This document shows, in pieces, positions 1 through 64,000 of a DNA stretch of 64,000 nucleotides. The notes beneath the pieces were generated by a model that was not told the origin of the DNA, searched no databases, and saw nothing but the letters and a program-made list of their open reading frames with translations. Source of the stretch: Hydrogenovibrio marinus (GTDB lineage Bacteria; Pseudomonadota; Gammaproteobacteria; Thiomicrospirales; Thiomicrospiraceae). Both the position numbers and the translations under genes were made by a program. The stretch covers positions 1,984,001 to 2,048,000 of the forward strand of contig NZ_AP020335.1 in the NCBI RefSeq assembly GCF_013340845.1, written 5' to 3'. Every line of letters begins with the position of its first letter. The stretch's first letter is position 1.

Positions 1-26
1 TTTTTTTGTGGCCGGAATTGATACCT

Positions 27-317
27 CTACGCCACAATGCGTTCAATTGCCACAAACTCCGCGCCTTTGGCTAAACTAGCTTCTTCCAATTCATAAGCCG
101 CCTGCAAATTCGTCCAGAACTGTGCAGTGGTTCCCAGCGCTAAACCCAATCGTATGGCGGTATCCGCAGTAATCGAGCGCTTGCCATGAACTATCTCATT
201 AATGCGGCGTGGCGGTACTTTCATTACCTTTGCCAGTTTATTTTGAGAAATCTGCAAAGGCTCTAAAAATTCTTCTAATAAAATCTCACCTGGGTGGATA
301 TTGTCAATTCTGTTCAT
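27..317 (-). CDS. higA: HigA-family antitoxin (XRE-type HTH)
   Basis: A 96-residue protein that is mostly one helix-turn-helix domain. It opens with the HPGEILLEEFLEPL block typical of HigA/VapI antitoxins, followed by the recognition-helix region around VPPRRINEIVHGKRSIT (residues 34-50) and the TAxRLGLALGTTAQFWxNLQ block (about 53-72). Family knowledge: HigA binds and neutralises the HigB mRNA interferase and represses their shared promoter. It lies 8 bp downstream of the toxin gene on the same strand, in the toxin-first order usual for higBA. The palindromic site at 611-656 is its likely operator. Family assignment is firm; activity is inferred. Confidence 0.9.
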   Translation of the reverse strand: MNRIDNIHPGEILLEEFLEPLQISQNKLAKVMKVPPRRINEIVHGKRSITADTAIRLGLALGTTAQFWTNLQAAYELEEASLAKGAEFVAIERIVA

Positions 318-325
318 CTTTCCTC

Positions 326-607
326 CTAGTGGTAATCCACAATCTCAACGTTTTGAACCTGTCCATCATTCCAAACAAAGCACACTCTCCACTGCTGGTT
401 GATGCGGATGCTGTGCTGGCCGCTTCTGTCACCGCTCAATGTCTCCAGACGATTCGCCGGAGGAATAAGCAAATCCTCCAGAGTCAGAGCCGCATCAAGC
501 ATACGCAACTTCATACGAGCTTTGCGCTGAATCGCTTGCGGTAATTTTTTGGAAAACTGGCCTTTAAATACCTTTTCAGCATCTTTGTCTTTAAACGTCT
601 GAATCAT
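326..607 (-). CDS. higB: HigB/RelE-type toxin (mRNA interferase)
   Basis: A 93-residue basic protein of the HigB/RelE fold. Recognisable parts are the N-terminal FKDKDAEKVFKGQ segment, the central LxxPPANRLETLSGDRSGQHSIRIN stretch (about residues 48-72) and the QWRVCFVW strand followed by VEIVDYH at the C terminus. Members of this family cleave mRNA on the ribosome. The length is normal and no key segment is missing, so the gene looks intact. It is the first gene of the pair, its start codon lies directly beside the operator-like palindromes, and higA follows after 8 bp. Confidence 0.88.
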   Translation of the reverse strand: MIQTFKDKDAEKVFKGQFSKKLPQAIQRKARMKLRMLDAALTLEDLLIPPANRLETLSGDRSGQHSIRINQQWRVCFVWNDGQVQNVEIVDYH

Positions 608-610
608 GAG

Positions 611-660
611 TTAATTATAACGAGTATCGTTATATAACGCAATGCGTTATAATTAATCAA
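611..660 (-). promoter_or_regulatory. Palindromic operator/promoter of higBA
   Basis: A 12-bp inverted repeat (TTAATTATAACG at 611-622, its exact complement at 645-656) surrounds a perfect 12-bp palindrome CGTTATATAACG (628-639), giving four regularly spaced CGTTAT half-sites. On the minus strand a TTGATT (660-655), a 17-bp spacer and TTATAT (637-632) look like a sigma-70 promoter lying within the palindromes. This is the arrangement expected for autorepression by HigA. Confidence 0.7.
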
Positions 661-782
661 GTATTGGCATTAATCACAAAATGGGGACACCAAAAAACAA
701 GAAAGGGGATGTGTTTATTTTTTGGGAAAATATCGACATATCAGAGGGATATGTCGATTAAGTGGATATATTGAAACTCTTA

Positions 783-1178
783 CTACTTATCATCATTCCA
801 TGAATAAGTTCCTAATGAAACATTAGGATCAGGATCTAACGGGTTATAAGATTTACTAAAATCTTCTTGTCTTTTTAGTTCTAAATAATGAATTTCCTTT
901 TCAGTAAGTTCCGCTTTAGCTCCTTTAAAAAAAATTCCTATTAAAAATAGGAATATGACAGAAATAGCAATCCAAGCATAAATATGCTCAAGAAAGAAAT
1001 ACTCCATATCAAAGCCGCCAGAAGCGAAAGCATACACGATGAAATAAACAATAAACCCAGTCATAAATCCAGCCGCATTCAAAGCAGAATGATCTTCTTC
1101 CTCATAGACATCTTCTACATCTACAAACTGGTTGTTTGACTGAGATTGCTCCCAGTCTTTTGGTTTTAAATTTTCCAT
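783..1178 (-). CDS. Small inner-membrane protein, in the traS position behind traG
   Basis: A protein of about 131 residues with a charged N terminus, two hydrophobic segments (roughly residues 37-55 and 70-86) and a charged C-terminal tail. The ATG at 1178 is preferred over an upstream TTG because a GGAGG sits 5 bp before it. I recognise no family from the residues. It follows the traG remnant by about 60 bp on the same strand. In F-type transfer regions the gene after traG is traS, a small hydrophobic entry-exclusion protein, so an exclusion role is a position-based guess only. Confidence 0.55.
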   Translation of the reverse strand: MENLKPKDWEQSQSNNQFVDVEDVYEEEDHSALNAAGFMTGFIVYFIVYAFASGGFDMEYFFLEHIYAWIAISVIFLFLIGIFFKGAKAELTEKEIHYLELKRQEDFSKSYNPLDPDPNVSLGTYSWNDDK

Positions 1179-1236
1179 GGATACCTCCAAGCAATTGATT
1201 CACTAATACAAGGTTAATCCATTATTTAACTTTTTG

Positions 1237-2985
1237 TTAGGTTTTTCTAGGTGAAATAGGTTCTCTTGGATTATTCTGAGGCTCCGGCTCACCTTCAGTT
1301 CTAACTGTTTGCCCCGGATATTGCCCGGCGTTACTCGCCGCCGCTACTTCAGTTGGCTTACTTGGCTCTTGAGGTCTTTGTTCTCTTGATGCTGGTGTTT
1401 CCTGCGGCGCAGGAGGTGGAGCTGTTTGTTGGTTCATCATAGCTTCATCAGCTAGTTTAGCTGCTTCTTTCTTTGAGTATCCCGCTTGCTCATAGTTTGA
1501 GATCATCATATTTCTCGATGCATCAAGGTTTTGAGCTGTTTCGATAGGTGTTTCTGCCACTTTTGGACTATCATCTTTAGGTGTGGTAGGTGCTTCTTCC
1601 CAACTATTTTTCCCAACTATTGAAGTAGCTAAAGCTTTATTTTGAGAAACACCTTCTCCATTATTTGTAGCCTCTTTTACCTTGTCTTTTAGATTGGTTT
1701 GTTTAGGAGCATGACTTTGATTTGATGCAACTTCATTCTTAGTTGGTTGTCCCTTGGTCGCCACTTCTTTTTCTTTCTGTACCATTGGATGAAGAGCATT
1801 ACCAACTGCGGTTTGTACTGTACTTATATTTTTGCCAACTTGTTCAGAGGGACCTTTCTGCTGCAACTTAGCAGATTGTTTTGCATAGTCGGCAGCCAGT
1901 TTGTGTTCATTTGATTTATGTTCACCCGCAGGATCAGTGTAACCCTTCGGTTTTGTAACTGAAGTTTGCCCTTGCGACAATTTATATTGGTCAAAAAGTT
2001 TGTTTACAAGTTTTTCCGCTTTAGGCAAGTCACCTTGCTGGAAGGCTCTACTCATAGCTCTTCCTTCAGGCGTATGCATCATCGCCGTCAAGTTAAAGCC
2101 TTTATCTTTTGATATTTGCTCTAAACGCTCATAAGCTTCAGTTTCAGATTGGGCTTTTTTCAAGGTATCTTGAGAAATCTTGTCGAGTTTTCTTGACTCG
2201 TCAACACTTCCTTTAACGTCTGTAGCATCTTTTCCTGTTACTCCAGCTTTAGTTAAGAAGTTCTCGTCAGTTAGAGCTTTTTGCATGTCAGAAACAGTTT
2301 GTTTTTGAACATCTTGCGTTGTTCCTTTAGAGGTTTGTTCTTGAGTATGAGCTAAATCTTTAGCAAATTGCGCTTTCTTTTCATCAGTCCATTTAGCTGA
2401 AACAGAAGCACCTACAATCTTTTCTTCAACAGAACCCCATAAAGTTTTTGATGTATCAATCCCACCTTGCGCTAATGCGGTTGCAGTTTTAGCTATTGAC
2501 TGTTTATCATTAATACCATATTTACTTAAAAGGTCTTTAGCCGCCGCATAACTATGTTCCCAGTTCTCACCGACTTCTTTGCTTGATGCTGCACCCTTTT
2601 TCCAGTCAAATGAATTAGCCATTTCAGCACTTGTCATGTGAGAAGCAACCATTCCAAACGCAGTAGCCAATTGCATTGCGGAAGCAACACTATCAGTTTT
2701 AGCTTGCTCAGTTAAATGTGCAGCCTGGTTTTTATGTGATTGTGCTACTTGACTTGCAATGCTTGCAGTAGCAGGTAATCCTGTTGTCGTTGCTTGAGAA
2801 CCATCATAAGAATCCGTTCCATTAGAAGCTATTCTTACAATACCTCCCTCCATAGCACGGAGAGCTAAATGTCCGCTATCCACATTAGGCGAAGTCACAT
2901 GACTGTAAGCCGCCTCGTTATCGTGCTGTGAGTTATTCCAACGACTATCCCCGAAAGTGGTCTTCTCCGCTTTTAGGCTGGCACC
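1237..2985 (-). pseudogene. 3' remnant of a TraG-type mating-pair stabilisation gene
   Basis: The open frame encodes about 580 residues rich in Gln, Ser, Thr, Lys and Ala with no membrane segments, resembling the soluble C-terminal half of F-type TraG. A GTG at 2898 could act as a start, but the same frame stays open upstream to a stop at 2986-2988 with no convincing start. The extra upstream residues (FGDSRWNNSQHDN) match the SWNN..HDN block of TraG, so the coding part begins inside the gene. Intact TraG is about 900-1000 residues with an N-terminal membrane region, which is missing here. I read it as the 5'-truncated relic of a conjugative element. Whether the 553-residue product is made is unknown. 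Confidence 0.6.
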
Positions 2986-3084
2986 TTAGTTACTTATGGC
3001 CTAGATTGAGTTTGTGCTCCTTCTGGGCCTTTCTTTTTCTACACACATAAAAAACACACTTAAAGTGTGGTGCGGGATTTTGAT

Positions 3085-3522
3085 ATGCCTACCAAACAAC
3101 ATTACGAATCTTTTGAATCTCTAGGGCGCGATGCCTTGGATAGAATTACAGAAATTAATCTGAGACTTGAATCCTTATCTGAGCTGATCAAAAAGAGTCA
3201 ACCTAAAAAACCAGGCGCAATTACTTTACATCTATATTCATGCGGAAAAGATTGTCTTGGATGCCCACATCCATCATGGTTGGTTTGGTATTCTACAAAG
3301 AAAGGTGATGATTCTGTATTTTTGTCCTATAAAACAAAAACACCTTTAAGAAAGGTAAAACGCTCTGGTGATTTTAAAGAATCTTCCGAAAAAACCAAAA
3401 GACTGATAAAAGAGGCTATTGAGTTGCTTCAAGAACGCTCTGAAATCATCAATATGGTATCAAATTTAAACAAAAAACTTTCCGCAATGGGTAAGGTGCG
3501 TAAATTAAAAATAATCGCTTGA
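3085..3522 (+). CDS. Hypothetical protein with a CGKxCxxCPH motif (DUF6788-like)
   Basis: About 145 residues. The centre reads LYSCGKDCLGCPH followed by an aromatic strand ending in WLVWY and a basic KTKTPLRKVKR segment; the last 40 residues form a predicted helix rich in Glu, Leu and Lys. This order (CGK..C.C..PH, YY/WY strand, basic loop, helix) resembles small DUF6788-type proteins common on plasmids and integrative elements, whose function is unknown. An in-frame GTG at 3067 is possible, but ATG 3085 is taken. Neither start has a strong ribosome binding site. Confidence 0.5.
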   Translation: MPTKQHYESFESLGRDALDRITEINLRLESLSELIKKSQPKKPGAITLHLYSCGKDCLGCPHPSWLVWYSTKKGDDSVFLSYKTKTPLRKVKRSGDFKESSEKTKRLIKEAIELLQERSEIINMVSNLNKKLSAMGKVRKLKIIA

Positions 3523-3574
3523 TGGCGGTTTATTTTTCCTTTTAAGCAAATCTATTTTTAAAAAAACTTCTATC

Positions 3575-3616
3575 TTGCTGTTCATTATACACTTCTAGTA
3601 TAATTACATTGTAATT
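3575..3616 (+). promoter_or_regulatory. mazEF promoter with palindromic operator
   Basis: TTGCTG (3575-3580), an 18-bp spacer and a perfect TATAAT (3599-3604) form a sigma-70-like promoter. The inverted repeat AATTAC-ATT-GTAATT (3602-3616) overlaps its downstream edge, as expected for an AbrB/MazE-type autorepressor site. A GAGAGGGG ribosome binding site follows before the ATG at 3640. Confidence 0.6.
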
Positions 3617-3639
3617 ACTTTAAGAGAGGGGCGTTTCTG

Positions 3640-3900
3640 ATGGCACACTTAATCACAATTGGAAATTCAAAAGGCGTTAGGATACCTAAAAACCTTATTG
3701 AGCAAGCGCAAATCCAAGATAAAGAATTGGAGTTTTCTGTTTTGCCGGAAGGGATTTTAATCAGTCCTGTCAAAAAAGTAAGAGAAGGTTGGGCTGAAAA
3801 GTTTTCATTATTGGCACATCAACCTACTACCAATGAAGACAAGGAATGGCTTGAATCAGATATTGGCGAATCTCAAACAGAATCAGATTGGACGTGGTAA
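3640..3900 (+). CDS. mazE: MazE/AbrB-family antitoxin
   Basis: An 86-residue protein. The N-terminal half has the swapped-hairpin AbrB motif (LITIGNSKGVRIPKNLIEQA, residues 4-23), and the acidic C-terminal tail (ESDIGESQTESDW) is typical of the MazE segment that wraps and inhibits MazF. Its stop codon overlaps the start of the toxin gene (TAATG), so the two are translationally coupled. The palindrome at 3602-3616 is a probable self-binding site. Confidence 0.88.
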   Translation: MAHLITIGNSKGVRIPKNLIEQAQIQDKELEFSVLPEGILISPVKKVREGWAEKFSLLAHQPTTNEDKEWLESDIGESQTESDWTW

Positions 3901-4214
3901 TGAAAAGGTTTGAAGTTTGGTTGATTAACCTTGATCCGACCGTCGGTCGAGAGATCAATAAAACGCGGCCATGTCTGGTTATTTCTCCCAATGAAATGGC
4001 GGCTTTATCGACTGTACTGGTCGCTCCCATGACCTCTCAAGGCTTTGAGTTCCCGTCCAGAATAAATTGTGTGTTTGCCGGTAAGAATGGATTGGTATTG
4101 TTAGATCAGATTCGTGCGGTGGATAAACGCAGATTTGTGAAAAAACTTGGGAAACTGAATGTTGATACTCAGAAGCTAGTTTCGGATAGATTGGTGGAAA
4201 TGTTTACTTTTTGA
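3900..4214 (+). CDS. mazF: MazF/PemK-family endoribonuclease toxin
   Basis: A 104-residue protein with the PemK/MazF fold signature: RFEVWLINLDPTVGREINKTRPCLVISP at the N terminus, a VLVAPMTS strand, and LVLLDQIRAVDKRRF followed by a short helical C terminus. The ATG at 3900 overlaps the antitoxin stop and is preferred over an upstream TTG at 3888. Family members cleave single-stranded RNA at short sequences. All conserved blocks are present, so it appears functional. Confidence 0.9.
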   Translation: MKRFEVWLINLDPTVGREINKTRPCLVISPNEMAALSTVLVAPMTSQGFEFPSRINCVFAGKNGLVLLDQIRAVDKRRFVKKLGKLNVDTQKLVSDRLVEMFTF

Positions 4215-4243
4215 TTAAGTCTGAATTTCTGCAATTTAGACGT

Positions 4244-4274
4244 AAAAAAACCCGCGCAAGGCGGGTTTGATTTT
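4244..4274. terminator. Rho-independent terminator, bidirectional
   Basis: An AAACCCGC-GCAAG-GCGGGTTT hairpin at 4248-4267 has an A run on its left and a T-rich stretch on its right, so it can end transcription of mazEF (+) and of the convergent lipoprotein gene (-). Confidence 0.75.
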
Positions 4275-4289
4275 GTTCAAGAATTTTCA

Positions 4290-4907
4290 TCACTTTGGTT
4301 CAAAAAATTCAACAACAGCTCTTTCAGTGAAGTTTCTAATATAACTGTAATAATAACTAACCTTACCCACTGCTCGAAGATGTACATTGGTTTCATAATT
4401 ATCAGCAATTATTGAAAAATTCATCTCAGGAGAGCAATCTTCAGTGCAGTTTAGCTCTGGCTTGGTGGACTGCATAGACTTGTTGACTTTGTTTTCAACC
4501 AAACCACCAACAACCCTAGCTGCCAACCCTAATCCTAAAGCGTCACCAACACCATCAGAAATACCGTTGCTGTAACTATTAGATTTTCTAAAATTATTTT
4601 TCCATAATTTCAAAGAATTTAATCTTACAGTAACCTTTCTTCCTGTCGGCGATAACGTAATTCCTTTTGAAATTAAGTCATCACGAACATCTGATTCCAA
4701 CTTGCTAAGTTCAAACCCTCTAAGATTTGCTTCTTTGCTTACTTCAAAAGATAAATTAATCACTTTATCGGTGATTCGTTTATCATTGTCAAGCTTCACA
4801 TAATATCCCGATACAATTTTATTATTGTTCTCCTTTGTCATCATGGTAGAACAACCAGTCAACTGCAAAGCACTAACCGCCAAAAAAACTAAAAATAGCT
4901 TCTTCAT
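4290..4907 (-). CDS. Hypothetical outer-membrane lipoprotein
   Basis: About 205 residues. The ATG at 4907 begins a clear lipoprotein signal peptide: MKK, a hydrophobic stretch and the lipobox LTGC, so Cys would be lipidated at about residue 18. The mature part has no family I can name. It holds a Gly-rich segment in its middle (SNGISDGVGDALGLGLAARVVGG) and a CTEDC pair near residue 150. The promoter region is short because an IS3-family element ends 28 bp upstream, so its expression may depend on that element. Confidence 0.6.
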   Translation of the reverse strand: MKKLFLVFLAVSALQLTGCSTMMTKENNNKIVSGYYVKLDNDKRITDKVINLSFEVSKEANLRGFELSKLESDVRDDLISKGITLSPTGRKVTVRLNSLKLWKNNFRKSNSYSNGISDGVGDALGLGLAARVVGGLVENKVNKSMQSTKPELNCTEDCSPEMNFSIIADNYETNVHLRAVGKVSYYYSYIRNFTERAVVEFFEPK

Positions 4908-5003
4908 TTTTTTCCTCTCTTTAAATTTAAAGACTTGAACTGGTCTAATGGAAACGGACACTTCAATGAGAGACAATAGATGTTGTCGAATCTAGGAGTG
5001 GTT

Positions 5004-5294
5004 ATGAATCAGAAGCGAGTTTATAAAACTTACACCAAAGAATTTAAACAAGAAGCGGTCGCGCTTGTCACTGAACAAGGTTATAGCGTTGCTGAAGCGG
5101 CGCAAGCGCTAGGCGTTAATCCAAACTTGCTTTACAAGTGGAAAGACAAGCTTGAAGCGCAAACCAATGGTGCGGCCTTAAGCGATAATGAGCGTGAAGA
5201 ACTCAAAAAGCTGCGAGCTGAAAACAAGCGGCTTCGAATGGAAAAAGACATTTTAAAAAAGGCCTCAGCCTTCTTCGCCCGAGAAATGCACTAG
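5004..5294 (+). CDS. IS3-family transposase OrfA (copy 1)
   Basis: A 96-residue helix-turn-helix protein (KTYTKEFKQEAVALV..., with VAEAAQALGVNPNLLYKW as the recognition region) followed by a leucine-zipper-like ERE...LRAENKRLRMEKDILKKA segment used for multimerisation. The ATG at 5004 is chosen because an AGGAG lies 7 bp before it. The gene ends in an A6G slippery run (5255-5261) where ribosomes can shift -1 into orfB. Confidence 0.9.
   Translation: MNQKRVYKTYTKEFKQEAVALVTEQGYSVAEAAQALGVNPNLLYKWKDKLEAQTNGAALSDNEREELKKLRAENKRLRMEKDILKKASAFFAREMH
5255..5261 (+). other. Programmed -1 frameshift site A_AAA_AAG
   Basis: The heptamer AAAAAAG is positioned in the orfA frame as (TT)A AAA AAG, the canonical X XXY YYZ slippery arrangement. 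OrfB lies in the -1 frame relative to OrfA, and its frame is open from the heptamer onward, so slippage would yield the OrfAB transposase typical of the IS3 family. The same site recurs in copy 2 at 8604-8610. Confidence 0.75.
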
Positions 5295-5314
5295 GATTTG
5301 AGTTTATCCATACG

Positions 5315-6166
5315 TTGGCGCAAGAAGGCTACTCGGTTAAATTAAGCTGTAAGGTGATGAGTTTTAGCCGCTCCGGCTATTACGATTGGATCAAGCGTCC
5401 CAAGGCTATTATTACCGAAGAACAACTGCGACTGTATCGGCGAGCTAAAGCCCTTTTTATAGCCAGTCGAAACAGTCTCGGTTCACGAGAACTGATGAAG
5501 CGATTACGTAAAGAAGGCTTTAAGGTTGGGCGCCACAAAGTCATCAAGTTAATGGAAATCTTAAACCTAAAGGTTGAACAGCGTGTTGCATTCAAAGTCA
5601 CCACAAAACGGGACCCAAGCCACGCTGTGGCAGATAACCTTGTGAACATGGACTTTAACCCCACAGGCATGAATCAAGTGTGGGCCGGTGATATCACCTA
5701 TTTAAAAACCGCACAGGGTTGGCTATACCTGAGCGTGGTGATGGACTTGTACTCACGCCGGATTATCGGTTGGTCAATCAGCCCGCGCATGACCACCGAA
5801 CTCGTGCTTGAGTCGCTCAAGCAAGCCTACTGGCTTAGAAAGCCGCCCAAAGGGGTGATCTTCCATAGTGATCGTGGATCACAATACACCAGTGACGCAT
5901 TTAGAGCGCAGCTGAAACAATTCAAAATCCGAGCCTCAATGGGCGATGTTGGCGCGTGTTGGGATAATGCCGTGGTTGAAAGGTTCTTTGGCAGTTTAAA
6001 GCATGACTGGCTGCTCAAAGTACATCAACCTAACCATGAGCATATGATTGACGATGTGAAAGCGTATATGCGTTATTACAACTTAGAAAGGCTTCATACA
6101 AGCAATGGTGACATGAGTCCTATTGAATATGAAAATTATAAACGTGATGTGTCCGAAATTGCTTGA
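5315..6166 (+). CDS. IS3-family transposase OrfB, DDE integrase (copy 1)
   Basis: A 283-residue rve/DDE catalytic subunit. The N-terminal HTH_21-like region (SRSGYYDW..., about residues 18-90) is followed by the integrase core, with catalytic Asp in VWAGDITYLKT, the second Asp in VIFHSDRGSQYTS and Glu in NAVVERFFGSLK. It is probably made only as an OrfAB fusion by -1 frameshifting at 5255-5261. The TTG at 5315 is just the first start-like codon in the frame. The copy is intact. Confidence 0.9.
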   Translation: MAQEGYSVKLSCKVMSFSRSGYYDWIKRPKAIITEEQLRLYRRAKALFIASRNSLGSRELMKRLRKEGFKVGRHKVIKLMEILNLKVEQRVAFKVTTKRDPSHAVADNLVNMDFNPTGMNQVWAGDITYLKTAQGWLYLSVVMDLYSRRIIGWSISPRMTTELVLESLKQAYWLRKPPKGVIFHSDRGSQYTSDAFRAQLKQFKIRASMGDVGACWDNAVVERFFGSLKHDWLLKVHQPNHEHMIDDVKAYMRYYNLERLHTSNGDMSPIEYENYKRDVSEIA

Positions 6167-6174
6167 CCAGTACA

Positions 6175-6350
6175 AAGAGATGTTTCTGAACAGTGTTGTG
6201 GGTATTGAACGTTTAGCATAATTGAAACTCCTTTTATTTGTTTCAACTAACTAAACGATGATTTGTTTTCAAAATTAACAAAATAACTTAAAAAACAATT
6301 TTTATAATGCTAACTCGAAAGTGAATTGATTGATCTAGCCACCAGAAAAG
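6175..6350. other. Gap to the right of IS copy 1
   Basis: There is no gene here. A short plus-strand frame continues out of the element and ends at a stop at 6219-6221 (KEMFLNSVVGIERLA), which could be the C-terminal stub of a gene cut by the insertion. The rest is AT-rich with no clear signal. Confidence 0.3.
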
Positions 6351-6890
6351 CTATTTAAACACTTTAAACTCACTTTTATATTTATCAAAATACTCCCACT
6401 TCAAGCTTTTATCTGGGTACATTACACTCCAGTCATAGACGCGTCTTTTGTAGATTATTTGTATGGCACTTTTATACCTCCAGATTCCTTCTTCTAAATA
6501 GCGACCGGAGAATTCTGCTTTGTAAATATTTCTTTTTCGATCAAAGATAGAGGTGAATTCATCAAGAATTCCACCACTAGCTTCAAAGGATTTTTTTAGT
6601 GACCAATCCAACATCCCTTTGATTTTTTGATTATAAGCACCGACATCCTTGTCCTGCTCAAACTCTCTATACCTTAAAATATATACCGCTTTGTTCGGCA
6701 CATCTCCAGCAGCAAACATTCTCAAACCAGGCACATACTTTTGATAGCCTGAAAGATCATATTCTTTCGGCAAGCTAGGGAATGTTGCTTGCACCGAATT
6801 GTTCAATAAAGTAAATGTTGGATAATTTGAAGCCCATACACTGCATGAGAGAACGCTTAAGAATAGTATCCATAACAATTTAATTTTCAT
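6351..6890 (-). CDS. Hypothetical secreted (periplasmic) protein
   Basis: About 179 residues starting at the ATG at 6890. A Sec signal peptide is clear (basic MKIK, hydrophobic LLWILFLSVLSCSV, cleavage near WAS), giving a mature protein of about 160 residues that is rich in aromatic and basic residues. No lipobox and no family I can name. Its start overlaps the 3' end of the next upstream gene (6880-7122) by 11 bp, so the two are likely a translationally coupled pair. Confidence 0.55.
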   Translation of the reverse strand: MKIKLLWILFLSVLSCSVWASNYPTFTLLNNSVQATFPSLPKEYDLSGYQKYVPGLRMFAAGDVPNKAVYILRYREFEQDKDVGAYNQKIKGMLDWSLKKSFEASGGILDEFTSIFDRKRNIYKAEFSGRYLEEGIWRYKSAIQIIYKRRVYDWSVMYPDKSLKWEYFDKYKSEFKVFK

Positions 6891-7122
6891 CGTGACCACC
6901 TCTTGGCAAATTAGAGTGCGCCACTTTTCTCCAGCTGAATTTGGCTAGCCAGAAACCAACCAATAAGACGATGATCCAAATATTACTCAGTAATAAAAAC
7001 CCCGCTTCTGAAACGTCAGATTTTACTAAAACAACTTGAATCGCATTTTTTAGTACAGCACTTAAAGTGGCAAAAAACCAAAACACTATAATAGCTGTTA
7101 CAGCTGCAAATACTTTTCTCAT
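6880..7122 (-). CDS. Small two-helix membrane protein
   Basis: An 80-residue protein with two transmembrane segments (about residues 5-30 and 40-60) and a short basic C-terminal tail. No family is recognised. It overlaps the start of the secreted-protein gene downstream, so the pair may act together at the inner membrane and periplasm. Both lie between the two IS copies and may belong to the same acquired block. Confidence 0.5.
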   Translation of the reverse strand: MRKVFAAVTAIIVFWFFATLSAVLKNAIQVVLVKSDVSEAGFLLLSNIWIIVLLVGFWLAKFSWRKVAHSNLPRGGHDEN

Positions 7123-7176
7123 AACAATACCTTCTGCACTTTCCTTAAAGTAGCGAATTTAAAATCGATATAATCA

Positions 7177-7866
7177 TTACGCATGGTCATGCTTAATCAC
7201 TCTAAAAGTTAGATTAAACCTAGCCTCTTTAACTTTCTTACGAGGGGGAACAGAGTGCTCCCAGAAATGCTGTAAAGCGCCCCCCATAATGAGCAATGTT
7301 CCATGTTTTAGAGGAATGGACATCTTTTGAGATTTATCTTTTGTTCTGATTACAAAATCTCTAGATGCACCAAAGTTTAATGATGCTATGACAGGATTTT
7401 GTCCCAATTCTGACTCTGCATCTGTATGCCAACCAATATGATCAAAACCATCTCTATACCAGTTCATCAAAACACTATTAAATTTGACGTCTGTTATCGA
7501 CTCAATTCTTTCTTTGAGATAAAGCAATCCCTTATTCCAAACATTTGGTTCTAGATGGATTCCAGAGTAGGTATAACTTTTGTCTGTATCACCGTACCAG
7601 GCTGAATAACGTGGAAGATACATCTCTTTTCCATACATATTAATTTTGTCATGCTGCCAGTTAATGTTTTTGAACTTCACCTTTGACAGCGCATCTTTAT
7701 CTAAAGAATGCCAGTCCACCGATTGCCAATCATTTGAATCATTCTCTAAAAAATACTCGACACTTCGGTCACTGATATTTTTTTCTATAAAAGCTTCTGC
7801 ATAAAATAAATAACCATTGGGCACGTATATTTCAAACCCCTTTAAATCAGCTATAACCATCTTCAT
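7177..7866 (-). CDS. AlkB-family 2-oxoglutarate/Fe(II) dioxygenase
   Basis: About 229 residues. The C-terminal half is a clear AlkB/ALKBH2-3-type double-stranded beta-helix: NWYRDGFDHIGWHTDAE carries the iron ligands His and Asp of HxD, the distal ligand is the His of HFWEHSVPP, and ARFNLTFR is the RxNxTxR motif that binds 2-oxoglutarate. The family oxidatively removes alkyl groups from DNA or RNA bases. The first ~60 residues are less conserved, and a short coupled frame upstream (7847-7930) looks like the usual AlkB N terminus in another frame, so the 5' end may be frameshifted. Confidence 0.85.
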   Translation of the reverse strand: MKMVIADLKGFEIYVPNGYLFYAEAFIEKNISDRSVEYFLENDSNDWQSVDWHSLDKDALSKVKFKNINWQHDKINMYGKEMYLPRYSAWYGDTDKSYTYSGIHLEPNVWNKGLLYLKERIESITDVKFNSVLMNWYRDGFDHIGWHTDAESELGQNPVIASLNFGASRDFVIRTKDKSQKMSIPLKHGTLLIMGGALQHFWEHSVPPRKKVKEARFNLTFRVIKHDHA

Positions 7867-7930
7867 CTGGTAGTTCTATAGGGGGTTGATGCATGCCATC
7901 TATTTCTAAATCCTCAAACAAGTCTTTCAT
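7847..7930 (-). CDS. 27-residue frame overlapping the 5' end of the alkB-like gene
   Basis: A short frame starts with an ATG overlapping the upstream stop (TAATG at 7930) and reads MKDLFEDLEIDG...IELPDEDG before a TGA at 7847-7849. Its composition (DLF near the start, then an acidic xLPD segment) resembles the first residues of many bacterial AlkB homologues. It overlaps the annotated alkB frame by 20 bp in a different frame. It could be the true N terminus separated by a frameshift, or a leader that couples translation. Confidence 0.35.
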   Translation of the reverse strand: MKDLFEDLEIDGMHQPPIELPDEDGYS

Positions 7931-8284
7931 TACGCCACCTTCTTAAATACTCTATGAATTCGGCTCCAACGACCAATGTCTGAATCATCAACTGAAATAA
8001 TCCCATCACCACCAATTAGGTCTTGGAATTTTTCTAATTTTTCACCATTTAATGGACTTACGCACACAAAATAATTTACGCCATTGAGATTAGAGTTAAT
8101 CTTTTTAGCTAGACTTTTCAAATCAAAATGTCTGTCGCCCATATCAAAATGTTTGAGAATAGATGCACCTTTACAGACTCTTCTTTTACAGATAAATCGC
8201 TTAGTAACAAACTATCTAAGTCTTTATTAATTGAATTAATTTCAGAGCAGTCTTTAAGGAATTCTTTTGCACGCTTCAAGGCCT
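7930..8284 (-). pseudogene. Broken gene: 5' end cut by IS copy 2 and probably frameshifted
   Basis: Two frames join head to tail. The first (8284 to 8118) enters from the IS and reads KALKRAKEFLKDCSEIN... until a stop at 8118. The second (8142-7930, 70 residues) begins MGDRHFDLKSLAKKIN and ends GRWSRIHRVFKKVA. The second has no ribosome binding site and overlaps the first by 25 bp, so a single ancestral gene with a frameshift near 8130-8160 is the simplest reading. No family recognised. Downstream frames follow with overlapping stops and starts, suggesting the original operon continued into alkB. Confidence 0.4.
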
Positions 8285-8352
8285 TGAACTGGTCTAATGG
8301 AAACGGACACTTCAATGAGAGACAATAGATGTTGTCGAATCTAGGAGTGGTT

Positions 8353-8643
8353 ATGAATCAGAAGCGAGTTTATAAAACTTACACCAAAGAATTTAAACAA
8401 GAAGCGGTCGCGCTTGTCACTGAACAAGGTTATAGCGTTGCTGAAGCGGCGCAAGCGCTAGGCGTTAATCCAAACTTGCTTTACAAGTGGAAAGACAAGC
8501 TTGAAGCGCAAACCAATGGTGCGGCCTTAAGCGATAATGAGCGTGAAGAACTCAAAAAGCTGCGAGCTGAAAACAAGCGGCTTCGAATGGAAAAAGACAT
8601 TTTAAAAAAGGCCTCAGCCTTCTTCGCCCGAGAAATGCACTAG
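8353..8643 (+). CDS. IS3-family transposase OrfA (copy 2)
   Basis: Identical in sequence to the OrfA of copy 1: HTH domain plus a C-terminal leucine-zipper-like helix, AGGAG before the ATG at 8353, and the A6G slippery heptamer at 8604-8610 near its end. Identity between copies indicates recent transposition. Confidence 0.9.
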   Translation: MNQKRVYKTYTKEFKQEAVALVTEQGYSVAEAAQALGVNPNLLYKWKDKLEAQTNGAALSDNEREELKKLRAENKRLRMEKDILKKASAFFAREMH

Positions 8644-8663
8644 GATTTGAGTTTATCCATACG

Positions 8664-9515
8664 TTGGCGCAAGAAGGCTACTCGGTTAAATTAAGCTGTA
8701 AGGTGATGAGTTTTAGCCGCTCCGGCTATTACGATTGGATCAAGCGTCCCAAGGCTATTATTACCGAAGAACAACTGCGACTGTATCGGCGAGCTAAAGC
8801 CCTTTTTATAGCCAGTCGAAACAGTCTCGGTTCACGAGAACTGATGAAGCGATTACGTAAAGAAGGCTTTAAGGTTGGGCGCCACAAAGTCATCAAGTTA
8901 ATGGAAATCTTAAACCTAAAGGTTGAACAGCGTGTTGCATTCAAAGTCACCACAAAACGGGACCCAAGCCACGCTGTGGCAGATAACCTTGTGAACATGG
9001 ACTTTAACCCCACAGGCATGAATCAAGTGTGGGCCGGTGATATCACCTATTTAAAAACCGCACAGGGTTGGCTATACCTGAGCGTGGTGATGGACTTGTA
9101 CTCACGCCGGATTATCGGTTGGTCAATCAGCCCGCGCATGACCACCGAACTCGTGCTTGAGTCGCTCAAGCAAGCCTACTGGCTTAGAAAGCCGCCCAAA
9201 GGGGTGATCTTCCATAGTGATCGTGGATCACAATACACCAGTGACGCATTTAGAGCGCAGCTGAAACAATTCAAAATCCGAGCCTCAATGGGCGATGTTG
9301 GCGCGTGTTGGGATAATGCCGTGGTTGAAAGGTTCTTTGGCAGTTTAAAGCATGACTGGCTGCTCAAAGTACATCAACCTAACCATGAGCATATGATTGA
9401 CGATGTGAAAGCGTATATGCGTTATTACAACTTAGAAAGGCTTCATACAAGCAATGGTGACATGAGTCCTATTGAATATGAAAATTATAAACGTGATGTG
9501 TCCGAAATTGCTTGA
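8664..9515 (+). CDS. IS3-family transposase OrfB (copy 2)
   Basis: Identical to the OrfB of copy 1, with the full DDE integrase core (Asp of GDITY, Asp of HSDRGSQY, Glu of VVERFFG). It is in the -1 frame of OrfA and is expected to be expressed as an OrfAB fusion. Intact. Confidence 0.9.
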   Translation: MAQEGYSVKLSCKVMSFSRSGYYDWIKRPKAIITEEQLRLYRRAKALFIASRNSLGSRELMKRLRKEGFKVGRHKVIKLMEILNLKVEQRVAFKVTTKRDPSHAVADNLVNMDFNPTGMNQVWAGDITYLKTAQGWLYLSVVMDLYSRRIIGWSISPRMTTELVLESLKQAYWLRKPPKGVIFHSDRGSQYTSDAFRAQLKQFKIRASMGDVGACWDNAVVERFFGSLKHDWLLKVHQPNHEHMIDDVKAYMRYYNLERLHTSNGDMSPIEYENYKRDVSEIA

Positions 9516-10395
9516 CCAGTACACACCTTAGGCAAGTATGATTAGCTGAATGTCCGCATATAACACAAACACCTTCATCATAGATATATGATGAAGAGGA
9601 CCAGCATGAAGGACAATCACAATAAGGAATTTCACCTCCATCAGTAACAGCTAGGTATGTCTCAGGATAATAATATTCGGAAATAGCGGCAGGTATTATC
9701 TCTTCCGGAGTATATCGTGCATGACAAGAACGGCACATATATTCTGTTTCTATCGAATGGGTAGAATTATCAATCGGTTCGATTAAATCTGAACCGCAAT
9801 CTTGGCATTTGAATTCTTTTAGTGCCAATAACAAACTCGGACTCTCATAAGTCAAAGTCTCCATTACTTCATTACAAGCATTTTTTTCTGCCTCATACAC
9901 CTCTTTCGTTTCAATTAAAACAGCCCATGTTTCTACGCCTAGCAACTCCTGAGGGTCGCTATCTAAATAATTCCTTACAAAATCATTTATGACAATAAAT
10001 GTATCTGATATGAGTTTACGGATAGAATCAATTTGATTTTGGGTATAGTAGTGTTCAATTTCATTTCTATATTGTTGAATATCACTAACTCTCTTCCAAT
10101 CAACACCTATTTCTAATGACGTCAGTCGTTCCTGAATTTTATGGAGGTCTACAGTTTTTGAACCCTTACCTACCCACTTTATCCCTTCTGGAGTTTTAAT
10201 AGGGCTAATTCTCTCCTTGATTAACGCCTCATCTGTATCATCTTCACTGAGTTGAGCTAATTTATGTTTGAATAAAAGGAGAATGCCGGAATATAAATTT
10301 CTTGCACATGAAAGAGTTATTCTGGAAGGGTTATCAGACTGAAAATCTTCTAGTCCTAGTTTTATAGAAGAAATTGCGTTATCCAATATACTCAT
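9469..10395 (-). CDS. HEPN-like N-terminal domain plus zinc ribbons; tail altered by IS
   Basis: About 308 residues. The N-terminal 160 residues are helical and contain YRNEIEHYY (near residue 109), the RX4H signature of HEPN domains, many of which are RNases. The C-terminal half has CxxC pairs: CQDCGSD with CRSCHAR, then CDCPSC with CVICGHS, i.e. two zinc ribbons. The last 17 or so residues are encoded by IS copy 2, which inserted at about 9524. If the CCT duplication is collapsed, the original frame would have ended after LRP, so only the tail is changed. ATG 10395 is preceded by an in-frame GTG at 10398. It is the last gene of the minus-strand operon. Nucleic-acid-targeting toxin or defence effector is an inference. 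Confidence 0.6.
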   Translation of the reverse strand: MSILDNAISSIKLGLEDFQSDNPSRITLSCARNLYSGILLLFKHKLAQLSEDDTDEALIKERISPIKTPEGIKWVGKGSKTVDLHKIQERLTSLEIGVDWKRVSDIQQYRNEIEHYYTQNQIDSIRKLISDTFIVINDFVRNYLDSDPQELLGVETWAVLIETKEVYEAEKNACNEVMETLTYESPSLLLALKEFKCQDCGSDLIEPIDNSTHSIETEYMCRSCHARYTPEEIIPAAISEYYYPETYLAVTDGGEIPYCDCPSCWSSSSYIYDEGVCVICGHSANHTCLRCVLVKQFRTHHVYNFHIQ

Positions 10396-10468
10396 CACTA
10401 ATAGCCTTTTGTCCCATAGAAATTGCTCCGAACGGCATAACCCCAGTTTCTTGTATTTTAAGTTTAAA

Positions 10469-11485
10469 TCACTTTTCTAGTTCTTTGGTTGCATACATAT
10501 TGGCAATCTTAACCATTTCCGGCTCGCCACCTGGTAAAAGGTCCGCTTTCTTCAAAATGTAAGCCGGGAACTTGGTCCTCAAATATATTTGTTTAAACCA
10601 CGCCCTAAATTCAGGAAGCGCTTGATCTGGGTAAGCATTAGGAGTCTGAGGATTACTTGTTGCCTGAGGGTAATAATCTGGGTAATTGTGTTCATAAGGC
10701 ATCCTTTCCCCATATTTCGACGCTAGATTGTTCTCTTTCCAATATTTGCCCCAAGCAAGTCCAACGCTTATATCAGGAACAGTCTTATCATTGACTGTCA
10801 AATTAGCAGTTATTAAATCAACTATAAGACCAGTAATTTCATTAAAAACTGTAAAATATCCTAATGGAGAACTATCCTTGAGAAGAGACACTCTATCATG
10901 ATGATACTTCCATTTATCTGATGGCGTATATTCAAGAGCTTCATAAATGAACTTACGCAGTCCAAAAGCCGCAAAACGTCTGTAATTTTCTATGGCGACC
11001 GGATTTGGCGTCCTTGATTCAAAAGCATAAAACTCCAAAATAGCCATACAAACAATATCCGGATATGCGTAACTTACTGATCCATCTTTTACTGTCTCGA
11101 TGTATAGTTGAGGTTCATTGAATCCATTTTTTAACAAATAATCTTTTATAAAAGACATTCTTCCTTTTGTTAAAACCGAATCATCAAAGTGATGCTCCCA
11201 CTCTTGAGTTATGTCATATAGAACTCTTCTGGAAGTACCTGATATCTGAGACAAACCATTTTGAGTAAGATAAGGAATTCCATTTTCTAAAACCCCCATC
11301 TCAATTCCACCTACATCTTTTTCGACTTCAATGCCAAGATCCAAGGGGTGTTGGTGAGAAAGAGGAGGTGCCGGCTCGGAAGAATTAATAGACATTAACT
11401 CATTGTTTTTAATAAGCTTAACAGATGCCGGATTACTCGAATTTATTGTAGAATAATTGCTTAAATCAGACTTATCTTTAGACAT
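10469..11485 (-). CDS. Unrecognised 338-residue protein of a putative defence operon
   Basis: About 338 residues starting at the ATG at 11485 (GAGG about 10 bp upstream). The N-terminal 70 residues are Ser/Asn/Pro-rich and probably disordered. The middle (about 75-250) has well-formed helices, including YLTQNGLSQISGTSRRVLYDI, which looks like a helix-turn-helix or KilA-N/P63C-like DNA-binding region, and FGLRKFIYEAL. The C terminus is rich in Pro, Tyr and Trp. I cannot assign a family with confidence. The gene lies between the HD hydrolase (103 bp upstream) and the HEPN protein (about 70 bp downstream) on the same strand, suggesting a joint function. Confidence 0.45.
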   Translation of the reverse strand: MSKDKSDLSNYSTINSSNPASVKLIKNNELMSINSSEPAPPLSHQHPLDLGIEVEKDVGGIEMGVLENGIPYLTQNGLSQISGTSRRVLYDITQEWEHHFDDSVLTKGRMSFIKDYLLKNGFNEPQLYIETVKDGSVSYAYPDIVCMAILEFYAFESRTPNPVAIENYRRFAAFGLRKFIYEALEYTPSDKWKYHHDRVSLLKDSSPLGYFTVFNEITGLIVDLITANLTVNDKTVPDISVGLAWGKYWKENNLASKYGERMPYEHNYPDYYPQATSNPQTPNAYPDQALPEFRAWFKQIYLRTKFPAYILKKADLLPGGEPEMVKIANMYATKELEK

Positions 11486-11588
11486 TACCACCAGCCCTCT
11501 AAGTTTACTTTTATACTAAGACTCAATGGTTTGACCAACCATCTCTAGCAAGGCAAAAAGTCAGACTAGCATTGTAAGAAAAAAATGT

Positions 11589-13019
11589 CTATGTAGATTC
11601 TGGCAATTCAAACAGAATTTTAGCTAAATTTTCTCGGTGTGCTTTATATCCATCAAATGGGAGCATAAAAACCCGAATATCTGAGAAATATTGTTTGGAC
11701 AATAAATTTAATAAACTACTAGATTCAAACACTAACGGAAACACTGGATGTGTTTGTGAGTGCTGATTATAAATATGGACTAATTCTTCAGTAGTTTCTA
11801 AATCAGACGGAGAATTGGCACTACACAACTCACTGGGATTAACCTTCGACAACTGATGTTTTTTATCCCATACATGAAAATACTCAGGATCGAGTCCATT
11901 GTCTTGAATGTACTTATCAGTTAAATTTCTAACTTCTTGTAGACATATACCGTGATATGAATCATCTGCCCTAATATATTTTTGGCTATAGAAAACCTGT
12001 CTTGCTTGATGCCGGTATAAGATTGCATCCAAGTGCATATACTTGGAATCTTTTGGGGTTAACGAAAGGGTGTTATGAGCGCTTTTAATAGCCGATGTAT
12101 ACTTGTAATCATCCAGCCCTTTAATATTGTTATCTTCAATCATCCTTAATAACTCAGATTTTTCAATATTTATCCCATTATCGTCAATCTTAATACAAAT
12201 TTTGATCGCCTCTTTTAGAGACCATTCTAAAGAAATTAAATTCTTATTAAATACTACCTGTTGATAGTCGTAATACCTTGCTAAAAGCATATGTTCTATT
12301 GATTTTTTTGCTTTTATATCAAAACATAGCTTATTTCTCTGAATGCGGGAACTACTGATTAAGTAATCAATATCAACATTACCGAATGGTAGCCCACTAA
12401 AATGGGAAGTCCTTTTTAAATAATCTAAACGATCACAATCTAATTCTGAACTAATAACAGGCTTTAAATTTATTTCAGTTTTCGATACATAATTGTCTGA
12501 AGCGAAAACAGATGCAACATCATTTGGTGAGAACCCTGCTTCATTTAAAACACTCTTCAATTCGCTGTCATTATTTATTATTAATGAACCAAATGCTTCA
12601 TGGTCATCTACAATCTCAATATCTCGCCCTTGGATTAGCTTTTGATTTTGTAAATACTCTTCAAAGGCGTGTTCTGTAGCGTGAGAGAAAGGAAAGTGGC
12701 CGATATCGTGAAGCAACGCCGCTAGCCTATATTTTTGCTGCTCATTAACATCAAGTTTGTATGGATGATCAGTTCCAGGACTAAGCTCTACGTGATCAAT
12801 ACAGGCGTTTTGTTCTATTGCGTTTAAGAATTTCCCTGCATTACGAAGTGCACCAATTGAATGAGAGAACCTAGAATAGTTGGCTCCTGGAAATACTAAG
12901 TGAGCCAACCCGAGCTGTTTTACATTTTGAAGTCTTTGAAAAGCAGAAGTTGAGATTATTTTATACTCAATTTCTGATATTTGTACTGAGCCATACACAG
13001 GATCAAATATGGTTCTCAT
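11589..13019 (-). CDS. HD-domain phosphohydrolase (SAMHD1/dGTPase-like)
   Basis: About 476 residues. The N-terminal half has the HD-superfamily metal ligands: H in RFSHSIGA, HD in ALLHDIGHFPFSHATEH, and D in SSELDCDRLDYLKRTS. The layout matches the COG1078 group that includes SAMHD1-like and YwfO-like dNTP/nucleotide triphosphohydrolases. It starts 3 bp after the stop of the YwgA/Panacea-like gene and is surely cotranscribed with it. Nucleotide depletion is a known antiphage strategy of HD dNTPases, but the substrate here cannot be read from sequence. Confidence 0.75.
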   Translation of the reverse strand: MRTIFDPVYGSVQISEIEYKIISTSAFQRLQNVKQLGLAHLVFPGANYSRFSHSIGALRNAGKFLNAIEQNACIDHVELSPGTDHPYKLDVNEQQKYRLAALLHDIGHFPFSHATEHAFEEYLQNQKLIQGRDIEIVDDHEAFGSLIINNDSELKSVLNEAGFSPNDVASVFASDNYVSKTEINLKPVISSELDCDRLDYLKRTSHFSGLPFGNVDIDYLISSSRIQRNKLCFDIKAKKSIEHMLLARYYDYQQVVFNKNLISLEWSLKEAIKICIKIDDNGINIEKSELLRMIEDNNIKGLDDYKYTSAIKSAHNTLSLTPKDSKYMHLDAILYRHQARQVFYSQKYIRADDSYHGICLQEVRNLTDKYIQDNGLDPEYFHVWDKKHQLSKVNPSELCSANSPSDLETTEELVHIYNQHSQTHPVFPLVFESSSLLNLLSKQYFSDIRVFMLPFDGYKAHRENLAKILFELPEST

Positions 13020-13022
13020 GCT

Positions 13023-13502
13023 TTAGATAAGACCTTGTTCCTGTAGCACTTCCGCAGCTTTGTCTCTAATTTCTTCTGAAATATGATCTTTAACTTCTGC
13101 CACAACAGCTTTTGCTTGCCCAATAGTTTTATTTGATTTGGTAACTAGAAAAGCTATAGAAGCTAAAGCTTCAAGCCAATCACCTTTATGTTCTTCCTTT
13201 TGATATTCTAGCAACTCTCTCACATGAGCAATTCTTTCTTTCACATTTTCTGCAAAGTCAACATTCTCGTAATCACCAAGATCAGTAAATCGATAATAAT
13301 CAGATGCTAAATCAGGACTATATGGCCCTCTCACATACCAGTTGTAACGATACCCAAGATCCACTCCTAATAATTGTGCTAGAAACACTGCTTTCTGAAG
13401 AATTAACCTTTTATCTACGCCAGACATACCTTCTTCTGAAACTGTCGGATTAATTCCTAGCTCTTCATACAGTTGTTTTAGAATTACCACACTATCATTC
13501 AT
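13023..13502 (-). CDS. YwgA / Panacea-like protein
   Basis: A 159-residue protein. The LILQKAVFLAQLLGVDLGYR block followed by WYVRGPYSPDLASDYYR (about residues 33-72) is the signature shared by YwgA-type and Panacea (SocA/DUF4065-like) proteins. Panacea domains act as antitoxins or proteolysis adapters for diverse toxins, and YwgA-like genes are often neighbours of an HD hydrolase (ywfO-ywgA). It is the first gene of the minus-strand operon, upstream of the HD gene with a 3-bp gap, so it may regulate or neutralise that protein. Role inferred. Confidence 0.6.
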   Translation of the reverse strand: MNDSVVILKQLYEELGINPTVSEEGMSGVDKRLILQKAVFLAQLLGVDLGYRYNWYVRGPYSPDLASDYYRFTDLGDYENVDFAENVKERIAHVRELLEYQKEEHKGDWLEALASIAFLVTKSNKTIGQAKAVVAEVKDHISEEIRDKAAEVLQEQGLI

Positions 13503-13630
13503 TGGTTCGGCTCCATCTAATTAGTTGCGCATTCTAATAGAATTCACACCATATATCTATACTCTATTTTTTATCAAAGATAATCTCAGCTTATCAAGCA
13601 ATATCTCTTTTACAAGGAAATATTTTCTAC

Positions 13631-13664
13631 TTTTTTCTGATTATGATATCATTTACAGAAAAAA
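13631..13664. promoter_or_regulatory. Inverted repeat between divergent operons
   Basis: A 9-bp inverted repeat (TTTTTTCTG at 13631-13639, complement CAGAAAAAA at 13656-13664) lies 14 bp before the HTH gene start and 130 bp before the divergent YwgA-like gene. It is the most likely binding site of the HTH protein encoded at 13678. The pattern is A/T-rich, so chance is possible. Confidence 0.4.
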
Positions 13665-13677
13665 ATAGAATTTATAA

Positions 13678-14025
13678 ATGATTAATATATTCGTTGCTGA
13701 CTTAAACAAGTTCCTAAAAGAAAGTGGGAAAAGCAGCTCATTTTTAGCTAAGGCGGTTGGTGTTTCTCCTTCCAGAATTACTGATTGGAAAAACGGTTCT
13801 ATACAAAGATACTCTGAAAAGCCAAAACTTGCTCATGAAATAATACGAAACTACCAAAAACAAAATGCTTCATTACCAAAAGAAATTGAAGATGTGATTA
13901 GGGACTTATTGCACTCAACAAACAACCAAGAACACTTAATCAACTTACTAAACTCTCTAAAACCATTTGTAAATCCTAAAGAAACATCACAAAATACAAA
14001 CATAGACACAGGTAAAGACACATGA
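13678..14025 (+). CDS. HTH (XRE/Cro-type) regulator of the three-Cys-motif operon
   Basis: A 115-residue protein whose first 55 residues are a helix-turn-helix domain (FLKESGKSSSFLAKAVGVSPSRITDWKNG), followed by a low-complexity polar C-terminal segment. Its stop overlaps the start of the next gene (ATGA, 14022-14025), so it is part of the operon and probably its repressor. An inverted repeat lies immediately upstream. Family-level assignment is good; target is inferred. Confidence 0.7.
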   Translation: MINIFVADLNKFLKESGKSSSFLAKAVGVSPSRITDWKNGSIQRYSEKPKLAHEIIRNYQKQNASLPKEIEDVIRDLLHSTNNQEHLINLLNSLKPFVNPKETSQNTNIDTGKDT

Positions 14026-14783
14026 GTTCAAAAATTGAATGGACAGAAGAAACGTGGAATCCCATTACTGGTTGCGATAAGGTTTCTGATGGCTGTAAAC
14101 ATTGCTATGCGGAAGCTATGGCGAGACGATTAAAGGCGATGAACACTCCTGGTTATGAAAATGGCTTTGAAATCAGCATCCTTGAAAATCGCTTAGAACA
14201 ACCTCTAAAAAAGAAAAAGCCCACAAAATATTTCGTGAATTCAATGAGTGATCTGTTTCACGAAAAGGTTCCTTTTGAATTTATTGATAAAGTATTTGAT
14301 GTAATTAACAAAACTCCTCATCATATATATCAAATTCTGACCAAGCGTTCTGCACGAATGGCTAAGTATTTCGAAACCCGAATCCCTCCAGAAAACGCAT
14401 GGATTGGAGTAACGGTCGAAAACAAAAAACAGGGACTTAGACGTATTGATCACTTAAGAACTATCAATGCAACCATTCGCTTTTTATCTGTAGAGCCTCT
14501 CCTCGAAGACCTTGGTAAGATAAACTTGAAAAATATAGACTGGGTGATTGTTGGGGGCGAATCTGGTCCAAAAGCTCGACCAATGAAACCCGAATGGGCT
14601 GAAAACATTCAAGAACAATGTGAAATTGCTGATGTAAGTTTTTTCTTCAAACAGTGGGGAGGCTGGGGAGCTGACGGAAAGAAACGCTCCAAAAAAGACA
14701 ATGGACGTTTGCTCAAAGGTCGTACATGGGATGACATGCCACAATACGATTCATTAAAAGGAATTTCAGTTACAACACAATAA
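14022..14783 (+). CDS. Three-Cys-motif protein, DUF5131 (phage Gp37/Gp68 family)
   Basis: A 253-residue protein. It begins IEWTEETWNPITGC and carries CX6CX2C (CDKVSDGCKHC, residues 18-28), the three-Cys motif of DUF5131. The family is radical-SAM-like: iron-sulfur ligands at the N terminus, then TIM-barrel strands such as FVNSMSDLFHE, YQILTKRSARM, WIGVTVEN, FLSVEPLLEDL and WVIVGGESGPKARP (about 67-190). It ends with a FFFKQWGGW block. Proteins of this family occur in phages and mobile islands and are genetically coupled to TcmP, as here, where tcmP follows after 3 bp. The reaction is not known to me. Confidence 0.85.
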   Translation: MSSKIEWTEETWNPITGCDKVSDGCKHCYAEAMARRLKAMNTPGYENGFEISILENRLEQPLKKKKPTKYFVNSMSDLFHEKVPFEFIDKVFDVINKTPHHIYQILTKRSARMAKYFETRIPPENAWIGVTVENKKQGLRRIDHLRTINATIRFLSVEPLLEDLGKINLKNIDWVIVGGESGPKARPMKPEWAENIQEQCEIADVSFFFKQWGGWGADGKKRSKKDNGRLLKGRTWDDMPQYDSLKGISVTTQ

Positions 14784-14786
14784 AAA

Positions 14787-16061
14787 ATGGCTAAAACAGA
14801 ATACGATTGGGATATTCATAACCCACCAATAATAAAACCTCATAGCATTTCTAAGCATGAAACTTTGAAAGAGTACCTTATCAGATTTGCCAAAGCTCTT
14901 TCTCCTAGCCCTGCTCAAGAAAGGTTAAACATTGATATCATCGATGGCTTTAGTGGAGGAGGTCTATATCAAACGGAGTCCGGAGAGCTTCATTTAGGGT
15001 CGCCCTTACTCATTCTTGAAACATTAAAAGAGGCGGAAGCAATACTTAATTGTGAAAGAGAAAAAGATTTCAAAATTGTAGGTAAACGAATATTTATCGA
15101 CCCCTCTCCTGAAGCAAATCAACAGCTACGGTATTACCTTGATCAATTCGGATACGACTATAAAACACATAATTCAAACATCCAAATAATCCAAAATGAT
15201 TTTAAATCAGTACTCCCCTCAATACTGCAAAAATATACTGCAAACAAACAGCAACGAAACAAGGTTATATTTTTGTTAGACCAGTATGGATATAAACACG
15301 CAACAATCACTGAAATTCAACAAATTTTCTCAACATTAGGCTCAAGAGCAGAGATCATCCTTACTTTTGCTACAGATAAACTAATTAATTTTTTAAGTAT
15401 GGATGAAAGAATCCAGAAGGTTATAAAATCCGTACGACTTGAACATGTGCTTACACAAGAAGTTATAGAAGAATTCAGGGATGCTTCAGCTACTTACAGA
15501 AAAATTCATAGAATCGCCATTCAATACCTGATTGCTCGAGATATCATTATGCAATCAGGAGCTCGTTGGAGTAACGTCTTATTTATTAGATCACGAGAAA
15601 GCGCAAATGGTGCTTATTTATACCTTCATCTTTCAAATAATTTTAGAGCTCGAGATGAAATGAATAGCGTTATTTGGGAAACAAAGAATGGCTTTGTGCA
15701 AGATGCAGGTTCAGGCACAAAAATGTTTGAGTACGACCCTATCAACGATGTTCAATCTGGTTTTGAATTTGAGTTTAACTGCAAAGATGAAGAGGCTGTT
15801 CACCAGACATTGATCGAAGACCTCTTAAAGTATCTTAGAAACAATACAACACTGCAAAAAACTTTTTCTTCACTACTAGAGGAACAGATTGGAACTTCTA
15901 CGCCTGCTGGAAGAAATCATTTTGCAAAAGCTCTTGCAGAGCTTAAAGATTCGCAAGAAATTAATATACTAACGCCGAAAGGAAGAAGTAGAAAAGAATC
16001 GACTAACATTGATAACGAAGACATTATCAAACTCTCCAAACAAACTCGCTTTTATTTTTAA
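14787..16061 (+). CDS. tcmP: Three-Cys-motif partner protein TcmP
   Basis: About 424 residues. Family features are the N-terminal KHETLKEYLIRFAKAL, IDGFSGGGLY (residues 52-61) with GSPLLILE, then IFIDPSPEAN and FLLDQYGYKHATI. The DGFSGGG and LLDQYG pair looks like nucleotide- or SAM-binding motifs I and IV of a Rossmann-type methyltransferase, but that is my inference. The N-terminal two thirds are globular; the C-terminal third is helical and ends with a Lys/Arg-rich segment. It starts 3 bp after the three-Cys gene and ends the operon. No terminator is obvious. Confidence 0.85.
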   Translation: MAKTEYDWDIHNPPIIKPHSISKHETLKEYLIRFAKALSPSPAQERLNIDIIDGFSGGGLYQTESGELHLGSPLLILETLKEAEAILNCEREKDFKIVGKRIFIDPSPEANQQLRYYLDQFGYDYKTHNSNIQIIQNDFKSVLPSILQKYTANKQQRNKVIFLLDQYGYKHATITEIQQIFSTLGSRAEIILTFATDKLINFLSMDERIQKVIKSVRLEHVLTQEVIEEFRDASATYRKIHRIAIQYLIARDIIMQSGARWSNVLFIRSRESANGAYLYLHLSNNFRARDEMNSVIWETKNGFVQDAGSGTKMFEYDPINDVQSGFEFEFNCKDEEAVHQTLIEDLLKYLRNNTTLQKTFSSLLEEQIGTSTPAGRNHFAKALAELKDSQEINILTPKGRSRKESTNIDNEDIIKLSKQTRFYF

Positions 16062-16548
16062 GCCCTACAAAATCAATACAATTGAAGCCCCACTAAAACC
16101 TTATAGATATCTATCACCACTCTGCACTCTTCTAACTTACCCACACCTTTTCCAAAGCGTACAAATACACCTTCAACATTCACCCGTGCCTCTTATATAG
16201 TGCAGCAAAAACATCTTCTGAATTGCCACTAAAGTTCTAGAAACTTCTCAGCTAAGTTCAGTTTTGAATACGAACAAGCTAGTTTTTGACCAAATCTATT
16301 TAGCTAGAGAATCTGTGAATGCAATGGAGATTGCACTTCATTTAAATCCATTTCTTATATTATTGACTAATTTTTCAGGTAGCAAATAGGTAGCAAACTG
16401 ACTATACAAAGTGATACATTTAGATACATCAGCATGCAAAAAAAAAACAAACACGCCCAGTAGAGACTAAAGTTAAGACGTTGTTTTTATAGTTTTTTTT
16501 GAATATACAAGAATATTCTCGTATATTCTTGTATAAGATCAGTTTTAA
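16062..16548. other. Non-coding end of the island
   Basis: No supported gene. The stretch contains tandem GGTAGCAAA copies (16378-16386 and 16389-16397), a doubled GATACAT (about 16412-16428), a homopolymeric A run (16438-16446) and the inverted repeat at 16505-16534. A plus-strand open frame without a start (16222-16389) may be a gene remnant. The repeats resemble arm-type sites beside tRNA attachment sites. Confidence 0.5.
16505..16534. repeat. 12-bp inverted repeat beside the att site
   Basis: ATACAAGAATAT (16505-16516) and its exact complement ATATTCTTGTAT (16523-16534) are separated by 6 bp. It lies 14 bp left of the tRNA-derived core and is not followed by a T run, so it is more likely a protein-binding site (recombinase, excisionase) than a terminator. 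Confidence 0.55.
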
Positions 16549-16593
16549 ATGGGGTGGCGGGGGTCGTAGGTTCAAATCCTACTGTCCCGACCA
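16549..16593 (+). repeat. 3' fragment of tRNA-Pro(GGG): att site of the island
   Basis: These 45 bp read as the 3' part of a proline tRNA: anticodon loop ATGGGGT (anticodon GGG), anticodon stem 3' strand GGCGG, variable loop, a T-arm GTAGG-TTCAAAT-CCTAC, acceptor strand and CCA. The 5' half is missing: the bases before it (AGTTTTAA) do not pair with GGCGG. Integration into tRNA 3' ends leaves exactly such a partial copy at the distal end, so this marks the junction between island (left) and core genome (right). The intact tRNA-Pro should lie at the other, unseen end. Confidence 0.8.
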
Positions 16594-16619
16594 ATTGAAT
16601 CTTTTCTAAAGCTTATCAA

Positions 16620-17189
16620 TTACGCATTGCCATCGGCAAAATGCGCATCCAAGCCTTCACAGATTAAATGATTTAAAAACGTATGCGCTTCTTGAATACG
16701 CGCAGTTTGTTGGGAATGGATAGGAAAACAATAATCAGCGGTTTCCGATAGCGGTGAAACCTTGCTTCCAATCAAAGCAATCGTCAAACAGCCCTTTTCT
16801 TGAGCCACTTCCATCGCCTTTAGGACATTCGCACTGGTACCGGAGGTACTCATACCAATTACAACATCACCCGGTTGAGCAAGTGCTTCAACTTGACGGG
16901 AGAAGATCGTTTCAAATTCAAAGTCATTGGAGTGTGCGGTCAATAAAGAGCTATCGGTTGTCAAAGCGATGGAGGCCAACGGCTGACGATTGATGACATA
17001 ACGTACCATCAGTTCCGCTGCCATGTGTTGTGCTTCTGCCGCACTACCACCATTACCCATCCATAGTACTTTGGCGCCCGATTCCAACGCCGCAATCATC
17101 TTTTGTACCACTTCCTGCAATAGGTCACCGGACTTCAGTACTGATTCAATCGCTTTTTGATGCTCTTGATAGGCGGCTTCGATATTCAT
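16620..17189 (-). CDS. gmhA: Sedoheptulose-7-phosphate isomerase
   Basis: A 189-residue SIS-domain protein: LWMGNGGSAAEAQHMAAEL holds the phosphate-binding loop and active-site residues, VIGMSTSGTSANVLKA the second sugar-phosphate loop, and QEAHTFLNHLICE the C-terminal helix. It isomerises sedoheptulose 7-phosphate to D-glycero-D-manno-heptose 7-phosphate, the first step of LPS heptose synthesis. ATG 17189 follows an AAGGA site and matches the family length; a longer frame upstream runs into hldE. It follows hldE by 19 bp on the same strand, so both steps are cotranscribed. Confidence 0.95.
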   Translation of the reverse strand: MNIEAAYQEHQKAIESVLKSGDLLQEVVQKMIAALESGAKVLWMGNGGSAAEAQHMAAELMVRYVINRQPLASIALTTDSSLLTAHSNDFEFETIFSRQVEALAQPGDVVIGMSTSGTSANVLKAMEVAQEKGCLTIALIGSKVSPLSETADYCFPIHSQQTARIQEAHTFLNHLICEGLDAHFADGNA

Positions 17190-17208
17190 GCAATTCCTTT
17201 TTGAGACG

Positions 17209-18621
17209 TTAATCTTCTTGAATTTTTTCGACAAGCTTGGTGGTTGAATACCCTTCCCAAAAAGAAAGCACCGCAACCTCTCCACCATTTTCCCAAACAC
17301 ACTTTGAACCTGCAATATCTTCAGGGCGATAATCTCCCCCTTTGACTAGAACATCGGGTTTCAGAAAACAGATCAGATTTTCCGGCGTATCTTCATCAAA
17401 TGGTACCACCCAGTCCACACAACTCAACGCAGATAAAAGCTCCATACGACTATCCAGTGGAACAATCGGACGCGATTCGCCCTTCAGGCGTTTGACAGAA
17501 TCATCTGAGTTAACGGCAACAATGAGGCGGTTACCTTGTTTAGCGGCTTCATTCAAATAACGGACATGCCCGCTATGCAAGATATCAAAACAACCATTGG
17601 TCATAACAACACGCTCACCTTTCTCTTGAGAAAGCTCGACCAAGGACTTAACCTCTTCGGCACTCATGGCGACATAGCCCTGGTAGCGCATTGCAACGTT
17701 CAATTGCTCATCCAATTCTGCCTTGGTGACGGTTGAAGTGCCAACTTTTCTCACAACGATACTGGCCGCTTCATTCGCCAGTTGCATAGCTTTTTTCAGC
17801 CCTAATCCACTGGCGAATGCGGTTGCAAGTGCCGCCATGACAGTATCACCTGCACCCGTAACATCAAACACTTCCTGAGCTTTAGATTTTAATAGGAAAG
17901 GCTTGTTATCGGTCTCAACCAATGCCATCCCATTTTCACTACGCGTCACCAATAGCGCATCCAACCCAAGAGTCTTAATCAGCTCTTCCGCCTTGGCAAT
18001 CAAATCCGTCGTATCCACGCACTCTCCAACAATCTGCTCGAATTCATGTTGATTCGGTTTAATTAAAGTCGCGCCATGATAGCGCGCAAAATCCAACCCT
18101 TTAGGATCAACCAAAACAGGGACTTGGGCTTGCTTTGCTTTTGCAATGATCTGTTCAACAAATTGCAACGTACCTTTGGCGTAATCAGAAATGACCAGAA
18201 CATCAAAGTTAGAAACCTCGGCTGCCACTTTTTCTACAATACCTTGCGCTGTCGTTTCTGGAATGGCATTTTCAAAGTCCATACGAATCAACTGCTGATG
18301 GTGGCTCAGCACTCTCAACTTACAAATCGTACCGCTCTCGGAGCTCACCCACACGGGTCGAACGCCGGCATCAGAAACCACTTGCGTTAACTGATCGCCA
18401 AACGCGTCATTGCCGACGGTTCCAATCAAGGTCACTTGAGCGCCCAATGCTGCAATGTTCATCGCAACGTTAGCTGCGCCACCGGCACGTACTTCATCTT
18501 TATTGACTTTAACAACCGGAACTGGGGCTTCAGGTGAGATACGTCGCGCGGAACCAGACCAATATTGGTCTAACATCACATCTCCGACGACTAGAATTTT
18601 GGCATTAGAAAAATCGTGCAT
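17209..18621 (-). CDS. hldE: Bifunctional heptose-7-phosphate kinase / heptose-1-phosphate adenylyltransferase
   Basis: A 470-residue two-domain enzyme. Residues 1-315 are a ribokinase-type kinase (GGAANVAMNIAALG, then the anion-hole motif DVTGAGDTVMAALATAFASG). Residues about 340-470 are a cytidylyltransferase-like domain (TNGCFDILHSGHVRYLNEA, with HSGH as the HxGH motif). It makes ADP-heptose precursors for the LPS inner core. The length and order are those of E. coli HldE. First gene of the hldE-gmhA operon, divergent from pagL. Confidence 0.96.
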   Translation of the reverse strand: MHDFSNAKILVVGDVMLDQYWSGSARRISPEAPVPVVKVNKDEVRAGGAANVAMNIAALGAQVTLIGTVGNDAFGDQLTQVVSDAGVRPVWVSSESGTICKLRVLSHHQQLIRMDFENAIPETTAQGIVEKVAAEVSNFDVLVISDYAKGTLQFVEQIIAKAKQAQVPVLVDPKGLDFARYHGATLIKPNQHEFEQIVGECVDTTDLIAKAEELIKTLGLDALLVTRSENGMALVETDNKPFLLKSKAQEVFDVTGAGDTVMAALATAFASGLGLKKAMQLANEAASIVVRKVGTSTVTKAELDEQLNVAMRYQGYVAMSAEEVKSLVELSQEKGERVVMTNGCFDILHSGHVRYLNEAAKQGNRLIVAVNSDDSVKRLKGESRPIVPLDSRMELLSALSCVDWVVPFDEDTPENLICFLKPDVLVKGGDYRPEDIAGSKCVWENGGEVAVLSFWEGYSTTKLVEKIQED

Positions 18622-18766
18622 AAACAGCTCTAGAACAATGGATTTAATTGAATTCGATTTTCATTCATTCCATGATTGGATTAGAATACGGTAATTTCAA
18701 ATTTTAACGACTGACTATTCTATCATAGGCTGGCACAATCGTTAGCAAACCAGTAACCATAAAAAC

Positions 18767-19426
18767 ATGATTCATTTTTCGCACAAAAAATCTATTTTTC
18801 CTGCCTTAATGGCAGCTTTTCTTTCACTAGGAATTTCGACACCCGCAAAGGCTTTAGATAATAGTTCATTCATGAATTTGGCGATTTGGAGCGGGATTGC
18901 CTCTTTAGGTTTTGCTTGTTATCAAGGTCAAGCACCTTGCTCTTTACACCCTGACATCAATACCGATAAGACCACTGTTTCTCTGGACGGTGGCGCGGAT
19001 GACAGTGTGAAGCAGACACGTATTGGTTTAGGCGCCGACTGGAACAAACCCTTATATGACAGTGATCGGTTCAGCATTAATGGTCGTTGGGAAGTCAGTG
19101 CGAATGAATGGCACTCAACTCGTAAGAACCCAAAAAACAAAAGTGGCTGGATTATTGGGCTTACGCCTATTTTCCACTACAACTGGAAATTGAGCGGGTT
19201 GACCCCATATATTGAAGCAGGCGCCGGCCCTCATTTTATCTCGGACATCACAATAGAAAATGAATACAAATCTACCCAATTCCAGTTTGGTGATATTCTA
19301 GGCATCGGCTTCACAACCAAACACTTTGAAATAGGTTATCGTTATTTACATATTTCTAATGCTAATATAGAACTACCTAACCCGGGTACAGACTTTCATA
19401 ACCTTCATATCGGTTATAAGTTCTAG
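18767..19426 (+). CDS. pagL: Lipid A 3-O-deacylase, PagL family
   Basis: A 219-residue outer-membrane protein with an N-terminal signal peptide (cleavage near AKA, residue 29). The C-terminal half shows PagL features: PYIEAGAGPHFIS, then FGDILGIGFTTKHFEIGYRYLHISNANI, where the HIS is the catalytic His-x-Ser motif, and a closing FHNLHIGYKF strand with terminal Phe. PagL removes the 3-O acyl chain of lipid A. A Cys pair near residues 48-55 is an extra feature. It sits between the heptose and Kdo genes, fitting an LPS-modification role. Confidence 0.85.
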   Translation: MIHFSHKKSIFPALMAAFLSLGISTPAKALDNSSFMNLAIWSGIASLGFACYQGQAPCSLHPDINTDKTTVSLDGGADDSVKQTRIGLGADWNKPLYDSDRFSINGRWEVSANEWHSTRKNPKNKSGWIIGLTPIFHYNWKLSGLTPYIEAGAGPHFISDITIENEYKSTQFQFGDILGIGFTTKHFEIGYRYLHISNANIELPNPGTDFHNLHIGYKF

Positions 19427-19453
19427 TCAATCAGGAGTTATTTAACGGACATT

Positions 19454-20392
19454 ATGGATACAATCGCCATTGCCAAACGCGTCTTCCAAATTGAAGCGGA
19501 CGCCATCAAACACCTTGAAACCTTGTTAGACGAGCAGTTCGATGGCTCAGTGAAAGCTATTCTTGCCGCCAAAGGCCGTGTCGTCATCTGCGGCATGGGA
19601 AAATCCGGCTTGATCGGTAAAAAAATCATGGCCACACTTGCCAGCACAGGAACGCCATGCTTTTTCATGCACCCGGGTGAAGCCTTTCACGGTGACTTGG
19701 GCATGGTGACACCAAATGATGTCTTTATTGCGCTTTCAAATTCCGGGGAAACAGAGGAAGTTATCAAACTGCTACCTTTCCTGAAAGACAATGGTAATGT
19801 CATTATCTCAATTACTGGCAAACCCGAATCAACGCTGGCGCAAAACTCCCACTTCCACCTTAATATCGCTGTACCACAGGAAGCTTGCCCACTTCAATTG
19901 GCACCGACTTCATCTACCACAGCGACTTTAGTCATGGGCGATGCACTTGCCGTGGCACTGATGGAATCGAGAAACTTCCAGCCGCATGACTTTGCCCGCT
20001 TCCATCCAGGCGGAAGTCTTGGTCGTAAGCTTTTAACTCGCGTCCGTCATGAAATGAAATCGGAAAACCTTCCTTTCGTAAAAGGGTCAGATGACATCAA
20101 AACCGTCATTCAAACCATGACAGAAGGTCGTTTGGGGTTATGCATTGTGGATAATGGCAAAGGTATTATCACAGATGGTGATTTGCGACGCCACATGGAA
20201 GCCGATTTGATTGGCTTGATGGAAAAAACTGCTGCCGACATCATGAACCTGAATCCGAAAACCATTGAAGCTGACGCCCGCTTATCCGATGCTGAAGACG
20301 TAATGAACCAAAATAAGATTACATCTCTTTTGGTCAAAGAAAACGATCAGGTTGCAGGTGTCATTCAAATTTACGACTTAAACCCTCATTAA
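19454..20392 (+). CDS. kdsD: Arabinose-5-phosphate isomerase (Kdo pathway)
   Basis: A 312-residue KdsD/KpsF protein: SIS domain (about residues 30-180) with VICGMGKSGLIGKKIMATLASTG, the HPGEAFHGDLGM active-site loop, and ALSNSGETEE; then a pair of CBS motifs (about 205-312). It interconverts ribulose 5-phosphate and arabinose 5-phosphate, the Kdo precursor. It is followed after 15 bp by waaA, which transfers Kdo to lipid A. kdsD and kpsF paralogues cannot be separated by sequence alone, but the waaA neighbour favours kdsD. Confidence 0.93.
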   Translation: MDTIAIAKRVFQIEADAIKHLETLLDEQFDGSVKAILAAKGRVVICGMGKSGLIGKKIMATLASTGTPCFFMHPGEAFHGDLGMVTPNDVFIALSNSGETEEVIKLLPFLKDNGNVIISITGKPESTLAQNSHFHLNIAVPQEACPLQLAPTSSTTATLVMGDALAVALMESRNFQPHDFARFHPGGSLGRKLLTRVRHEMKSENLPFVKGSDDIKTVIQTMTEGRLGLCIVDNGKGIITDGDLRRHMEADLIGLMEKTAADIMNLNPKTIEADARLSDAEDVMNQNKITSLLVKENDQVAGVIQIYDLNPH

Positions 20393-20407
20393 AGCTCTCT
20401 GTCGATT

Positions 20408-21697
20408 ATGAATGCTCTGCTTTATCGTCTATTACTTTGGTTGGCCTTCCCGCTTGTGCTCTACAAAGCCGCCAAACGATGCCGCAAAGCCGAGCAAACC
20501 AGAGATGAACAAACCCCAAGTATTCCTCACTGCCTGTCCGCGCGCTTTGGATTCAACCCAACCCCATTCAAGCAAAACGGTATTTGGGTTCATGCAGTAT
20601 CGGTAGGCGAAACCCGATCGATTTTTCCACTGCTAAAATCTCTTAAAGAAACTTACCCTGAACTACCGATCACCCTGACAAGTGGTTCAACACAGGGGGC
20701 AATTCAAGCTTTGAAATTTGCACCTGTCGAGCTGCAGCATCAAATGATTCCTTACGACTATCCTTTTGCCGTTAACCGCTTTTTAAATCAGGTTCAGCCA
20801 AAGCTGGTCATCATGATTGAAACGGAAATTTGGCCAAACCTCTACCAGGCTTGCGCCAACAGAAACATTCCTTTGATCTTGGCCAATGCACGTCTCAAAA
20901 ATAAGTCCTTTCAGGCCTATCTGAAATACGGCGGATCACTTGTCAAAAATGCCTTGAATCAAACACATCTCATCGCAGCGCAGTTCGAACAAGACAAAAA
21001 CAACCTCGAAGCCTTAGGCACAGATACCGCAAAAATCAAAGTGCTAGGAAACCTCAAATTTGATATTGAAGTACCGAATGATTTAGTTGAAAAAGCCAAG
21101 TATTGGCGTTGGGAAAGCCAAGCTGAGCAACGCTTCATTTGGGTAGCCGCCAGCACACACAAACATGAAGAGGAGTTGATGCTACAAGCACATCAAGCCC
21201 TGTTAAAACATCAACCAGATGCTTTACTGATTCTGGTACCACGTCACACCGACCGCTTTGCGGAAGTCGCGCAACTTCTTGAGCCCTCCACCGCAGCCAT
21301 ACGCTCCAAGAATGAAACTGTCACAGAGAGCACACAAGTGTACTTGGCAGATACCATTGGTGAACTAATGCTTTGGTTTCAAGTATCGAACGTTTCGTTT
21401 ATTGGCGGTAGCCTTGTCAACTTTGGTGGGCATAATATCTTGGAACCTGCTGCACTTAAGAAGCCTGTGCTGTCCGGCCAGTACCACAAAAACCTTCAAG
21501 CTCTTTATGATTCATTCAAGCAGGACGATGCGGTCATCATTTCAAACGATGCCGAAGAACTTGGGCAACAACTGATTGCCTTAGCCGAAAACGAATCTCA
21601 AAGAAATGAAGCTGCGGAAAAAGCTTACGAATGTTTCAAAAAACAGACAGGCGCGTTACAACGCCTAATGGATGAAGTCCACCAAGTTTTGAGATAA
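20408..21697 (+). CDS. waaA: Kdo transferase
   Basis: A 429-residue GT-B glycosyltransferase. One N-terminal membrane anchor (residues 4-20) is followed by FNPTPFKQNGIWVHAVSVGETRS with the GEXXS catalytic motif, SGSTQGA, and the PYDYPFAVNRFLNQVQPKL region; the second domain has VAASTHKHEEE and GGSLVNFGGHNILEPAA. It attaches Kdo from CMP-Kdo to lipid IVA on the inner face of the inner membrane. Normal family length. Confidence 0.95.
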   Translation: MNALLYRLLLWLAFPLVLYKAAKRCRKAEQTRDEQTPSIPHCLSARFGFNPTPFKQNGIWVHAVSVGETRSIFPLLKSLKETYPELPITLTSGSTQGAIQALKFAPVELQHQMIPYDYPFAVNRFLNQVQPKLVIMIETEIWPNLYQACANRNIPLILANARLKNKSFQAYLKYGGSLVKNALNQTHLIAAQFEQDKNNLEALGTDTAKIKVLGNLKFDIEVPNDLVEKAKYWRWESQAEQRFIWVAASTHKHEEELMLQAHQALLKHQPDALLILVPRHTDRFAEVAQLLEPSTAAIRSKNETVTESTQVYLADTIGELMLWFQVSNVSFIGGSLVNFGGHNILEPAALKKPVLSGQYHKNLQALYDSFKQDDAVIISNDAEELGQQLIALAENESQRNEAAEKAYECFKKQTGALQRLMDEVHQVLR

Positions 21698-21701
21698 TTC
21701 C

Positions 21702-21719
21702 CCCAACCTGGTAGATTTT
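21702..21719 (+). repeat. Dispersed 18-bp repeat, single copy
   Basis: CCCAACCTGGTAGATTTT, one mismatch from the consensus CCCAACCTGGCAGATTTT seen at eight loci. It lies in the 38-bp gap between the convergent waaA and hemN ends. Confidence 0.7.
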
Positions 21720-21735
21720 TGTCTGGCAAAGCTGC

Positions 21736-23118
21736 CTAAATCACTTTAGAAAAACGATTTTGTACTTCCGGCTTCATATAAGCATCAAACACCATACAGA
21801 TGTTACGAATCAACAAACGTCCTGCTGGCGTCACGAAAATGTCTTTATCCGTTAACTGAATCAATCCATCTTCCACCATCGGCTTCAGTGCCTGCAATTC
21901 TTTTGCGAAATATTCTTCGAAATGAATACCCCAATGCTGATCAACCTTGTCGAAGTTCAAGTGGAAGTGACAAATCAAACGGGTAATCACATCACGACGC
22001 AACTCATCATCTTCTGTTAGGTGTACGCCTCTGAAGGTTGCCAGATGCCCTGCATCAATCGCCTGATAATATTCATCCAAGCCTTTATAGTTTTGCGCAT
22101 AGGTGTTGTCGATCAAAGAGATGGATGTCGCCCCCATTCCAATCAAGTCGCATTCGGCATGCGTCGAATAGCCTTGGAAGTTACGGTATAGCGTTTCATT
22201 ACGCTGTGCAATCGCCAACTCATCATCAGGCTTAGCAAAGTGATCCATACCGATATAGACATACCCTGCTTCCAACAGACGGTTAGTGGTGGCATGCAAG
22301 ATCGCCAACTTCTCATCCGGAGAAGGCATATCCGCTTCATTCATTTTTTTCTGCGTTGGGAAAAGGCTCGGCATGTGCGCATAGTTAAAGATGGAAAAAC
22401 GATCTGGCTCTGCTTCCAGTACACGATCCAACGTGCGCATGAATCCAGCTTCTGTCTGGAACGGCAGACCGTAAATCAAATCGACATTCACCGACATGAA
22501 GCCAGCTTCACGAGCACCTTCCAACACAGCAAACGTTTGCTCTTGTGTTTGAATACGATTAACCGCCTTCTGCACCTTTTCATCAAAATCCTGCACCCCA
22601 AGACTCATGCGATTAAAGCCCAAACGACGCAATAGCTTTACTGACTCTTTACTGGCTTCGCGCGGATCGATTTCTATCGAGTATTCACCGGTGTCATCAT
22701 CATGCAGGTTAAAGAAACGTCTTGTGGTTTCCATCAGTTCAGACATTTCATCCATATTGATGAAAGTAGGTGTGCCACCGCCCCAATGCAGTTGATCGAC
22801 TTTTCTACTTGGGTCGAACAGCTTTGATTGCATCTCGATTTCTTTATACAAACGTTGCAGATAAGGCGTGGTTTTTGAGCGGTCTCTCGTCCAGACTTTA
22901 TTACAGGCACAGAAGAAACAAACGGTATCGCAGAATGGAATATGGAAATACAAGGATAGGTTTCTGCCAGAAACATTGCTGCGCTCAGCGGCCGCTTCAT
23001 AGTCGGCAATACCGAAATCACTTTCAAACTGAAGCGCCGTCGGATAGGACGTGTATCTTGGTCCAGTTTGGTTGTAGCGTTTTATTAATTCTTCATCAAA
23101 TCGGATAGTTTGTTCCAC
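21736..23118 (-). CDS. hemN: Oxygen-independent coproporphyrinogen III oxidase
   Basis: A 460-residue radical SAM enzyme. The N-terminal YFHIPFCDTVCFFCACNKV holds CxxxCxxC, with a further Cys two residues on as in HemN. GGGTPTF follows, and there is a C-terminal HemN domain (LICHFHLNFD, LIQLTDKDIFVTPAGRLLIRNICMVFDAY). It oxidatively decarboxylates coproporphyrinogen III to protoporphyrinogen IX without oxygen. Length matches the family (about 457). A DNR/FNR site upstream was not evident. Confidence 0.95.
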   Translation of the reverse strand: MEQTIRFDEELIKRYNQTGPRYTSYPTALQFESDFGIADYEAAAERSNVSGRNLSLYFHIPFCDTVCFFCACNKVWTRDRSKTTPYLQRLYKEIEMQSKLFDPSRKVDQLHWGGGTPTFINMDEMSELMETTRRFFNLHDDDTGEYSIEIDPREASKESVKLLRRLGFNRMSLGVQDFDEKVQKAVNRIQTQEQTFAVLEGAREAGFMSVNVDLIYGLPFQTEAGFMRTLDRVLEAEPDRFSIFNYAHMPSLFPTQKKMNEADMPSPDEKLAILHATTNRLLEAGYVYIGMDHFAKPDDELAIAQRNETLYRNFQGYSTHAECDLIGMGATSISLIDNTYAQNYKGLDEYYQAIDAGHLATFRGVHLTEDDELRRDVITRLICHFHLNFDKVDQHWGIHFEEYFAKELQALKPMVEDGLIQLTDKDIFVTPAGRLLIRNICMVFDAYMKPEVQNRFSKVI

Positions 23119-23225
23119 AACATTTCCCTTGATTTATTTCTTCAGACACAGGATTGGCGCACATTATCGCTCACCCGAGCGCAGAAGAAATCATTAATTT
23201 CTTTAAAATGATCTAGGTCAATAAA

Positions 23226-24635
23226 CTAGCACCAAACGTCATCCGCATCCTCTTCCAGATCCTGGCTTTGGCTCCCCGACCTACCTTCCTGAGCAGGATG
23301 TTTAATAACATCCAATACCGTATATTTGACTGATGCTTTTGGAGAACTCTCAGCCAAATGCAGTTGGTGCATGAGTGCTTCCATGACATCATTCGTCGGT
23401 AAACTCAACCCTGCCCAATAGCTCAAAGCACCGCATGGAATATCAATTTTCACCGAACGACCATCTTCTAAAACCACATGGTCATGCTCAATGGAGTTAA
23501 ACACCCGGTTGGCAAAAATGTGCGCGCCCTCGGTTTCTTTACCCAGCGACAAAATCACGAAAACCTGTTGTTCTTCTACATAGAACAACATATCTTCGGT
23601 TCTTGCCAGCAACTTAATCGCTTGAGCGATATGATCGAGAGCAACACGAGATTCTTTGTAATCTCCAAGCCCGACAACAATCAAATCCAGCCAGAAGTCA
23701 TGCCTTTTTGCAAAGGCACAGGTTCGCTCCATCTCGATTTCCAGTAAATTGCCGTTCAAAAAACCTTTAAGCGCATCGTCATTGACATTACTCACCAGTT
23801 CTCTCTCAAGAATATCCAGTAGCGTATCCATAACAATTTGAGAGTTGCGCTCCATTTCATTCAACAATGCGATAATGTCTTTAGAACGACTATTTCTTGA
23901 TGCATCCACCGCCATAACCCCAAGCAAGTGAACTTTTTCATGGGCTTGGATAAATTGACGAATTTCCCTTTCTGGAATCTTCGTTTTCCCGTCGGCTTCA
24001 AGCCACTCTGCCACTCTGGATTTCAAATGGTCGGGGTCAAACGCTTGAAGGTCAGCATTTCTGCCCAGCGCCAACTCAAATGCCAACTCTTTCCACGCTT
24101 GATGTTGAAAACACACATCAAACACATCCTCTGCTGCAGGATGCGCCAAGAGGTCGTAAAAGTTTCTCAAACGTCGAATTTCATTGGTTGAGCGCTGTTT
24201 GATTTGCTCCAATGACGAGGATAGGTCGTAGACCAGACGCACCGTCAATGCGCCAATTTGACAGAAGTTAGACAAGGCAGCGCCCAATGCTGGGCTGTCT
24301 AAGTCATCAGAATATTTTAGAAGTTCAGCGCGGACGAAATCCAAAAGCCTCAGCGCTTTATTTTGACTAAGTCCACTGTCTAACCAAAAGATGGCTTGCT
24401 TATAAAACAAGGCGTAAAAGTCGTCATGAAGTACATCAGAAAAGAGATTAGGATAAAAACCTTCTATCAATAACGCATGGTCTTCTTGTGTTATTTCCAG
24501 TTGTTTTTTCCATCGCGGCAAAGCCGTATTGAAGTCCGAAGCTCTCTCGGATAATTGCGCCTTAAAGACTTCCATTTCCAGCTTATCCAAAAAAGACAAA
24601 TGCTGTTCTGGGATTTCATGAAATAGCTGAAACAT
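23226..24635 (-). CDS. Sensor-like protein with CZB-like region and degenerate GGDEF domain
   Basis: About 469 residues. Residues 40-165 are all-helical and look like a globin-type sensor. Residues about 170-245 resemble a chemoreceptor zinc-binding (CZB) domain: FQHQAWKELAFELALG, HLKSRVAEWL and the ligand pair AHEKVH are in the right order, but the Cys expected before the EWL is replaced by Ser. Residues about 300-420 have the fold pattern of GGDEF (FWLDLIVVGLGDYKESRVALDHIAQAI, DMLFYVEEQQVFVIL) but lack the GG(D/E)EF catalytic loop, so cyclase activity is unlikely. It starts 14 bp after rlmKL on the same strand. Confidence 0.55.
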   Translation of the reverse strand: MFQLFHEIPEQHLSFLDKLEMEVFKAQLSERASDFNTALPRWKKQLEITQEDHALLIEGFYPNLFSDVLHDDFYALFYKQAIFWLDSGLSQNKALRLLDFVRAELLKYSDDLDSPALGAALSNFCQIGALTVRLVYDLSSSLEQIKQRSTNEIRRLRNFYDLLAHPAAEDVFDVCFQHQAWKELAFELALGRNADLQAFDPDHLKSRVAEWLEADGKTKIPEREIRQFIQAHEKVHLLGVMAVDASRNSRSKDIIALLNEMERNSQIVMDTLLDILERELVSNVNDDALKGFLNGNLLEIEMERTCAFAKRHDFWLDLIVVGLGDYKESRVALDHIAQAIKLLARTEDMLFYVEEQQVFVILSLGKETEGAHIFANRVFNSIEHDHVVLEDGRSVKIDIPCGALSYWAGLSLPTNDVMEALMHQLHLAESSPKASVKYTVLDVIKHPAQEGRSGSQSQDLEEDADDVWC

Positions 24636-24649
24636 GACTTTTTACCGCC

Positions 24650-26854
24650 CTATTGCCGTGAAAAAATCCAAGCTTGATGTATTTTAGGGTTACGCTTAAA
24701 GTCTTGCGGCATAGTAGATTGCGTAATGTCTTCAATATGCCACATTGCATCAAAAGCGGATCGTTCCAATTTAAACTTACGCAAATTGTTCGAGAAAATC
24801 AGCTTGCCACTTTGACTCAGTAATTTCAAGGTTTTTTCTAATATATCAACATGATCGCGTTGAATATCGAGCGTTCCTTCCATTCGTTTAGAAGTCGAAA
24901 AGGAGGGTGGATCGATAAAGATCACATCGTAAGTTTGACTCGGTTTTTCAGCTTCTTTATCCAACCATTCAAGGACGTTTTCCTGCAACAGCACATGACG
25001 CTTTTCATCAATGCCATTACACATAAAGTTATGCGTCGCCCAATAAAGATAGGTTTTGGACATATCGATACTTAAGCTGGATTTACAACCCGCAACCGCT
25101 GCTTCAGTGGTAGCCGTTGCGGTATAGCAAAACAAGTTCAACAGACTTTTGCCATGACTCAGTTCTGCCACTTTCTGGCGCACGGTACGGTGATCCAAAA
25201 ACAAACCAGTATCAAGGTAATCGGTGAAATTGACGCGGATTTTTGCCTGATTTTCCGTGATGGTATAGTAGCGTTTTTGCTCATCCATACGTTCATACTG
25301 GGCACTGCCTTTTTGTCGCTCCCGAACTTTAAAATGGATATCGTTTGGATCAATATCAAATACTTCTGGCAGCACCGACATGGCTTCATAAAGGCGTTTT
25401 TTTGCCTTTGCAGGATTCACCGTTTTCGGTGGTGCGTATTCCGCCACTACCAAATGTCGACCCGATTCTTCGGTTTCATAAACGTCTATTGCCAACGCAT
25501 ACTCAGGAATATCCGCATCATAGACACGGTAGGCTTGGATATCTTCCTTCTTTAACCATGGCTTTAAACCTTTAAGGTTTTTCTTGATACGGTTGGCAAT
25601 CATCACCGCATTTTCAGAAGCCGATAATTCAGGGAAATGTCTTTGAACTTGTGTTGCTAAATCTGTGCTGATTTCCAGCGCTGGCTCACGGAACCAGGTT
25701 TCTTCAACATCAAAACGGAACAAGCGACACGGCATGGCGCCGTTAAAGAAATCATGAGATCGCTTGGCTTTGATACCGATATACAAACCGAGTTCAGAAT
25801 GACACGTTAGTACAGAAGCCTGCCAACCGACAAATTCGGCTTTTAGATATTGACCCAATGCCTGATAGATCTGCTTAACAGTTTCTTCGTCTCCCAGACG
25901 TTCACCATAAGGCGGGTTGCTGACGATCAAGCCCGATTGCCAATCCCCCCACCGTCGACCTTGCTCCACAGACATTTGTTTGATTTCAATCACATCATCG
26001 TAGCCCGCAGCCATAACCGCTTCACGTGCTATGTCCAACGAGCGGTGAGACAAATCGGAGCCATAAATATTCGGCAGGTTTTGTAAACCATCTGCTTCTC
26101 GCGTTTCAGCCTCGGTAACCAGTGTCTGCCATAAAGACGAATCATGACCCTTCCAACGGGTCAATAACATGCGCTCCGCTTTGAACAATCCCGGCGCACA
26201 ATCAGAAGCCATCATCGCGGCCTCAACCAAAAAGGTTCCTGAACCGCACATAGGGTCATACAAACAACCACCAGACTTAGCGATTTCCGGCCATTGGCTA
26301 CGCATCAATATTGCAGCAGCAACGTTCTCTTTCAATGGCGCTGTAACTTGCTGACCTTCACGATAACCGCGTTGGTGTAATGAGTAACCAATCAAGTCGA
26401 TACTTAACGTCAGCTCATTGCGATTCAAGTGGGCATGGATACGTAAATCTGGGTTTTCAGTATCTACCACTGGGCGTTGATGACCACGATTTTGGAAGAA
26501 ATCGACAATGCCATCTTTGACTTTTAGGGCACCATAATGACTATGGGTAATCCCCATGCCTTGCCCGGAAAAAGAAACGGCGAAGGTTCCATTTGCCACT
26601 AAGTGCTTACGCCAATCGATTGTTGCAACCTGCTCAGTTAAATCCTCCTGATTATCCAGCTTGGTTTGCAAAATGACTTTATATACGCGATTCGCCAAAC
26701 GAGACCACAGGCACGTGCGATAACCAACTTCCAGGCTCCCTTCAAAGGTTACGCCCGTCGGTTGAACTTTTGGACTGTCTGCCCCAAAAGACAACAACTC
26801 TTCTCTTAGTAGTTCGGAAAGGCCTTTAGGGGAGGTAGCAAAAAAACGACACAT
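24650..26854 (-). CDS. rlmKL: 23S rRNA (guanine) methyltransferase, RlmKL fusion
   Basis: A 734-residue fusion of the kind found in E. coli. The N-terminal RlmL half has a THUMP domain (about residues 50-155) and N2-methyltransferase motifs YDPMCGSGTFLVEAAMMA and IVSNPPYGERLGDEE. The C-terminal RlmK half has SLLNLFCYTATATTEAAVAG and VIFIDPPSFSTSKRM. The enzyme makes m7G2069 and m2G2445 in E. coli 23S rRNA numbering. Full length, no defects seen. Confidence 0.94.
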   Translation of the reverse strand: MCRFFATSPKGLSELLREELLSFGADSPKVQPTGVTFEGSLEVGYRTCLWSRLANRVYKVILQTKLDNQEDLTEQVATIDWRKHLVANGTFAVSFSGQGMGITHSHYGALKVKDGIVDFFQNRGHQRPVVDTENPDLRIHAHLNRNELTLSIDLIGYSLHQRGYREGQQVTAPLKENVAAAILMRSQWPEIAKSGGCLYDPMCGSGTFLVEAAMMASDCAPGLFKAERMLLTRWKGHDSSLWQTLVTEAETREADGLQNLPNIYGSDLSHRSLDIAREAVMAAGYDDVIEIKQMSVEQGRRWGDWQSGLIVSNPPYGERLGDEETVKQIYQALGQYLKAEFVGWQASVLTCHSELGLYIGIKAKRSHDFFNGAMPCRLFRFDVEETWFREPALEISTDLATQVQRHFPELSASENAVMIANRIKKNLKGLKPWLKKEDIQAYRVYDADIPEYALAIDVYETEESGRHLVVAEYAPPKTVNPAKAKKRLYEAMSVLPEVFDIDPNDIHFKVRERQKGSAQYERMDEQKRYYTITENQAKIRVNFTDYLDTGLFLDHRTVRQKVAELSHGKSLLNLFCYTATATTEAAVAGCKSSLSIDMSKTYLYWATHNFMCNGIDEKRHVLLQENVLEWLDKEAEKPSQTYDVIFIDPPSFSTSKRMEGTLDIQRDHVDILEKTLKLLSQSGKLIFSNNLRKFKLERSAFDAMWHIEDITQSTMPQDFKRNPKIHQAWIFSRQ

Positions 26855-26965
26855 GAAAATATTCTCGGAAAATAAGCTTTATTTTACTGCATTCGGACTG
26901 TCCTCTTAGTAAAATAAAACGTTCATACAAAGAATAAAACCTATAACACTAACCACTTTGGACGC

Positions 26966-28228
26966 ATGACTTTGGGCACAAAACACTCTCGACTAACATC
27001 GCTTGCACTGAGAACCCTACTCAGTTTTTTTGCGGTACTATTTATACTACAACCAGCTACTGCCAGCACTTACACGCCACCACCAACGCAAAACGAAGCT
27101 GACTTCCAAAAGTGGGTGACTGACTTTAAAAAGCAAGCACTCAAGCAGGGTATTTCGCAGAAAACATTAAATATTGCCTTCAAAGACGTCCATTTAAATT
27201 TACGTGTATTGGAGTTAGATAGAAGACAGCCTGAGTTCGCCCAAACTTTTTGGCAATACTTCAATCGTGCCGTCACTAGCTGGCGTATCGTGAAAGGAAA
27301 ATTCTTCCTTCAGAAATACCACTCCGAACTCTCAGAAGTCACTAAGAAATACGGCGTACCTGAACGCTTTCTGGTTGCCTTCTGGGGCATGGAAACCAAT
27401 TTCGGTGGCTATACCGGTAATACACCGATTATCGAATCTTTAGCGACGCTATCCTACGATGACCGTCGTTCCAACTTTTTCACCAAAGAGTTGATTAGCG
27501 CTTTAGAAATTCTCGACCAAGGCAATGTGACTGTCGACGAAATGAAAGGCTCTTGGGCTGGTGCCATGGGACAATGTCAGTTCATGCCCAGTAACTACCT
27601 TAAATACGCGGTTGATGGCGACAATTCCGGTACGAAAGATCTATGGAACAGCTTGCCTGATGTCTTCAACTCCATGGGGAACTTCCTAGAAAAACTTGGC
27701 TGGCAACGCGGTGAAAACTGGGGGAGAGAAGTTGCGCTACCTAAAGGCTTTGACCTAACTCTTGCAGATGGCAAAACCAAACACCCTCTTGCTTACTGGC
27801 AAAAGCTTGGAATAAAACTTGCCGATGGCCGTGCTCTGCCTAATGAAGTCATGGACGCTGCACTTGTCTTGCCTTATGACTATCGCGGACCTGCATTCTT
27901 GGTTTATGACAACTATTTCGTCATCAAGCGCTGGAACAACTCTGACAGTTATGCGCTTGCCGTCGCGCATTTGGCTGATCGCCTCGTCGGACGCCCTGGG
28001 CTCACCAAAACACAACCAAAAGATGATCGCTCGCTTTCACATCAGCAAATCATCGAGCTACAGGATCGACTAAAACGCGATCACTATGACATTAGGGTTC
28101 TGGACGGCATTATTGGCGGAAAAACACGCCAGGCAGTTCGCAATTATCAGATCAACAACAACCTACCACCGGATGGTTACCCTTCCTATCGTATGCTGGA
28201 AATCCTGAGAAAGAATCAGGGAGAATAA
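26966..28228 (+). CDS. mltB: Lytic murein transglycosylase B-type with PG-binding domain
   Basis: A 420-residue periplasmic protein. An N-terminal hydrophobic signal (residues 12-32) is followed by a transglycosylase domain: VAFWGMETNFGGYTGN contains the catalytic Glu, GSWAGAMGQCQFMPSNYLKYAVD the MltB-type GQ-FMP block. The C-terminal residues about 350-420 are a PG_binding_1 domain (IIELQDRLKRDHYDIRVLDGIIGGKTRQAVRNYQ). It cleaves peptidoglycan to anhydromuropeptides. No lipobox, so it resembles soluble MltB2/SltB forms rather than E. coli MltB itself. Confidence 0.85.
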   Translation: MTLGTKHSRLTSLALRTLLSFFAVLFILQPATASTYTPPPTQNEADFQKWVTDFKKQALKQGISQKTLNIAFKDVHLNLRVLELDRRQPEFAQTFWQYFNRAVTSWRIVKGKFFLQKYHSELSEVTKKYGVPERFLVAFWGMETNFGGYTGNTPIIESLATLSYDDRRSNFFTKELISALEILDQGNVTVDEMKGSWAGAMGQCQFMPSNYLKYAVDGDNSGTKDLWNSLPDVFNSMGNFLEKLGWQRGENWGREVALPKGFDLTLADGKTKHPLAYWQKLGIKLADGRALPNEVMDAALVLPYDYRGPAFLVYDNYFVIKRWNNSDSYALAVAHLADRLVGRPGLTKTQPKDDRSLSHQQIIELQDRLKRDHYDIRVLDGIIGGKTRQAVRNYQINNNLPPDGYPSYRMLEILRKNQGE

Positions 28229-28230
28229 TT

Positions 28231-28265
28231 AAGCGTTTTTCCCTGTCGGGGGATAACGCTTTTTA
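28231..28265 (+). terminator. Terminator of the mltB-like gene
   Basis: AAGCGTT (28231-28237) pairs with AACGCTT (28255-28261) around a GC-rich loop, followed by TTTT. It lies 2 bp after the stop codon. Confidence 0.6.
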
Positions 28266-28364
28266 TAAGCTTATTTTCGAATTTAACCTATTGAATTAAA
28301 AAGGTTAAAATAGGCATTAACGAGATTTAATGCTTTAACGATAAATAACAAGAATTGGTCACAA

Positions 28365-28553
28365 ATGACATCCATGCCATCTTTCGACACATCCACTATT
28401 GATACAGACATACGTTCGTCCAACCGAACGTCTGCCGCTTATCCAAGCGCCTATCAGTTCTGGAAGTTGATGTGCAAACTCACCAAACTTAATAATGAGG
28501 AAGTAAAGCAAAAGCGCTCTTCTGCCCTCAAAGCATCAGATACACAGCCTTAA
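28365..28553 (+). CDS. Possible small protein (62 residues)
   Basis: An open frame of 62 codons beginning MTSMPSF with a Ser/Thr-rich first half and a basic, helical second half (YQFWKLMCKLTKLNNEEVKQK). There is no clear ribosome binding site and no recognised family. It is followed directly by the inverted repeat pair at 28560-28611. It could be a real small gene or a chance frame. Confidence 0.3.
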   Translation: MTSMPSFDTSTIDTDIRSSNRTSAAYPSAYQFWKLMCKLTKLNNEEVKQKRSSALKASDTQP

Positions 28554-28559
28554 AACAAA

Positions 28560-28611
28560 AAAATCTGCCAGGTTGGGAGAGTGTCATTACCCCCCCAACC
28601 TGGCAGATTTT
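28560..28611. repeat. Inverted pair of the dispersed repeat
   Basis: AAAATCTGCCAGGTTGGG (28560-28577) and its exact complement CCCAACCTGGCAGATTTT (28594-28611) form an 18-bp perfect inverted repeat with a 16-base loop. The arms are copies of the dispersed repeat and could form a strong transcript hairpin between the convergent upstream gene and lspA. Confidence 0.8.
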
Positions 28612-28639
28612 CACAAAGAAAACGCGTTAAAGAATCTTG

Positions 28640-29146
28640 TTATTCAGTTTCTTTTGGCTTCTTAGAAAAGAACTCTGACCAGAGAAGAACAACCGCACCA
28701 ATTGAAATAGCGATATCAGCGACATTGAACGTCGCATAGTGCCAAAGCCCGATATAGAAATCGACAAAGTCGGTCACTCTGCCTTCAATCAAACGATCAA
28801 TCACATTACCCTGCGCGCCGCTTAATACCAAATTGATACCCACGACTTCCAAGGTCCATTTGCTTGGCAAACGTTTTAACCAGAAGATAAGCACCAAACT
28901 CACAGCCACCGCTAAAGCAGAAAACAACCAACGTTGCCAGCCGCCCATATCCGCTAAGAAGCTGAATGCCGCACCTTCGTTATACACCAACGTGAAATTC
29001 AAATGCGGCAATACCGCAACCGGCACGCCAAACTCCAGCGCGCTATTCGCCCAGTATTTGGTGAGTTGATCCAACACAATTATCAACAGCGCCAGCCACA
29101 AAGTGACTAGTCCGGTTGATCGCCATCCATTCATTGCGTTTGTCAA
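28640..29146 (-). CDS. lspA: Lipoprotein signal peptidase (SPase II)
   Basis: A 168-residue inner-membrane protein with four hydrophobic segments. The signature blocks are LDQLTKYW, VYNEGAAFSFL, the first catalytic Asp in SGAQGNVIDRL (usually GAIGN, here GAQGN) and the second in FNVADIAI. It removes signal peptides from lipoproteins. It ends the murJ-ribF-ileS-lspA cluster, 9 bp after ileS. Confidence 0.95.
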   Translation of the reverse strand: MTNAMNGWRSTGLVTLWLALLIIVLDQLTKYWANSALEFGVPVAVLPHLNFTLVYNEGAAFSFLADMGGWQRWLFSALAVAVSLVLIFWLKRLPSKWTLEVVGINLVLSGAQGNVIDRLIEGRVTDFVDFYIGLWHYATFNVADIAISIGAVVLLWSEFFSKKPKETE

Positions 29147-29155
29147 ACCTAAACC

Positions 29156-31987
29156 CTATGCAAAATGGCGCGTTTCGCCGTCACCATGAACGTTATCAAT
29201 ACAACGTTGGCAAAGCTCTTCATCTTCAGAATGCGTACCGACATCTTCTCGGTGATGCCAGCAGCGACCACACTTCGGTTTATCCGTTGCTTTGGCTTCC
29301 AGCCACAGGCCATCCATTTCAGACTCAACCGCTGCATCAGTCTTGGCACTGATCGGCAAAACTTTGGCGTAAGACGTAATCAGGACAAAACGCAACTCAT
29401 CTTCCAAGCTCTCAATCTGCGCCAACAATGCGTCTTCAGCATACAGCGTAACTTCTGCGGTCAAAGAACCTTTTACAGCACCTTCATTACGTAGCAATTC
29501 AAGCTGTTTTGCAACAGCAGAACGCACCGCCATGATGGTATCCCAATAAGCAGAGTTCATCGCCTGACTTTCGTCCAGAGCCGTCAAACCTTCATACCAC
29601 TGCTCGACAAAAATTGTCTTACTGCGATCTCCCGGCAAGGTTGCCCAGATTTCTTCTGCGGTAAAGCTCAGGATAGGCGCAATCCAACGCGTCAGTGCTT
29701 CCACAATATGGTACAGCGCTGTTTGTGCTGAACGTCTTGGCAAGCCATCTGGCTTACAGGTGTATTGTCTATCTTTGATGACATCCAGATAGAACGCCCC
29801 CAAGTCCATAGAACAGAAGTGGGTTACCGCTTGGTAAATGGCATGGAAATTATAAGCTTCATAAGCAGCGATAATTTCTTGCTGCAAGTTATACGCACGA
29901 CCAATAACCCATTGATCCAATGGCAATAAATCGGCATAAGCAACCTGATCAGTTTCAGGATTGAAGCCATTGATGTTTGCCAACAAGAATCTAGAGGTAT
30001 TTCGGATACGACGATAGGAATCAGCCGTACGATTGATAATTTCATCCGATACGGTCATTTCGTAGCGATAATCCGCTGCCGAAATCCACAGACGTAAAAT
30101 ATCTGCACCATATTTATTGGCAATATCCTGAGGTGCTACAACGTTCCCCTTGGACTTAGACATTTTCTTACCGTCTTTATCGACAGTGAAACCATGAGTC
30201 AATACTTGCTTGTATGGCGCTCGACCGTGAATCGCTAAGGAAGTCAGCATTGAAGACTGGAACCAACCTCTATGCTGATCCGACCCTTCCAGATACAAGT
30301 CGGCAGGAGAACATAAATCTTCGCGTTGACCCAAAACCGCATAGTGAGAAACACCTGAGTCAAACCAGACATCCAGAATATCGGTGACCTGTTCATAATC
30401 ATCGGCTTCATCCCCTAGCAAAGAGGCAACATCTAGGTCATACCAAGCATCGATAGATTTTTCTTCGACCATTTTCGCAACTTTTTCCATCAACGCTAAG
30501 GTGTCCGGATGCATTTCTCCCGTGACTTTATGTACGAAAATAGTGATCGGCACACCCCAGAAACGTTGTCTGGAAATACACCAATCCGGGCGACCTTCCA
30601 CCATCCCTTCGATACGGCTTTGCCCCCAATCAGGAACCCACTGAACCTGCTTAATTTCTTTCAAAGCCGCTTCACGCAATCCTGACTGAGTCATACTGAT
30701 AAACCACTGAGGCGTTGCACGAAAAATCAAAGGCGTCTTGGTACGCCAGCAATGCGGATAGCTGTGAGTAATGGCTTCGTGATGCACCAACGCTTTGTGT
30801 TCTTGCAACACTTCGATGACATGGCTATCAACCTTAAGAACATTTTCACCTTCAAACAGTGGTGTCCCCGCAACGAAATTACCATTGCCATCAACCGGAC
30901 AATCGACTTCCAGGTCATATTTCAAACCAACGGCATAGTCTTCCTGACCGTGACCAGGTGCGGTGTGTACACACCCGGTACCCGCATCAGTCGTGACGTG
31001 GTCACCCAAAATAATTGGCACAACTCTGTCATAAAATGGATGCTGTAGACGAATCAAGTCAAACTGGTCACCGCGACCGTAAGCAATCACACGATATGTT
31101 TCAAAGCCCCATTTATCCATCACGTCTTTCAATAAGGCCTCGGCCACAAACAATCTTTCTGGTCCGTGCTCACCGGTAACTTGTACGACAACATATTCCA
31201 ACTCTGGGTTAATGGAGACCGCTTGGTTAGCAGGCAGTGTCCAAGGCGTGGTTGTCCAGATAACAACCGATAATGACCCTTCACCTAAATGATTTTCGAC
31301 ATGATGGCAACGCTTGAAGAAAGCTTCTTCATCAAGTACTTTGAAGCGCACATCAATCGCATGTGAACGCTTGTCTTCATATTCGACTTCAGCTTCCGCC
31401 AATGCAGAATGTCCACCAACACTCCAGTAAACCGGCTTGGTGCCTTTCACCAAATGGCCGTTTTCAATCATCTTCGCCAAAGCACGGATCTCATCCGCTT
31501 CGTATTTAAAGTCTTTTGTCAGGTAAGGATTTTCCCAGTCACCCATCACACCCAAACGCTTGAAGTCTTGCATCTGACCTTCAACCTGTTTTTGGGCATA
31601 GTCACGACAAGCCTGTCTGAATTCTGTTGCCGAAATTTTTTGGCCGACCTTGCCTTTTTTCTTCTCAACATTCAATTCAATCGGCAGACCATGGCAGTCC
31701 CAACCTGGAACGTAAGGGGCATCAAAACCACTTAAGCCTTTTGACTTAACAATCATATCCTTCAACACTTTGTTGACCGCATGCCCGATATGAATATTGC
31801 CGTTAGCATATGGAGGGCCATCATGTAGGATAAACTTCGGACGCCCTTTCATAGCATCACGCACAGTTTGATAAAGTGCTTCAGTTTCCCATTGTTCCAC
31901 TTGATTCGGCTCACGATTCGGTAGGTTACCGCGCATCGGAAAATCCGTTTCAGGAAGGTTTAAAGTCGGTTTATAGTCTTTGGCCAT
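29156..31987 (-). CDS. ileS: Isoleucyl-tRNA synthetase
   Basis: A 943-residue class I synthetase. HIGH motif in [16 protein letters not shown] (residue about 67), CP1 editing domain with [12 protein letters not shown] and the [16 protein letters not shown] loop, KMSKSKGN near residue 600, and a C-terminal zinc ribbon (CGRCWHH...CQRC). All elements of a bacterial, housekeeping-type IleS are present. Follows ribF by 77 bp. Confidence 0.97.
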
Positions 31988-32064
31988 AATCTGCTTCTAA
32001 GTTTCGTTAAGTCGTTAAATCAAATTTTGAAAATTCGGTTTCGTTTCGGTTAATTTCTAAGCGT

Positions 32065-33006
32065 TTAATTTAGGTTTAAAATCTGTTTGGCTTGCTGCAC
32101 ATCTTTCGATATCTGGTCTTTCAACGCATCCAGCGAATCAAACTTCATTTCAGAACGAATGAACTGATGCAACTTCACGCCAACGTGACAGCCGTAGATG
32201 TCTTTTGTCCAGTTAAACAAATGCACTTCTATCGAAGGGCGAAGCCCATCAACTGTTGGACGCACGCCAATATTGGCAATACCCGGCCAGTCTTCATCCG
32301 CTAAGCCTGAAACATAAACGGTATAAACGCCCTCTACAGGCATTTGCAATCGCTTAGGGTTCAAGTTCAGCGTTCTAAAGCCTAGCTGTCGTCCCAGTTG
32401 TTTGCCGTGGATCACTCGGCCCTTAAAGTAAAAAGGCTTGTTCAACAAGTGCTGAACCAAGTCCAAGTCATGTGCGGCCAGTGCTTGTCGAATACGAGTG
32501 CTACTGACTCTCTCGCCCTGATGCAGCAGCGTAGACATATCCTCGACCACAAAGCCATACTTTTTACCGCTGTCCACCAAAGTTTGGAATGAGCCTTCAC
32601 GGTTCTTGGCAAAACGAAAGTCATCGCCGACCACCAGTTGCTTTACATTCAGCCTGCCCACCAACAGCTCCTCGACAAATGCATTGGCACTCATCTGAGC
32701 AAAACGTTCGTCGAACCGGCACACCAGAACATAATCAACGTGGGTATTGCCAAAAGCATCCAGTTTTTCACGAAGATTCATCAATCTTACAGGCGCTTTT
32801 TCCGGCGCAAAAAACTCGACTGGCAAGGGTTCAAACAACATCACGATACTAGGCAGACCAGCCACTGCAGCATCAGCCGCAACCTGATCTAAAATCCGCT
32901 GATGTCCAAGATGAACACCATCGAAATTTCCAATCGTCAGCACGCTGCCTTTTTGAAAGGCATGTCTCACTCGATCCAAATTATGCAGGCCGCGAATCAA
33001 TTGCAT
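32065..33006 (-). CDS. ribF: Bifunctional riboflavin kinase / FAD synthetase
   Basis: About 313 residues. The N-terminal FAD synthetase half shows VLTIGNFDGVHLGHQRIL, VVGDDFRFAKNREGS and ERVSSTRIR. The C-terminal riboflavin kinase half shows GRVIHGKQLGRQLGFRTLNL, GVYTVYVSG and ANIGVRPTVDG. It converts riboflavin to FMN and FAD. The ATG at 33006 (MQLIRGLHNL) matches the family start better than a GTG at 33042. Between murJ and ileS, as in many gammaproteobacteria. Confidence 0.95.
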   Translation of the reverse strand: MQLIRGLHNLDRVRHAFQKGSVLTIGNFDGVHLGHQRILDQVAADAAVAGLPSIVMLFEPLPVEFFAPEKAPVRLMNLREKLDAFGNTHVDYVLVCRFDERFAQMSANAFVEELLVGRLNVKQLVVGDDFRFAKNREGSFQTLVDSGKKYGFVVEDMSTLLHQGERVSSTRIRQALAAHDLDLVQHLLNKPFYFKGRVIHGKQLGRQLGFRTLNLNPKRLQMPVEGVYTVYVSGLADEDWPGIANIGVRPTVDGLRPSIEVHLFNWTKDIYGCHVGVKLHQFIRSEMKFDSLDALKDQISKDVQQAKQILNLN

Positions 33007-33144
33007 AGCAGCAGTGTTTTCAACCTTGTTTTCATCAATCACTAAATCAAACTGTAAGCCTGAAATTATAGCCCATTCTAGCTAACATAATTTTGCTAAT
33101 ATTCAAGGAATTTATACTTTTACAAGCGTTTCAAACTATGACAA

Positions 33145-34680
33145 TTATGCCGACGTTCTTTTCCATTGTGACGGACGCAGCCCCAGTATTAGCAAGGTCA
33201 AAAAATACACTGCTACAGCGCCCACTACCAACGCAGCCAACCAACCCAAACGATGCCAAGCATCAAACACCAACCAAACATTGTTAGCAGGCGTCAAACC
33301 ATATAAAAATAAAATCAGTAGCACATTGGCAACCAACACCTGAACCCCAAACTTAGACCAGCCCGGCTGGTGAAAAAACACGCCTGACTTTCTCAAATGG
33401 TAATAAAGCAACCCAGCATTGACAAAAGCGGCTATAGAAGTCGCAGCAGCCAAACCAACATGCGCGAAAGGTCCGATTAAAATCAAGTTCAACGTTGTAT
33501 TCACAACCAACGCAATGACGGCGATTTTGACGGGGATTTTCATCTCTTTTCTAGCATAGAACGCTGGAGCTAAAATTTTCACTAAAATAAAACCAAGCAA
33601 CCCAAAACCATAAGCAACCAAACTCTTACTCGCCATCAACACGTCGTGATCATCAAAGGCGCCATAGTTGAATAAACTCACCAACAGTGGCTGCGCCAGC
33701 ATGACCAACCCTAAGGTCGCCGGCACCCCTAAAATAAAGACCAATCTAAGTGCGCCATCCAAATCTTCTCTAAAACCTTCCCAGTCATCATTCGCCGCTT
33801 TTTTAGATAATCCCGGCAACACAACTGTCGCCAGTGCAACACCAAACACCCCTAATGGGAATTCCATCAAACGGTCAGAATAATAAAGCCATGACACCGA
33901 GCCCGTGACCAGAAAAGATGCCAGCACCGTATCAATCAATAAATTGATCTGTGCAACAGAAACGCCGAACAGCGCAGGTAACATTAAGCGCTTTACTTCA
34001 TGCACACCCGGATCGTCGTATCGTTTCGGTTTTGGTAGCAACCCAAGCTTCATCAAAAAAGGCACATGAAACAATAGCTGAACAACACCTGCAACCAACA
34101 CCCCCCAAGCCAACGCCATGACGGGTACGGACAACAAAGGTGCCACCCAAATAGCAAAAGAAATCAGAACCAGATTCAAAAACACTGGCGTGAACGCAGG
34201 AACAGCAAACTGGTTATAAGTGTTGAGTATTGCAGAGGAAAGAGCAACAAACGAAATCAATAGTAAATAAGGAAAGGTAATAGAGAGCATATCGGATGCC
34301 AGCTTAAATTTAGCCGGGTCATCAATAAAGCCAGGCGCAAACACCATCATCCAGGCGCCTGAACCGAAAACACCGAACACCGTCAATACCAGCAATATAC
34401 TCCCAAGACGGAAGCTGATTGCGTTCACCAAATGCCTAACGGCATCCAGCCCTTTTTTTTCTTTTGCCTCTGCCAGAACAGGTACAAACGCCTGCGAAAA
34501 TGCGCCCTCTGCAAACAGTCGTCGAAAGAAATTAGGAATCTTAAAGGCCACAAAAAATGCATCGGCTCCGGTGGATGCCCCAAAATAACGAGCAATCACC
34601 ATATCTCGGACAAAGCCAAGTACACGGGAAATCATAGTCATACTACCCACGGTAGCAGTGGCTTTTATCAACCTTTTCAC
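33145..34680 (-). CDS. murJ: Lipid II flippase
   Basis: A 511-residue polytopic membrane protein of the MOP superfamily with about 14 transmembrane helices. The N terminus has TMISRVLGFVRDMVIARYFGASTGADAFFVAFKIPNFFRRLFAEGAFSQAFVP, diagnostic for MurJ (MviN). It flips lipid II across the inner membrane for peptidoglycan synthesis. The gene runs away from rpsT upstream and starts the murJ-ribF-ileS-lspA cluster. Confidence 0.95.
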   Translation of the reverse strand: MKRLIKATATVGSMTMISRVLGFVRDMVIARYFGASTGADAFFVAFKIPNFFRRLFAEGAFSQAFVPVLAEAKEKKGLDAVRHLVNAISFRLGSILLVLTVFGVFGSGAWMMVFAPGFIDDPAKFKLASDMLSITFPYLLLISFVALSSAILNTYNQFAVPAFTPVFLNLVLISFAIWVAPLLSVPVMALAWGVLVAGVVQLLFHVPFLMKLGLLPKPKRYDDPGVHEVKRLMLPALFGVSVAQINLLIDTVLASFLVTGSVSWLYYSDRLMEFPLGVFGVALATVVLPGLSKKAANDDWEGFREDLDGALRLVFILGVPATLGLVMLAQPLLVSLFNYGAFDDHDVLMASKSLVAYGFGLLGFILVKILAPAFYARKEMKIPVKIAVIALVVNTTLNLILIGPFAHVGLAAATSIAAFVNAGLLYYHLRKSGVFFHQPGWSKFGVQVLVANVLLILFLYGLTPANNVWLVFDAWHRLGWLAALVVGAVAVYFLTLLILGLRPSQWKRTSA

Positions 34681-34823
34681 AAAATTCCTTTGTTATGAAA
34701 AACGAAACAACATTCTTAAAGAATGCTCTGCAAAATCATAGCAGTAGTTCGCCAAGTGATAAACCGAAAACCCAATAAAAGCGTATAAATCCTTGGAATT
34801 TCGATTTTGAAGAATTTCAGGCA

Positions 34824-34848
34824 CAAAAAAACCGGGATATACCCGGTT
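34824..34848 (-). terminator. rpsT terminator
   Basis: An AACCGGG-ATATA-CCCGGTT-type hairpin (34830-34848) followed on the minus strand by a run of T; it lies about 20 bp after the rpsT stop. Confidence 0.75.
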
Positions 34849-34868
34849 TCTTTACAATTGCGTAGCAA

Positions 34869-35132
34869 TTACGCCATAGCTTTGATGCGAGCGTTTAGAC
34901 GACTCTTACTACGAGATGCTTTGTTCTTAGCGATGATGCCTTTGCGAGCCATACCATCTAAGCTTGATTGAGCAACACGGAATGCAGCAGTTGCAGCATC
35001 CTTGTCACCTGCTTCAACTGCATGAAGAACTTTCTTTACAGTTGTACGCATTGCAGAACGCATGCTAGCGTTATGTTGACGATGCGCTTCGGCTTGACGC
35101 GCTCTTTTTCTAGCTTGTGCTGAGTTTGCCAT
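34869..35132 (-). CDS. rpsT: 30S ribosomal protein S20
   Basis: An 87-residue, Ala/Lys/Arg-rich protein. [21 protein letters not shown], the helical centre [16 protein letters not shown] and the C-terminal [20 protein letters not shown] are the S20 signature. It binds 16S rRNA. As usual it is a single-gene unit ended by its own terminator. Confidence 0.97.
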
Positions 35133-35677
35133 TTAAATTTGTCTCCAAAATTTGGTTATTTCAATCGTTTAATATCGATACGCATCGACCAAGTCACTGC
35201 TTTGAAAGGGCTAAATCTTTCTGCAACAACTATAAATGTTTGAAAGGATTGCGAAATTATCCACACCCAACCACCTTCTGTCAAACTTATTTTGCTGAAA
35301 ACCCCTATATATAAAAAATTATTTTTTTGTGCGAAGACTTTTGGCAGCTAAAGCGCATTAGGGTTGATAGCACACGCTTCAAAACCGCACAGAAAACCTT
35401 AGGGAGAATACGACAATAAACATCTTCCCCCCTGAGCCGCCTGATAAAGAATTGCATTACGACAAGAATGCTGCAATGCACCATTGATGAACAAAGTTGA
35501 ACGATCTGTTTGCACAGAGCAAAAAATTTTTACTTCCAATATTCAAAAATTACAGTAAGGCTTTTTAAGATAAAACATTAATTATTATGGTGTTAATTTT
35601 GCTTGCCTATACATAAAAGGGCGCAACTAAGTCGTTGTACTTTCTCTACAAGCAATTCTAAGATAGGCGCAAGGCAA
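35133..35677. other. 545-bp intergenic region upstream of the Amt-GGDEF gene
   Basis: No gene seen. The left part should hold the rpsT promoter and leader. A TTATCCACA (35258-35266) matches the DnaA box consensus by sequence but stands alone. No riboswitch or hairpin is clear. Confidence 0.4.
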
Positions 35678-37513
35678 ATGAGTGAACAACCTGTCGACAT
35701 TCTATGGGTTCTATTCAGTGCAGTTCTGGTCGCAATCATGCAACCAGGTTTCACTGCACTTGAAGCTGGTGCCACTCGAACTAAAAACTCCATCTCAACC
35801 GCCATCAAGAACTTTAGTGATTTTCTAATCGCTTTCATGATTTTTGCCATCGTCGGTGCCAGCATTATGCTCGGCAAAAGTCATGATGGTTGGTTCGGCT
35901 GGAGCCCTGCTTTCTTTTACGAGAGTAGCCTATCCAATACCACTCTAATGTTATTTCACGCAATGTTTGCCTCGACTGCTGTCACCATTATTTCAGGTGC
36001 CATTGCTGAAAGGACTAAATACTCATCATACTTAGTGATTGCCGTGATCGTTTCCTTGTTTATTTACCCGATTCAAGCGCATTGGGCATGGAATTCCGAA
36101 GGCTGGTTAGCGCAACTCGGCTTCATTGACTTTGCCGGTTCCACCGTTGTGCACTCGGTTGGTGGCTGGGCTGCCTTGGCAGCAATCTTAATCATCGGTC
36201 CACGCATTGGCCGTTTTGATGATGGAGTGCATAGTTTTGACCAATCCAATCTCGCTTTTAGCGCACTGGGTGTGTTCCTAATCTGGCTGGGTTGGATTGG
36301 ATTCAATGGTGGTAGTGTTTTGGCGCTGAATGCCGTAACTGGTTTAGTCATACTCAATACGCTAATCGCAGGGTGTTCTGGCGGACTGGTTGGTTTAGTA
36401 TTGGGCAGACTGTCTACCCGATACTACCAGGTCAACGACATTATGAACGGCGTCTTATCGGGGTTAGTTGCCATCACTGCCTGCGCCCATCTTGCCACCA
36501 GCTCTTCGGCAATGATTATTGGCGCACTCGGTAGCATTGCCTATTTAATCGGTAAGTCGGTATTGATTAAACTGCGTATCGACGATGCCATTGATGCCGT
36601 TCCCGTCCATCTGTTTGCTGGCATCACCGGAACATTGGCCGTGGCATTTCTTGTACAACCGGAACAGATTCTTCAACAACTGGAATATCAATTAACAGGC
36701 ATTATCACAATTGGTGCCCTATCATTTGGCGTTACCTATGTTCTTCTGAGCATCATCAATCACTTTTTCAAACTACGGGTATCGGAAACGGATGAAATCC
36801 TCGGCCTCAATGTCACCGAACACAAGGCTTCAACTTCCATGTATGACTTGGCAAGCGCCATGAACATTCAGGCCAAAGAACAGGACTTCTCTAAAAAGAT
36901 TTTGGTGGAGCCTCAATCAGATGCCTATTTAATTGCGACCTATTACAACCACGTGACCCAGGCCTTCAACCAGCTTAGCTCCGAGAAGGAAGCCTTGCTT
37001 GAAGAAACCTACAAGATGGCTCATTACGACCTGCTGACTGGCCTCGCGAAGCGTAACGTATTATCAGACACATTGAGCCGAACACTGTTAAGAATGGATC
37101 GCCAACCACAAGCCAACGCGCTACTCTTCGTTGACCTCGATGGGTTCAAAAACATTAACGACCAATATGGCCACGACGCGGGAGATATTGTGCTAAAAAC
37201 CGCTGCCGAGAGAATTCTGTCAACCATTAGAAAGTCCGACCTTGCCTCAAGGTTTGGCGGCGATGAGTTCGTGGTTTTACTGGAAAATATTCAAAATGAC
37301 AGTTTTGCTGCACAGGTCGCCGAAAAAATTATTGAGGTACTGCAAGAACCGATGACATTGGCGGATGAAATTTCCGGTCATGTCAGTGCTTCTATCGGGT
37401 TGAAAATATTCGATGAGAGATCAAACGTGTCTGTGGACTCGATTTTAAAGGACGCGGACAACGCCATGTATGAAGCAAAACGAAGAGGAAAAGGACAATG
37501 GGTCGTCGCTTAG
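35678..37513 (+). CDS. Ammonium transporter-type sensor fused to diguanylate cyclase
   Basis: About 611 residues. Residues 1-400 are an Amt/Mep domain with about 10-11 membrane helices (LWVLFSAVLVAIMQPGFTALEAGATRTKNS, GAIAERTKYSSY, VHSVGGWAALAAI, the second conserved His in VPVHLFAGITGTLAVA). After a linker (400-450) comes a GGDEF domain (about 455-611) with the RFGGDEFVVLL active site and an RKSD inhibitory I-site five residues before it. It probably senses extracellular ammonium and makes c-di-GMP; such fusions are known. ATG 35678 follows an AAGG. Confidence 0.9.
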   Translation: MSEQPVDILWVLFSAVLVAIMQPGFTALEAGATRTKNSISTAIKNFSDFLIAFMIFAIVGASIMLGKSHDGWFGWSPAFFYESSLSNTTLMLFHAMFASTAVTIISGAIAERTKYSSYLVIAVIVSLFIYPIQAHWAWNSEGWLAQLGFIDFAGSTVVHSVGGWAALAAILIIGPRIGRFDDGVHSFDQSNLAFSALGVFLIWLGWIGFNGGSVLALNAVTGLVILNTLIAGCSGGLVGLVLGRLSTRYYQVNDIMNGVLSGLVAITACAHLATSSSAMIIGALGSIAYLIGKSVLIKLRIDDAIDAVPVHLFAGITGTLAVAFLVQPEQILQQLEYQLTGIITIGALSFGVTYVLLSIINHFFKLRVSETDEILGLNVTEHKASTSMYDLASAMNIQAKEQDFSKKILVEPQSDAYLIATYYNHVTQAFNQLSSEKEALLEETYKMAHYDLLTGLAKRNVLSDTLSRTLLRMDRQPQANALLFVDLDGFKNINDQYGHDAGDIVLKTAAERILSTIRKSDLASRFGGDEFVVLLENIQNDSFAAQVAEKIIEVLQEPMTLADEISGHVSASIGLKIFDERSNVSVDSILKDADNAMYEAKRRGKGQWVVA

Positions 37514-37536
37514 TCAGAAAAGAAGGTGTCTACGCA

Positions 37537-38007
37537 CTACTCTCGGTGATATGGATGGTTTTGCAATACCGACCAAGCCCGGTAAACCTGCTCAGCCACC
37601 ACTACCCTGACCAGCGGATGAGGCAACGTGAGTTTCGACAGGCTCCACTTCCATCTGGCACTCGCAATCAAATCTGCCTGTAAACCATCTGGCCCGCCCA
37701 CAATCAACGCAACATCCTGACCGGAACTCAACCACTCATCCAGTTTTTGTGACAGTTTCAAAGTCGTCGGTTGCTCTCCATGCTCATCCAATACGACCAG
37801 TTGAGCATTTTTAGGTACGGCTGCCAAGATACGTTTTGCCTCGTCTTCTTTGTAACCATCAACACTCCCCGTTTTTCCACGAGTCGCCATCGGCAGTTCC
37901 ACCAACTTCAAAGAACAGGACTTCGGCAGGCGTTTCACGTATTCGTGATAGCCTTCCTGAACCCACTTGGGCATTTTTTGCCCAACCACAATAAAATGAA
38001 TAATCAT
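37537..38007 (-). CDS. rlmH: 23S rRNA (pseudouridine1915-N3) methyltransferase
   Basis: A 156-residue SPOUT-family enzyme. Typical blocks are FIVVGQKMPKWVQEGYHEYVKRLP, VVLDEHGEQPTTLKLSQKL, ALIVGGPDGL (the knot SAM site) and SKLTLPHPLVRVVVAEQVYRAW. It methylates pseudouridine 1915 of 23S rRNA. The ATG at 38007 is chosen over an upstream TTG. Third gene of nadD-rsfS-rlmH. Confidence 0.95.
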   Translation of the reverse strand: MIIHFIVVGQKMPKWVQEGYHEYVKRLPKSCSLKLVELPMATRGKTGSVDGYKEDEAKRILAAVPKNAQLVVLDEHGEQPTTLKLSQKLDEWLSSGQDVALIVGGPDGLQADLIASARWKWSLSKLTLPHPLVRVVVAEQVYRAWSVLQNHPYHRE

Positions 38008-38090
38008 AAACAATCAATTTTTAGCGGACACTCTCCTGAAAACCCAAAACAACCTTTTTGGGCCAACCTGAGCATATAAGCTTTACCGCA

Positions 38091-38447
38091 TCACGCTTTT
38101 GCTGAGTTGACCATTTCCTGAGCTGAAGGCGCTTGCCACAACTTTTCAAGTTGGTAATGCGCACGGGCAGATTCCGTCATCACATGAACCACGGCATTTC
38201 CCAGATCAACCAGAACCCAATCAGGTTCAGGACCAGCCTCTACACCTAACGGCGCTTCATTGATGTCCTTAAAAGCTTGAGCAACGGCATCACCCGTAGA
38301 ACGCACATGCGTAGAGGAAGTCCCTGTCGCCACAATCATTCGGTCAGTAAAAGAACAAAGCTCTGTCACATCCAAAACCTGAATGTCTCTGGCTTTGCTA
38401 TCTTCTAAGGTTTTAACAACCAAGTCTTCAACGTCTTTGATATCCAT
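38091..38447 (-). CDS. rsfS: Ribosomal silencing factor RsfS
   Basis: A 118-residue protein of the RsfS/Iojap family. Key region: TGTSSTHVRSTGDAVAQAFKD and PDWVLVDLGNAVVHVMTESARAHYQLEKLW. It blocks subunit joining by binding ribosomal protein L14 when nutrients are low. Located 18 bp after nadD and 83 bp before rlmH, the usual order. Confidence 0.94.
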   Translation of the reverse strand: MDIKDVEDLVVKTLEDSKARDIQVLDVTELCSFTDRMIVATGTSSTHVRSTGDAVAQAFKDINEAPLGVEAGPEPDWVLVDLGNAVVHVMTESARAHYQLEKLWQAPSAQEMVNSAKA

Positions 38448-38465
38448 TTTTTTGTGTAGTCCCTC

Positions 38466-39095
38466 TTATTGGTAAAGTTGGTGTTCTTTAATATAGCGCG
38501 CAACGGATTCCGGCATCAGATAGTCCACCGAATCGCCATGACTCAAATAGGAGCGCAAGGCAGTTGCACTTAAATCCAGCTGTGTAATCGGCAAATCCAA
38601 TATTTGTCCTGCATCCTGCGTTAAATTCGGCACCCATCGCTGATGAAACAATCGACCGATTTCACCTTCAGACGGCATCGGCTCTCCCGGGCGATGCGTC
38701 ACCACCAAGTTCGCCAGCGCCAAAATACCTTTCCAATCATGCCAAGTGTCAAACTTTGCGAAGGCATCCGACCCCATCATCAACACAAAGGTCGCATCAG
38801 GCTCACGCTCTTTTAGGGCACGCAGGGTATTCACCGTATAAGACGGTCCACCCAGCTCGATTTCAATTCGATCCAGTTTGAACTTAGGTTGATTGTGAAT
38901 CGCCAACTCAATCATTTCGCACCGTTGCTCGGCAGAAACTTGAGGCGTATCTCTATGGACAGGACGGTAGGCAGGAATAAACCGCACCTCGTCTAAATGA
39001 AGTGCATTTAAAACTTCAAGCGCCGGGCGCAGATGACCGAAATGAATCGGATCAAATGTGCCGCCGTTAATGCCGATTAAACGTTTAATTTGCAA
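38466..39095 (-). CDS. nadD: Nicotinate-nucleotide adenylyltransferase
   Basis: A 209-residue nucleotidyltransferase: GINGGTFDPIHFGHLRPALE contains the HxGH motif, and LMMGSDAFAKFDTWHDWKGILALANLVVTHRP and the ISATxLR-like DLSATALRSYL block near the C terminus fit NadD. It makes nicotinate adenine dinucleotide in NAD synthesis. First gene of nadD-rsfS-rlmH; the DnaJ-related gene is divergent upstream. Confidence 0.95.
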   Translation of the reverse strand: MQIKRLIGINGGTFDPIHFGHLRPALEVLNALHLDEVRFIPAYRPVHRDTPQVSAEQRCEMIELAIHNQPKFKLDRIEIELGGPSYTVNTLRALKEREPDATFVLMMGSDAFAKFDTWHDWKGILALANLVVTHRPGEPMPSEGEIGRLFHQRWVPNLTQDAGQILDLPITQLDLSATALRSYLSHGDSVDYLMPESVARYIKEHQLYQ

Positions 39096-39136
39096 ATAAC
39101 CATCTCTTTTTGGCTTTATTGTTTATTATAACAATT

Positions 39137-39769
39137 ATGACCCAAAATCATAACGCTAATCCCGCCATTCCAGACGCTTTAGAACAAGCTCTGTGGCAAC
39201 TCCTCTCCAGCGGCGCTTGCTATAAGGAATATGACCTGATGCGCATACTCGTGGAACGGGGCTTTGAGCAATTCACCCCTTCGCTCGAACCACTAGAACT
39301 TTTCCGCGCCCACTTCCTACTTTTTCACCTACTCTATCGCTTGCAAGACAAATGGATAAAGGAAGAAAAAGGCACGCTTGCCATTCACAGCCTGGAAATC
39401 CGTTTACTTTCTATGGATAACGCTTCCAATAACGATCTGACCAACCTGGCAGATTTTGGTGAGACACCAGAAGAAGTCAAAGACTATTACTTAGACTATG
39501 AAAAATTTATCAAGACACAAGAAAAGGAAGTCATCGAACTGTTAGATAGCTTCTGGCAAAGTTTTGGCAAATTGCCAACCATGCCCTCTAGCCATATCAG
39601 CATTGAGGAATCTATCAGCATCCTGCAAATCGACGGTGGCTTGAGCATTGAAACGATCAATCGGCAATTTAGAAAGTTGTCGCAAATCCATCACCCGGAT
39701 AAAGGCGGCGAACCGGAAGCCTTTAGAAAATTATGCGAAGCGCGTGATAGATTGAAAATGGAAATTTAG
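39137..39769 (+). CDS. DnaJ-related protein (J-domain at the C terminus)
   Basis: About 210 residues. The N-terminal 110 residues match the DnaJ-related (DNAJ_C-like) region seen in small gammaproteobacterial co-chaperone-like proteins (LEQALWQLLSSGACYKEYDLMRILVERGF, FRAHFLLFHLLYRLQDK). The last 60 residues form a J domain with the HPD motif in LSQIHHPDKGGEPEAFRKL. It lies on the opposite strand between proA and nadD. An in-frame TTG start at 39110 is possible but ATG 39137 fits better. One dispersed-repeat-like stretch lies inside the gene (39441-39457). Confidence 0.8.
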   Translation: MTQNHNANPAIPDALEQALWQLLSSGACYKEYDLMRILVERGFEQFTPSLEPLELFRAHFLLFHLLYRLQDKWIKEEKGTLAIHSLEIRLLSMDNASNNDLTNLADFGETPEEVKDYYLDYEKFIKTQEKEVIELLDSFWQSFGKLPTMPSSHISIEESISILQIDGGLSIETINRQFRKLSQIHHPDKGGEPEAFRKLCEARDRLKMEI

Positions 39770-39774
39770 AAAAC

Positions 39775-39818
39775 CCCAACCTGGTAGATTTTGTATTGAA
39801 AACCTGCCAGGTTGGGGT
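39775..39818. repeat. Inverted pair of the dispersed repeat
   Basis: CCCCAACCTGGTAGATTTT (39775-39793) and AAAACCTGCCAGGTTGGGG (39800-39818) form an imperfect inverted repeat between the convergent DnaJ-related gene and proA. It probably doubles as a terminator-like hairpin. Confidence 0.75.
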
Positions 39819-39834
39819 GAAAGAGGAATGTCGA

Positions 39835-41094
39835 TTACTGGCGAATGTGCCCGTCACCCAACACAATATATTTTTGAGACGTCAGCCCTTCTAAGCCAAC
39901 AGGCCCACGTGCATGGAACTTATCGGTACTGATGCCGATTTCCGCGCCCAAACCATACTCAAATCCGTCGGCAAAGCGCGTTGAAGCATTCACCATTACT
40001 GAGCTGGAATCCACTTGCGCCAAGAAGCGACGAGAAATGGTGATATTTTCCGTAATAATCGATTCGGTATGACCGGAACTGTATTGAGCAATGTGATCAA
40101 TGGCTTCATCCACATCCGCAACCACTTTAATAGATAGAATCGGCGCAAGATATTCCGTTGCCCAATCTTCATCGGTTGCCGCTTTCATCTCGACAATTGC
40201 ACGAGATTTTTCACAGCCACGAAGCTCAACACCCTTCTCGGCATAAGCCTTAGCCAGAATCGGCAAAACTTCCTGAGCGCGACTTTCCGCAACCAGCAAT
40301 GTCTCCATCGCATTACACACGCCGTAACGATGCGTTTTTGCATTAATGGCGACTTTTACCGCTTTATCGGTATTGGCATCATCATCGATATAAACATGAC
40401 AGATACCGTCCAAATGCTTGATCACCGGTACACGGGCACCTTGGTTGATACGCTCGACCAAGCTTTTGCCACCACGTGGGATAATGACATCAATATATTC
40501 AGGCATGGCAATCATCTCGCCTACCGCTTCACGATCCGTGGTTTGCACCACTTGCACCGCTGCTTCGGGTAAATGTGCTTCTTTCAGTGCCTGTTGAATG
40601 CACGCCGCCAATGCATGATTGGAAAAATAAGCTTCTGAACCGCCACGCAAGACAGTGGCATTGCCTGATTTCAAGCACAAAGCCGCTGCATCAATAGTCA
40701 CATTTGGACGCGACTCATAAATAATGCCCACCACGCCTAACGGTACGCGCATCTTGCCGACCTGAATGCCTGAAGGCAAATAGTTCATGTGTTCGATTTC
40801 ACCGATTGGATCTTTCAAGCCTGCAATCTGGCGCAGCCCTTCTGCCATGCCTGCAATCGTTTTGTCTGTCATGGTCAGGCGATCAAGCATGGCATCATCA
40901 AGCCCTTTTGCTTTACCGGCTTCCAAATCTTTTTTGTTTTCCGCTTTCAGCGTTTCCGCTTGCGCCAGCAAAGCATCCGCAATACTCAATAATGCACGGT
41001 TTTTCTGTTCTGTGGTCGCCACCGCCAACTCACGGGAAGCTTTACGCGCCTTTTGCCCGAGGGTTTGCATCATTTGTTGAATATCATTGCTCAT
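39835..41094 (-). CDS. proA: Gamma-glutamyl phosphate reductase
   Basis: A 419-residue aldehyde dehydrogenase-fold enzyme: [35 protein letters not shown], the catalytic Cys in [16 protein letters not shown], and the C-terminal [16 protein letters not shown] match ProA. It makes glutamate 5-semialdehyde for proline. It follows holA by 18 bp on the same strand, so it appears to be the tail of the leuS-lptE-holA operon. Confidence 0.96.
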
Positions 41095-41112
41095 AACTTT
41101 CTCTTTTTTGTT

Positions 41113-42132
41113 CTATTGCGAGATTTTAAACACCAAGTCCGACAAGTTCACCCACTCATCCCCCTGACTCAATCCCTTTATCTGAAAATCTATTTGCATT
41201 GCCAATCCCAACAACGATTGCCAATAACTTAAATTATGTCTTCTCAAAGCGGCATTGAATTCATTTTGCTTTGAAGACCAAATATTCAATTGCTTGTAGG
41301 CTTGCGTCAAATTCATTGTCTGTTGCTTTTGGCTGACGGCAATCAACGAGCGCAATTCTTTGGACAACAGCCACAAAACAATCGGCGCTTCCAAGCCCTC
41401 TTGCTGCAACCGATGCAATATTTGTAAGGCGTATTGAGTTTTACCCAACAACATCGCCGTGCTCAGCGCAAACAATTGATAATGCGCTTGGTCGGCAACC
41501 GATTGACGAATATTATCAATCGTCAGCTGCGCGCCCTGTGGAAACAATAGCCCAAGCTTCTCCAACTCTTGATCTGCCGCAAGCAAATTGCCTTCCACGC
41601 GTTGCGCCAATTCCGCTGCCGCTTCGCCATCCAACTGCAAACCGATGTCAGCTGCACGCTTCTGGCACCACTGAATCAATGCATTGCCTTCTATCGGCTT
41701 GGATTGCACCACCAAACCTTGGGCTTCAATCGCTTGATACCACTTGGCTTTAGTTTGGCGACTATCCAACTTTTCACAGGTCACCACCACCACGGTTTCC
41801 AAGTCCATCACTTGCTGCTGTTGATTCAGCCAGTTACGGATAAACTCACCACCTTCCTTCCCGGGCGTACCCTTAGGCATATCCAGCTCGATAATACGCT
41901 TGTCCGCAAACAAACTCATTGCCTGAGTATCCATTTGCAAATCCTGCCAGTTGAATTGTCCTTCAACATCATAACGATCGCGCTGCATAAAGCCTTGCGC
42001 TTTTAGTGCTTCTCGCAACGCATCCAGAGATAAACGAACGTAAAGCGGCTCTTCACCATAGATCAACATCAGAGGCTTTATTTGAAAACCCGGTTGTTGA
42101 GTCTGCCTGATAAATGCCGGTGCGGTAATCAC
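41113..42132 (-). CDS. holA: DNA polymerase III delta subunit
   Basis: A 339-residue clamp-loader subunit. The N terminus (LMLIYGEEPLYVRLSLDALREAL) and AMSLFADKRIIELDMP fit HolA; a collar domain follows. The ATG overlaps the lptE stop by 4 bp (42129-42132), indicating coupling in the leuS-lptE-holA operon, the order also found in E. coli. Confidence 0.93.
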   Translation of the reverse strand: MITAPAFIRQTQQPGFQIKPLMLIYGEEPLYVRLSLDALREALKAQGFMQRDRYDVEGQFNWQDLQMDTQAMSLFADKRIIELDMPKGTPGKEGGEFIRNWLNQQQQVMDLETVVVVTCEKLDSRQTKAKWYQAIEAQGLVVQSKPIEGNALIQWCQKRAADIGLQLDGEAAAELAQRVEGNLLAADQELEKLGLLFPQGAQLTIDNIRQSVADQAHYQLFALSTAMLLGKTQYALQILHRLQQEGLEAPIVLWLLSKELRSLIAVSQKQQTMNLTQAYKQLNIWSSKQNEFNAALRRHNLSYWQSLLGLAMQIDFQIKGLSQGDEWVNLSDLVFKISQ

Positions 42133-42713
42133 GAGTCTGTCGCTTTTTTCTCTTGTTGCTTAGCAGGGTGCATCAACGCATAAGCACGGTTCAACCGATC
42201 CAATACTTGCAAAGCAACTTCTGAAGCCATTTGGCGTTGAATCGACTGTAATTCACGACTGGAAGCCTGCGCTTGTGCAGCGTTAACACTTCGGTCACGA
42301 TAAGCCACGGCTCGTGCTTGGATAACACTTTCTTCAGTCGCTACAACTTGAGCATTGAACGGCTGAATCATTTTCAGCAACTCACCGGACACATCCCCTT
42401 TACCGTCTCTAGCGGTAATAGACGTATTCATTTGAGTCGCCTGCAAATTCAACACCAGCTCAGCATCTGCTAAGTTGCTGACGACTTTAATGCCCATGGC
42501 CTGCAATTGCTGGTTCAGCGCCTGCGCGACATCACTTCTTACACCAGGATTTTGCACAATCTTGATGCTTTGATAAGTCGCCGTGGCTGCATCACCCATG
42601 CCTTTCAAATGAAAACCACAGGCGGACAACAACAAAGTCGCCGCAAGCAATCCCGCGAAGGCAACGTGTTTACCCCCCCCAACCTGGCAGATTTTTGCTA
42701 CGACTTTTGTCAT
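42129..42713 (-). CDS. lptE: LPS-assembly lipoprotein LptE
   Basis: A 194-residue lipoprotein: signal peptide with core AGLLAATLLLSAC (lipobox LSAC, Cys about residue 32), then GFHLKGMG, the hallmark start of mature LptE, and a Gln/Ala-rich C terminus (NAAQAQASSRELQSIQRQMASEVALQVLDRL). It plugs the LptD beta-barrel. The unusually long n-region (about 19 residues) is partly encoded by a copy of the dispersed repeat (42678-42695), so it may have been extended by repeat insertion. Starts 3 bp after leuS. Confidence 0.92.
   Translation of the reverse strand: MTKVVAKICQVGGGKHVAFAGLLAATLLLSACGFHLKGMGDAATATYQSIKIVQNPGVRSDVAQALNQQLQAMGIKVVSNLADAELVLNLQATQMNTSITARDGKGDVSGELLKMIQPFNAQVVATEESVIQARAVAYRDRSVNAAQAQASSRELQSIQRQMASEVALQVLDRLNRAYALMHPAKQQEKKATDS
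42678..42695 (+). repeat. Dispersed repeat inside the lptE signal sequence
   Basis: An exact CCCAACCTGGCAGATTTT copy, preceded by a C run (42673-42680), lies within codons 7-14 of lptE and encodes Lys-Ile-Cys-Gln-Val-Gly there. Confidence 0.75.
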
Positions 42714-42716
42714 TTT

Positions 42717-45777
<3,061 letters not shown>

Positions 45778-45793
45778 ACCAAAACGCTCAATA

Positions 45794-45834
45794 CCCAACC
45801 TGGCAGATTTTCTCTAAAATCTATCATGTTGGGG
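45794..45834. repeat. Degenerate inverted pair of the dispersed repeat
   Basis: CCCAACCTGGCAGATTTT (45794-45811) and an imperfect reverse copy AAAATCTATCATGTTGGGG (45816-45834) fill the gap between the YbeL-like gene and the convergent lnt end. Confidence 0.7.
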
Positions 45835-45843
45835 TTGAGCTCT

Positions 45844-47397
45844 TCACTCAGCGGAAACCGCCTTTTTCCGTGATTTATAAAACCTTGCTCCTAGTACAAA
45901 CATCAACCCAACCCCCATCAATAGCTGAATCGGTAGCAGTTTCCACTTAGCAAAGAAAGTTTCGCCAACATAAGGCTGCACATCGCCTTTCAATACGCCG
46001 GCTTTATAAGCTGGAATTTTTGCCTTAATTAGCCCGTCCACACCAACAATCATGGTATAGCCGGTATTGGTGCTACGAGCAATTTCACGCCCCAACTCCA
46101 GTGCACGCATTTGTACATCTTGAACCTGCTGCGCTGGCTCAAAAGTATGGGCAAACCAAGCATCATTACTCACCGTAATCAGATAACGCGTCTTCGCAAC
46201 CGTTTTTGCCATCTCATCCCCAAAAGCAATTTCATAGCAAATGGTCACACCAGCCATTTGACCACCCAACTTCATGGGCTTGTTCACCACATCTCCTTCG
46301 CTAAACTCGGAGAAGGGAATATTGAACAACAAGCTCAGAGCCTTGAAAAAGTTGGCAAAAGGGAAGTACTCGCTGAATGGCACCAAGTGTTTCTTGTAAT
46401 AAAACTCTTGAGAATCACGTGCATTAACCAGTGCGTTGTAATATTTTTCATGATCGTTAGTACGCGCAATCACACCCAGTAAAATATCTTTTTCCAACAG
46501 CTGCGCGTCACGGATAAAGGATTTCAATACACCTTCCTGCACCAGATCGTAGTAGGCAGGAATCGCCGTTTCTGGCCAAACAATCACATCCGCATCCATG
46601 TTTTGCTTGGTTTGCTCTACATAGACTTTCATCGAAGGCATGAACTCGGACGCGAGCCACTTCTTGTCCTGTGGAATATTGCCCTGTAGCAATGCCACTT
46701 TGACGGGCTTACCTTCCGGGTGTACCCAAGTGATTTGTTTCAGGCCAGCGCCCAGCAACCAAACGCAAGCAAACGCCGCACTGATTGGTAGCCACAGTCT
46801 CGACTTGAGCAACAGCACAAACAATCCTGCGGAAGTCGCTATCGCCCAACTGACACCCAATACACCAAACACCGGCGCATAGCCATCCAACCATGTATCC
46901 AAGTGCGTATTACCCGCCAATAAAAAAGGAAACCCAGTAAACCAAGAGCCACGAATCCATTCCATCAATACCCAAACCAATGGCATCATGATGGCTAAAT
47001 CCACCCATTTTCTATCCGGGTTGGATTGCTTGAGTTTTGAAACGATAAGCCCGGCGACCAGAAGATAAAGAGACAGAAATAGAACAAAGATAAACGTCGC
47101 CAACGCTGAAGAAACGATATTCATCCCAGAATAAAAATACATACTGGAAAATAGCCAGCTGGTACCTAAACCAAACATACCTAGCCCGAACCACAAGCCG
47201 ATACGCATGGCTTCAAAACTGGTTTCAGCTTTTTGCCACAAGAAAAACAACCCCATCAGGGTTGCCAACATGGCTGGCGAAATATTAAAGGGCGCAAACC
47301 CTAGGACACTTGCTGCCCCTAATACAAATGCATAGAGTGCAGAACGATCCGGATTAAAAACAGTAAAGGGCTTTGCAATCGCTTTAAAAAACTTCAT
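45844..47397 (-). CDS. lnt: Apolipoprotein N-acyltransferase
   Basis: About 517 residues. The N-terminal part has six or so membrane helices. The nitrilase domain carries catalytic Glu in VIVWPETAIPA, Lys in YYKKHLVPFSEYFP and Cys in GVTICYEIAFG. It adds the third acyl chain to lipoproteins. ATG 47397 is chosen (GAAG upstream; MKFFKAIAKPF matches the family) over longer starts. Last gene of the miaB-phoH-ybeY-corC-lnt cluster. Confidence 0.95.
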   Translation of the reverse strand: MKFFKAIAKPFTVFNPDRSALYAFVLGAASVLGFAPFNISPAMLATLMGLFFLWQKAETSFEAMRIGLWFGLGMFGLGTSWLFSSMYFYSGMNIVSSALATFIFVLFLSLYLLVAGLIVSKLKQSNPDRKWVDLAIMMPLVWVLMEWIRGSWFTGFPFLLAGNTHLDTWLDGYAPVFGVLGVSWAIATSAGLFVLLLKSRLWLPISAAFACVWLLGAGLKQITWVHPEGKPVKVALLQGNIPQDKKWLASEFMPSMKVYVEQTKQNMDADVIVWPETAIPAYYDLVQEGVLKSFIRDAQLLEKDILLGVIARTNDHEKYYNALVNARDSQEFYYKKHLVPFSEYFPFANFFKALSLLFNIPFSEFSEGDVVNKPMKLGGQMAGVTICYEIAFGDEMAKTVAKTRYLITVSNDAWFAHTFEPAQQVQDVQMRALELGREIARSTNTGYTMIVGVDGLIKAKIPAYKAGVLKGDVQPYVGETFFAKWKLLPIQLLMGVGLMFVLGARFYKSRKKAVSAE

Positions 47398-47487
47398 GAA
47401 CACTTCTTCAAAGTTAACATAAAAAAGGAGCAACACTGCTCCTTTCATTCTCATCATTATGGGTACCACAACCCAGTGGCAAAAAGA

Positions 47488-48348
47488 TTAATCCGCCGGT
47501 TGTGCGACGTCTTGCCCCGTTTCCAATGGCGAAACGATAAAGCAATCAACACGACGACCATCCGCTTTCAAAACCTTAAACATCAAACCTGCAAAGTCAA
47601 ACTCTTCTTCTTCAGAAGGAATACGCCCAAGGTCTTTTGAAATCAAGCCACCTATCGTTTCCAACTGCTCATCTTCCAAGTCGGTTTTGAAAAACTTATT
47701 GAAGTCTTCAAGGGACGTAATCGCTTCAACCAAGAAACCGCCGGAGATGTGCTTTTGAATATTGTCTTCACTTTCGTCATGCTCATCTTCGATGTCACCA
47801 ACGATTTCTTCCAACACATCTTCGATAGTTACCAAACCTGCAAGCTCACCATACTCATCAACGACCAGCGCCATGTGGTTACGGCTTTTCTTGAACTCCT
47901 TCAGCAGGATGTTCAATCGCTTGCTTTCCGACACCATAACTGGCGCACGGTACAACTCTCTCAACTGAGACAAGTCTGTCAAACTGTGCTTGGTGACAGC
48001 TTGTAATACATCTTTTGCCAGCAAGATACCAACGACTTCATCAGTATCGGCTGAAAAAACGGGATAACGGGAGTGGGCAGACTCTAGGATCTTATCCAGA
48101 ATCACTTCGATCGGGTCAGCCTCATCGACATAACTCAACTGAACCTTAGGCACCATGACGTCCCGCACACGGGTTTCGAACACATTTAACACCCCCTTAA
48201 TCATCATCAAGGCATCGTGCTCAATCAGATCTTGAGCTTCTGCTTCTTCCAAAAGGGTTTCTAAATCTTCCCGGCTCTCCGGTTCGCCTGAAAAAATCTT
48301 TGCAAATCTTTCAAGCCACGAAGAGCCGCTACTAGTGTCACTACTCAT
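47488..48348 (-). CDS. corC: CBS-pair protein of the CorC/HlyC family
   Basis: About 286 residues. Two CBS motifs (VRDVMVPKVQLSYV about residue 60, and GLVTIEDVLEEIVGDIEDEHDE near 190) and a C-terminal CorC_HlyC domain (ETIGGLISKDLGRIP). It is a cytoplasmic modulator associated with magnesium/cobalt efflux, and sits next to lnt as in E. coli ybeX. An AAGGAG lies 12 bp before ATG 48348. Confidence 0.9.
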   Translation of the reverse strand: MSSDTSSGSSWLERFAKIFSGEPESREDLETLLEEAEAQDLIEHDALMMIKGVLNVFETRVRDVMVPKVQLSYVDEADPIEVILDKILESAHSRYPVFSADTDEVVGILLAKDVLQAVTKHSLTDLSQLRELYRAPVMVSESKRLNILLKEFKKSRNHMALVVDEYGELAGLVTIEDVLEEIVGDIEDEHDESEDNIQKHISGGFLVEAITSLEDFNKFFKTDLEDEQLETIGGLISKDLGRIPSEEEEFDFAGLMFKVLKADGRRVDCFIVSPLETGQDVAQPAD

Positions 48349-48423
48349 GCGAGCTGTTTTCTCCTTAACATGCAATTCATCTTAGCCATTAAAAATGACA
48401 TTTTAATGGCAAGTGTTTAAAAC

Positions 48424-48912
48424 CTATTCTTCAATCGGTTGATACGGCGAGTCAAAGCCTAGTCCGGTCAAAATTTCCGTTTCCAGAGCTTCCATTTCCT
48501 CTGCCTCAGCATCATTCATATGGTCATACCCTTGCAAATGCAAGCAACCATGAACAATCATATGTGCCCAATGGGCAATAATAGGCTTATGTTGTTCCGC
48601 CGCTTCACGCGCGACAACCGGTGCGCAAATAACCAAGTCACCCAAATAAGGCAATTCTTCTTCCAGCTCCAACAATCCCGGAGGGTTCTCAAATGGAAAA
48701 GACAACACATTCGTCGGGTAATCTTTACCTCGATAATCTCGATTCAACGTCTGGCTTTCATTCTCTTCGACAATGCGAATCACCATCTCCACTTCACCGG
48801 ATGCCCAATCTTGCATTAATGATGCCGCAACCCAAGATTCACATTGCTCCAATGTCGGAAGCTCAATGGATTCACTAGAAACCAACTCAACTTGATAATC
48901 TATATGAATCAT
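48424..48912 (-). CDS. ybeY: Endoribonuclease YbeY (rRNA maturation)
   Basis: A 162-residue metalloprotein with [25 protein letters not shown], i.e. the H3xH5xH zinc site typical of YbeY, and TNVLSFPFE in the middle. It functions in 16S rRNA 3' maturation and ribosome quality control. Its start overlaps the phoH stop by 4 bp. Confidence 0.95.
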
Positions 48913-49886
48913 CCTGCCGCTCCTTCAGACTGTCTTCTATCGAACACATCGTAAGCCTGAACAATCTTTTGTACAAGCGTATGGCGAACAACGTCTTTTG
49001 ATTGATAAAAGGTAAAACCGATTTCCGGCACGCCATCCAATACTTCTATAACATGACGCAACCCTGATTTTTGGCTTTTTGGCAAATCACATTGGGTAAT
49101 ATCTCCGGTGATCACCGCTTTCGAACCAAATCCAATTCGCGTCAAAAACATTTTCATTTGTTCGGTGGTGGTGTTCTGCGCCTCATCCAAAATAATAAAG
49201 GCTTCATTCAATGTACGACCACGCATAAAGGCCAAAGGAGCAATTTCTATAATATGGCGTTCAATCATGCGCTCAACCTGCTCAAAACCAAGCATCTCAA
49301 ACAACGCATCAAATAACGGACGTAAATAAGGGTCAACCTTCTGATTCAAATCTCCCGGCAAAAACCCAAGTTTTTCACCCGCCTCAACCGCCGGGCGCGT
49401 CAGGATAATACGACGAACATCTTCTCTTTCCAGAGCTTCAACCGCCGCGGCAACCGCAAGATAAGTCTTACCGGTTCCAGCAGGACCGATACCGAAGTTC
49501 ACATCATACTGTTGGATGGACTTGATATAGTTTGATTGATTCGGATTACGGGTCTTAATGGTTTTCTTGCGGGTCTTGATGAGGACTTCAGAGTCATCCA
49601 CCGTTTTGACTTCATCATAACCAACGGACTGTAACGCCATATGTATTTTTTCAGGATCAAGCGGCTCCTTTAAAGCTTGCGCGTACAAGTCACGCAGAAA
49701 GCTTTCCGTTTTCACAAGCCTTTCAGGAAGACCCGTCACGCTAAATTTAAAACCTAGATGATTGATCTCAACGCCCAGACGTAATTCGACCTGAGCAATA
49801 TGTTCACTTTGCCAGCCGCAAAGGTTCACCAAAGCATCATTCTGTTCGGGAGAGAGTTGGAACTGTATGGTATGAAGGGTTGTCAA
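48909..49886 (-). CDS. ybeZ: PhoH-family ATPase (YbeZ)
   Basis: A 325-residue protein. Walker A in [19 protein letters not shown], Walker B in [13 protein letters not shown] and [21 protein letters not shown] complete the PhoH P-loop domain; the N-terminal 100 residues are the usual RNA-binding-like part of the YbeZ group. Partner of YbeY in rRNA processing; the two genes overlap. Confidence 0.93.
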
Positions 49887-49994
49887 AAGCCTGCTATTGC
49901 CTTAATTGAAATCGATTACAAAATCTTAATGAATTACTGATATAAATACAATGAAGAATTTATTAACCGATCATCTATGGGTGCTCGCCAAAGC

Positions 49995-51425
49995 TCACAC
50001 GGCGTAATATTGGCGCTGCGCAAACTTCTTAGCTTCTGGGGTAGCCACCAACTTCCCTTTGAGAGAGTTGGCGTAGGCTTCAATAATTTCGACATCGACA
50101 AATTGCCCAATCAGCTCTGGTGAACCCTCAAAATTCACTACACGGTTGTTTTCCGTACGCCCGGAAACTTCCGTCGTTGAATTGCGCGACAGGCTTTCCA
50201 CCAATACGCGCTGAACGCTTCCTTCCATCGACTTACTGATAGCCGCGGTTTGCTCGTTCAACAGATCTTGCAAGGCTTGAAGACGACGTTTTTTGGTATG
50301 CATTTCGACATCATCAGGCAAACTTGCTGCTGGTGTTCCAGGTCTTGGGCTATAGATGAAACTGAAAGAACGGTCGTAATTTAACTCTTTAACCAGCGCC
50401 AATGTTTCTTTAAAGTCATCACAAGTCTCCCCTGGAAAACCGATGATGAAGTCGCCAGACAAACTCAAGTTCGGGCGCAACTTTTTAATCTTGCGAATAG
50501 TTGCTTTATATTCGATCGCCATGTGATTGCGCTTCATCATTGCCAACACACGGTCTGCACCAGACTGAATCGGCAAATGTAAATGTGATACCAACTCAGG
50601 AACTTCTGCATAACAATCAATCAAACTTTGCGTCATTTCATTAGGATGAGATGTTGTGTAACGAATACGATCAATACCTTCTACCGCTCTTACTGCATGA
50701 ATCAATACCGCTAAGTCGGCAATTTCACCATCTGGCATGACACCACGGTAAGCATTAACGTTTTGCCCAAGAAGATTAACTTCGCGCACACCTTGCTCTG
50801 CCAGCGTTTCAATTTCTGCCATCACATCCGCGAAAGGACGACTGAACTCTTCTCCACGGGTATAAGGCACCACGCAGAAAGTACAATATTTGGAACAACC
50901 TTCCATCACAGAAACAAAAGCGGATACACCATTAGATTCCGGTGCCGCCAAGTTATCGAACTTTTCAATTTCCGGGAAGGAAATATCAATAACCGCACGT
51001 TTTTTGAACTTTTTATCCTGCGCGGCTTCAGCTCGCATTGATAAAGCTTCGTCAATCATCGCTGGCAAACGGTGCAACGTCTGTGGACCGAAAATCACAT
51101 CCACTACAGGTGAGCGCTTACGAATCTCTTCGCCTTCTTGTGACGCCACACATCCGCCCACTGCGATAACGCGATTAGGTTTTTCGGCTTTCCATTTTTT
51201 CCAGCGACCCAATTCATCAAACACTTTTTCCTGTGCCTTTTCACGCACAGAACAAGTATTTAGAATCAACATATCCGCTTGCTCAGGCATTTCAACCGCC
51301 TCAAGCCCGTAGGTTTTTTCCAACAATTTCGCCATACGATCCGAGTCGTATTCATTCATCTGACATCCGTAAGTCTTGATAAACAAACCGCCAGTGAATG
51401 GAGAAGCATTTGAAGTGTCTGACAT
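49995..51425 (-). CDS. miaB: tRNA-2-methylthio-N6-dimethylallyladenosine synthase
   Basis: About 476 residues. N-terminal MTTase domain ([17 protein letters not shown], the first Cys of the auxiliary cluster; [14 protein letters not shown]), radical SAM CxxxCxxC in [17 protein letters not shown], and a C-terminal TRAM domain. It methylthiolates i6A37 of tRNAs. ATG 51425 (MSDTSN) is used; a longer in-frame start is not supported. Head of the miaB-ybeZ-ybeY-corC-lnt cluster. Confidence 0.95.
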
Positions 51426-51557
51426 AAAAAACCTAAGCCTAAATAAAGGAAAAAAGCAAAAACCTAACAAGAAACCCTAAAAACTGCATGGATAAATCCC
51501 CTGCAAAGCAAACAGAAGTTATTGATAAATATCTATTTTTAGGGCGCGTATTCTAGC

Positions 51558-51575
51558 AAAATCTGCCAGGTTGGG
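51558..51575 (-). repeat. Dispersed 18-bp repeat, reverse orientation
   Basis: AAAATCTGCCAGGTTGGG, an exact reverse-strand copy of the consensus, about 130 bp upstream of the miaB start. Confidence 0.7.
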
Positions 51576-51607
51576 TCAATGTTTAAACACCCTGCTACCC
51601 CATAAAA

Positions 51608-51633
51608 CAAAAAACCCGGACTAAGCCGGGTTT
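51608..51633 (-). terminator. Terminator of the 178-residue prepilin gene
   Basis: An AAACCCGG-ACTAAG-CCGGGTTT hairpin (51612-51633) with a T run on the minus strand, about 20 bp after the stop codon. Confidence 0.8.
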
Positions 51634-51651
51634 CTTTACAATCACTGTTAC

Positions 51652-52188
51652 TTACATTCTAAAGCAAACAGTATTGTTGGTTGCAGTATAAGCTGCCTGT
51701 GTGCTGCGACGCACATCACCTGTCGCGCCTTGTCCATCATCCATTTTAGTATCCAACTCGGTTGCTGTCGCTAGGTCCAGCCCAGCATAGCAAACTGCCA
51801 AATTGAAACTTGCTTGACCGGTTGCAATATATACCTGTCCACCCCATTTATTCGATGGATAATTTGTTCCGGTGTAATTGCCTTTGATCAAACCATCGTT
51901 CATCAAGTCTTGAAATACATATGGGCGTTCTGCAGTTGAAATTTGCCCATTTGGCGTACCAGATGGCTTGCCATCTCCCGGAAGCACATTGTCATGCCTC
52001 TCTTGATAAGATGCTACAGCCGCGCTCCATTGTTGAACTTCAGATTGCGTAGCTTTGACTCTGGCGTTTTGAATCAATTCTTGCCCTTTCAAAACACCAC
52101 CCAACAATAAGCCAATAATTACCAGTACGATAGCAATCTCAACCAGTGTGAAACCTTTTTGTGATTGCATTTTATTTGTTTGCGACAT
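51652..52188 (-). CDS. Type II/IV prepilin-like protein (178 residues)
   Basis: A 178-residue pseudopilin: leader MSQTNKMQSQKG, cleavage before FTLVEIAIVLVIIGLLLGG (Glu5 present), then a helical stalk and a Gly/Thr-rich globular head. One Cys pair (near 134 and 176) may form a disulfide. It is separated from the three upstream pilin genes by 130 bp and followed by a terminator. Such stand-alone pilins may be pilus or secretion subunits; no secretin or ATPase is in this window. Confidence 0.8.
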   Translation of the reverse strand: MSQTNKMQSQKGFTLVEIAIVLVIIGLLLGGVLKGQELIQNARVKATQSEVQQWSAAVASYQERHDNVLPGDGKPSGTPNGQISTAERPYVFQDLMNDGLIKGNYTGTNYPSNKWGGQVYIATGQASFNLAVCYAGLDLATATELDTKMDDGQGATGDVRRSTQAAYTATNNTVCFRM

Positions 52189-52317
52189 GTATCTTTCCTC
52201 ACTTATTCTACAAACTTATATTTTAAGCTAATTTACGTAAATAATAACGTATTTTAATGAATATAGCGCTCTTAAATACAACTATTAAACACAAATATTT
52301 TGGCGCTTTCACCACCA

Positions 52318-53130
52318 TCACTGCAGCGCCATGGGATTGTTTTCCAGAAAGGCTTTTTTAATATCGTAACCAGAAATGGTTTCAATCGAGTCATCAAAAA
52401 ACGCTGTGGTACTGTTATTAAACCTTGCCGCCCAGTAAAGCGTATCTGTATCACAATTCTCACGCTCTTGAGTACTCAGCGAATTACAGTTAGAGATATA
52501 GCCATCTTTGTTGAAAGCAACCAACACTACTGATTGATTATCCGCAGCCATACTGGATGCTGCCGTACAATTATTAACAGTGGAATCACAAACGGAATAG
52601 TCACCCGTACTTGGCACCACCTGAGTAGGTAAAGTGTTTAGATCAAACTGCGGCAAGGCGGTTTTGGGTGCCGTTGGCGTATTGCAGAAATAGTTTGCTG
52701 CTCTTCCTGCTGGCGGCGATGCACTTTGCGCGCAAATATTACCCGATGCCGATTCTTGATTGACCGCATACCGAATAGGATTCCCCCATCCATCAGATAC
52801 ATTGGCTTTATTCAAGCCTAAATCAATATAGGGTAGGCGCCCGGCACTCGCAGTACACCTTGAACCGTTACGATTCTCTCTACCGTCTTGATTGGTGTCT
52901 GGACAAGGCAAATATTGATTCACCAATGCGTACGCTAACAAAGCCTGCTTAACCTGCTGTAAGTTTTGCTTTGAACTGCTATACTTCGCACTGTCTCGCT
53001 GGGTTTGTATCATTTTAAACCCACCAACACTCAAAATGCCGATAATCACCAGTACCAATGCCAACTCAACCAAGTTAAAACCAGATTGTTTGCGATATGA
53101 TTGGCTGCAGCCCACGCTATCTCGATTCAC
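52318..53130 (-). CDS. Prepilin-like protein (270 residues)
   Basis: A GTG start at 53130 overlaps the stop of the preceding gene. The leader MNRDSVGCSQSYRKQSG is followed by FNLVELALVLVIIGILSVGG (Glu5 present). The head carries LPCPDTNQDGRENR, then GRLPYIDLGL and an ENCDTDT near the C terminus. These segments recur in the neighbouring 304-residue protein, so the two look like an old duplication. Several Cys residues suggest a disulfide-rich head. Function is inferred as minor pilin/pseudopilin. Confidence 0.75.
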   Translation of the reverse strand: MNRDSVGCSQSYRKQSGFNLVELALVLVIIGILSVGGFKMIQTQRDSAKYSSSKQNLQQVKQALLAYALVNQYLPCPDTNQDGRENRNGSRCTASAGRLPYIDLGLNKANVSDGWGNPIRYAVNQESASGNICAQSASPPAGRAANYFCNTPTAPKTALPQFDLNTLPTQVVPSTGDYSVCDSTVNNCTAASSMAADNQSVVLVAFNKDGYISNCNSLSTQERENCDTDTLYWAARFNNSTTAFFDDSIETISGYDIKKAFLENNPMALQ

Positions 53131-54002
53131 TTTATTGCCCCCACTTCCAGCAAAGCTCGTTTAGCATCCAGCACTGTCATACTATCCAGAAAGTCTTGAT
53201 TATCGCCCTTGGTTTCACTAAACACTTCATCACCATCGCAATTCTCTTTCTGGCGTGAACTATCTGCTTTTTGGCAATTATCCCAAGTTACCAACCCATC
53301 GGCACCGAAAGACGCCACCATATAAACCAATGCATTTTCTATTTCATTCCCAGACAAATCTTCCAACCACAGATTCTTGTGAGAGTTTGTACCGCTCCCA
53401 GCTTTATCCGACCCAATAGGTGGTGTTCCCAATTGCATATAAGGTGGTGCATTAAAGCTGGACACATCAATACTCCCTCCTGTTTTACATGCCGTACTGC
53501 AAACACTGTCACAGGCCTGACAGTAATAAACATGAGCACTCGCACAATAAGCCAACTTATTAGACACCGTTACTGCCCCCTGAGAACCAAACACACTGGA
53601 GGTTTGACACATATCGTTTACATATTTTTTATTTTCCGCTCTGGCGTTGACCTGATAGTAATAGGCATTTCCCCAAGCATCTTTTCCATCCACAGAAATA
53701 TCTCGATAAGGCAAACTACCTGAACGACTTTTACAAACCGCCACGCCTGAGGTCACTTTTCTATTCTCTTTCCCATCACCATCGGTATCAGGGCAAGGTA
53801 AGTGCCGATTTACCTTTAAGTAAGTCAGCATTGCCTGATGGATATCTGACATAGCATTTGTCTGTTTTTGCTGCTTCTCAAGCAACGTGAGTGCGGAAGT
53901 AGACGTAAACATGCTGGTAAAGAAGATACCGACTAAAAGCAATGCCAAGGCAATCTCAATCAAAGAAAAACCTTTCATCAAGGAGTCATTCACAACCCTC
54001 AT
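53127..54002 (-). CDS. Prepilin-like protein (about 291 residues)
   Basis: The ATG at 54002 overlaps the upstream stop (ATGA). Short leader MRVVNDSLMKG, then FSLIEIALALLLVGIFF (Glu5 present). The head has LPCPDTDGDGKENR (about residue 60), a Cys-rich block with CQACDSVCSTAC, and KENCDGDE near the end. The DxDGDG segment resembles calcium-binding loops. Related to the downstream 270-residue protein. Confidence 0.75.
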   Translation of the reverse strand: MRVVNDSLMKGFSLIEIALALLLVGIFFTSMFTSTSALTLLEKQQKQTNAMSDIHQAMLTYLKVNRHLPCPDTDGDGKENRKVTSGVAVCKSRSGSLPYRDISVDGKDAWGNAYYYQVNARAENKKYVNDMCQTSSVFGSQGAVTVSNKLAYCASAHVYYCQACDSVCSTACKTGGSIDVSSFNAPPYMQLGTPPIGSDKAGSGTNSHKNLWLEDLSGNEIENALVYMVASFGADGLVTWDNCQKADSSRQKENCDGDEVFSETKGDNQDFLDSMTVLDAKRALLEVGAIK

Positions 54003-55036
54003 GGGCATACCGCCTGCCCACCAATAAATTGGTCTCGCCAATTGCTCCCTGCGGGATTACTGACAGCATTGTAGTCATTAAACCAGTGCGCAACACTTGG
54101 TGACAAATTGCACAAAGCAGATTTTTGCACCTTAATTCTGGCCGCCATCGCTGCTCTCCATTCATCAAAGGTAATTCCGACCACAATATCATTCACTGTC
54201 GGGCTGGTTTGCTGCCCAGAGAAGAAAAAGCGCGTACCCGATGCATTCCCATTATCTATTTTGTTACCAGAAGCATCAAAACGCATATCCAAATACTGGC
54301 CAACGACAGTTTTAGCATCACCAGCCTGAGTCCTGTCTTGCGATGTACCATCGGGAAAAGTTTGCGGCGCGCCTGGCGAAATAATCAATACAACATAATT
54401 TCCCGAACCATTGACCTGCAACCAAGGTAACGTATTAGCAGGCAATGCAGGTGGATTGCCCGAATCAACCCCCACAGAGGGCGTCATGGATGGATTTAAA
54501 GGGGCATAGCGATGTGTTGTCGTATTGTTGTAGTCGCCAGAGGCGTTAACAAATCGATCCGCCACCACATAATAAAATGATTTAGGAGAAACACCTTTTA
54601 AAAAGAAGTTGCGGGTTTTAAATTCTACCGGCAAGAAACCATAATCAAATCCGGTGGCATCATTACCAATCACTCTAGGATTACTACACGGGCTTTCCGC
54701 TCCGGACAAAGCACCATCTCCATCCATATCAGGACAAGGAAAGTAACCGGGAGACGGAATATTCGCAATCGAAGCATTGGTCACCGTGTTAGAAACAAGA
54801 TCACTCTGAAACAGCTCCGGCTGAAAAACCGCATAATTTAAAAGCTGTTGCTTAACGCTATTCAGCTCTTGCAATGTTTTCTGCATTTCAGACTGGCGAT
54901 GAGAAAAACTGTAATTCTTAGCATAGGTCCCAAAATAAGTCGCAGCCCCCAACACCAACAAAACCAGCATAAACATCAAGATAAAGCCGCTTTCAGCCCG
55001 ACTTCTGCAATCCTTTTTCAACCTATTCAAAGCCAT
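53999..55036 (-). CDS. Prepilin-like minor subunit without Glu5 (345 residues)
   Basis: ATG 55036 is preceded by AGGAG at the right distance, in preference to a frame extending to 55234. The basic leader MALNRLKKDCRSRAESG leads to FILMFMLVLLVLGAATYFG, a type IV pilin-like segment in which position 5 is not Glu, as in GspK/PilX-type minor subunits. The head again has FPCPDMDGDG and a C-terminal Cys. First gene of the three-gene overlapping prepilin operon. Possibly the initiator of a short pseudopilus. Confidence 0.7.
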   Translation of the reverse strand: MALNRLKKDCRSRAESGFILMFMLVLLVLGAATYFGTYAKNYSFSHRQSEMQKTLQELNSVKQQLLNYAVFQPELFQSDLVSNTVTNASIANIPSPGYFPCPDMDGDGALSGAESPCSNPRVIGNDATGFDYGFLPVEFKTRNFFLKGVSPKSFYYVVADRFVNASGDYNNTTTHRYAPLNPSMTPSVGVDSGNPPALPANTLPWLQVNGSGNYVVLIISPGAPQTFPDGTSQDRTQAGDAKTVVGQYLDMRFDASGNKIDNGNASGTRFFFSGQQTSPTVNDIVVGITFDEWRAAMAARIKVQKSALCNLSPSVAHWFNDYNAVSNPAGSNWRDQFIGGQAVCP

Positions 55037-55066
55037 CAACAGGCTTCTCCTAAAATAGTACATTGA

Positions 55067-55522
55067 TTCAATTATACGTGAGCGTACGCAAAACTGCCAA
55101 ACAGACAAGCAAAGTAACTTCAACTTTTTTAAAGAGGTCAAAACTTTAAAGGGGTCAAAGCCCTTTTTGTGGATAACTTCCATCACAAAAGAGTACTGCG
55201 CCATTATATACTCTGCTCTGGGGACAGACCCCATTTATATAACTTTAACCAAAATAGAATTTTAGATACAAAAAACCCGCCGAAGCGGGGTTAAAATACC
55301 ATTAGTTATAATTTTGTTTTCTACAAATTTTAAGTAACTATTTCGCCGCAAGAAAAGTTTAAAGGGCTCTGACCCCATTATACTGTTCAATTATACGTGA
55401 GCGTACGCAAAATTGCCAAACAGACAAGCAAAGTAACTTCAACTTTTTAAAGGGCTCTGACCCCATTATAAGAGGTTTAGACGCACACAAACAAAGTTAT
55501 CCACAAAAAGGGCTTTGACCCC
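55067..55522. repeat. Cluster of direct and inverted repeats between pilin and porin genes
   Basis: A 63-bp direct repeat (55067-55129 and 55386-55448, one mismatch) and a perfect 29-bp inverted repeat (55151-55179 and 55494-55522) are interleaved. Short motifs GGGCTCTGACCCC occur at about 55363 and 55451, and GGGGACAGACCCC at about 55219. Each inverted arm includes the DnaA-box-like TTATCCACA. No coding frame explains the region. Confidence 0.8.
55270..55292 (-). terminator. Terminator inside the repeat cluster
   Basis: An AACCCGC-CGAA-GCGGGGTT-like hairpin with a T run on the minus strand. It lies about 340 bp after the porin stop and about 275 bp beyond the porin's own terminator, so it may serve a short minus-strand transcript. 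Confidence 0.5.
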
Positions 55523-55567
55523 ATTTATAAAGAGTCAAGTGCAACACTGAATAATAATATACAGTGT

Positions 55568-55595
55568 AAAAAAACCCCGCAAAAGCGGGGTTTTT
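55568..55595 (-). terminator. Porin gene terminator
   Basis: AAAACCCCGC-AAAA-GCGGGGTTTTT hairpin 35 bp after the porin stop, with T run on the minus strand. The stem is nearly the same as that at 55270-55292. Confidence 0.85.
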
Positions 55596-55629
55596 ACTCT
55601 AACGAATTGACTACCTAAGTAGTAATTGA

Positions 55630-56688
55630 TTAGAACTTAGTAACGATACCAAGTGAGATCAAGCTAGTAGATTTACCGCCTGCAACACCTTTGTTCGCAA
55701 GGTTTTTGTCATAGCTCACATAATCAAGCATTGCAGTAGTAGATTTAGCTAGAGAGTAGTTCACACCTACACCGAATGCATTACCATCTTTCAAAGTTTT
55801 ATCTTTGTAATCAAACATTGAGTATTTCAATTTAGGCATCAAAGCACCCATTTTGTAACCAACGTTGATCTGGATGTTAGAACCATTCAAGTTCTTACCG
55901 TTAACTGTGTTGTTGATTTCTTTATCAAAGTTTTGGTACATAGCGTTCGCCATCAAACCAGCAACAGTGTACTGAGCAACCAAACGAGTTTCTGTTGGTG
56001 AATCAGAACCATTTGTTACTTTGGTCATTTTCTTATCAAAACTATTGTAGGCTGCCGCTAGGTAAAGTCCTTTCTTTTTAGAACCATACATAGCTGCAAT
56101 AGAGTATGCATTTGTTAAAGAGTTATCTTTATTACTAGCAGGAGCGGTACTATAATATGTAGTGTTTCCACCATCGTTGTTACCAGCTGACATGCCAGCA
56201 GCAATAAACTTAACACCATTAAAACTTGGAGAAACGTAGGCAAGAACGTTATCCGCACGCACTTCACCACCAGAGATACCTAGGCCACCAGCCATTGGCT
56301 TGTTATCACCATAGCCTTCTTTAGTTGCATCGTTAAATAAATCCGTACCTTGAATCATTTTGAAAGGTGTATCGTGACGACCCATCAACACTGTACCGAA
56401 ACCACCTGCAAGACCAACGTATGCATTACGACCAGAAATTTTAGCTTTAGCGGTAGTTGTTGGATCTACACCAAACTCTAACTTATACACTGCTTTCAAA
56501 CCATTTCCTAGGTCATTAGAACCTTTGATACCGAAACGTGAAGAGTGAGAGTTTACGGTAGTACCAGCATCCGTCAAGTTGTCGATAGACATGTAGATTT
56601 TACCGTAAACAGTAGGCGCGTCAGCCATAGCAACTGGCGCAGCGATAGCAGAAGCAACTGCTAGAGCGATAATGTTCTTTTTCATCAT
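55630..56688 (-). CDS. Gram-negative general porin
   Basis: A 352-residue outer-membrane porin. Signal peptide with basic MMKKN and AVASAIAAPVAMA (cleavage at ADA), then VYGKIYMSIDN, GNGLKAVYKLEFGVDP, and a C-terminal LISLGIVTKF ending in Phe, all usual for gram-negative porins of the OmpC/Omp2 class. Beta-strands alternate throughout. A strong terminator follows and a long AT-rich promoter region precedes it. Two ATGs in tandem (56688, 56685) share one AGGG site. Monocistronic and presumably highly expressed. Confidence 0.9.
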   Translation of the reverse strand: MMKKNIIALAVASAIAAPVAMADAPTVYGKIYMSIDNLTDAGTTVNSHSSRFGIKGSNDLGNGLKAVYKLEFGVDPTTTAKAKISGRNAYVGLAGGFGTVLMGRHDTPFKMIQGTDLFNDATKEGYGDNKPMAGGLGISGGEVRADNVLAYVSPSFNGVKFIAAGMSAGNNDGGNTTYYSTAPASNKDNSLTNAYSIAAMYGSKKKGLYLAAAYNSFDKKMTKVTNGSDSPTETRLVAQYTVAGLMANAMYQNFDKEINNTVNGKNLNGSNIQINVGYKMGALMPKLKYSMFDYKDKTLKDGNAFGVGVNYSLAKSTTAMLDYVSYDKNLANKGVAGGKSTSLISLGIVTKF

Positions 56689-57155
56689 TTATACCCTATA
56701 AATAGTTAGTTAGTATGCCCACGTCACCGTGAACTTGAAAGCAACTATATTTAGTTTTATATGGTCATGCAACTTTTTTTAAGAAAAAAACAACAAAATT
56801 TAAAAGTGTAGTTTTTTTACAACACACAAACATAAAATCCTCCAACCATAAAGACTTCTTCACATTATTATTTATACACGCCTTAACAATAAATAAGCAT
56901 CTTCTTAAATGCTTTTTTTTCAAGCTTTTTTTGCATTAATTTTTTTCATTTTTACACACAAAAAATTTTATCCATAAATTGATTTCTATCAGTTGCATTC
57001 ATTTTTCATTTCCACTATATTTTGAGCTTAGCAGTGCAAAAAAAAACTATATATAGTAGAAATGCTCATTCAACACACAACAAAATAAAGCACTCTCTTA
57101 ACAAGAAAAACTCACTCATTTTATTAACCTTCTGAATTTATTAAAGATTGTAGCT
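56689..57155. other. 467-bp AT-rich divergent regulatory region, porin/nrdA
   Basis: No gene. Very AT-rich, with homopolymeric A and T runs (around 56770-56810 and 56930-56970). Two NrdR-box-like palindromes (57012-57060) lie close to nrdA. Divergent promoters for porin and nrdA must lie here. Confidence 0.55.
57012..57060 (+). promoter_or_regulatory. Two NrdR-box-like sites upstream of nrdA
   Basis: A CTATATATAG palindrome (57047-57056) and a half-conserved CTATATTTTG (57015-57024) are 32 bp apart, i.e. three helical turns. NrdR boxes of bacterial nrd operons come as such pairs with 15-16-bp gaps and a CTATATATAG-like core. They lie about 100 bp before the ATG at 57156. Confidence 0.65.
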
Positions 57156-59438
57156 ATGTCGAACGAAAATTTACTTGTCACCAAGCGCGACGGTTCAAAA
57201 GAACCGATTGATTTAGAAAAAATTCACCGTGTAATCACTTGGGCAGCGGAAGGGTTAGAAAACGTTTCCGTTTCAGAAGTTGAGTTAAAGTCTCATATAC
57301 AATTTTATGACGGCATCAGCAGCTCAGATATTCACGAAACCATTATCAAGTCTGCAGCCGATCTTATTTCAGAAAGTTCACCAGACTATCAACACCTGGC
57401 AGCAAGGCTAGCAATCTTTCATCTTCGCAAGAAAGCATTCGAACGCTTCACCCCCCCAACATTGTTTGAACACGTCAACAAGATGGTACGCCGCGGCATG
57501 TACGATGTTCAGCTACTTGAAGATTTCACAAAAGCTGAATTTGATGAACTCGATGCTTATATCAAACACGAACGCGACATGGACTTTAGTTACGCAGCCG
57601 TTAAACAACTGGAAGGAAAATACCTAGTTCAGAACCGCGTAACAGGCCAAATCTTTGAAAGCCCGCAATTTATTTATATGTTAATCCCAATGAGTTTATT
57701 CGCACATTATTCAAATGATGCTGAAGAAGGTAAAACCCGACTGGATTACATCAAGCGCTTCTACGATGCTGCTTCAACCTTTAAACTATCTCTACCAACG
57801 CCTATTATGTCTGGTGTGCGCACACCGACACGACAATTCAGTTCTTGCGTCCTAATTGAGTGTGGGGACTCACTTGACTCCATTAACGCAACCTCTTCAT
57901 CCATTGTTAAATATGTTTCTCAACGTGCCGGCATCGGGGTAAATGTTGGCCGCATTCGAGCTATTGGTTCAGAAATTCGCGGCGGTGAAGCTTACCACAC
58001 AGGGATGATACCGTTCATCAAACACTTTCAGACTGCCGTCAAATCCTGTTCACAAGGTGGCGTACGCGGAGGTGCTGCAACATTATTCTTCCCTATCTGG
58101 CATCTAGAAATTGAATCCTTGGTTGTATTGAAAAACAACCGAGGTGTTGAAGAAAATAGAGCTCGCCATTTGGATTATGGCGTACAAATGAACAAACTAA
58201 TGTATCAGCGCATGATTGAAGGCGGTGAAATCACTTTATTCAGCCCGTCAGACGCTCCTGGTTTATATGACGCTTTTTTTAACGATCAGGATGAATTTGA
58301 GCGCCTGTATAAAATCTACGAAGCAGATGAAAAAATTCGCAAGAAAAAAGTAAAAGCACTAGACCTATTAACAACAGTCGCTCAAGAACGTGCTCAAACA
58401 GGACGAATCTACATTCAAAACGTGGACCATTCCAATACACACAGCTCCTTTGATGCTAAAAAAGCGCCGATCCATCAATCCAACCTGTGCTTGGAAATTA
58501 CACTACCGACCAAACCGCTAAACACTGCAGATGATCCTAATGGTGAAATTGCACTATGTACACTATCTGCTTTTAACCTAGGCGCAATTGCAAATTTGGA
58601 TGAGCTGGAAGAATTATCAGATTTGATTGTTCGTGCTCTTGATAGCTTGCTTGATTATCAAGACTATCCAGTCGTTGCCGCAGAACACGCAAGCCTTGGC
58701 CGCAGAACGCTTGGGGTTGGGGTAACAAATCTTGCCTACTACCTAGCGAAAAACCACGTGAAATACTCCAATGGTTCGGCAAACACCTTGGTTCACAAAA
58801 CGTTTGAAGCCATTCAATATTATTTGCTAAAAGCTTCTCTAGGTTTAGCAAAAGAAATGGGAAAATGCAGCCAGTTTGAAGACACTAAATATGCTCAAGG
58901 CATTTTACCCATTGACACTTACAAATCAGACTTAGATGAAGTTTGTAACGAAAAACTTCATTATGATTGGGAAGCGTTACGCGAAGAAATCAAAACTCAT
59001 GGATTGCGAAACTCAACCTTAACCGCACTAATGCCTTGTGAAACCTCCTCACAGATTACAAACTCAACAAACGGCATTGAACCGCCTCGTGGCTATGTTT
59101 CCGTTAAAGCATCAAAAGACGGCATCTTAAAGCAAGTTGTTCCAGGCTTTAAAGAACATAAAAATGATTATGAGCTTTTATGGCAAATTCCGGACAACAA
59201 AGGCTACTTACAACTTGTTGGGATTATGCAGAAGTTCGTTGACCAAGCCATTTCGGCTAACACCAACTACGATCCTGCCAAGTTTGAAGAAGACAAGGTT
59301 CCAATCAAAGTCGTATTGCAAGATATCTTATATGCCTACAAAATGGGGCTTAAAACACTTTACTACCATAATACTCGTGATGGCGCCAAAGACGCCGAGG
59401 AAGATGATGGATGCGCAGGCGGCGCATGCAAACTCTAA
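57156..59438 (+). CDS. nrdA: Ribonucleoside-diphosphate reductase, class Ia alpha subunit
   Basis: A 760-residue protein. An ATP cone is at the N terminus (LVTKRDGSKEPIDLEKIHRVI, about residues 7-95). The catalytic barrel has SSCVLIECGDSLDSINATSSSIVKYVSQRAGIG (first redox Cys), NLCLEITLPTKPLN and ALCTLSAFNLGAI (active-site and second redox Cys), and ALMPCETSSQITNSTNGIEPP. The C terminus CAGGACKL carries the shuttle Cys pair. It reduces NDPs to dNDPs. No nrdB follows; a terminator lies 15 bp after the stop, so the beta subunit must be elsewhere. Confidence 0.96.
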   Translation: MSNENLLVTKRDGSKEPIDLEKIHRVITWAAEGLENVSVSEVELKSHIQFYDGISSSDIHETIIKSAADLISESSPDYQHLAARLAIFHLRKKAFERFTPPTLFEHVNKMVRRGMYDVQLLEDFTKAEFDELDAYIKHERDMDFSYAAVKQLEGKYLVQNRVTGQIFESPQFIYMLIPMSLFAHYSNDAEEGKTRLDYIKRFYDAASTFKLSLPTPIMSGVRTPTRQFSSCVLIECGDSLDSINATSSSIVKYVSQRAGIGVNVGRIRAIGSEIRGGEAYHTGMIPFIKHFQTAVKSCSQGGVRGGAATLFFPIWHLEIESLVVLKNNRGVEENRARHLDYGVQMNKLMYQRMIEGGEITLFSPSDAPGLYDAFFNDQDEFERLYKIYEADEKIRKKKVKALDLLTTVAQERAQTGRIYIQNVDHSNTHSSFDAKKAPIHQSNLCLEITLPTKPLNTADDPNGEIALCTLSAFNLGAIANLDELEELSDLIVRALDSLLDYQDYPVVAAEHASLGRRTLGVGVTNLAYYLAKNHVKYSNGSANTLVHKTFEAIQYYLLKASLGLAKEMGKCSQFEDTKYAQGILPIDTYKSDLDEVCNEKLHYDWEALREEIKTHGLRNSTLTALMPCETSSQITNSTNGIEPPRGYVSVKASKDGILKQVVPGFKEHKNDYELLWQIPDNKGYLQLVGIMQKFVDQAISANTNYDPAKFEEDKVPIKVVLQDILYAYKMGLKTLYYHNTRDGAKDAEEDDGCAGGACKL

Positions 59439-59451
59439 CGTTTGCACTAAT

Positions 59452-59478
59452 AAAAAAGGGCGATATCGCCCTTTTTTA
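59452..59478 (+). terminator. nrdA terminator
   Basis: AAAAAAGGGCGATATCGCCCTTTTTTATT: a perfect GGGCGA/TCGCCC stem with AT loop and T run, 14 bp after the nrdA stop. Confidence 0.9.
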
Positions 59479-59751
59479 TTGCCTACAAAATACTCCACAG
59501 AAGGGTTACAACTGAAGAAGTCCAATATAATTGAAGCAATTTCAACCGCTAGCTCCAACAGCTACAACCTACTTTCTAGACACGTCAAATTCATTCGCAT
59601 CACCCGATTAACAGCTTTTGTAAAACATTTTCTTTAGATACTTTTTCCACAACTGAAAAACATCAACTGCTACCATCTAAACACATTCAGAACTTGTTTT
59701 TTGAGGGCTGAAGGTGATTTGGTCATAGAATATGCTCCGTTAAATCTCACC
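59479..59751. other. Gap between nrdA and the TorF-family gene
   Basis: No supported gene in about 270 bp; no clear promoter toward either side. The dispersed repeat begins at 59752. Confidence 0.5.
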
Positions 59752-59769
59752 CCCAACCTGTCAGATTTT
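59752..59769 (+). repeat. Dispersed 18-bp repeat, single copy
   Basis: CCCAACCTGTCAGATTTT, one mismatch from the consensus, directly beside the TorF-gene terminator. Confidence 0.7.
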
Positions 59770-59775
59770 AGGCAT

Positions 59776-59802
59776 AAAAAAAGCGGGCAATGCCCGCTTT
59801 TA
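59776..59802 (-). terminator. Terminator of the TorF-family gene
   Basis: AAAGCGGGC-AAT-GCCCGCTTT-type hairpin (59780-59800) with T run on the minus strand, about 25 bp after the stop. Confidence 0.85.
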
Positions 59803-59825
59803 CTAACTAACTATTAAGTACAAAC

Positions 59826-60536
59826 TTATAGATCAAATGACTTTGTAATACCAAAAATCAAGTTCTCATCTGTCTGAGTTTTCTTTTGTTGCTTGTTAAC
59901 ATAAGTAATTGTACCGTCAAGCCCTTTTGCCAATTCTGTTGAGTAACCAACATCAAACCAAGTATGGTCTGTGTTCTTACCAAGCATATCATCACCCATA
60001 CCATAAGTAGCTGATAAGCCACCAATAGAATAACCAACAGTATATACATTATAAGAAACAGACTTACCAGTTGTAGAAGTCTTAGCATGCGTACCAGTAG
60101 CCAAACCTAAAGAAAATCCTTTGTAACCTAAATCCAAAGAACCTTCAGTGTACTGTGAGTCGAATGCATTAGTATCACCCTTACCTGAATCACGAGTGTA
60201 GTTATATGTAGTTAGGTTTACACCAACATCTACACCACTAAAAGTACCAGACCAACCACCGTAAACATCCACTTCAAGACCTTGGCTGTTACCAGAACTG
60301 TTCGGCAAACTAGAACCCCAAGTTCCTACAGAGAAACCGTTACCGAAATCATAATCCAAACCACCTTGAGCAGCTGCAGTTCCAGTTTGCTGAATACCTC
60401 TGAAGTAGTAAGAAGAAACGATACCCATATTAGCAGAAGCACCTGCTTGTGAAGTAGCTGGAGCTAGAGCTGCAACTGTTGAACCTGCTACAGCCATTGC
60501 CATAACCAATGATTTTAATTGTGCTGTTTTTTTCAT
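59826..60536 (-). CDS. TorF-family putative outer-membrane porin
   Basis: A 236-residue protein with signal peptide (MKKTAQLKSLVMAMAVAGS..., cleavage near SQA). The mature start MGIVSSYYFRGIQQTGTAAAQGGLDYDFGNGFSVGTWGSSL is the signature of the TorF/Gcw_chp family, and strands continue to a C-terminal Phe-Asp-Leu. The family forms small beta-barrels of unknown substrate in gammaproteobacteria. Ends in its own terminator. Confidence 0.85.
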   Translation of the reverse strand: MKKTAQLKSLVMAMAVAGSTVAALAPATSQAGASANMGIVSSYYFRGIQQTGTAAAQGGLDYDFGNGFSVGTWGSSLPNSSGNSQGLEVDVYGGWSGTFSGVDVGVNLTTYNYTRDSGKGDTNAFDSQYTEGSLDLGYKGFSLGLATGTHAKTSTTGKSVSYNVYTVGYSIGGLSATYGMGDDMLGKNTDHTWFDVGYSTELAKGLDGTITYVNKQQKKTQTDENLIFGITKSFDL

Positions 60537-60740
60537 TTTGCTTCCTTATTTTTTGATAAGTTAATCATAAACTCATACACCACTAAGAAATCAAGATGCC
60601 AATTGTTACAATTAATTTAAATTTCAATAACTTAATGATTTATTACCTAAAAAACACAAGCTTTAAACACAATCATAAATTCCAACTTGGACATATGGCA
60701 ATCCATATTGGTGCAACACTTTCTCAATTATTTCAGATAC

Positions 60741-60765
60741 AAAAAAACCCGCATACAGCGGGTTT
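60741..60765 (-). terminator. rplM-rpsI terminator
   Basis: AAACCCGC-ATACA-GCGGGTTT hairpin with T run on the minus strand, about 20 bp after rpsI. Confidence 0.85.
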
Positions 60766-60785
60766 CTTGTAAAACGAAAATGATA

Positions 60786-61178
60786 TTAACGTTTTGAGAA
60801 TTGTGGGCGACGACGAGCTTTGCGCAAACCAACTTTTTTACGCTCAACACGACGAGCATCACGAGTCAACAATCCACGTTGACGCAACGCAGAACGGTTA
60901 CCCTCTTCATAACTAACCAAAGCACGAGCAATTCCGTGACGAACCGCACCAGCTTGTCCAGTTGTTCCACCACCTGTCACTGTTACATAAACATCAAACT
61001 TATCAATGTTATCCGTTGCAGCCAAAGGTTGGTTGATAACCATCAAATCGGTATCACGAGCAAAATACTCATTGATATCACGACCGTTAACTGTCATTTT
61101 CCCTGAACCAGCACGCAAGAATACACGAGCGACTGAGCTTTTACGACGACCTGTTCCGTAATATTGTTCTGTTGCCAT
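60786..61178 (-). CDS. rpsI: 30S ribosomal protein S9
   Basis: A 130-residue basic protein. [34 protein letters not shown] and the C-terminal [27 protein letters not shown] tail that reaches the P site are diagnostic of S9. It follows rplM by 13 bp on the same strand, the conserved order. Confidence 0.98.
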
Positions 61179-61191
61179 TATGCTTTCCTTC

Positions 61192-61620
61192 TTAGATATC
61201 TAGTGCTGTAGGTTGTTGAGCAGTATGAGGATGATCAACACCCGCATAAACTTTCAATTTTTTCATCATCGCACGACCCAAAGGACCACGAGGCAACATA
61301 CCTTTTACTGCCAACTCGATTGGACGAGCAGGTTTTTCAGTTACCAACTTCTGGAAGTTAGTTGATTTTAGGTTACCAACATAACCAGTCACATGGTGAT
61401 ACATTTTATCTGTACGCTTATTACCAGTAACAGCAACTTTGTCCGCATTGATAACAACAATATAGTCACCACAATCTACATGAGGTGTATATTCTGGCTT
61501 ATGCTTTCCACGCAAACGCGCAGCAATTTCAGAAGCCATACGACCTAGGGTCTTACCTTCTGCATCAATAACGTACCAGTCACGTTTTACTTCTGCTGGT
61601 TTTGCAACAAATGTTTTCAT
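61192..61620 (-). CDS. rplM: 50S ribosomal protein L13
   Basis: A 142-residue protein: [68 protein letters not shown], followed by [20 protein letters not shown], is the L13 signature. It leads the rplM-rpsI unit and, as in E. coli, could be autoregulated, though no leader structure is obvious here. Confidence 0.98.
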
Positions 61621-61799
61621 AACTTTGTCCTAAAATATGATTGTAATCCAAATTAACCGTCAAGGTTTTCACCTCAACGAAACACTTACTGTTTAACGGG
61701 CAATAAGGGTAAGGATTAAAGAAGTGGAATTTTATGGATTATTGAGACAATGTCAAGCTGTAATTCATTTGATTTCATTAAAGATTTAACTTTTTCGCT

Positions 61800-62150
61800 C
61801 TAAAAGGAACATTGTGAAGATTCTTTTTCTAAAAACTCAATCAAACCTTTTTCAATTCTCCTAAATTCCTTGACTAGATTTTTACCTTTTTCAGTCAACT
61901 GTGTGCCGCCACCCGACTTACCACCTTGCTCTTTAATAACTAAAGGTTCATCAAAAAACTGATTCATTTCCTCAATAAGACGCCATGCCTTTTTATATGA
62001 CATCTGCATATCTTTTGCAGCAGCGTTAATTGACCCCAACTGCTGTATTTTTTCTAACAAGGTTATTCTGCCAATACCGACATAAGCGTCATCATTTCCA
62101 GTCAACCAAAATCGAGCTGAAATTTTATTCGAGTAACGTTCTCCAGGCAT
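61800..62150 (-). CDS. ModE-like one-domain transcriptional regulator
   Basis: A 116-residue protein made only of the winged helix-turn-helix domain of ModE/LysR-type proteins: ARFWLTGNDDAYVGIGRITLLEKIQQLGSINAAAKDMQMSYKKAWRLIEEMNQ, followed by GGGTQLTEKGKNLVKEF. The molybdate-binding (MOP) domains of full ModE are absent. Such short forms are common and may regulate molybdate or other metal genes. No target lies next to it; the upstream gene is a divergent sensor. Confidence 0.75.
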   Translation of the reverse strand: MPGERYSNKISARFWLTGNDDAYVGIGRITLLEKIQQLGSINAAAKDMQMSYKKAWRLIEEMNQFFDEPLVIKEQGGKSGGGTQLTEKGKNLVKEFRRIEKGLIEFLEKESSQCSF

Positions 62151-62419
62151 AACCTATCCTTTTTGTTTTATTCAAGATTAATGAGACACTCTATTATAAA
62201 GTCTAAATAATGACTCGTCAGATGTTTGCATCGCTGAAGCTTATACTTGACACACTGTTCAGAACAGTCGCATTTTCACTTTTTCAAAACAAAATTACCC
62301 TTTAAAAAAAAAGGGATTTGCAATTCCATTAAAAATTAATGAAAATGTGAGCCACGTTGTGTAAAGAAATGACTTAACCTATTACACATTGCGATATTGT
62401 TGCCAACACCGAGTAGTGC

Positions 62420-64000
62420 ATGATACAAAGCCAAAAGAAAACGCTCTATAACGACCGTTTTATCAAATATGGAAAATACGTCATTCTGATTTTTGTCATT
62501 TCATTACTGACACTGGCAACCTTTCTTTTCCAAAAAACAAACCAGATTAAGCACAGGGACTTGATCCTTAACAACACTATTGAATTGATTGGTGAAGAAA
62601 TCGATTTTTCAAAATCGGTTATTTTCTTTTCTGAAGACCATCAACTTGACTCTCAGGCGCTCACAAAACACACTCTAAATATCCAAAAGCTTCTCACGGA
62701 GATTCAGTCACACGACCACGATACGCCACAAATCAACAATGCGCTTTTCAAATTGGAACAAACCGTAAATTCACTTAAGGAGTTTATGTCAGAGTTCAAT
62801 CTTTTATTTCGCCAAATCTCTCAAAGCCGCATTCAATTCCAAAGAGAGCTTGAACAATGTCAGGATCATTTAAGCACCAGCACTCAGCGCAATGCTTTAT
62901 CAGATTTAATCCATGCGAACCAGCTGTCGCTATTAGCTATCAAAACAGACACTATTGACCACTTTGAGAACACTACAAACCGATTTGAAAACACTGTCAC
63001 GATTGATGCCTGCAAACCTTTAATCTTCCAGAGCAGACAGCTCATTGATCTACAACAAAGACTGTCCGGTGTTTACCATCAAATTATTGACCTGCCACTT
63101 AAAGAAAATATTTTAAGTGTTCATGCACTTTATCAGACTGAAACTAATAACGATGTTAAGCTGAGCTTCTGGTACAACCTGACATTGGTCATTATCAGCT
63201 TGTTGTTCCTGACTTTTATTTCTCTGTCTTTGTACAGACTATTTCATGTGAATAAAAACTTAGTCATAACGCTTGAAGACTTAGAACAACAAAAGAACAT
63301 TTATCATGCGTTAAGCGAAGCCAACCATGCCGCTTCAGCTTTAGCGACTAAAGAAGAAATTTACCAAACAATTACCGACATCATTATTCGCTATATCCGT
63401 ATTCCATCATGTTGGGTTGCGGTTAAACAGCTCAACAGTAACTGGGTGAATCCGGTTGCCATGTCTGGTATTGGCCAAGAAGTTTTGAGCAATATTCAAG
63501 TTTCCGTCGACCCAAACATTCCAGAGGGTCAAGGTGCTGTTGGCATTGCCTATCGCACTAAAAAAGCTGTGATACAAAATGACTATTCACTCACTGAAAG
63601 TTCCAGACCATGGTTTAGTGAAGCCATGAAATGGGGCATCCATTCTCTTGCCGCGTTTCCGATTATGCGAGGCAAAGATGTGGAAGCAATTATTGTTTTC
63701 TATGCGCTGAAACCCAACTTTTTCAACAAAAAAGTCGTTAAGATCATTCAGGAGCTGATTGATGAAGTCAGCCTGGCGCTTGAACGTTTAAGATTTAGAG
63801 AAGCTGAACAAGCACACCAAACCTCTCAGAATATTTCCGCTATTGCATTCGAATCTCAGGAATCCATTATTATTACCGATAAAGACGCCAAGATTCTAAA
63901 AACAAACCAAGCATTCACGGAAATGACTGGCTATACCGAAAGTGAGGTTTTTGGTCGTCGTCCCGATATGCTTAGATCGAGCAAGCACCCATTGTCTTTT
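62420..64000 (+). CDS. Membrane sensor with GAF and PAS domains (cut by window edge)
   Basis: The first 527 codons of an open frame that continues past the window. Two membrane helices (about residues 20-37 and 252-274) enclose a helical periplasmic domain of about 210 residues. After a coiled-coil linker (285-305) comes a GAF domain (about 310-460: SCWVAVKQLNS..., EGQGAVGIAYRTKKAVIQND, SLAAFPIMRGKDVEAIIVFYA), then the start of a PAS domain (about 475-527: ESIIITDKDAKILKTNQAF, MTGYTESEVFG). GGDEF, EAL or kinase output probably follows. The ATG at 62420 lacks a strong ribosome binding site. Confidence 0.75.
   Translation, partial: MIQSQKKTLYNDRFIKYGKYVILIFVISLLTLATFLFQKTNQIKHRDLILNNTIELIGEEIDFSKSVIFFSEDHQLDSQALTKHTLNIQKLLTEIQSHDHDTPQINNALFKLEQTVNSLKEFMSEFNLLFRQISQSRIQFQRELEQCQDHLSTSTQRNALSDLIHANQLSLLAIKTDTIDHFENTTNRFENTVTIDACKPLIFQSRQLIDLQQRLSGVYHQIIDLPLKENILSVHALYQTETNNDVKLSFWYNLTLVIISLLFLTFISLSLYRLFHVNKNLVITLEDLEQQKNIYHALSEANHAASALATKEEIYQTITDIIIRYIRIPSCWVAVKQLNSNWVNPVAMSGIGQEVLSNIQVSVDPNIPEGQGAVGIAYRTKKAVIQNDYSLTESSRPWFSEAMKWGIHSLAAFPIMRGKDVEAIIVFYALKPNFFNKKVVKIIQELIDEVSLALERLRFREAEQAHQTSQNISAIAFESQESIIITDKDAKILKTNQAFTEMTGYTESEVFGRRPDMLRSSKHPLSF

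Follow-up and report, generated by a model that had tools for sequence, protein, structure and literature searches.

A mobile operon of Hydrogenovibrio marinus pairing a predicted radical-SAM-type DUF5131 protein with a methyltransferase-like TcmP

The 64-kb stretch of Hydrogenovibrio marinus DNA analysed here (the window) carries an operon that is best explained as a horizontally mobile, repressor-controlled module of two base-acting enzymes, most likely serving in defence against phages or other mobile elements; we hold this reading at about even confidence. Three genes make it up, all on the forward strand: a small HTH gene of the XRE/Cro type (13678-14025, 115 amino acids), recognised from the ORF list and from near-cut-off matches to HTH_3 and HTH_26; a DUF5131 gene (14022-14783, 253 amino acids), of the phage Gp37/Gp68 or three-Cys-motif family and a member of PF07505 (375.7 bits, cut-off 28.9, E 1.2e-112); and a TcmP gene (14787-16061, 424 amino acids), a member of the NCBIfam family TIGR04474 (153.2 bits, cut-off 53, E 1.2e-44). 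In the sequence, the HTH and DUF5131 ORFs overlap by the four bases ATGA (14022-14025), and a 3-base gap (14784-14786) separates DUF5131 from TcmP, the same coupling of three genes that the first-pass annotation had described. G+C content is 34-37% across 12-16 kb, vs. 42-48% across most of 16-54 kb of the window. The linkage of the DUF5131 and TcmP genes, their two predicted folds, their conserved catalytic residues, their mobility and their defence-type company are observed or well supported; from that company, that is by guilt by association, we infer the defence role.

The pair is already described as a candidate anti-phage system. NCBI names TcmP the three-Cys-motif partner protein, and PADLOC-DB 2.0.0 has two phage-defence candidates, PDC-M30 and PDC-M41, with A and B models that the two genes match in each case. 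For PDC-M30 the E values are 1e-19 (PDC-M30A, TcmP) and 9.9e-118 (PDC-M30B, DUF5131), and the A and B genes adjoin each other, as scored without PADLOC's own system thresholds. In view of this name and these models, the suggestion of an undescribed system in the first-pass annotation has to be given up. The genes here resemble PDC-M30 and PDC-M41 in matching both, in adjoining each other and in lying in an island with defence-type genes; they differ in the HTH gene, which has no PADLOC match. In the accessible text of PMC10855318 the two systems are candidates only, defined by genomic embedding; of 100 P. aeruginosa strains 32 had a predicted PDC-M30, and the resistance of 68.8% of these 32 is a correlation among strains with many systems. 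DUF5131 is common to hundreds of plasmid and phage records, yet no published function of DUF5131 or TcmP, and no experiment on any member of either family, was found in the PMC literature searched, in line with the earlier remark that their joint function lacks an established account. “DUF5131” alone gave no match in this literature, and among the matches listed for the two names all were unrelated uses of the letters. What is new here is the likeness of the predicted TcmP fold to RlmJ and Trm1, with the catalytic Lys and Asp, and of the predicted DUF5131 fold to spore photoproduct lyase (SPL).

Among 369 sampled genomes of the class, DUF5131 lies within 500 bp of TcmP in all 20 genomes with TcmP over cut-off (hypergeometric P for co-occurrence 1.6e-25). 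These figures refute the idea that two unrelated genes are adjacent by chance, in favour of which no point was found and to which we give practically no credence; they also back the earlier claim that the families co-occur, and do so strongly. Both families occur on plasmids, prophages and islands. DUF5131 is present in the locus of 79 of 80 close relatives and of 16 of 17 relatives on viral contigs, the 17 coming from an alignment-based scan (a viral scan with a single sequence confirmed no relative). Across 91 pairs, the TcmP and DUF5131 distance matrices correlate with r 0.41, vs. a permuted maximum of 0.19. No fusion of the two genes occurs in 11,565 ORFs. By tblastn, DUF5131 has 404 plasmid and 159 phage records and TcmP 59 and 1, counts that were left out of the pairing analysis because TcmP diverges too fast (that of phage Easley was missed).

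A tight pair on plasmids, viral contigs and islands could also be a toxin-antitoxin-like arrangement, in which TcmP would be a toxic nucleic-acid methyltransferase whose mark DUF5131 removes or blocks, so as to maintain the plasmid or island or to abort infection. That loci combine one DUF5131 with a variable TcmP, and 33 of 112 have a second TcmP-like gene, is in keeping with this. DUF5131 is however better conserved than TcmP (median identity 0.50 vs. 0.34), and it also occurs without TcmP, in five of seven phages tested and, within the class sample, in 10 of 31 genomes that have DUF5131 (some half of the ten being fragments), so it can act alone, a point against the defence reading too. A lethal TcmP is moreover hard to reconcile with one plasmid locus of P. 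aeruginosa (L011), where DUF5131 is broken up, its two ORFs lying in different frames, and TcmP is still open. On balance the toxin-antitoxin explanation seems distinctly unlikely.

For TcmP, an RlmJ/Trm1-like methyltransferase fold is fairly well supported by the predicted structure. The AF2 model (pLDDT 88.6) has RlmJ (E 1e-7) and Trm1 (5e-7) as its nearest folds by Foldseek, with modest TM-scores to RlmJ (0.33 on query, 0.49 on target), and so bears out the first-pass suggestion of a nucleotide- or SAM-binding fold; no relatives in the PDB were found by sequence. In a profile-profile comparison with hhalign, TcmP and RlmJ match at probability 89 and E 2e-6, with K23 of TcmP opposite K18, H24 opposite H19, GSP opposite GSP and D165 opposite D164. 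In RlmJ, according to the accessible part of PMC3814359, K18 and D164 are essential, and H19 and S100 touch the cofactor. The model has an RlmJ-like Rossmann methyltransferase fold with both the motif X Lys and the motif IV Asp, and RlmJ, a 23S rRNA A2030 N6-methyltransferase (PF04378), is the nearest solved fold, with the KH helix, GSP loop and catalytic Asp in register. TcmP is not an RlmJ family member, however: a match to PF04378 is absent in Pfam, and the RlmJ catalytic Lys and Asp are kept with DQYG in place of the DPPY of motif IV, so that TcmP need not methylate adenine. It differs further in its island location and in an extra C-terminal winged HTH (residues 323-399; Pfam GMT-wHTH, E 3.5e-11); within the TIGR04474/PF07505 pair, to which both operon proteins belong by curated cut-offs, this is a long form of TcmP with a GMT-like winged HTH, and some loci also have a shorter TcmP-like gene. 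Of the two motifs noted in TcmP, DGFSGGG is at residues 53-59 and LLDQYG at 163-168; all 80 TcmP proteins in the alignment have D165-Q166 of the latter.

As RlmJ and Trm1 are RNA methyltransferases, the operon might conceivably modify ribosomal or tRNA bases and so alter translation or drug sensitivity. Housekeeping RNA modification does not typically come with a C-terminal winged HTH or with island and phage contexts, and among 62 genomes of the family TcmP is over cut-off in 1, so this explanation strikes us as very doubtful.

For DUF5131, a radical-SAM-type fold is likewise fairly well supported. The AF2 model (pLDDT 93.2) presents a partial TIM barrel of the kind found in the radical SAM superfamily, and its nearest solved fold by Foldseek is SPL (E 5.3e-4), entries of which take the first six ranks, with weaker matches to lipoyl synthase and viperin; TM-scores to SPL are modest (0.51 on query, 0.39 on target). 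The CX6CX2C motif and the radical-SAM-type TIM barrel proposed in the first reading are thus both recovered, the former as C18, C25 and C28, which every one of the 63 DUF5131 proteins aligned retains. With this and the invariance of D165-Q166 in TcmP, the motifs are not chance. The Cys spacing of DUF5131 is not the canonical CX3CX2C, and no Radical_SAM Pfam family matches DUF5131 at E 0.01; variant Cys spacings occur in the radical SAM superfamily, so CX6CX2C lowers the probability of membership in it but does not exclude it. SPL and DUF5131 share a Cys-rich loop for a cluster and differ in its spacing (CX3CX2C in SPL), and the likeness is one of fold, not sequence: hhalign gives no profile similarity beyond the Cys loop and Pfam no match to SPL. 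Membership of the SPL family (PF20903) by profile was considered and rejected (hhalign probability 2.0 and 1.8, 15 columns), and the score for Radical SAM mobile pair A (TIGR04471) is 104.9 bits, below its cut-off of 355. Sequence searches of the PDB gave five weak matches (best E 0.11), taken as chance, and a profile search none. C200 is present in 61 of 63 aligned proteins; by analogy with the SPL cysteine, one idea is that it could be a hydrogen donor.

A nearest solved fold that belongs to a DNA photoproduct repair enzyme raises the main rival of the defence reading, a module of mobile elements for repair or tolerance of DNA lesions, in which DUF5131 would reverse a base lesion by SPL-like radical chemistry, TcmP would mark or process the site, and DNA damage would induce the operon. 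One pair has genes for an error-prone polymerase and imuA close by, two phages have a lone DUF5131 near replication genes, and the operon's own island holds a 2OG-Fe(II) oxygenase gene of AlkB type, all of which fits such a role. Against it stand the lack of SPL sequence similarity beyond the Cys loop and neighbours that match defence models; altogether we consider repair rather unlikely.

These neighbours are the basis of the defence reading. BstA and PDC-S64 adjoin the operon by PADLOC, and single neighbours of its relatives match models for Gabija, a CBASS-type cyclase, DarG and restriction systems; a CBASS cyclase is also annotated near locus L010. In a qualitative comparison of 132 proteins each from the relatives' loci and from random regions of the same genomes, 117 PADLOC families were matched near the pair vs. 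68 in the control regions; these are counts of families, not proteins, the case set includes the window's own BstA and PDC-S64, and the control regions were chosen by us (18 of 20, some short). The control is a weak one, for proteins of the control regions also match PADLOC strongly, among the matches listed methylases and Dsr1 (three proteins, E down to 1.7e-181). A probable Hna lies near the S. meliloti relative, as far as the accessible text of PMC12445080 goes.

The operon lies with BstA in an acquired island of about 18 kb at tRNA-Pro(GGG). Its right end is marked by a forward-strand copy of the 3' half of this tRNA gene (16549-16600), beyond which alignment with a sister genome resumes at 16636. 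A second copy of the 3' half (52 bp, 98%) is found 1.5 kb to the left of where the window starts, at 1982444-1982495 of the genome, the site of the intact tRNA-Pro(GGG). Rfam gave no match within 1-24000 of the window.

In the preferred defence reading, TcmP would bind its target through the C-terminal winged HTH and, judging by the RlmJ/Trm1-type active site of the model, might methylate a base there, at adenine N6 or an exocyclic amine of guanine. DUF5131 would carry one [4Fe-4S] cluster, generate a 5'-deoxyadenosyl radical from SAM, and act on the nucleic acid that TcmP also acts on, altering the marked base further or reversing the mark; substrate, order of the two reactions and Fe-S content are all proposals here, as is repression. 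A regulated modification or defence pair, plausible on first reading, stays the best account in view of co-occurrence, mobile contexts and predicted folds, and mutual enrichment and cofactor-type folds, on which the first-pass annotation had made that account depend, are what the analyses found. With DUF5131 assigned to a repair-type radical fold and TcmP to the RlmJ/Trm1 methyltransferases, a listed defence candidate becomes a testable chemical hypothesis, that of an altered base, in which C18, C25 and C28 of DUF5131 and K23 and D165 of TcmP are the residues of interest. If both enzymes act on the same base, immunity would be based on radical base chemistry. In a bolder and rather improbable form of this, the pair would found a mechanistic class of anti-phage immunity that is new and has no nuclease: the base methyltransferase with its winged HTH and the radical SAM protein, similar to a repair enzyme, would jointly put an unusual base into invading nucleic acid or convert one there; in part of the relatives the repressor would be a LexA/UmuD-type damage sensor, and phages with a lone DUF5131 would undo or pre-empt the mark.

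S24 (LexA/UmuD-type) genes do occupy the slot of the HTH gene in some relatives. S24 peptidase genes account for 12 of the 194 neighbours at gene distance 1 but for 3 of the 1128 at greater distances (P 2e-8 by Fisher's test), and six overlap DUF5131 by 4 nt. Such regulators indicate DNA damage as much as phage and so favour repair, against which it counts that S24 and XRE repressors also govern prophage and defence operons. The Gordonia phages Easley and Bosnia add to the defence context, as their DUF5131-TcmP pair has an HTH/peptidase pair on one side and the immunity repressor on the other.

The HTH protein of the window falls just below the Pfam cut-offs for HTH_3 (22 of 23 bits) and HTH_26 (21.4 of 22) and is probably an autoregulator of the operon. 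It would repress through a 34-nt dyad (13631-13664) that ends 13 nt before its start and is probably its operator. Fourteen of 17 pairs in this dyad are symmetric, a number reached in 3 of 2000 dinucleotide shuffles of 13503-13677, and dyads with at least 14 pairs occur in three places in the window.

The first-pass annotation described a three-gene operon on the forward strand, and its coordinates, the ATGA overlap between the first two genes and the 3-bp gap between the last two are all borne out: a helix-turn-helix (HTH) gene (13678-14025), a DUF5131 gene (14022-14783; PF07505, E 1.2e-112) and a TcmP gene (14787-16061; TIGR04474, 153.2 bits vs. a cut-off of 53). Its proposal of an undescribed system does not hold, as the DUF5131-TcmP pair is already in the PADLOC listing of phage-defence candidates (PDC-M30 and PDC-M41). 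One survey of 100 P. aeruginosa strains predicted PDC-M30 in 32, of which 68.8% were resistant (PMC10855318); "DUF5131" by name was not found in the PMC literature searched. The pair is rated here as of a known kind, but uncharacterised. What is added is a structural assignment, a regulator slot and dyad, a tRNA-Pro island, and the phage contexts of the pair.

Among 369 genomes sampled from the Gammaproteobacteria, 20 have TcmP and 31 DUF5131 over cut-off. The co-occurrence suggested earlier is confirmed: in all 20 TcmP genomes a DUF5131 match shares the contig with TcmP, under 500 bp away (maximum 405; distances compared by eye), and the overlap in genomes alone has P 1.6e-25. The remaining 11 DUF5131 genomes comprise one (G267) with an adjoining TcmP fragment, five with fragments or partial matches, and five with seemingly full-length lone genes. 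Within the family, TcmP is over cut-off in one of 62 genomes, that of the window itself. For the nearest TcmP relatives (the best 80 of 292 in genome contigs), DUF5131 is in the locus in 79; in the exception, L088, TcmP starts 94 bases from the contig end. Gene calling dropped one more locus (L131), leaving 78 pairs; in 74 the two genes share a strand, and in 73 they are no more than 200 bp apart. Viral contigs give 16 of 17, with no open TcmP call in two loci (L166, L176) and a split TcmP in a third (L175). Because these 97 loci were selected by likeness to the window TcmP, the class sample tests the pairing more fairly. For 91 pairs, the distance matrices correlate with r 0.41 (vs. 0.19 for the top of 1000 permutations). 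A tblastn search with the window proteins gives 404 plasmid and 159 phage records for DUF5131, against 59 and one for TcmP, counts that are not comparable because TcmP diverges too fast; near one DUF5131 plasmid locus (L019) no TcmP is annotated.

The AlphaFold2 model of TcmP (80 sequences; pLDDT 88.6, pTM 0.89) has as its top solved structure in Foldseek E. coli RlmJ, the 23S rRNA A2030 N6-methyltransferase (E 1e-7; TM 0.33 query, 0.49 target), followed by Trm1 (E 5e-7) and many further methyltransferases. By sequence, too, RlmJ is the weak relative. In 16 class-sample genomes, every TIGR04474 match falls below the cut-off; 12 of the 13 such loci examined contain an RlmJ-like ORF (one confirmed as PF04378), and the thirteenth is the G267 TcmP fragment. 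Profile-profile comparison of TcmP with RlmJ (probability 89, E 2e-6, 108 columns) aligns K23 with K18, H24 with H19, D53 with D40, GSP with GSP, and D165 with D164. In RlmJ, mutation of K18 or D164 to alanine abolishes activity, and H19 and S100 are cofactor contacts (PMC3814359). The alignment does not reach the remaining essential residues of RlmJ, Y4 and H6. Conservation in TcmP is 79/80 for K23 and 80/80 each for D165, Q166, and the motif I GGG. Motif IV is DQYG in the window protein, whereas RlmJ has DPPY; more distant TcmP proteins have DPFG- or DPKG-like versions. DPFG is the Trm1 form, and the target base may therefore be guanine or adenine. The TcmP C-terminus is a GMT-like winged HTH (Pfam, E 3.5e-11).

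For the DUF5131 model (63 sequences; pLDDT 93.2, pTM 0.89), Foldseek ranks 1-6 are all spore photoproduct lyase, a DNA photoproduct repair enzyme (top E 5.3e-4, TM 0.51 query, rmsd 8.4); lipoyl synthase and viperin match less strongly. Membership in the spore photoproduct lyase family was considered and rejected: against a profile of genome-derived spore photoproduct lyases, themselves checked against the PDB, only 15 columns match, at the Cys loop (probability ~2%), and the CX6CX2C spacing also counts against it. DUF5131 thus has a similar scaffold but is not assigned to that family.

In 37 of 87 loci with both genes on the forward strand, a gene encoding 80 aa or more lies on that strand fewer than 150 nt upstream; nine of these genes match Peptidase_S24 and one HTH_3. 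In the majority of loci this slot yielded no regulator. Among the 194 genes at distance 1, 12 are S24-like, vs. 3 of 1128 further out (Fisher P 2e-8), a test of position and not of family, since the S24 model was derived from a cluster of these same genes. Two of the 12 (L103, L114) are downstream of the pair and one (L107) is on the opposite strand. A 4-nt overlap with DUF5131, like that of the window HTH gene, is seen in six; the S24-like protein of L016 matches LexA and UmuD models at scores under their cut-offs. The window HTH protein, whose Pfam scores are slightly under cut-offs, is thus one among several regulator types sharing the slot. A 34-nt dyad (13631-13664) ends 13 nt before its start codon; of 2000 shuffled versions of the intergenic sequence, 3 reach its 14 symmetric pairs, and it is a putative operator for the HTH protein.

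Alignment to a sister genome ends at 16636, within the final bases of a gene recognised as gmhA, and 16549-16600 is a copy of the 3' half of tRNA-Pro(GGG) (98% over 52 bp), the intact gene being 1.5 kb to the left of the window. These landmarks put the operon at the right-hand end of an island in a tRNA gene, its size of ~18 kb computed from their positions. A second strong dyad (16503-16536, 14/17 pairs) adjoins the tRNA-Pro copy just within this end. The tRNA site appears to be a hot spot for islands: in sister genome L229 the tRNA-Pro(GGG) gene and a partial copy surround different genes, and L230 has two partial copies 12.3 kb apart, where ARAGORN calls no tRNA. Among the listed island ORFs, part of which were scanned, no tyrosine or serine integrase was recognised. 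Two forward-strand IS elements (4980-6166 and 8329-9515; identical ORF translations, integrase core) enclose 6167-8328, which includes a reverse-strand 2OG-Fe(II) oxygenase (7177-7866; PF13532, E 1e-31), of the AlkB type and perhaps another enzyme modifying or repairing bases. HigB-like and PemK-like toxin genes are also present. On the reverse strand, a PADLOC PDC-S64 candidate (9469-10398; E 2.6e-48) adjoins a BstA-type protein (10469-11491; E 9.5e-118), and an HD-domain gene (11589-13019; weak dGTPase matches) preceded by one for a 159-aa protein (13023-13502; weak DarG-model matches) appears to be another two-gene system, pointing away from the operon.

Elsewhere, 132 neighbours at 20 loci include one or two proteins each matching PADLOC models for Gabija, CBASS-type oligonucleotide cyclase and phospholipase, DarG, PD-T4-4, AriA, and restriction; control-region proteins match methylase, DruM, DrmMII, MADS, and Dsr1, the comparison being qualitative. 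A family of approximately 270-360 aa lies near the pair in six loci (L092, L096, L101, L127, L131, L158; distance 1 in five), and a similar-looking ORF adjoins it in S. meliloti (L177:5037-6041); Pfam has no match for the L158 member or this ORF, nor PADLOC for the latter. A second TcmP-like gene occurs in 33 of 112 loci, leaving out L018, where it is the only TcmP, and the split gene of L175; all four scanned (L091, L129, L141, L158) match PDC-M41A at 1.6e-5 or better. In S. meliloti pSymA, DUF5131 and TcmP are followed by two opposite-strand genes, one for a shorter TcmP and one for an 845-aa PDC-S28 helicase. The latter is probably Hna, judging by gene order: hna (SMa2245) and the SMa2243 TcmP are consecutive entries in a published table of up-regulated genes (PMC12445080). 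The immunity repressor is adjacent to the pair in the Gordonia phages Easley and Bosnia. Five of seven phages hand-picked from the 159 DUF5131 records have a lone DUF5131, near replication genes in two.
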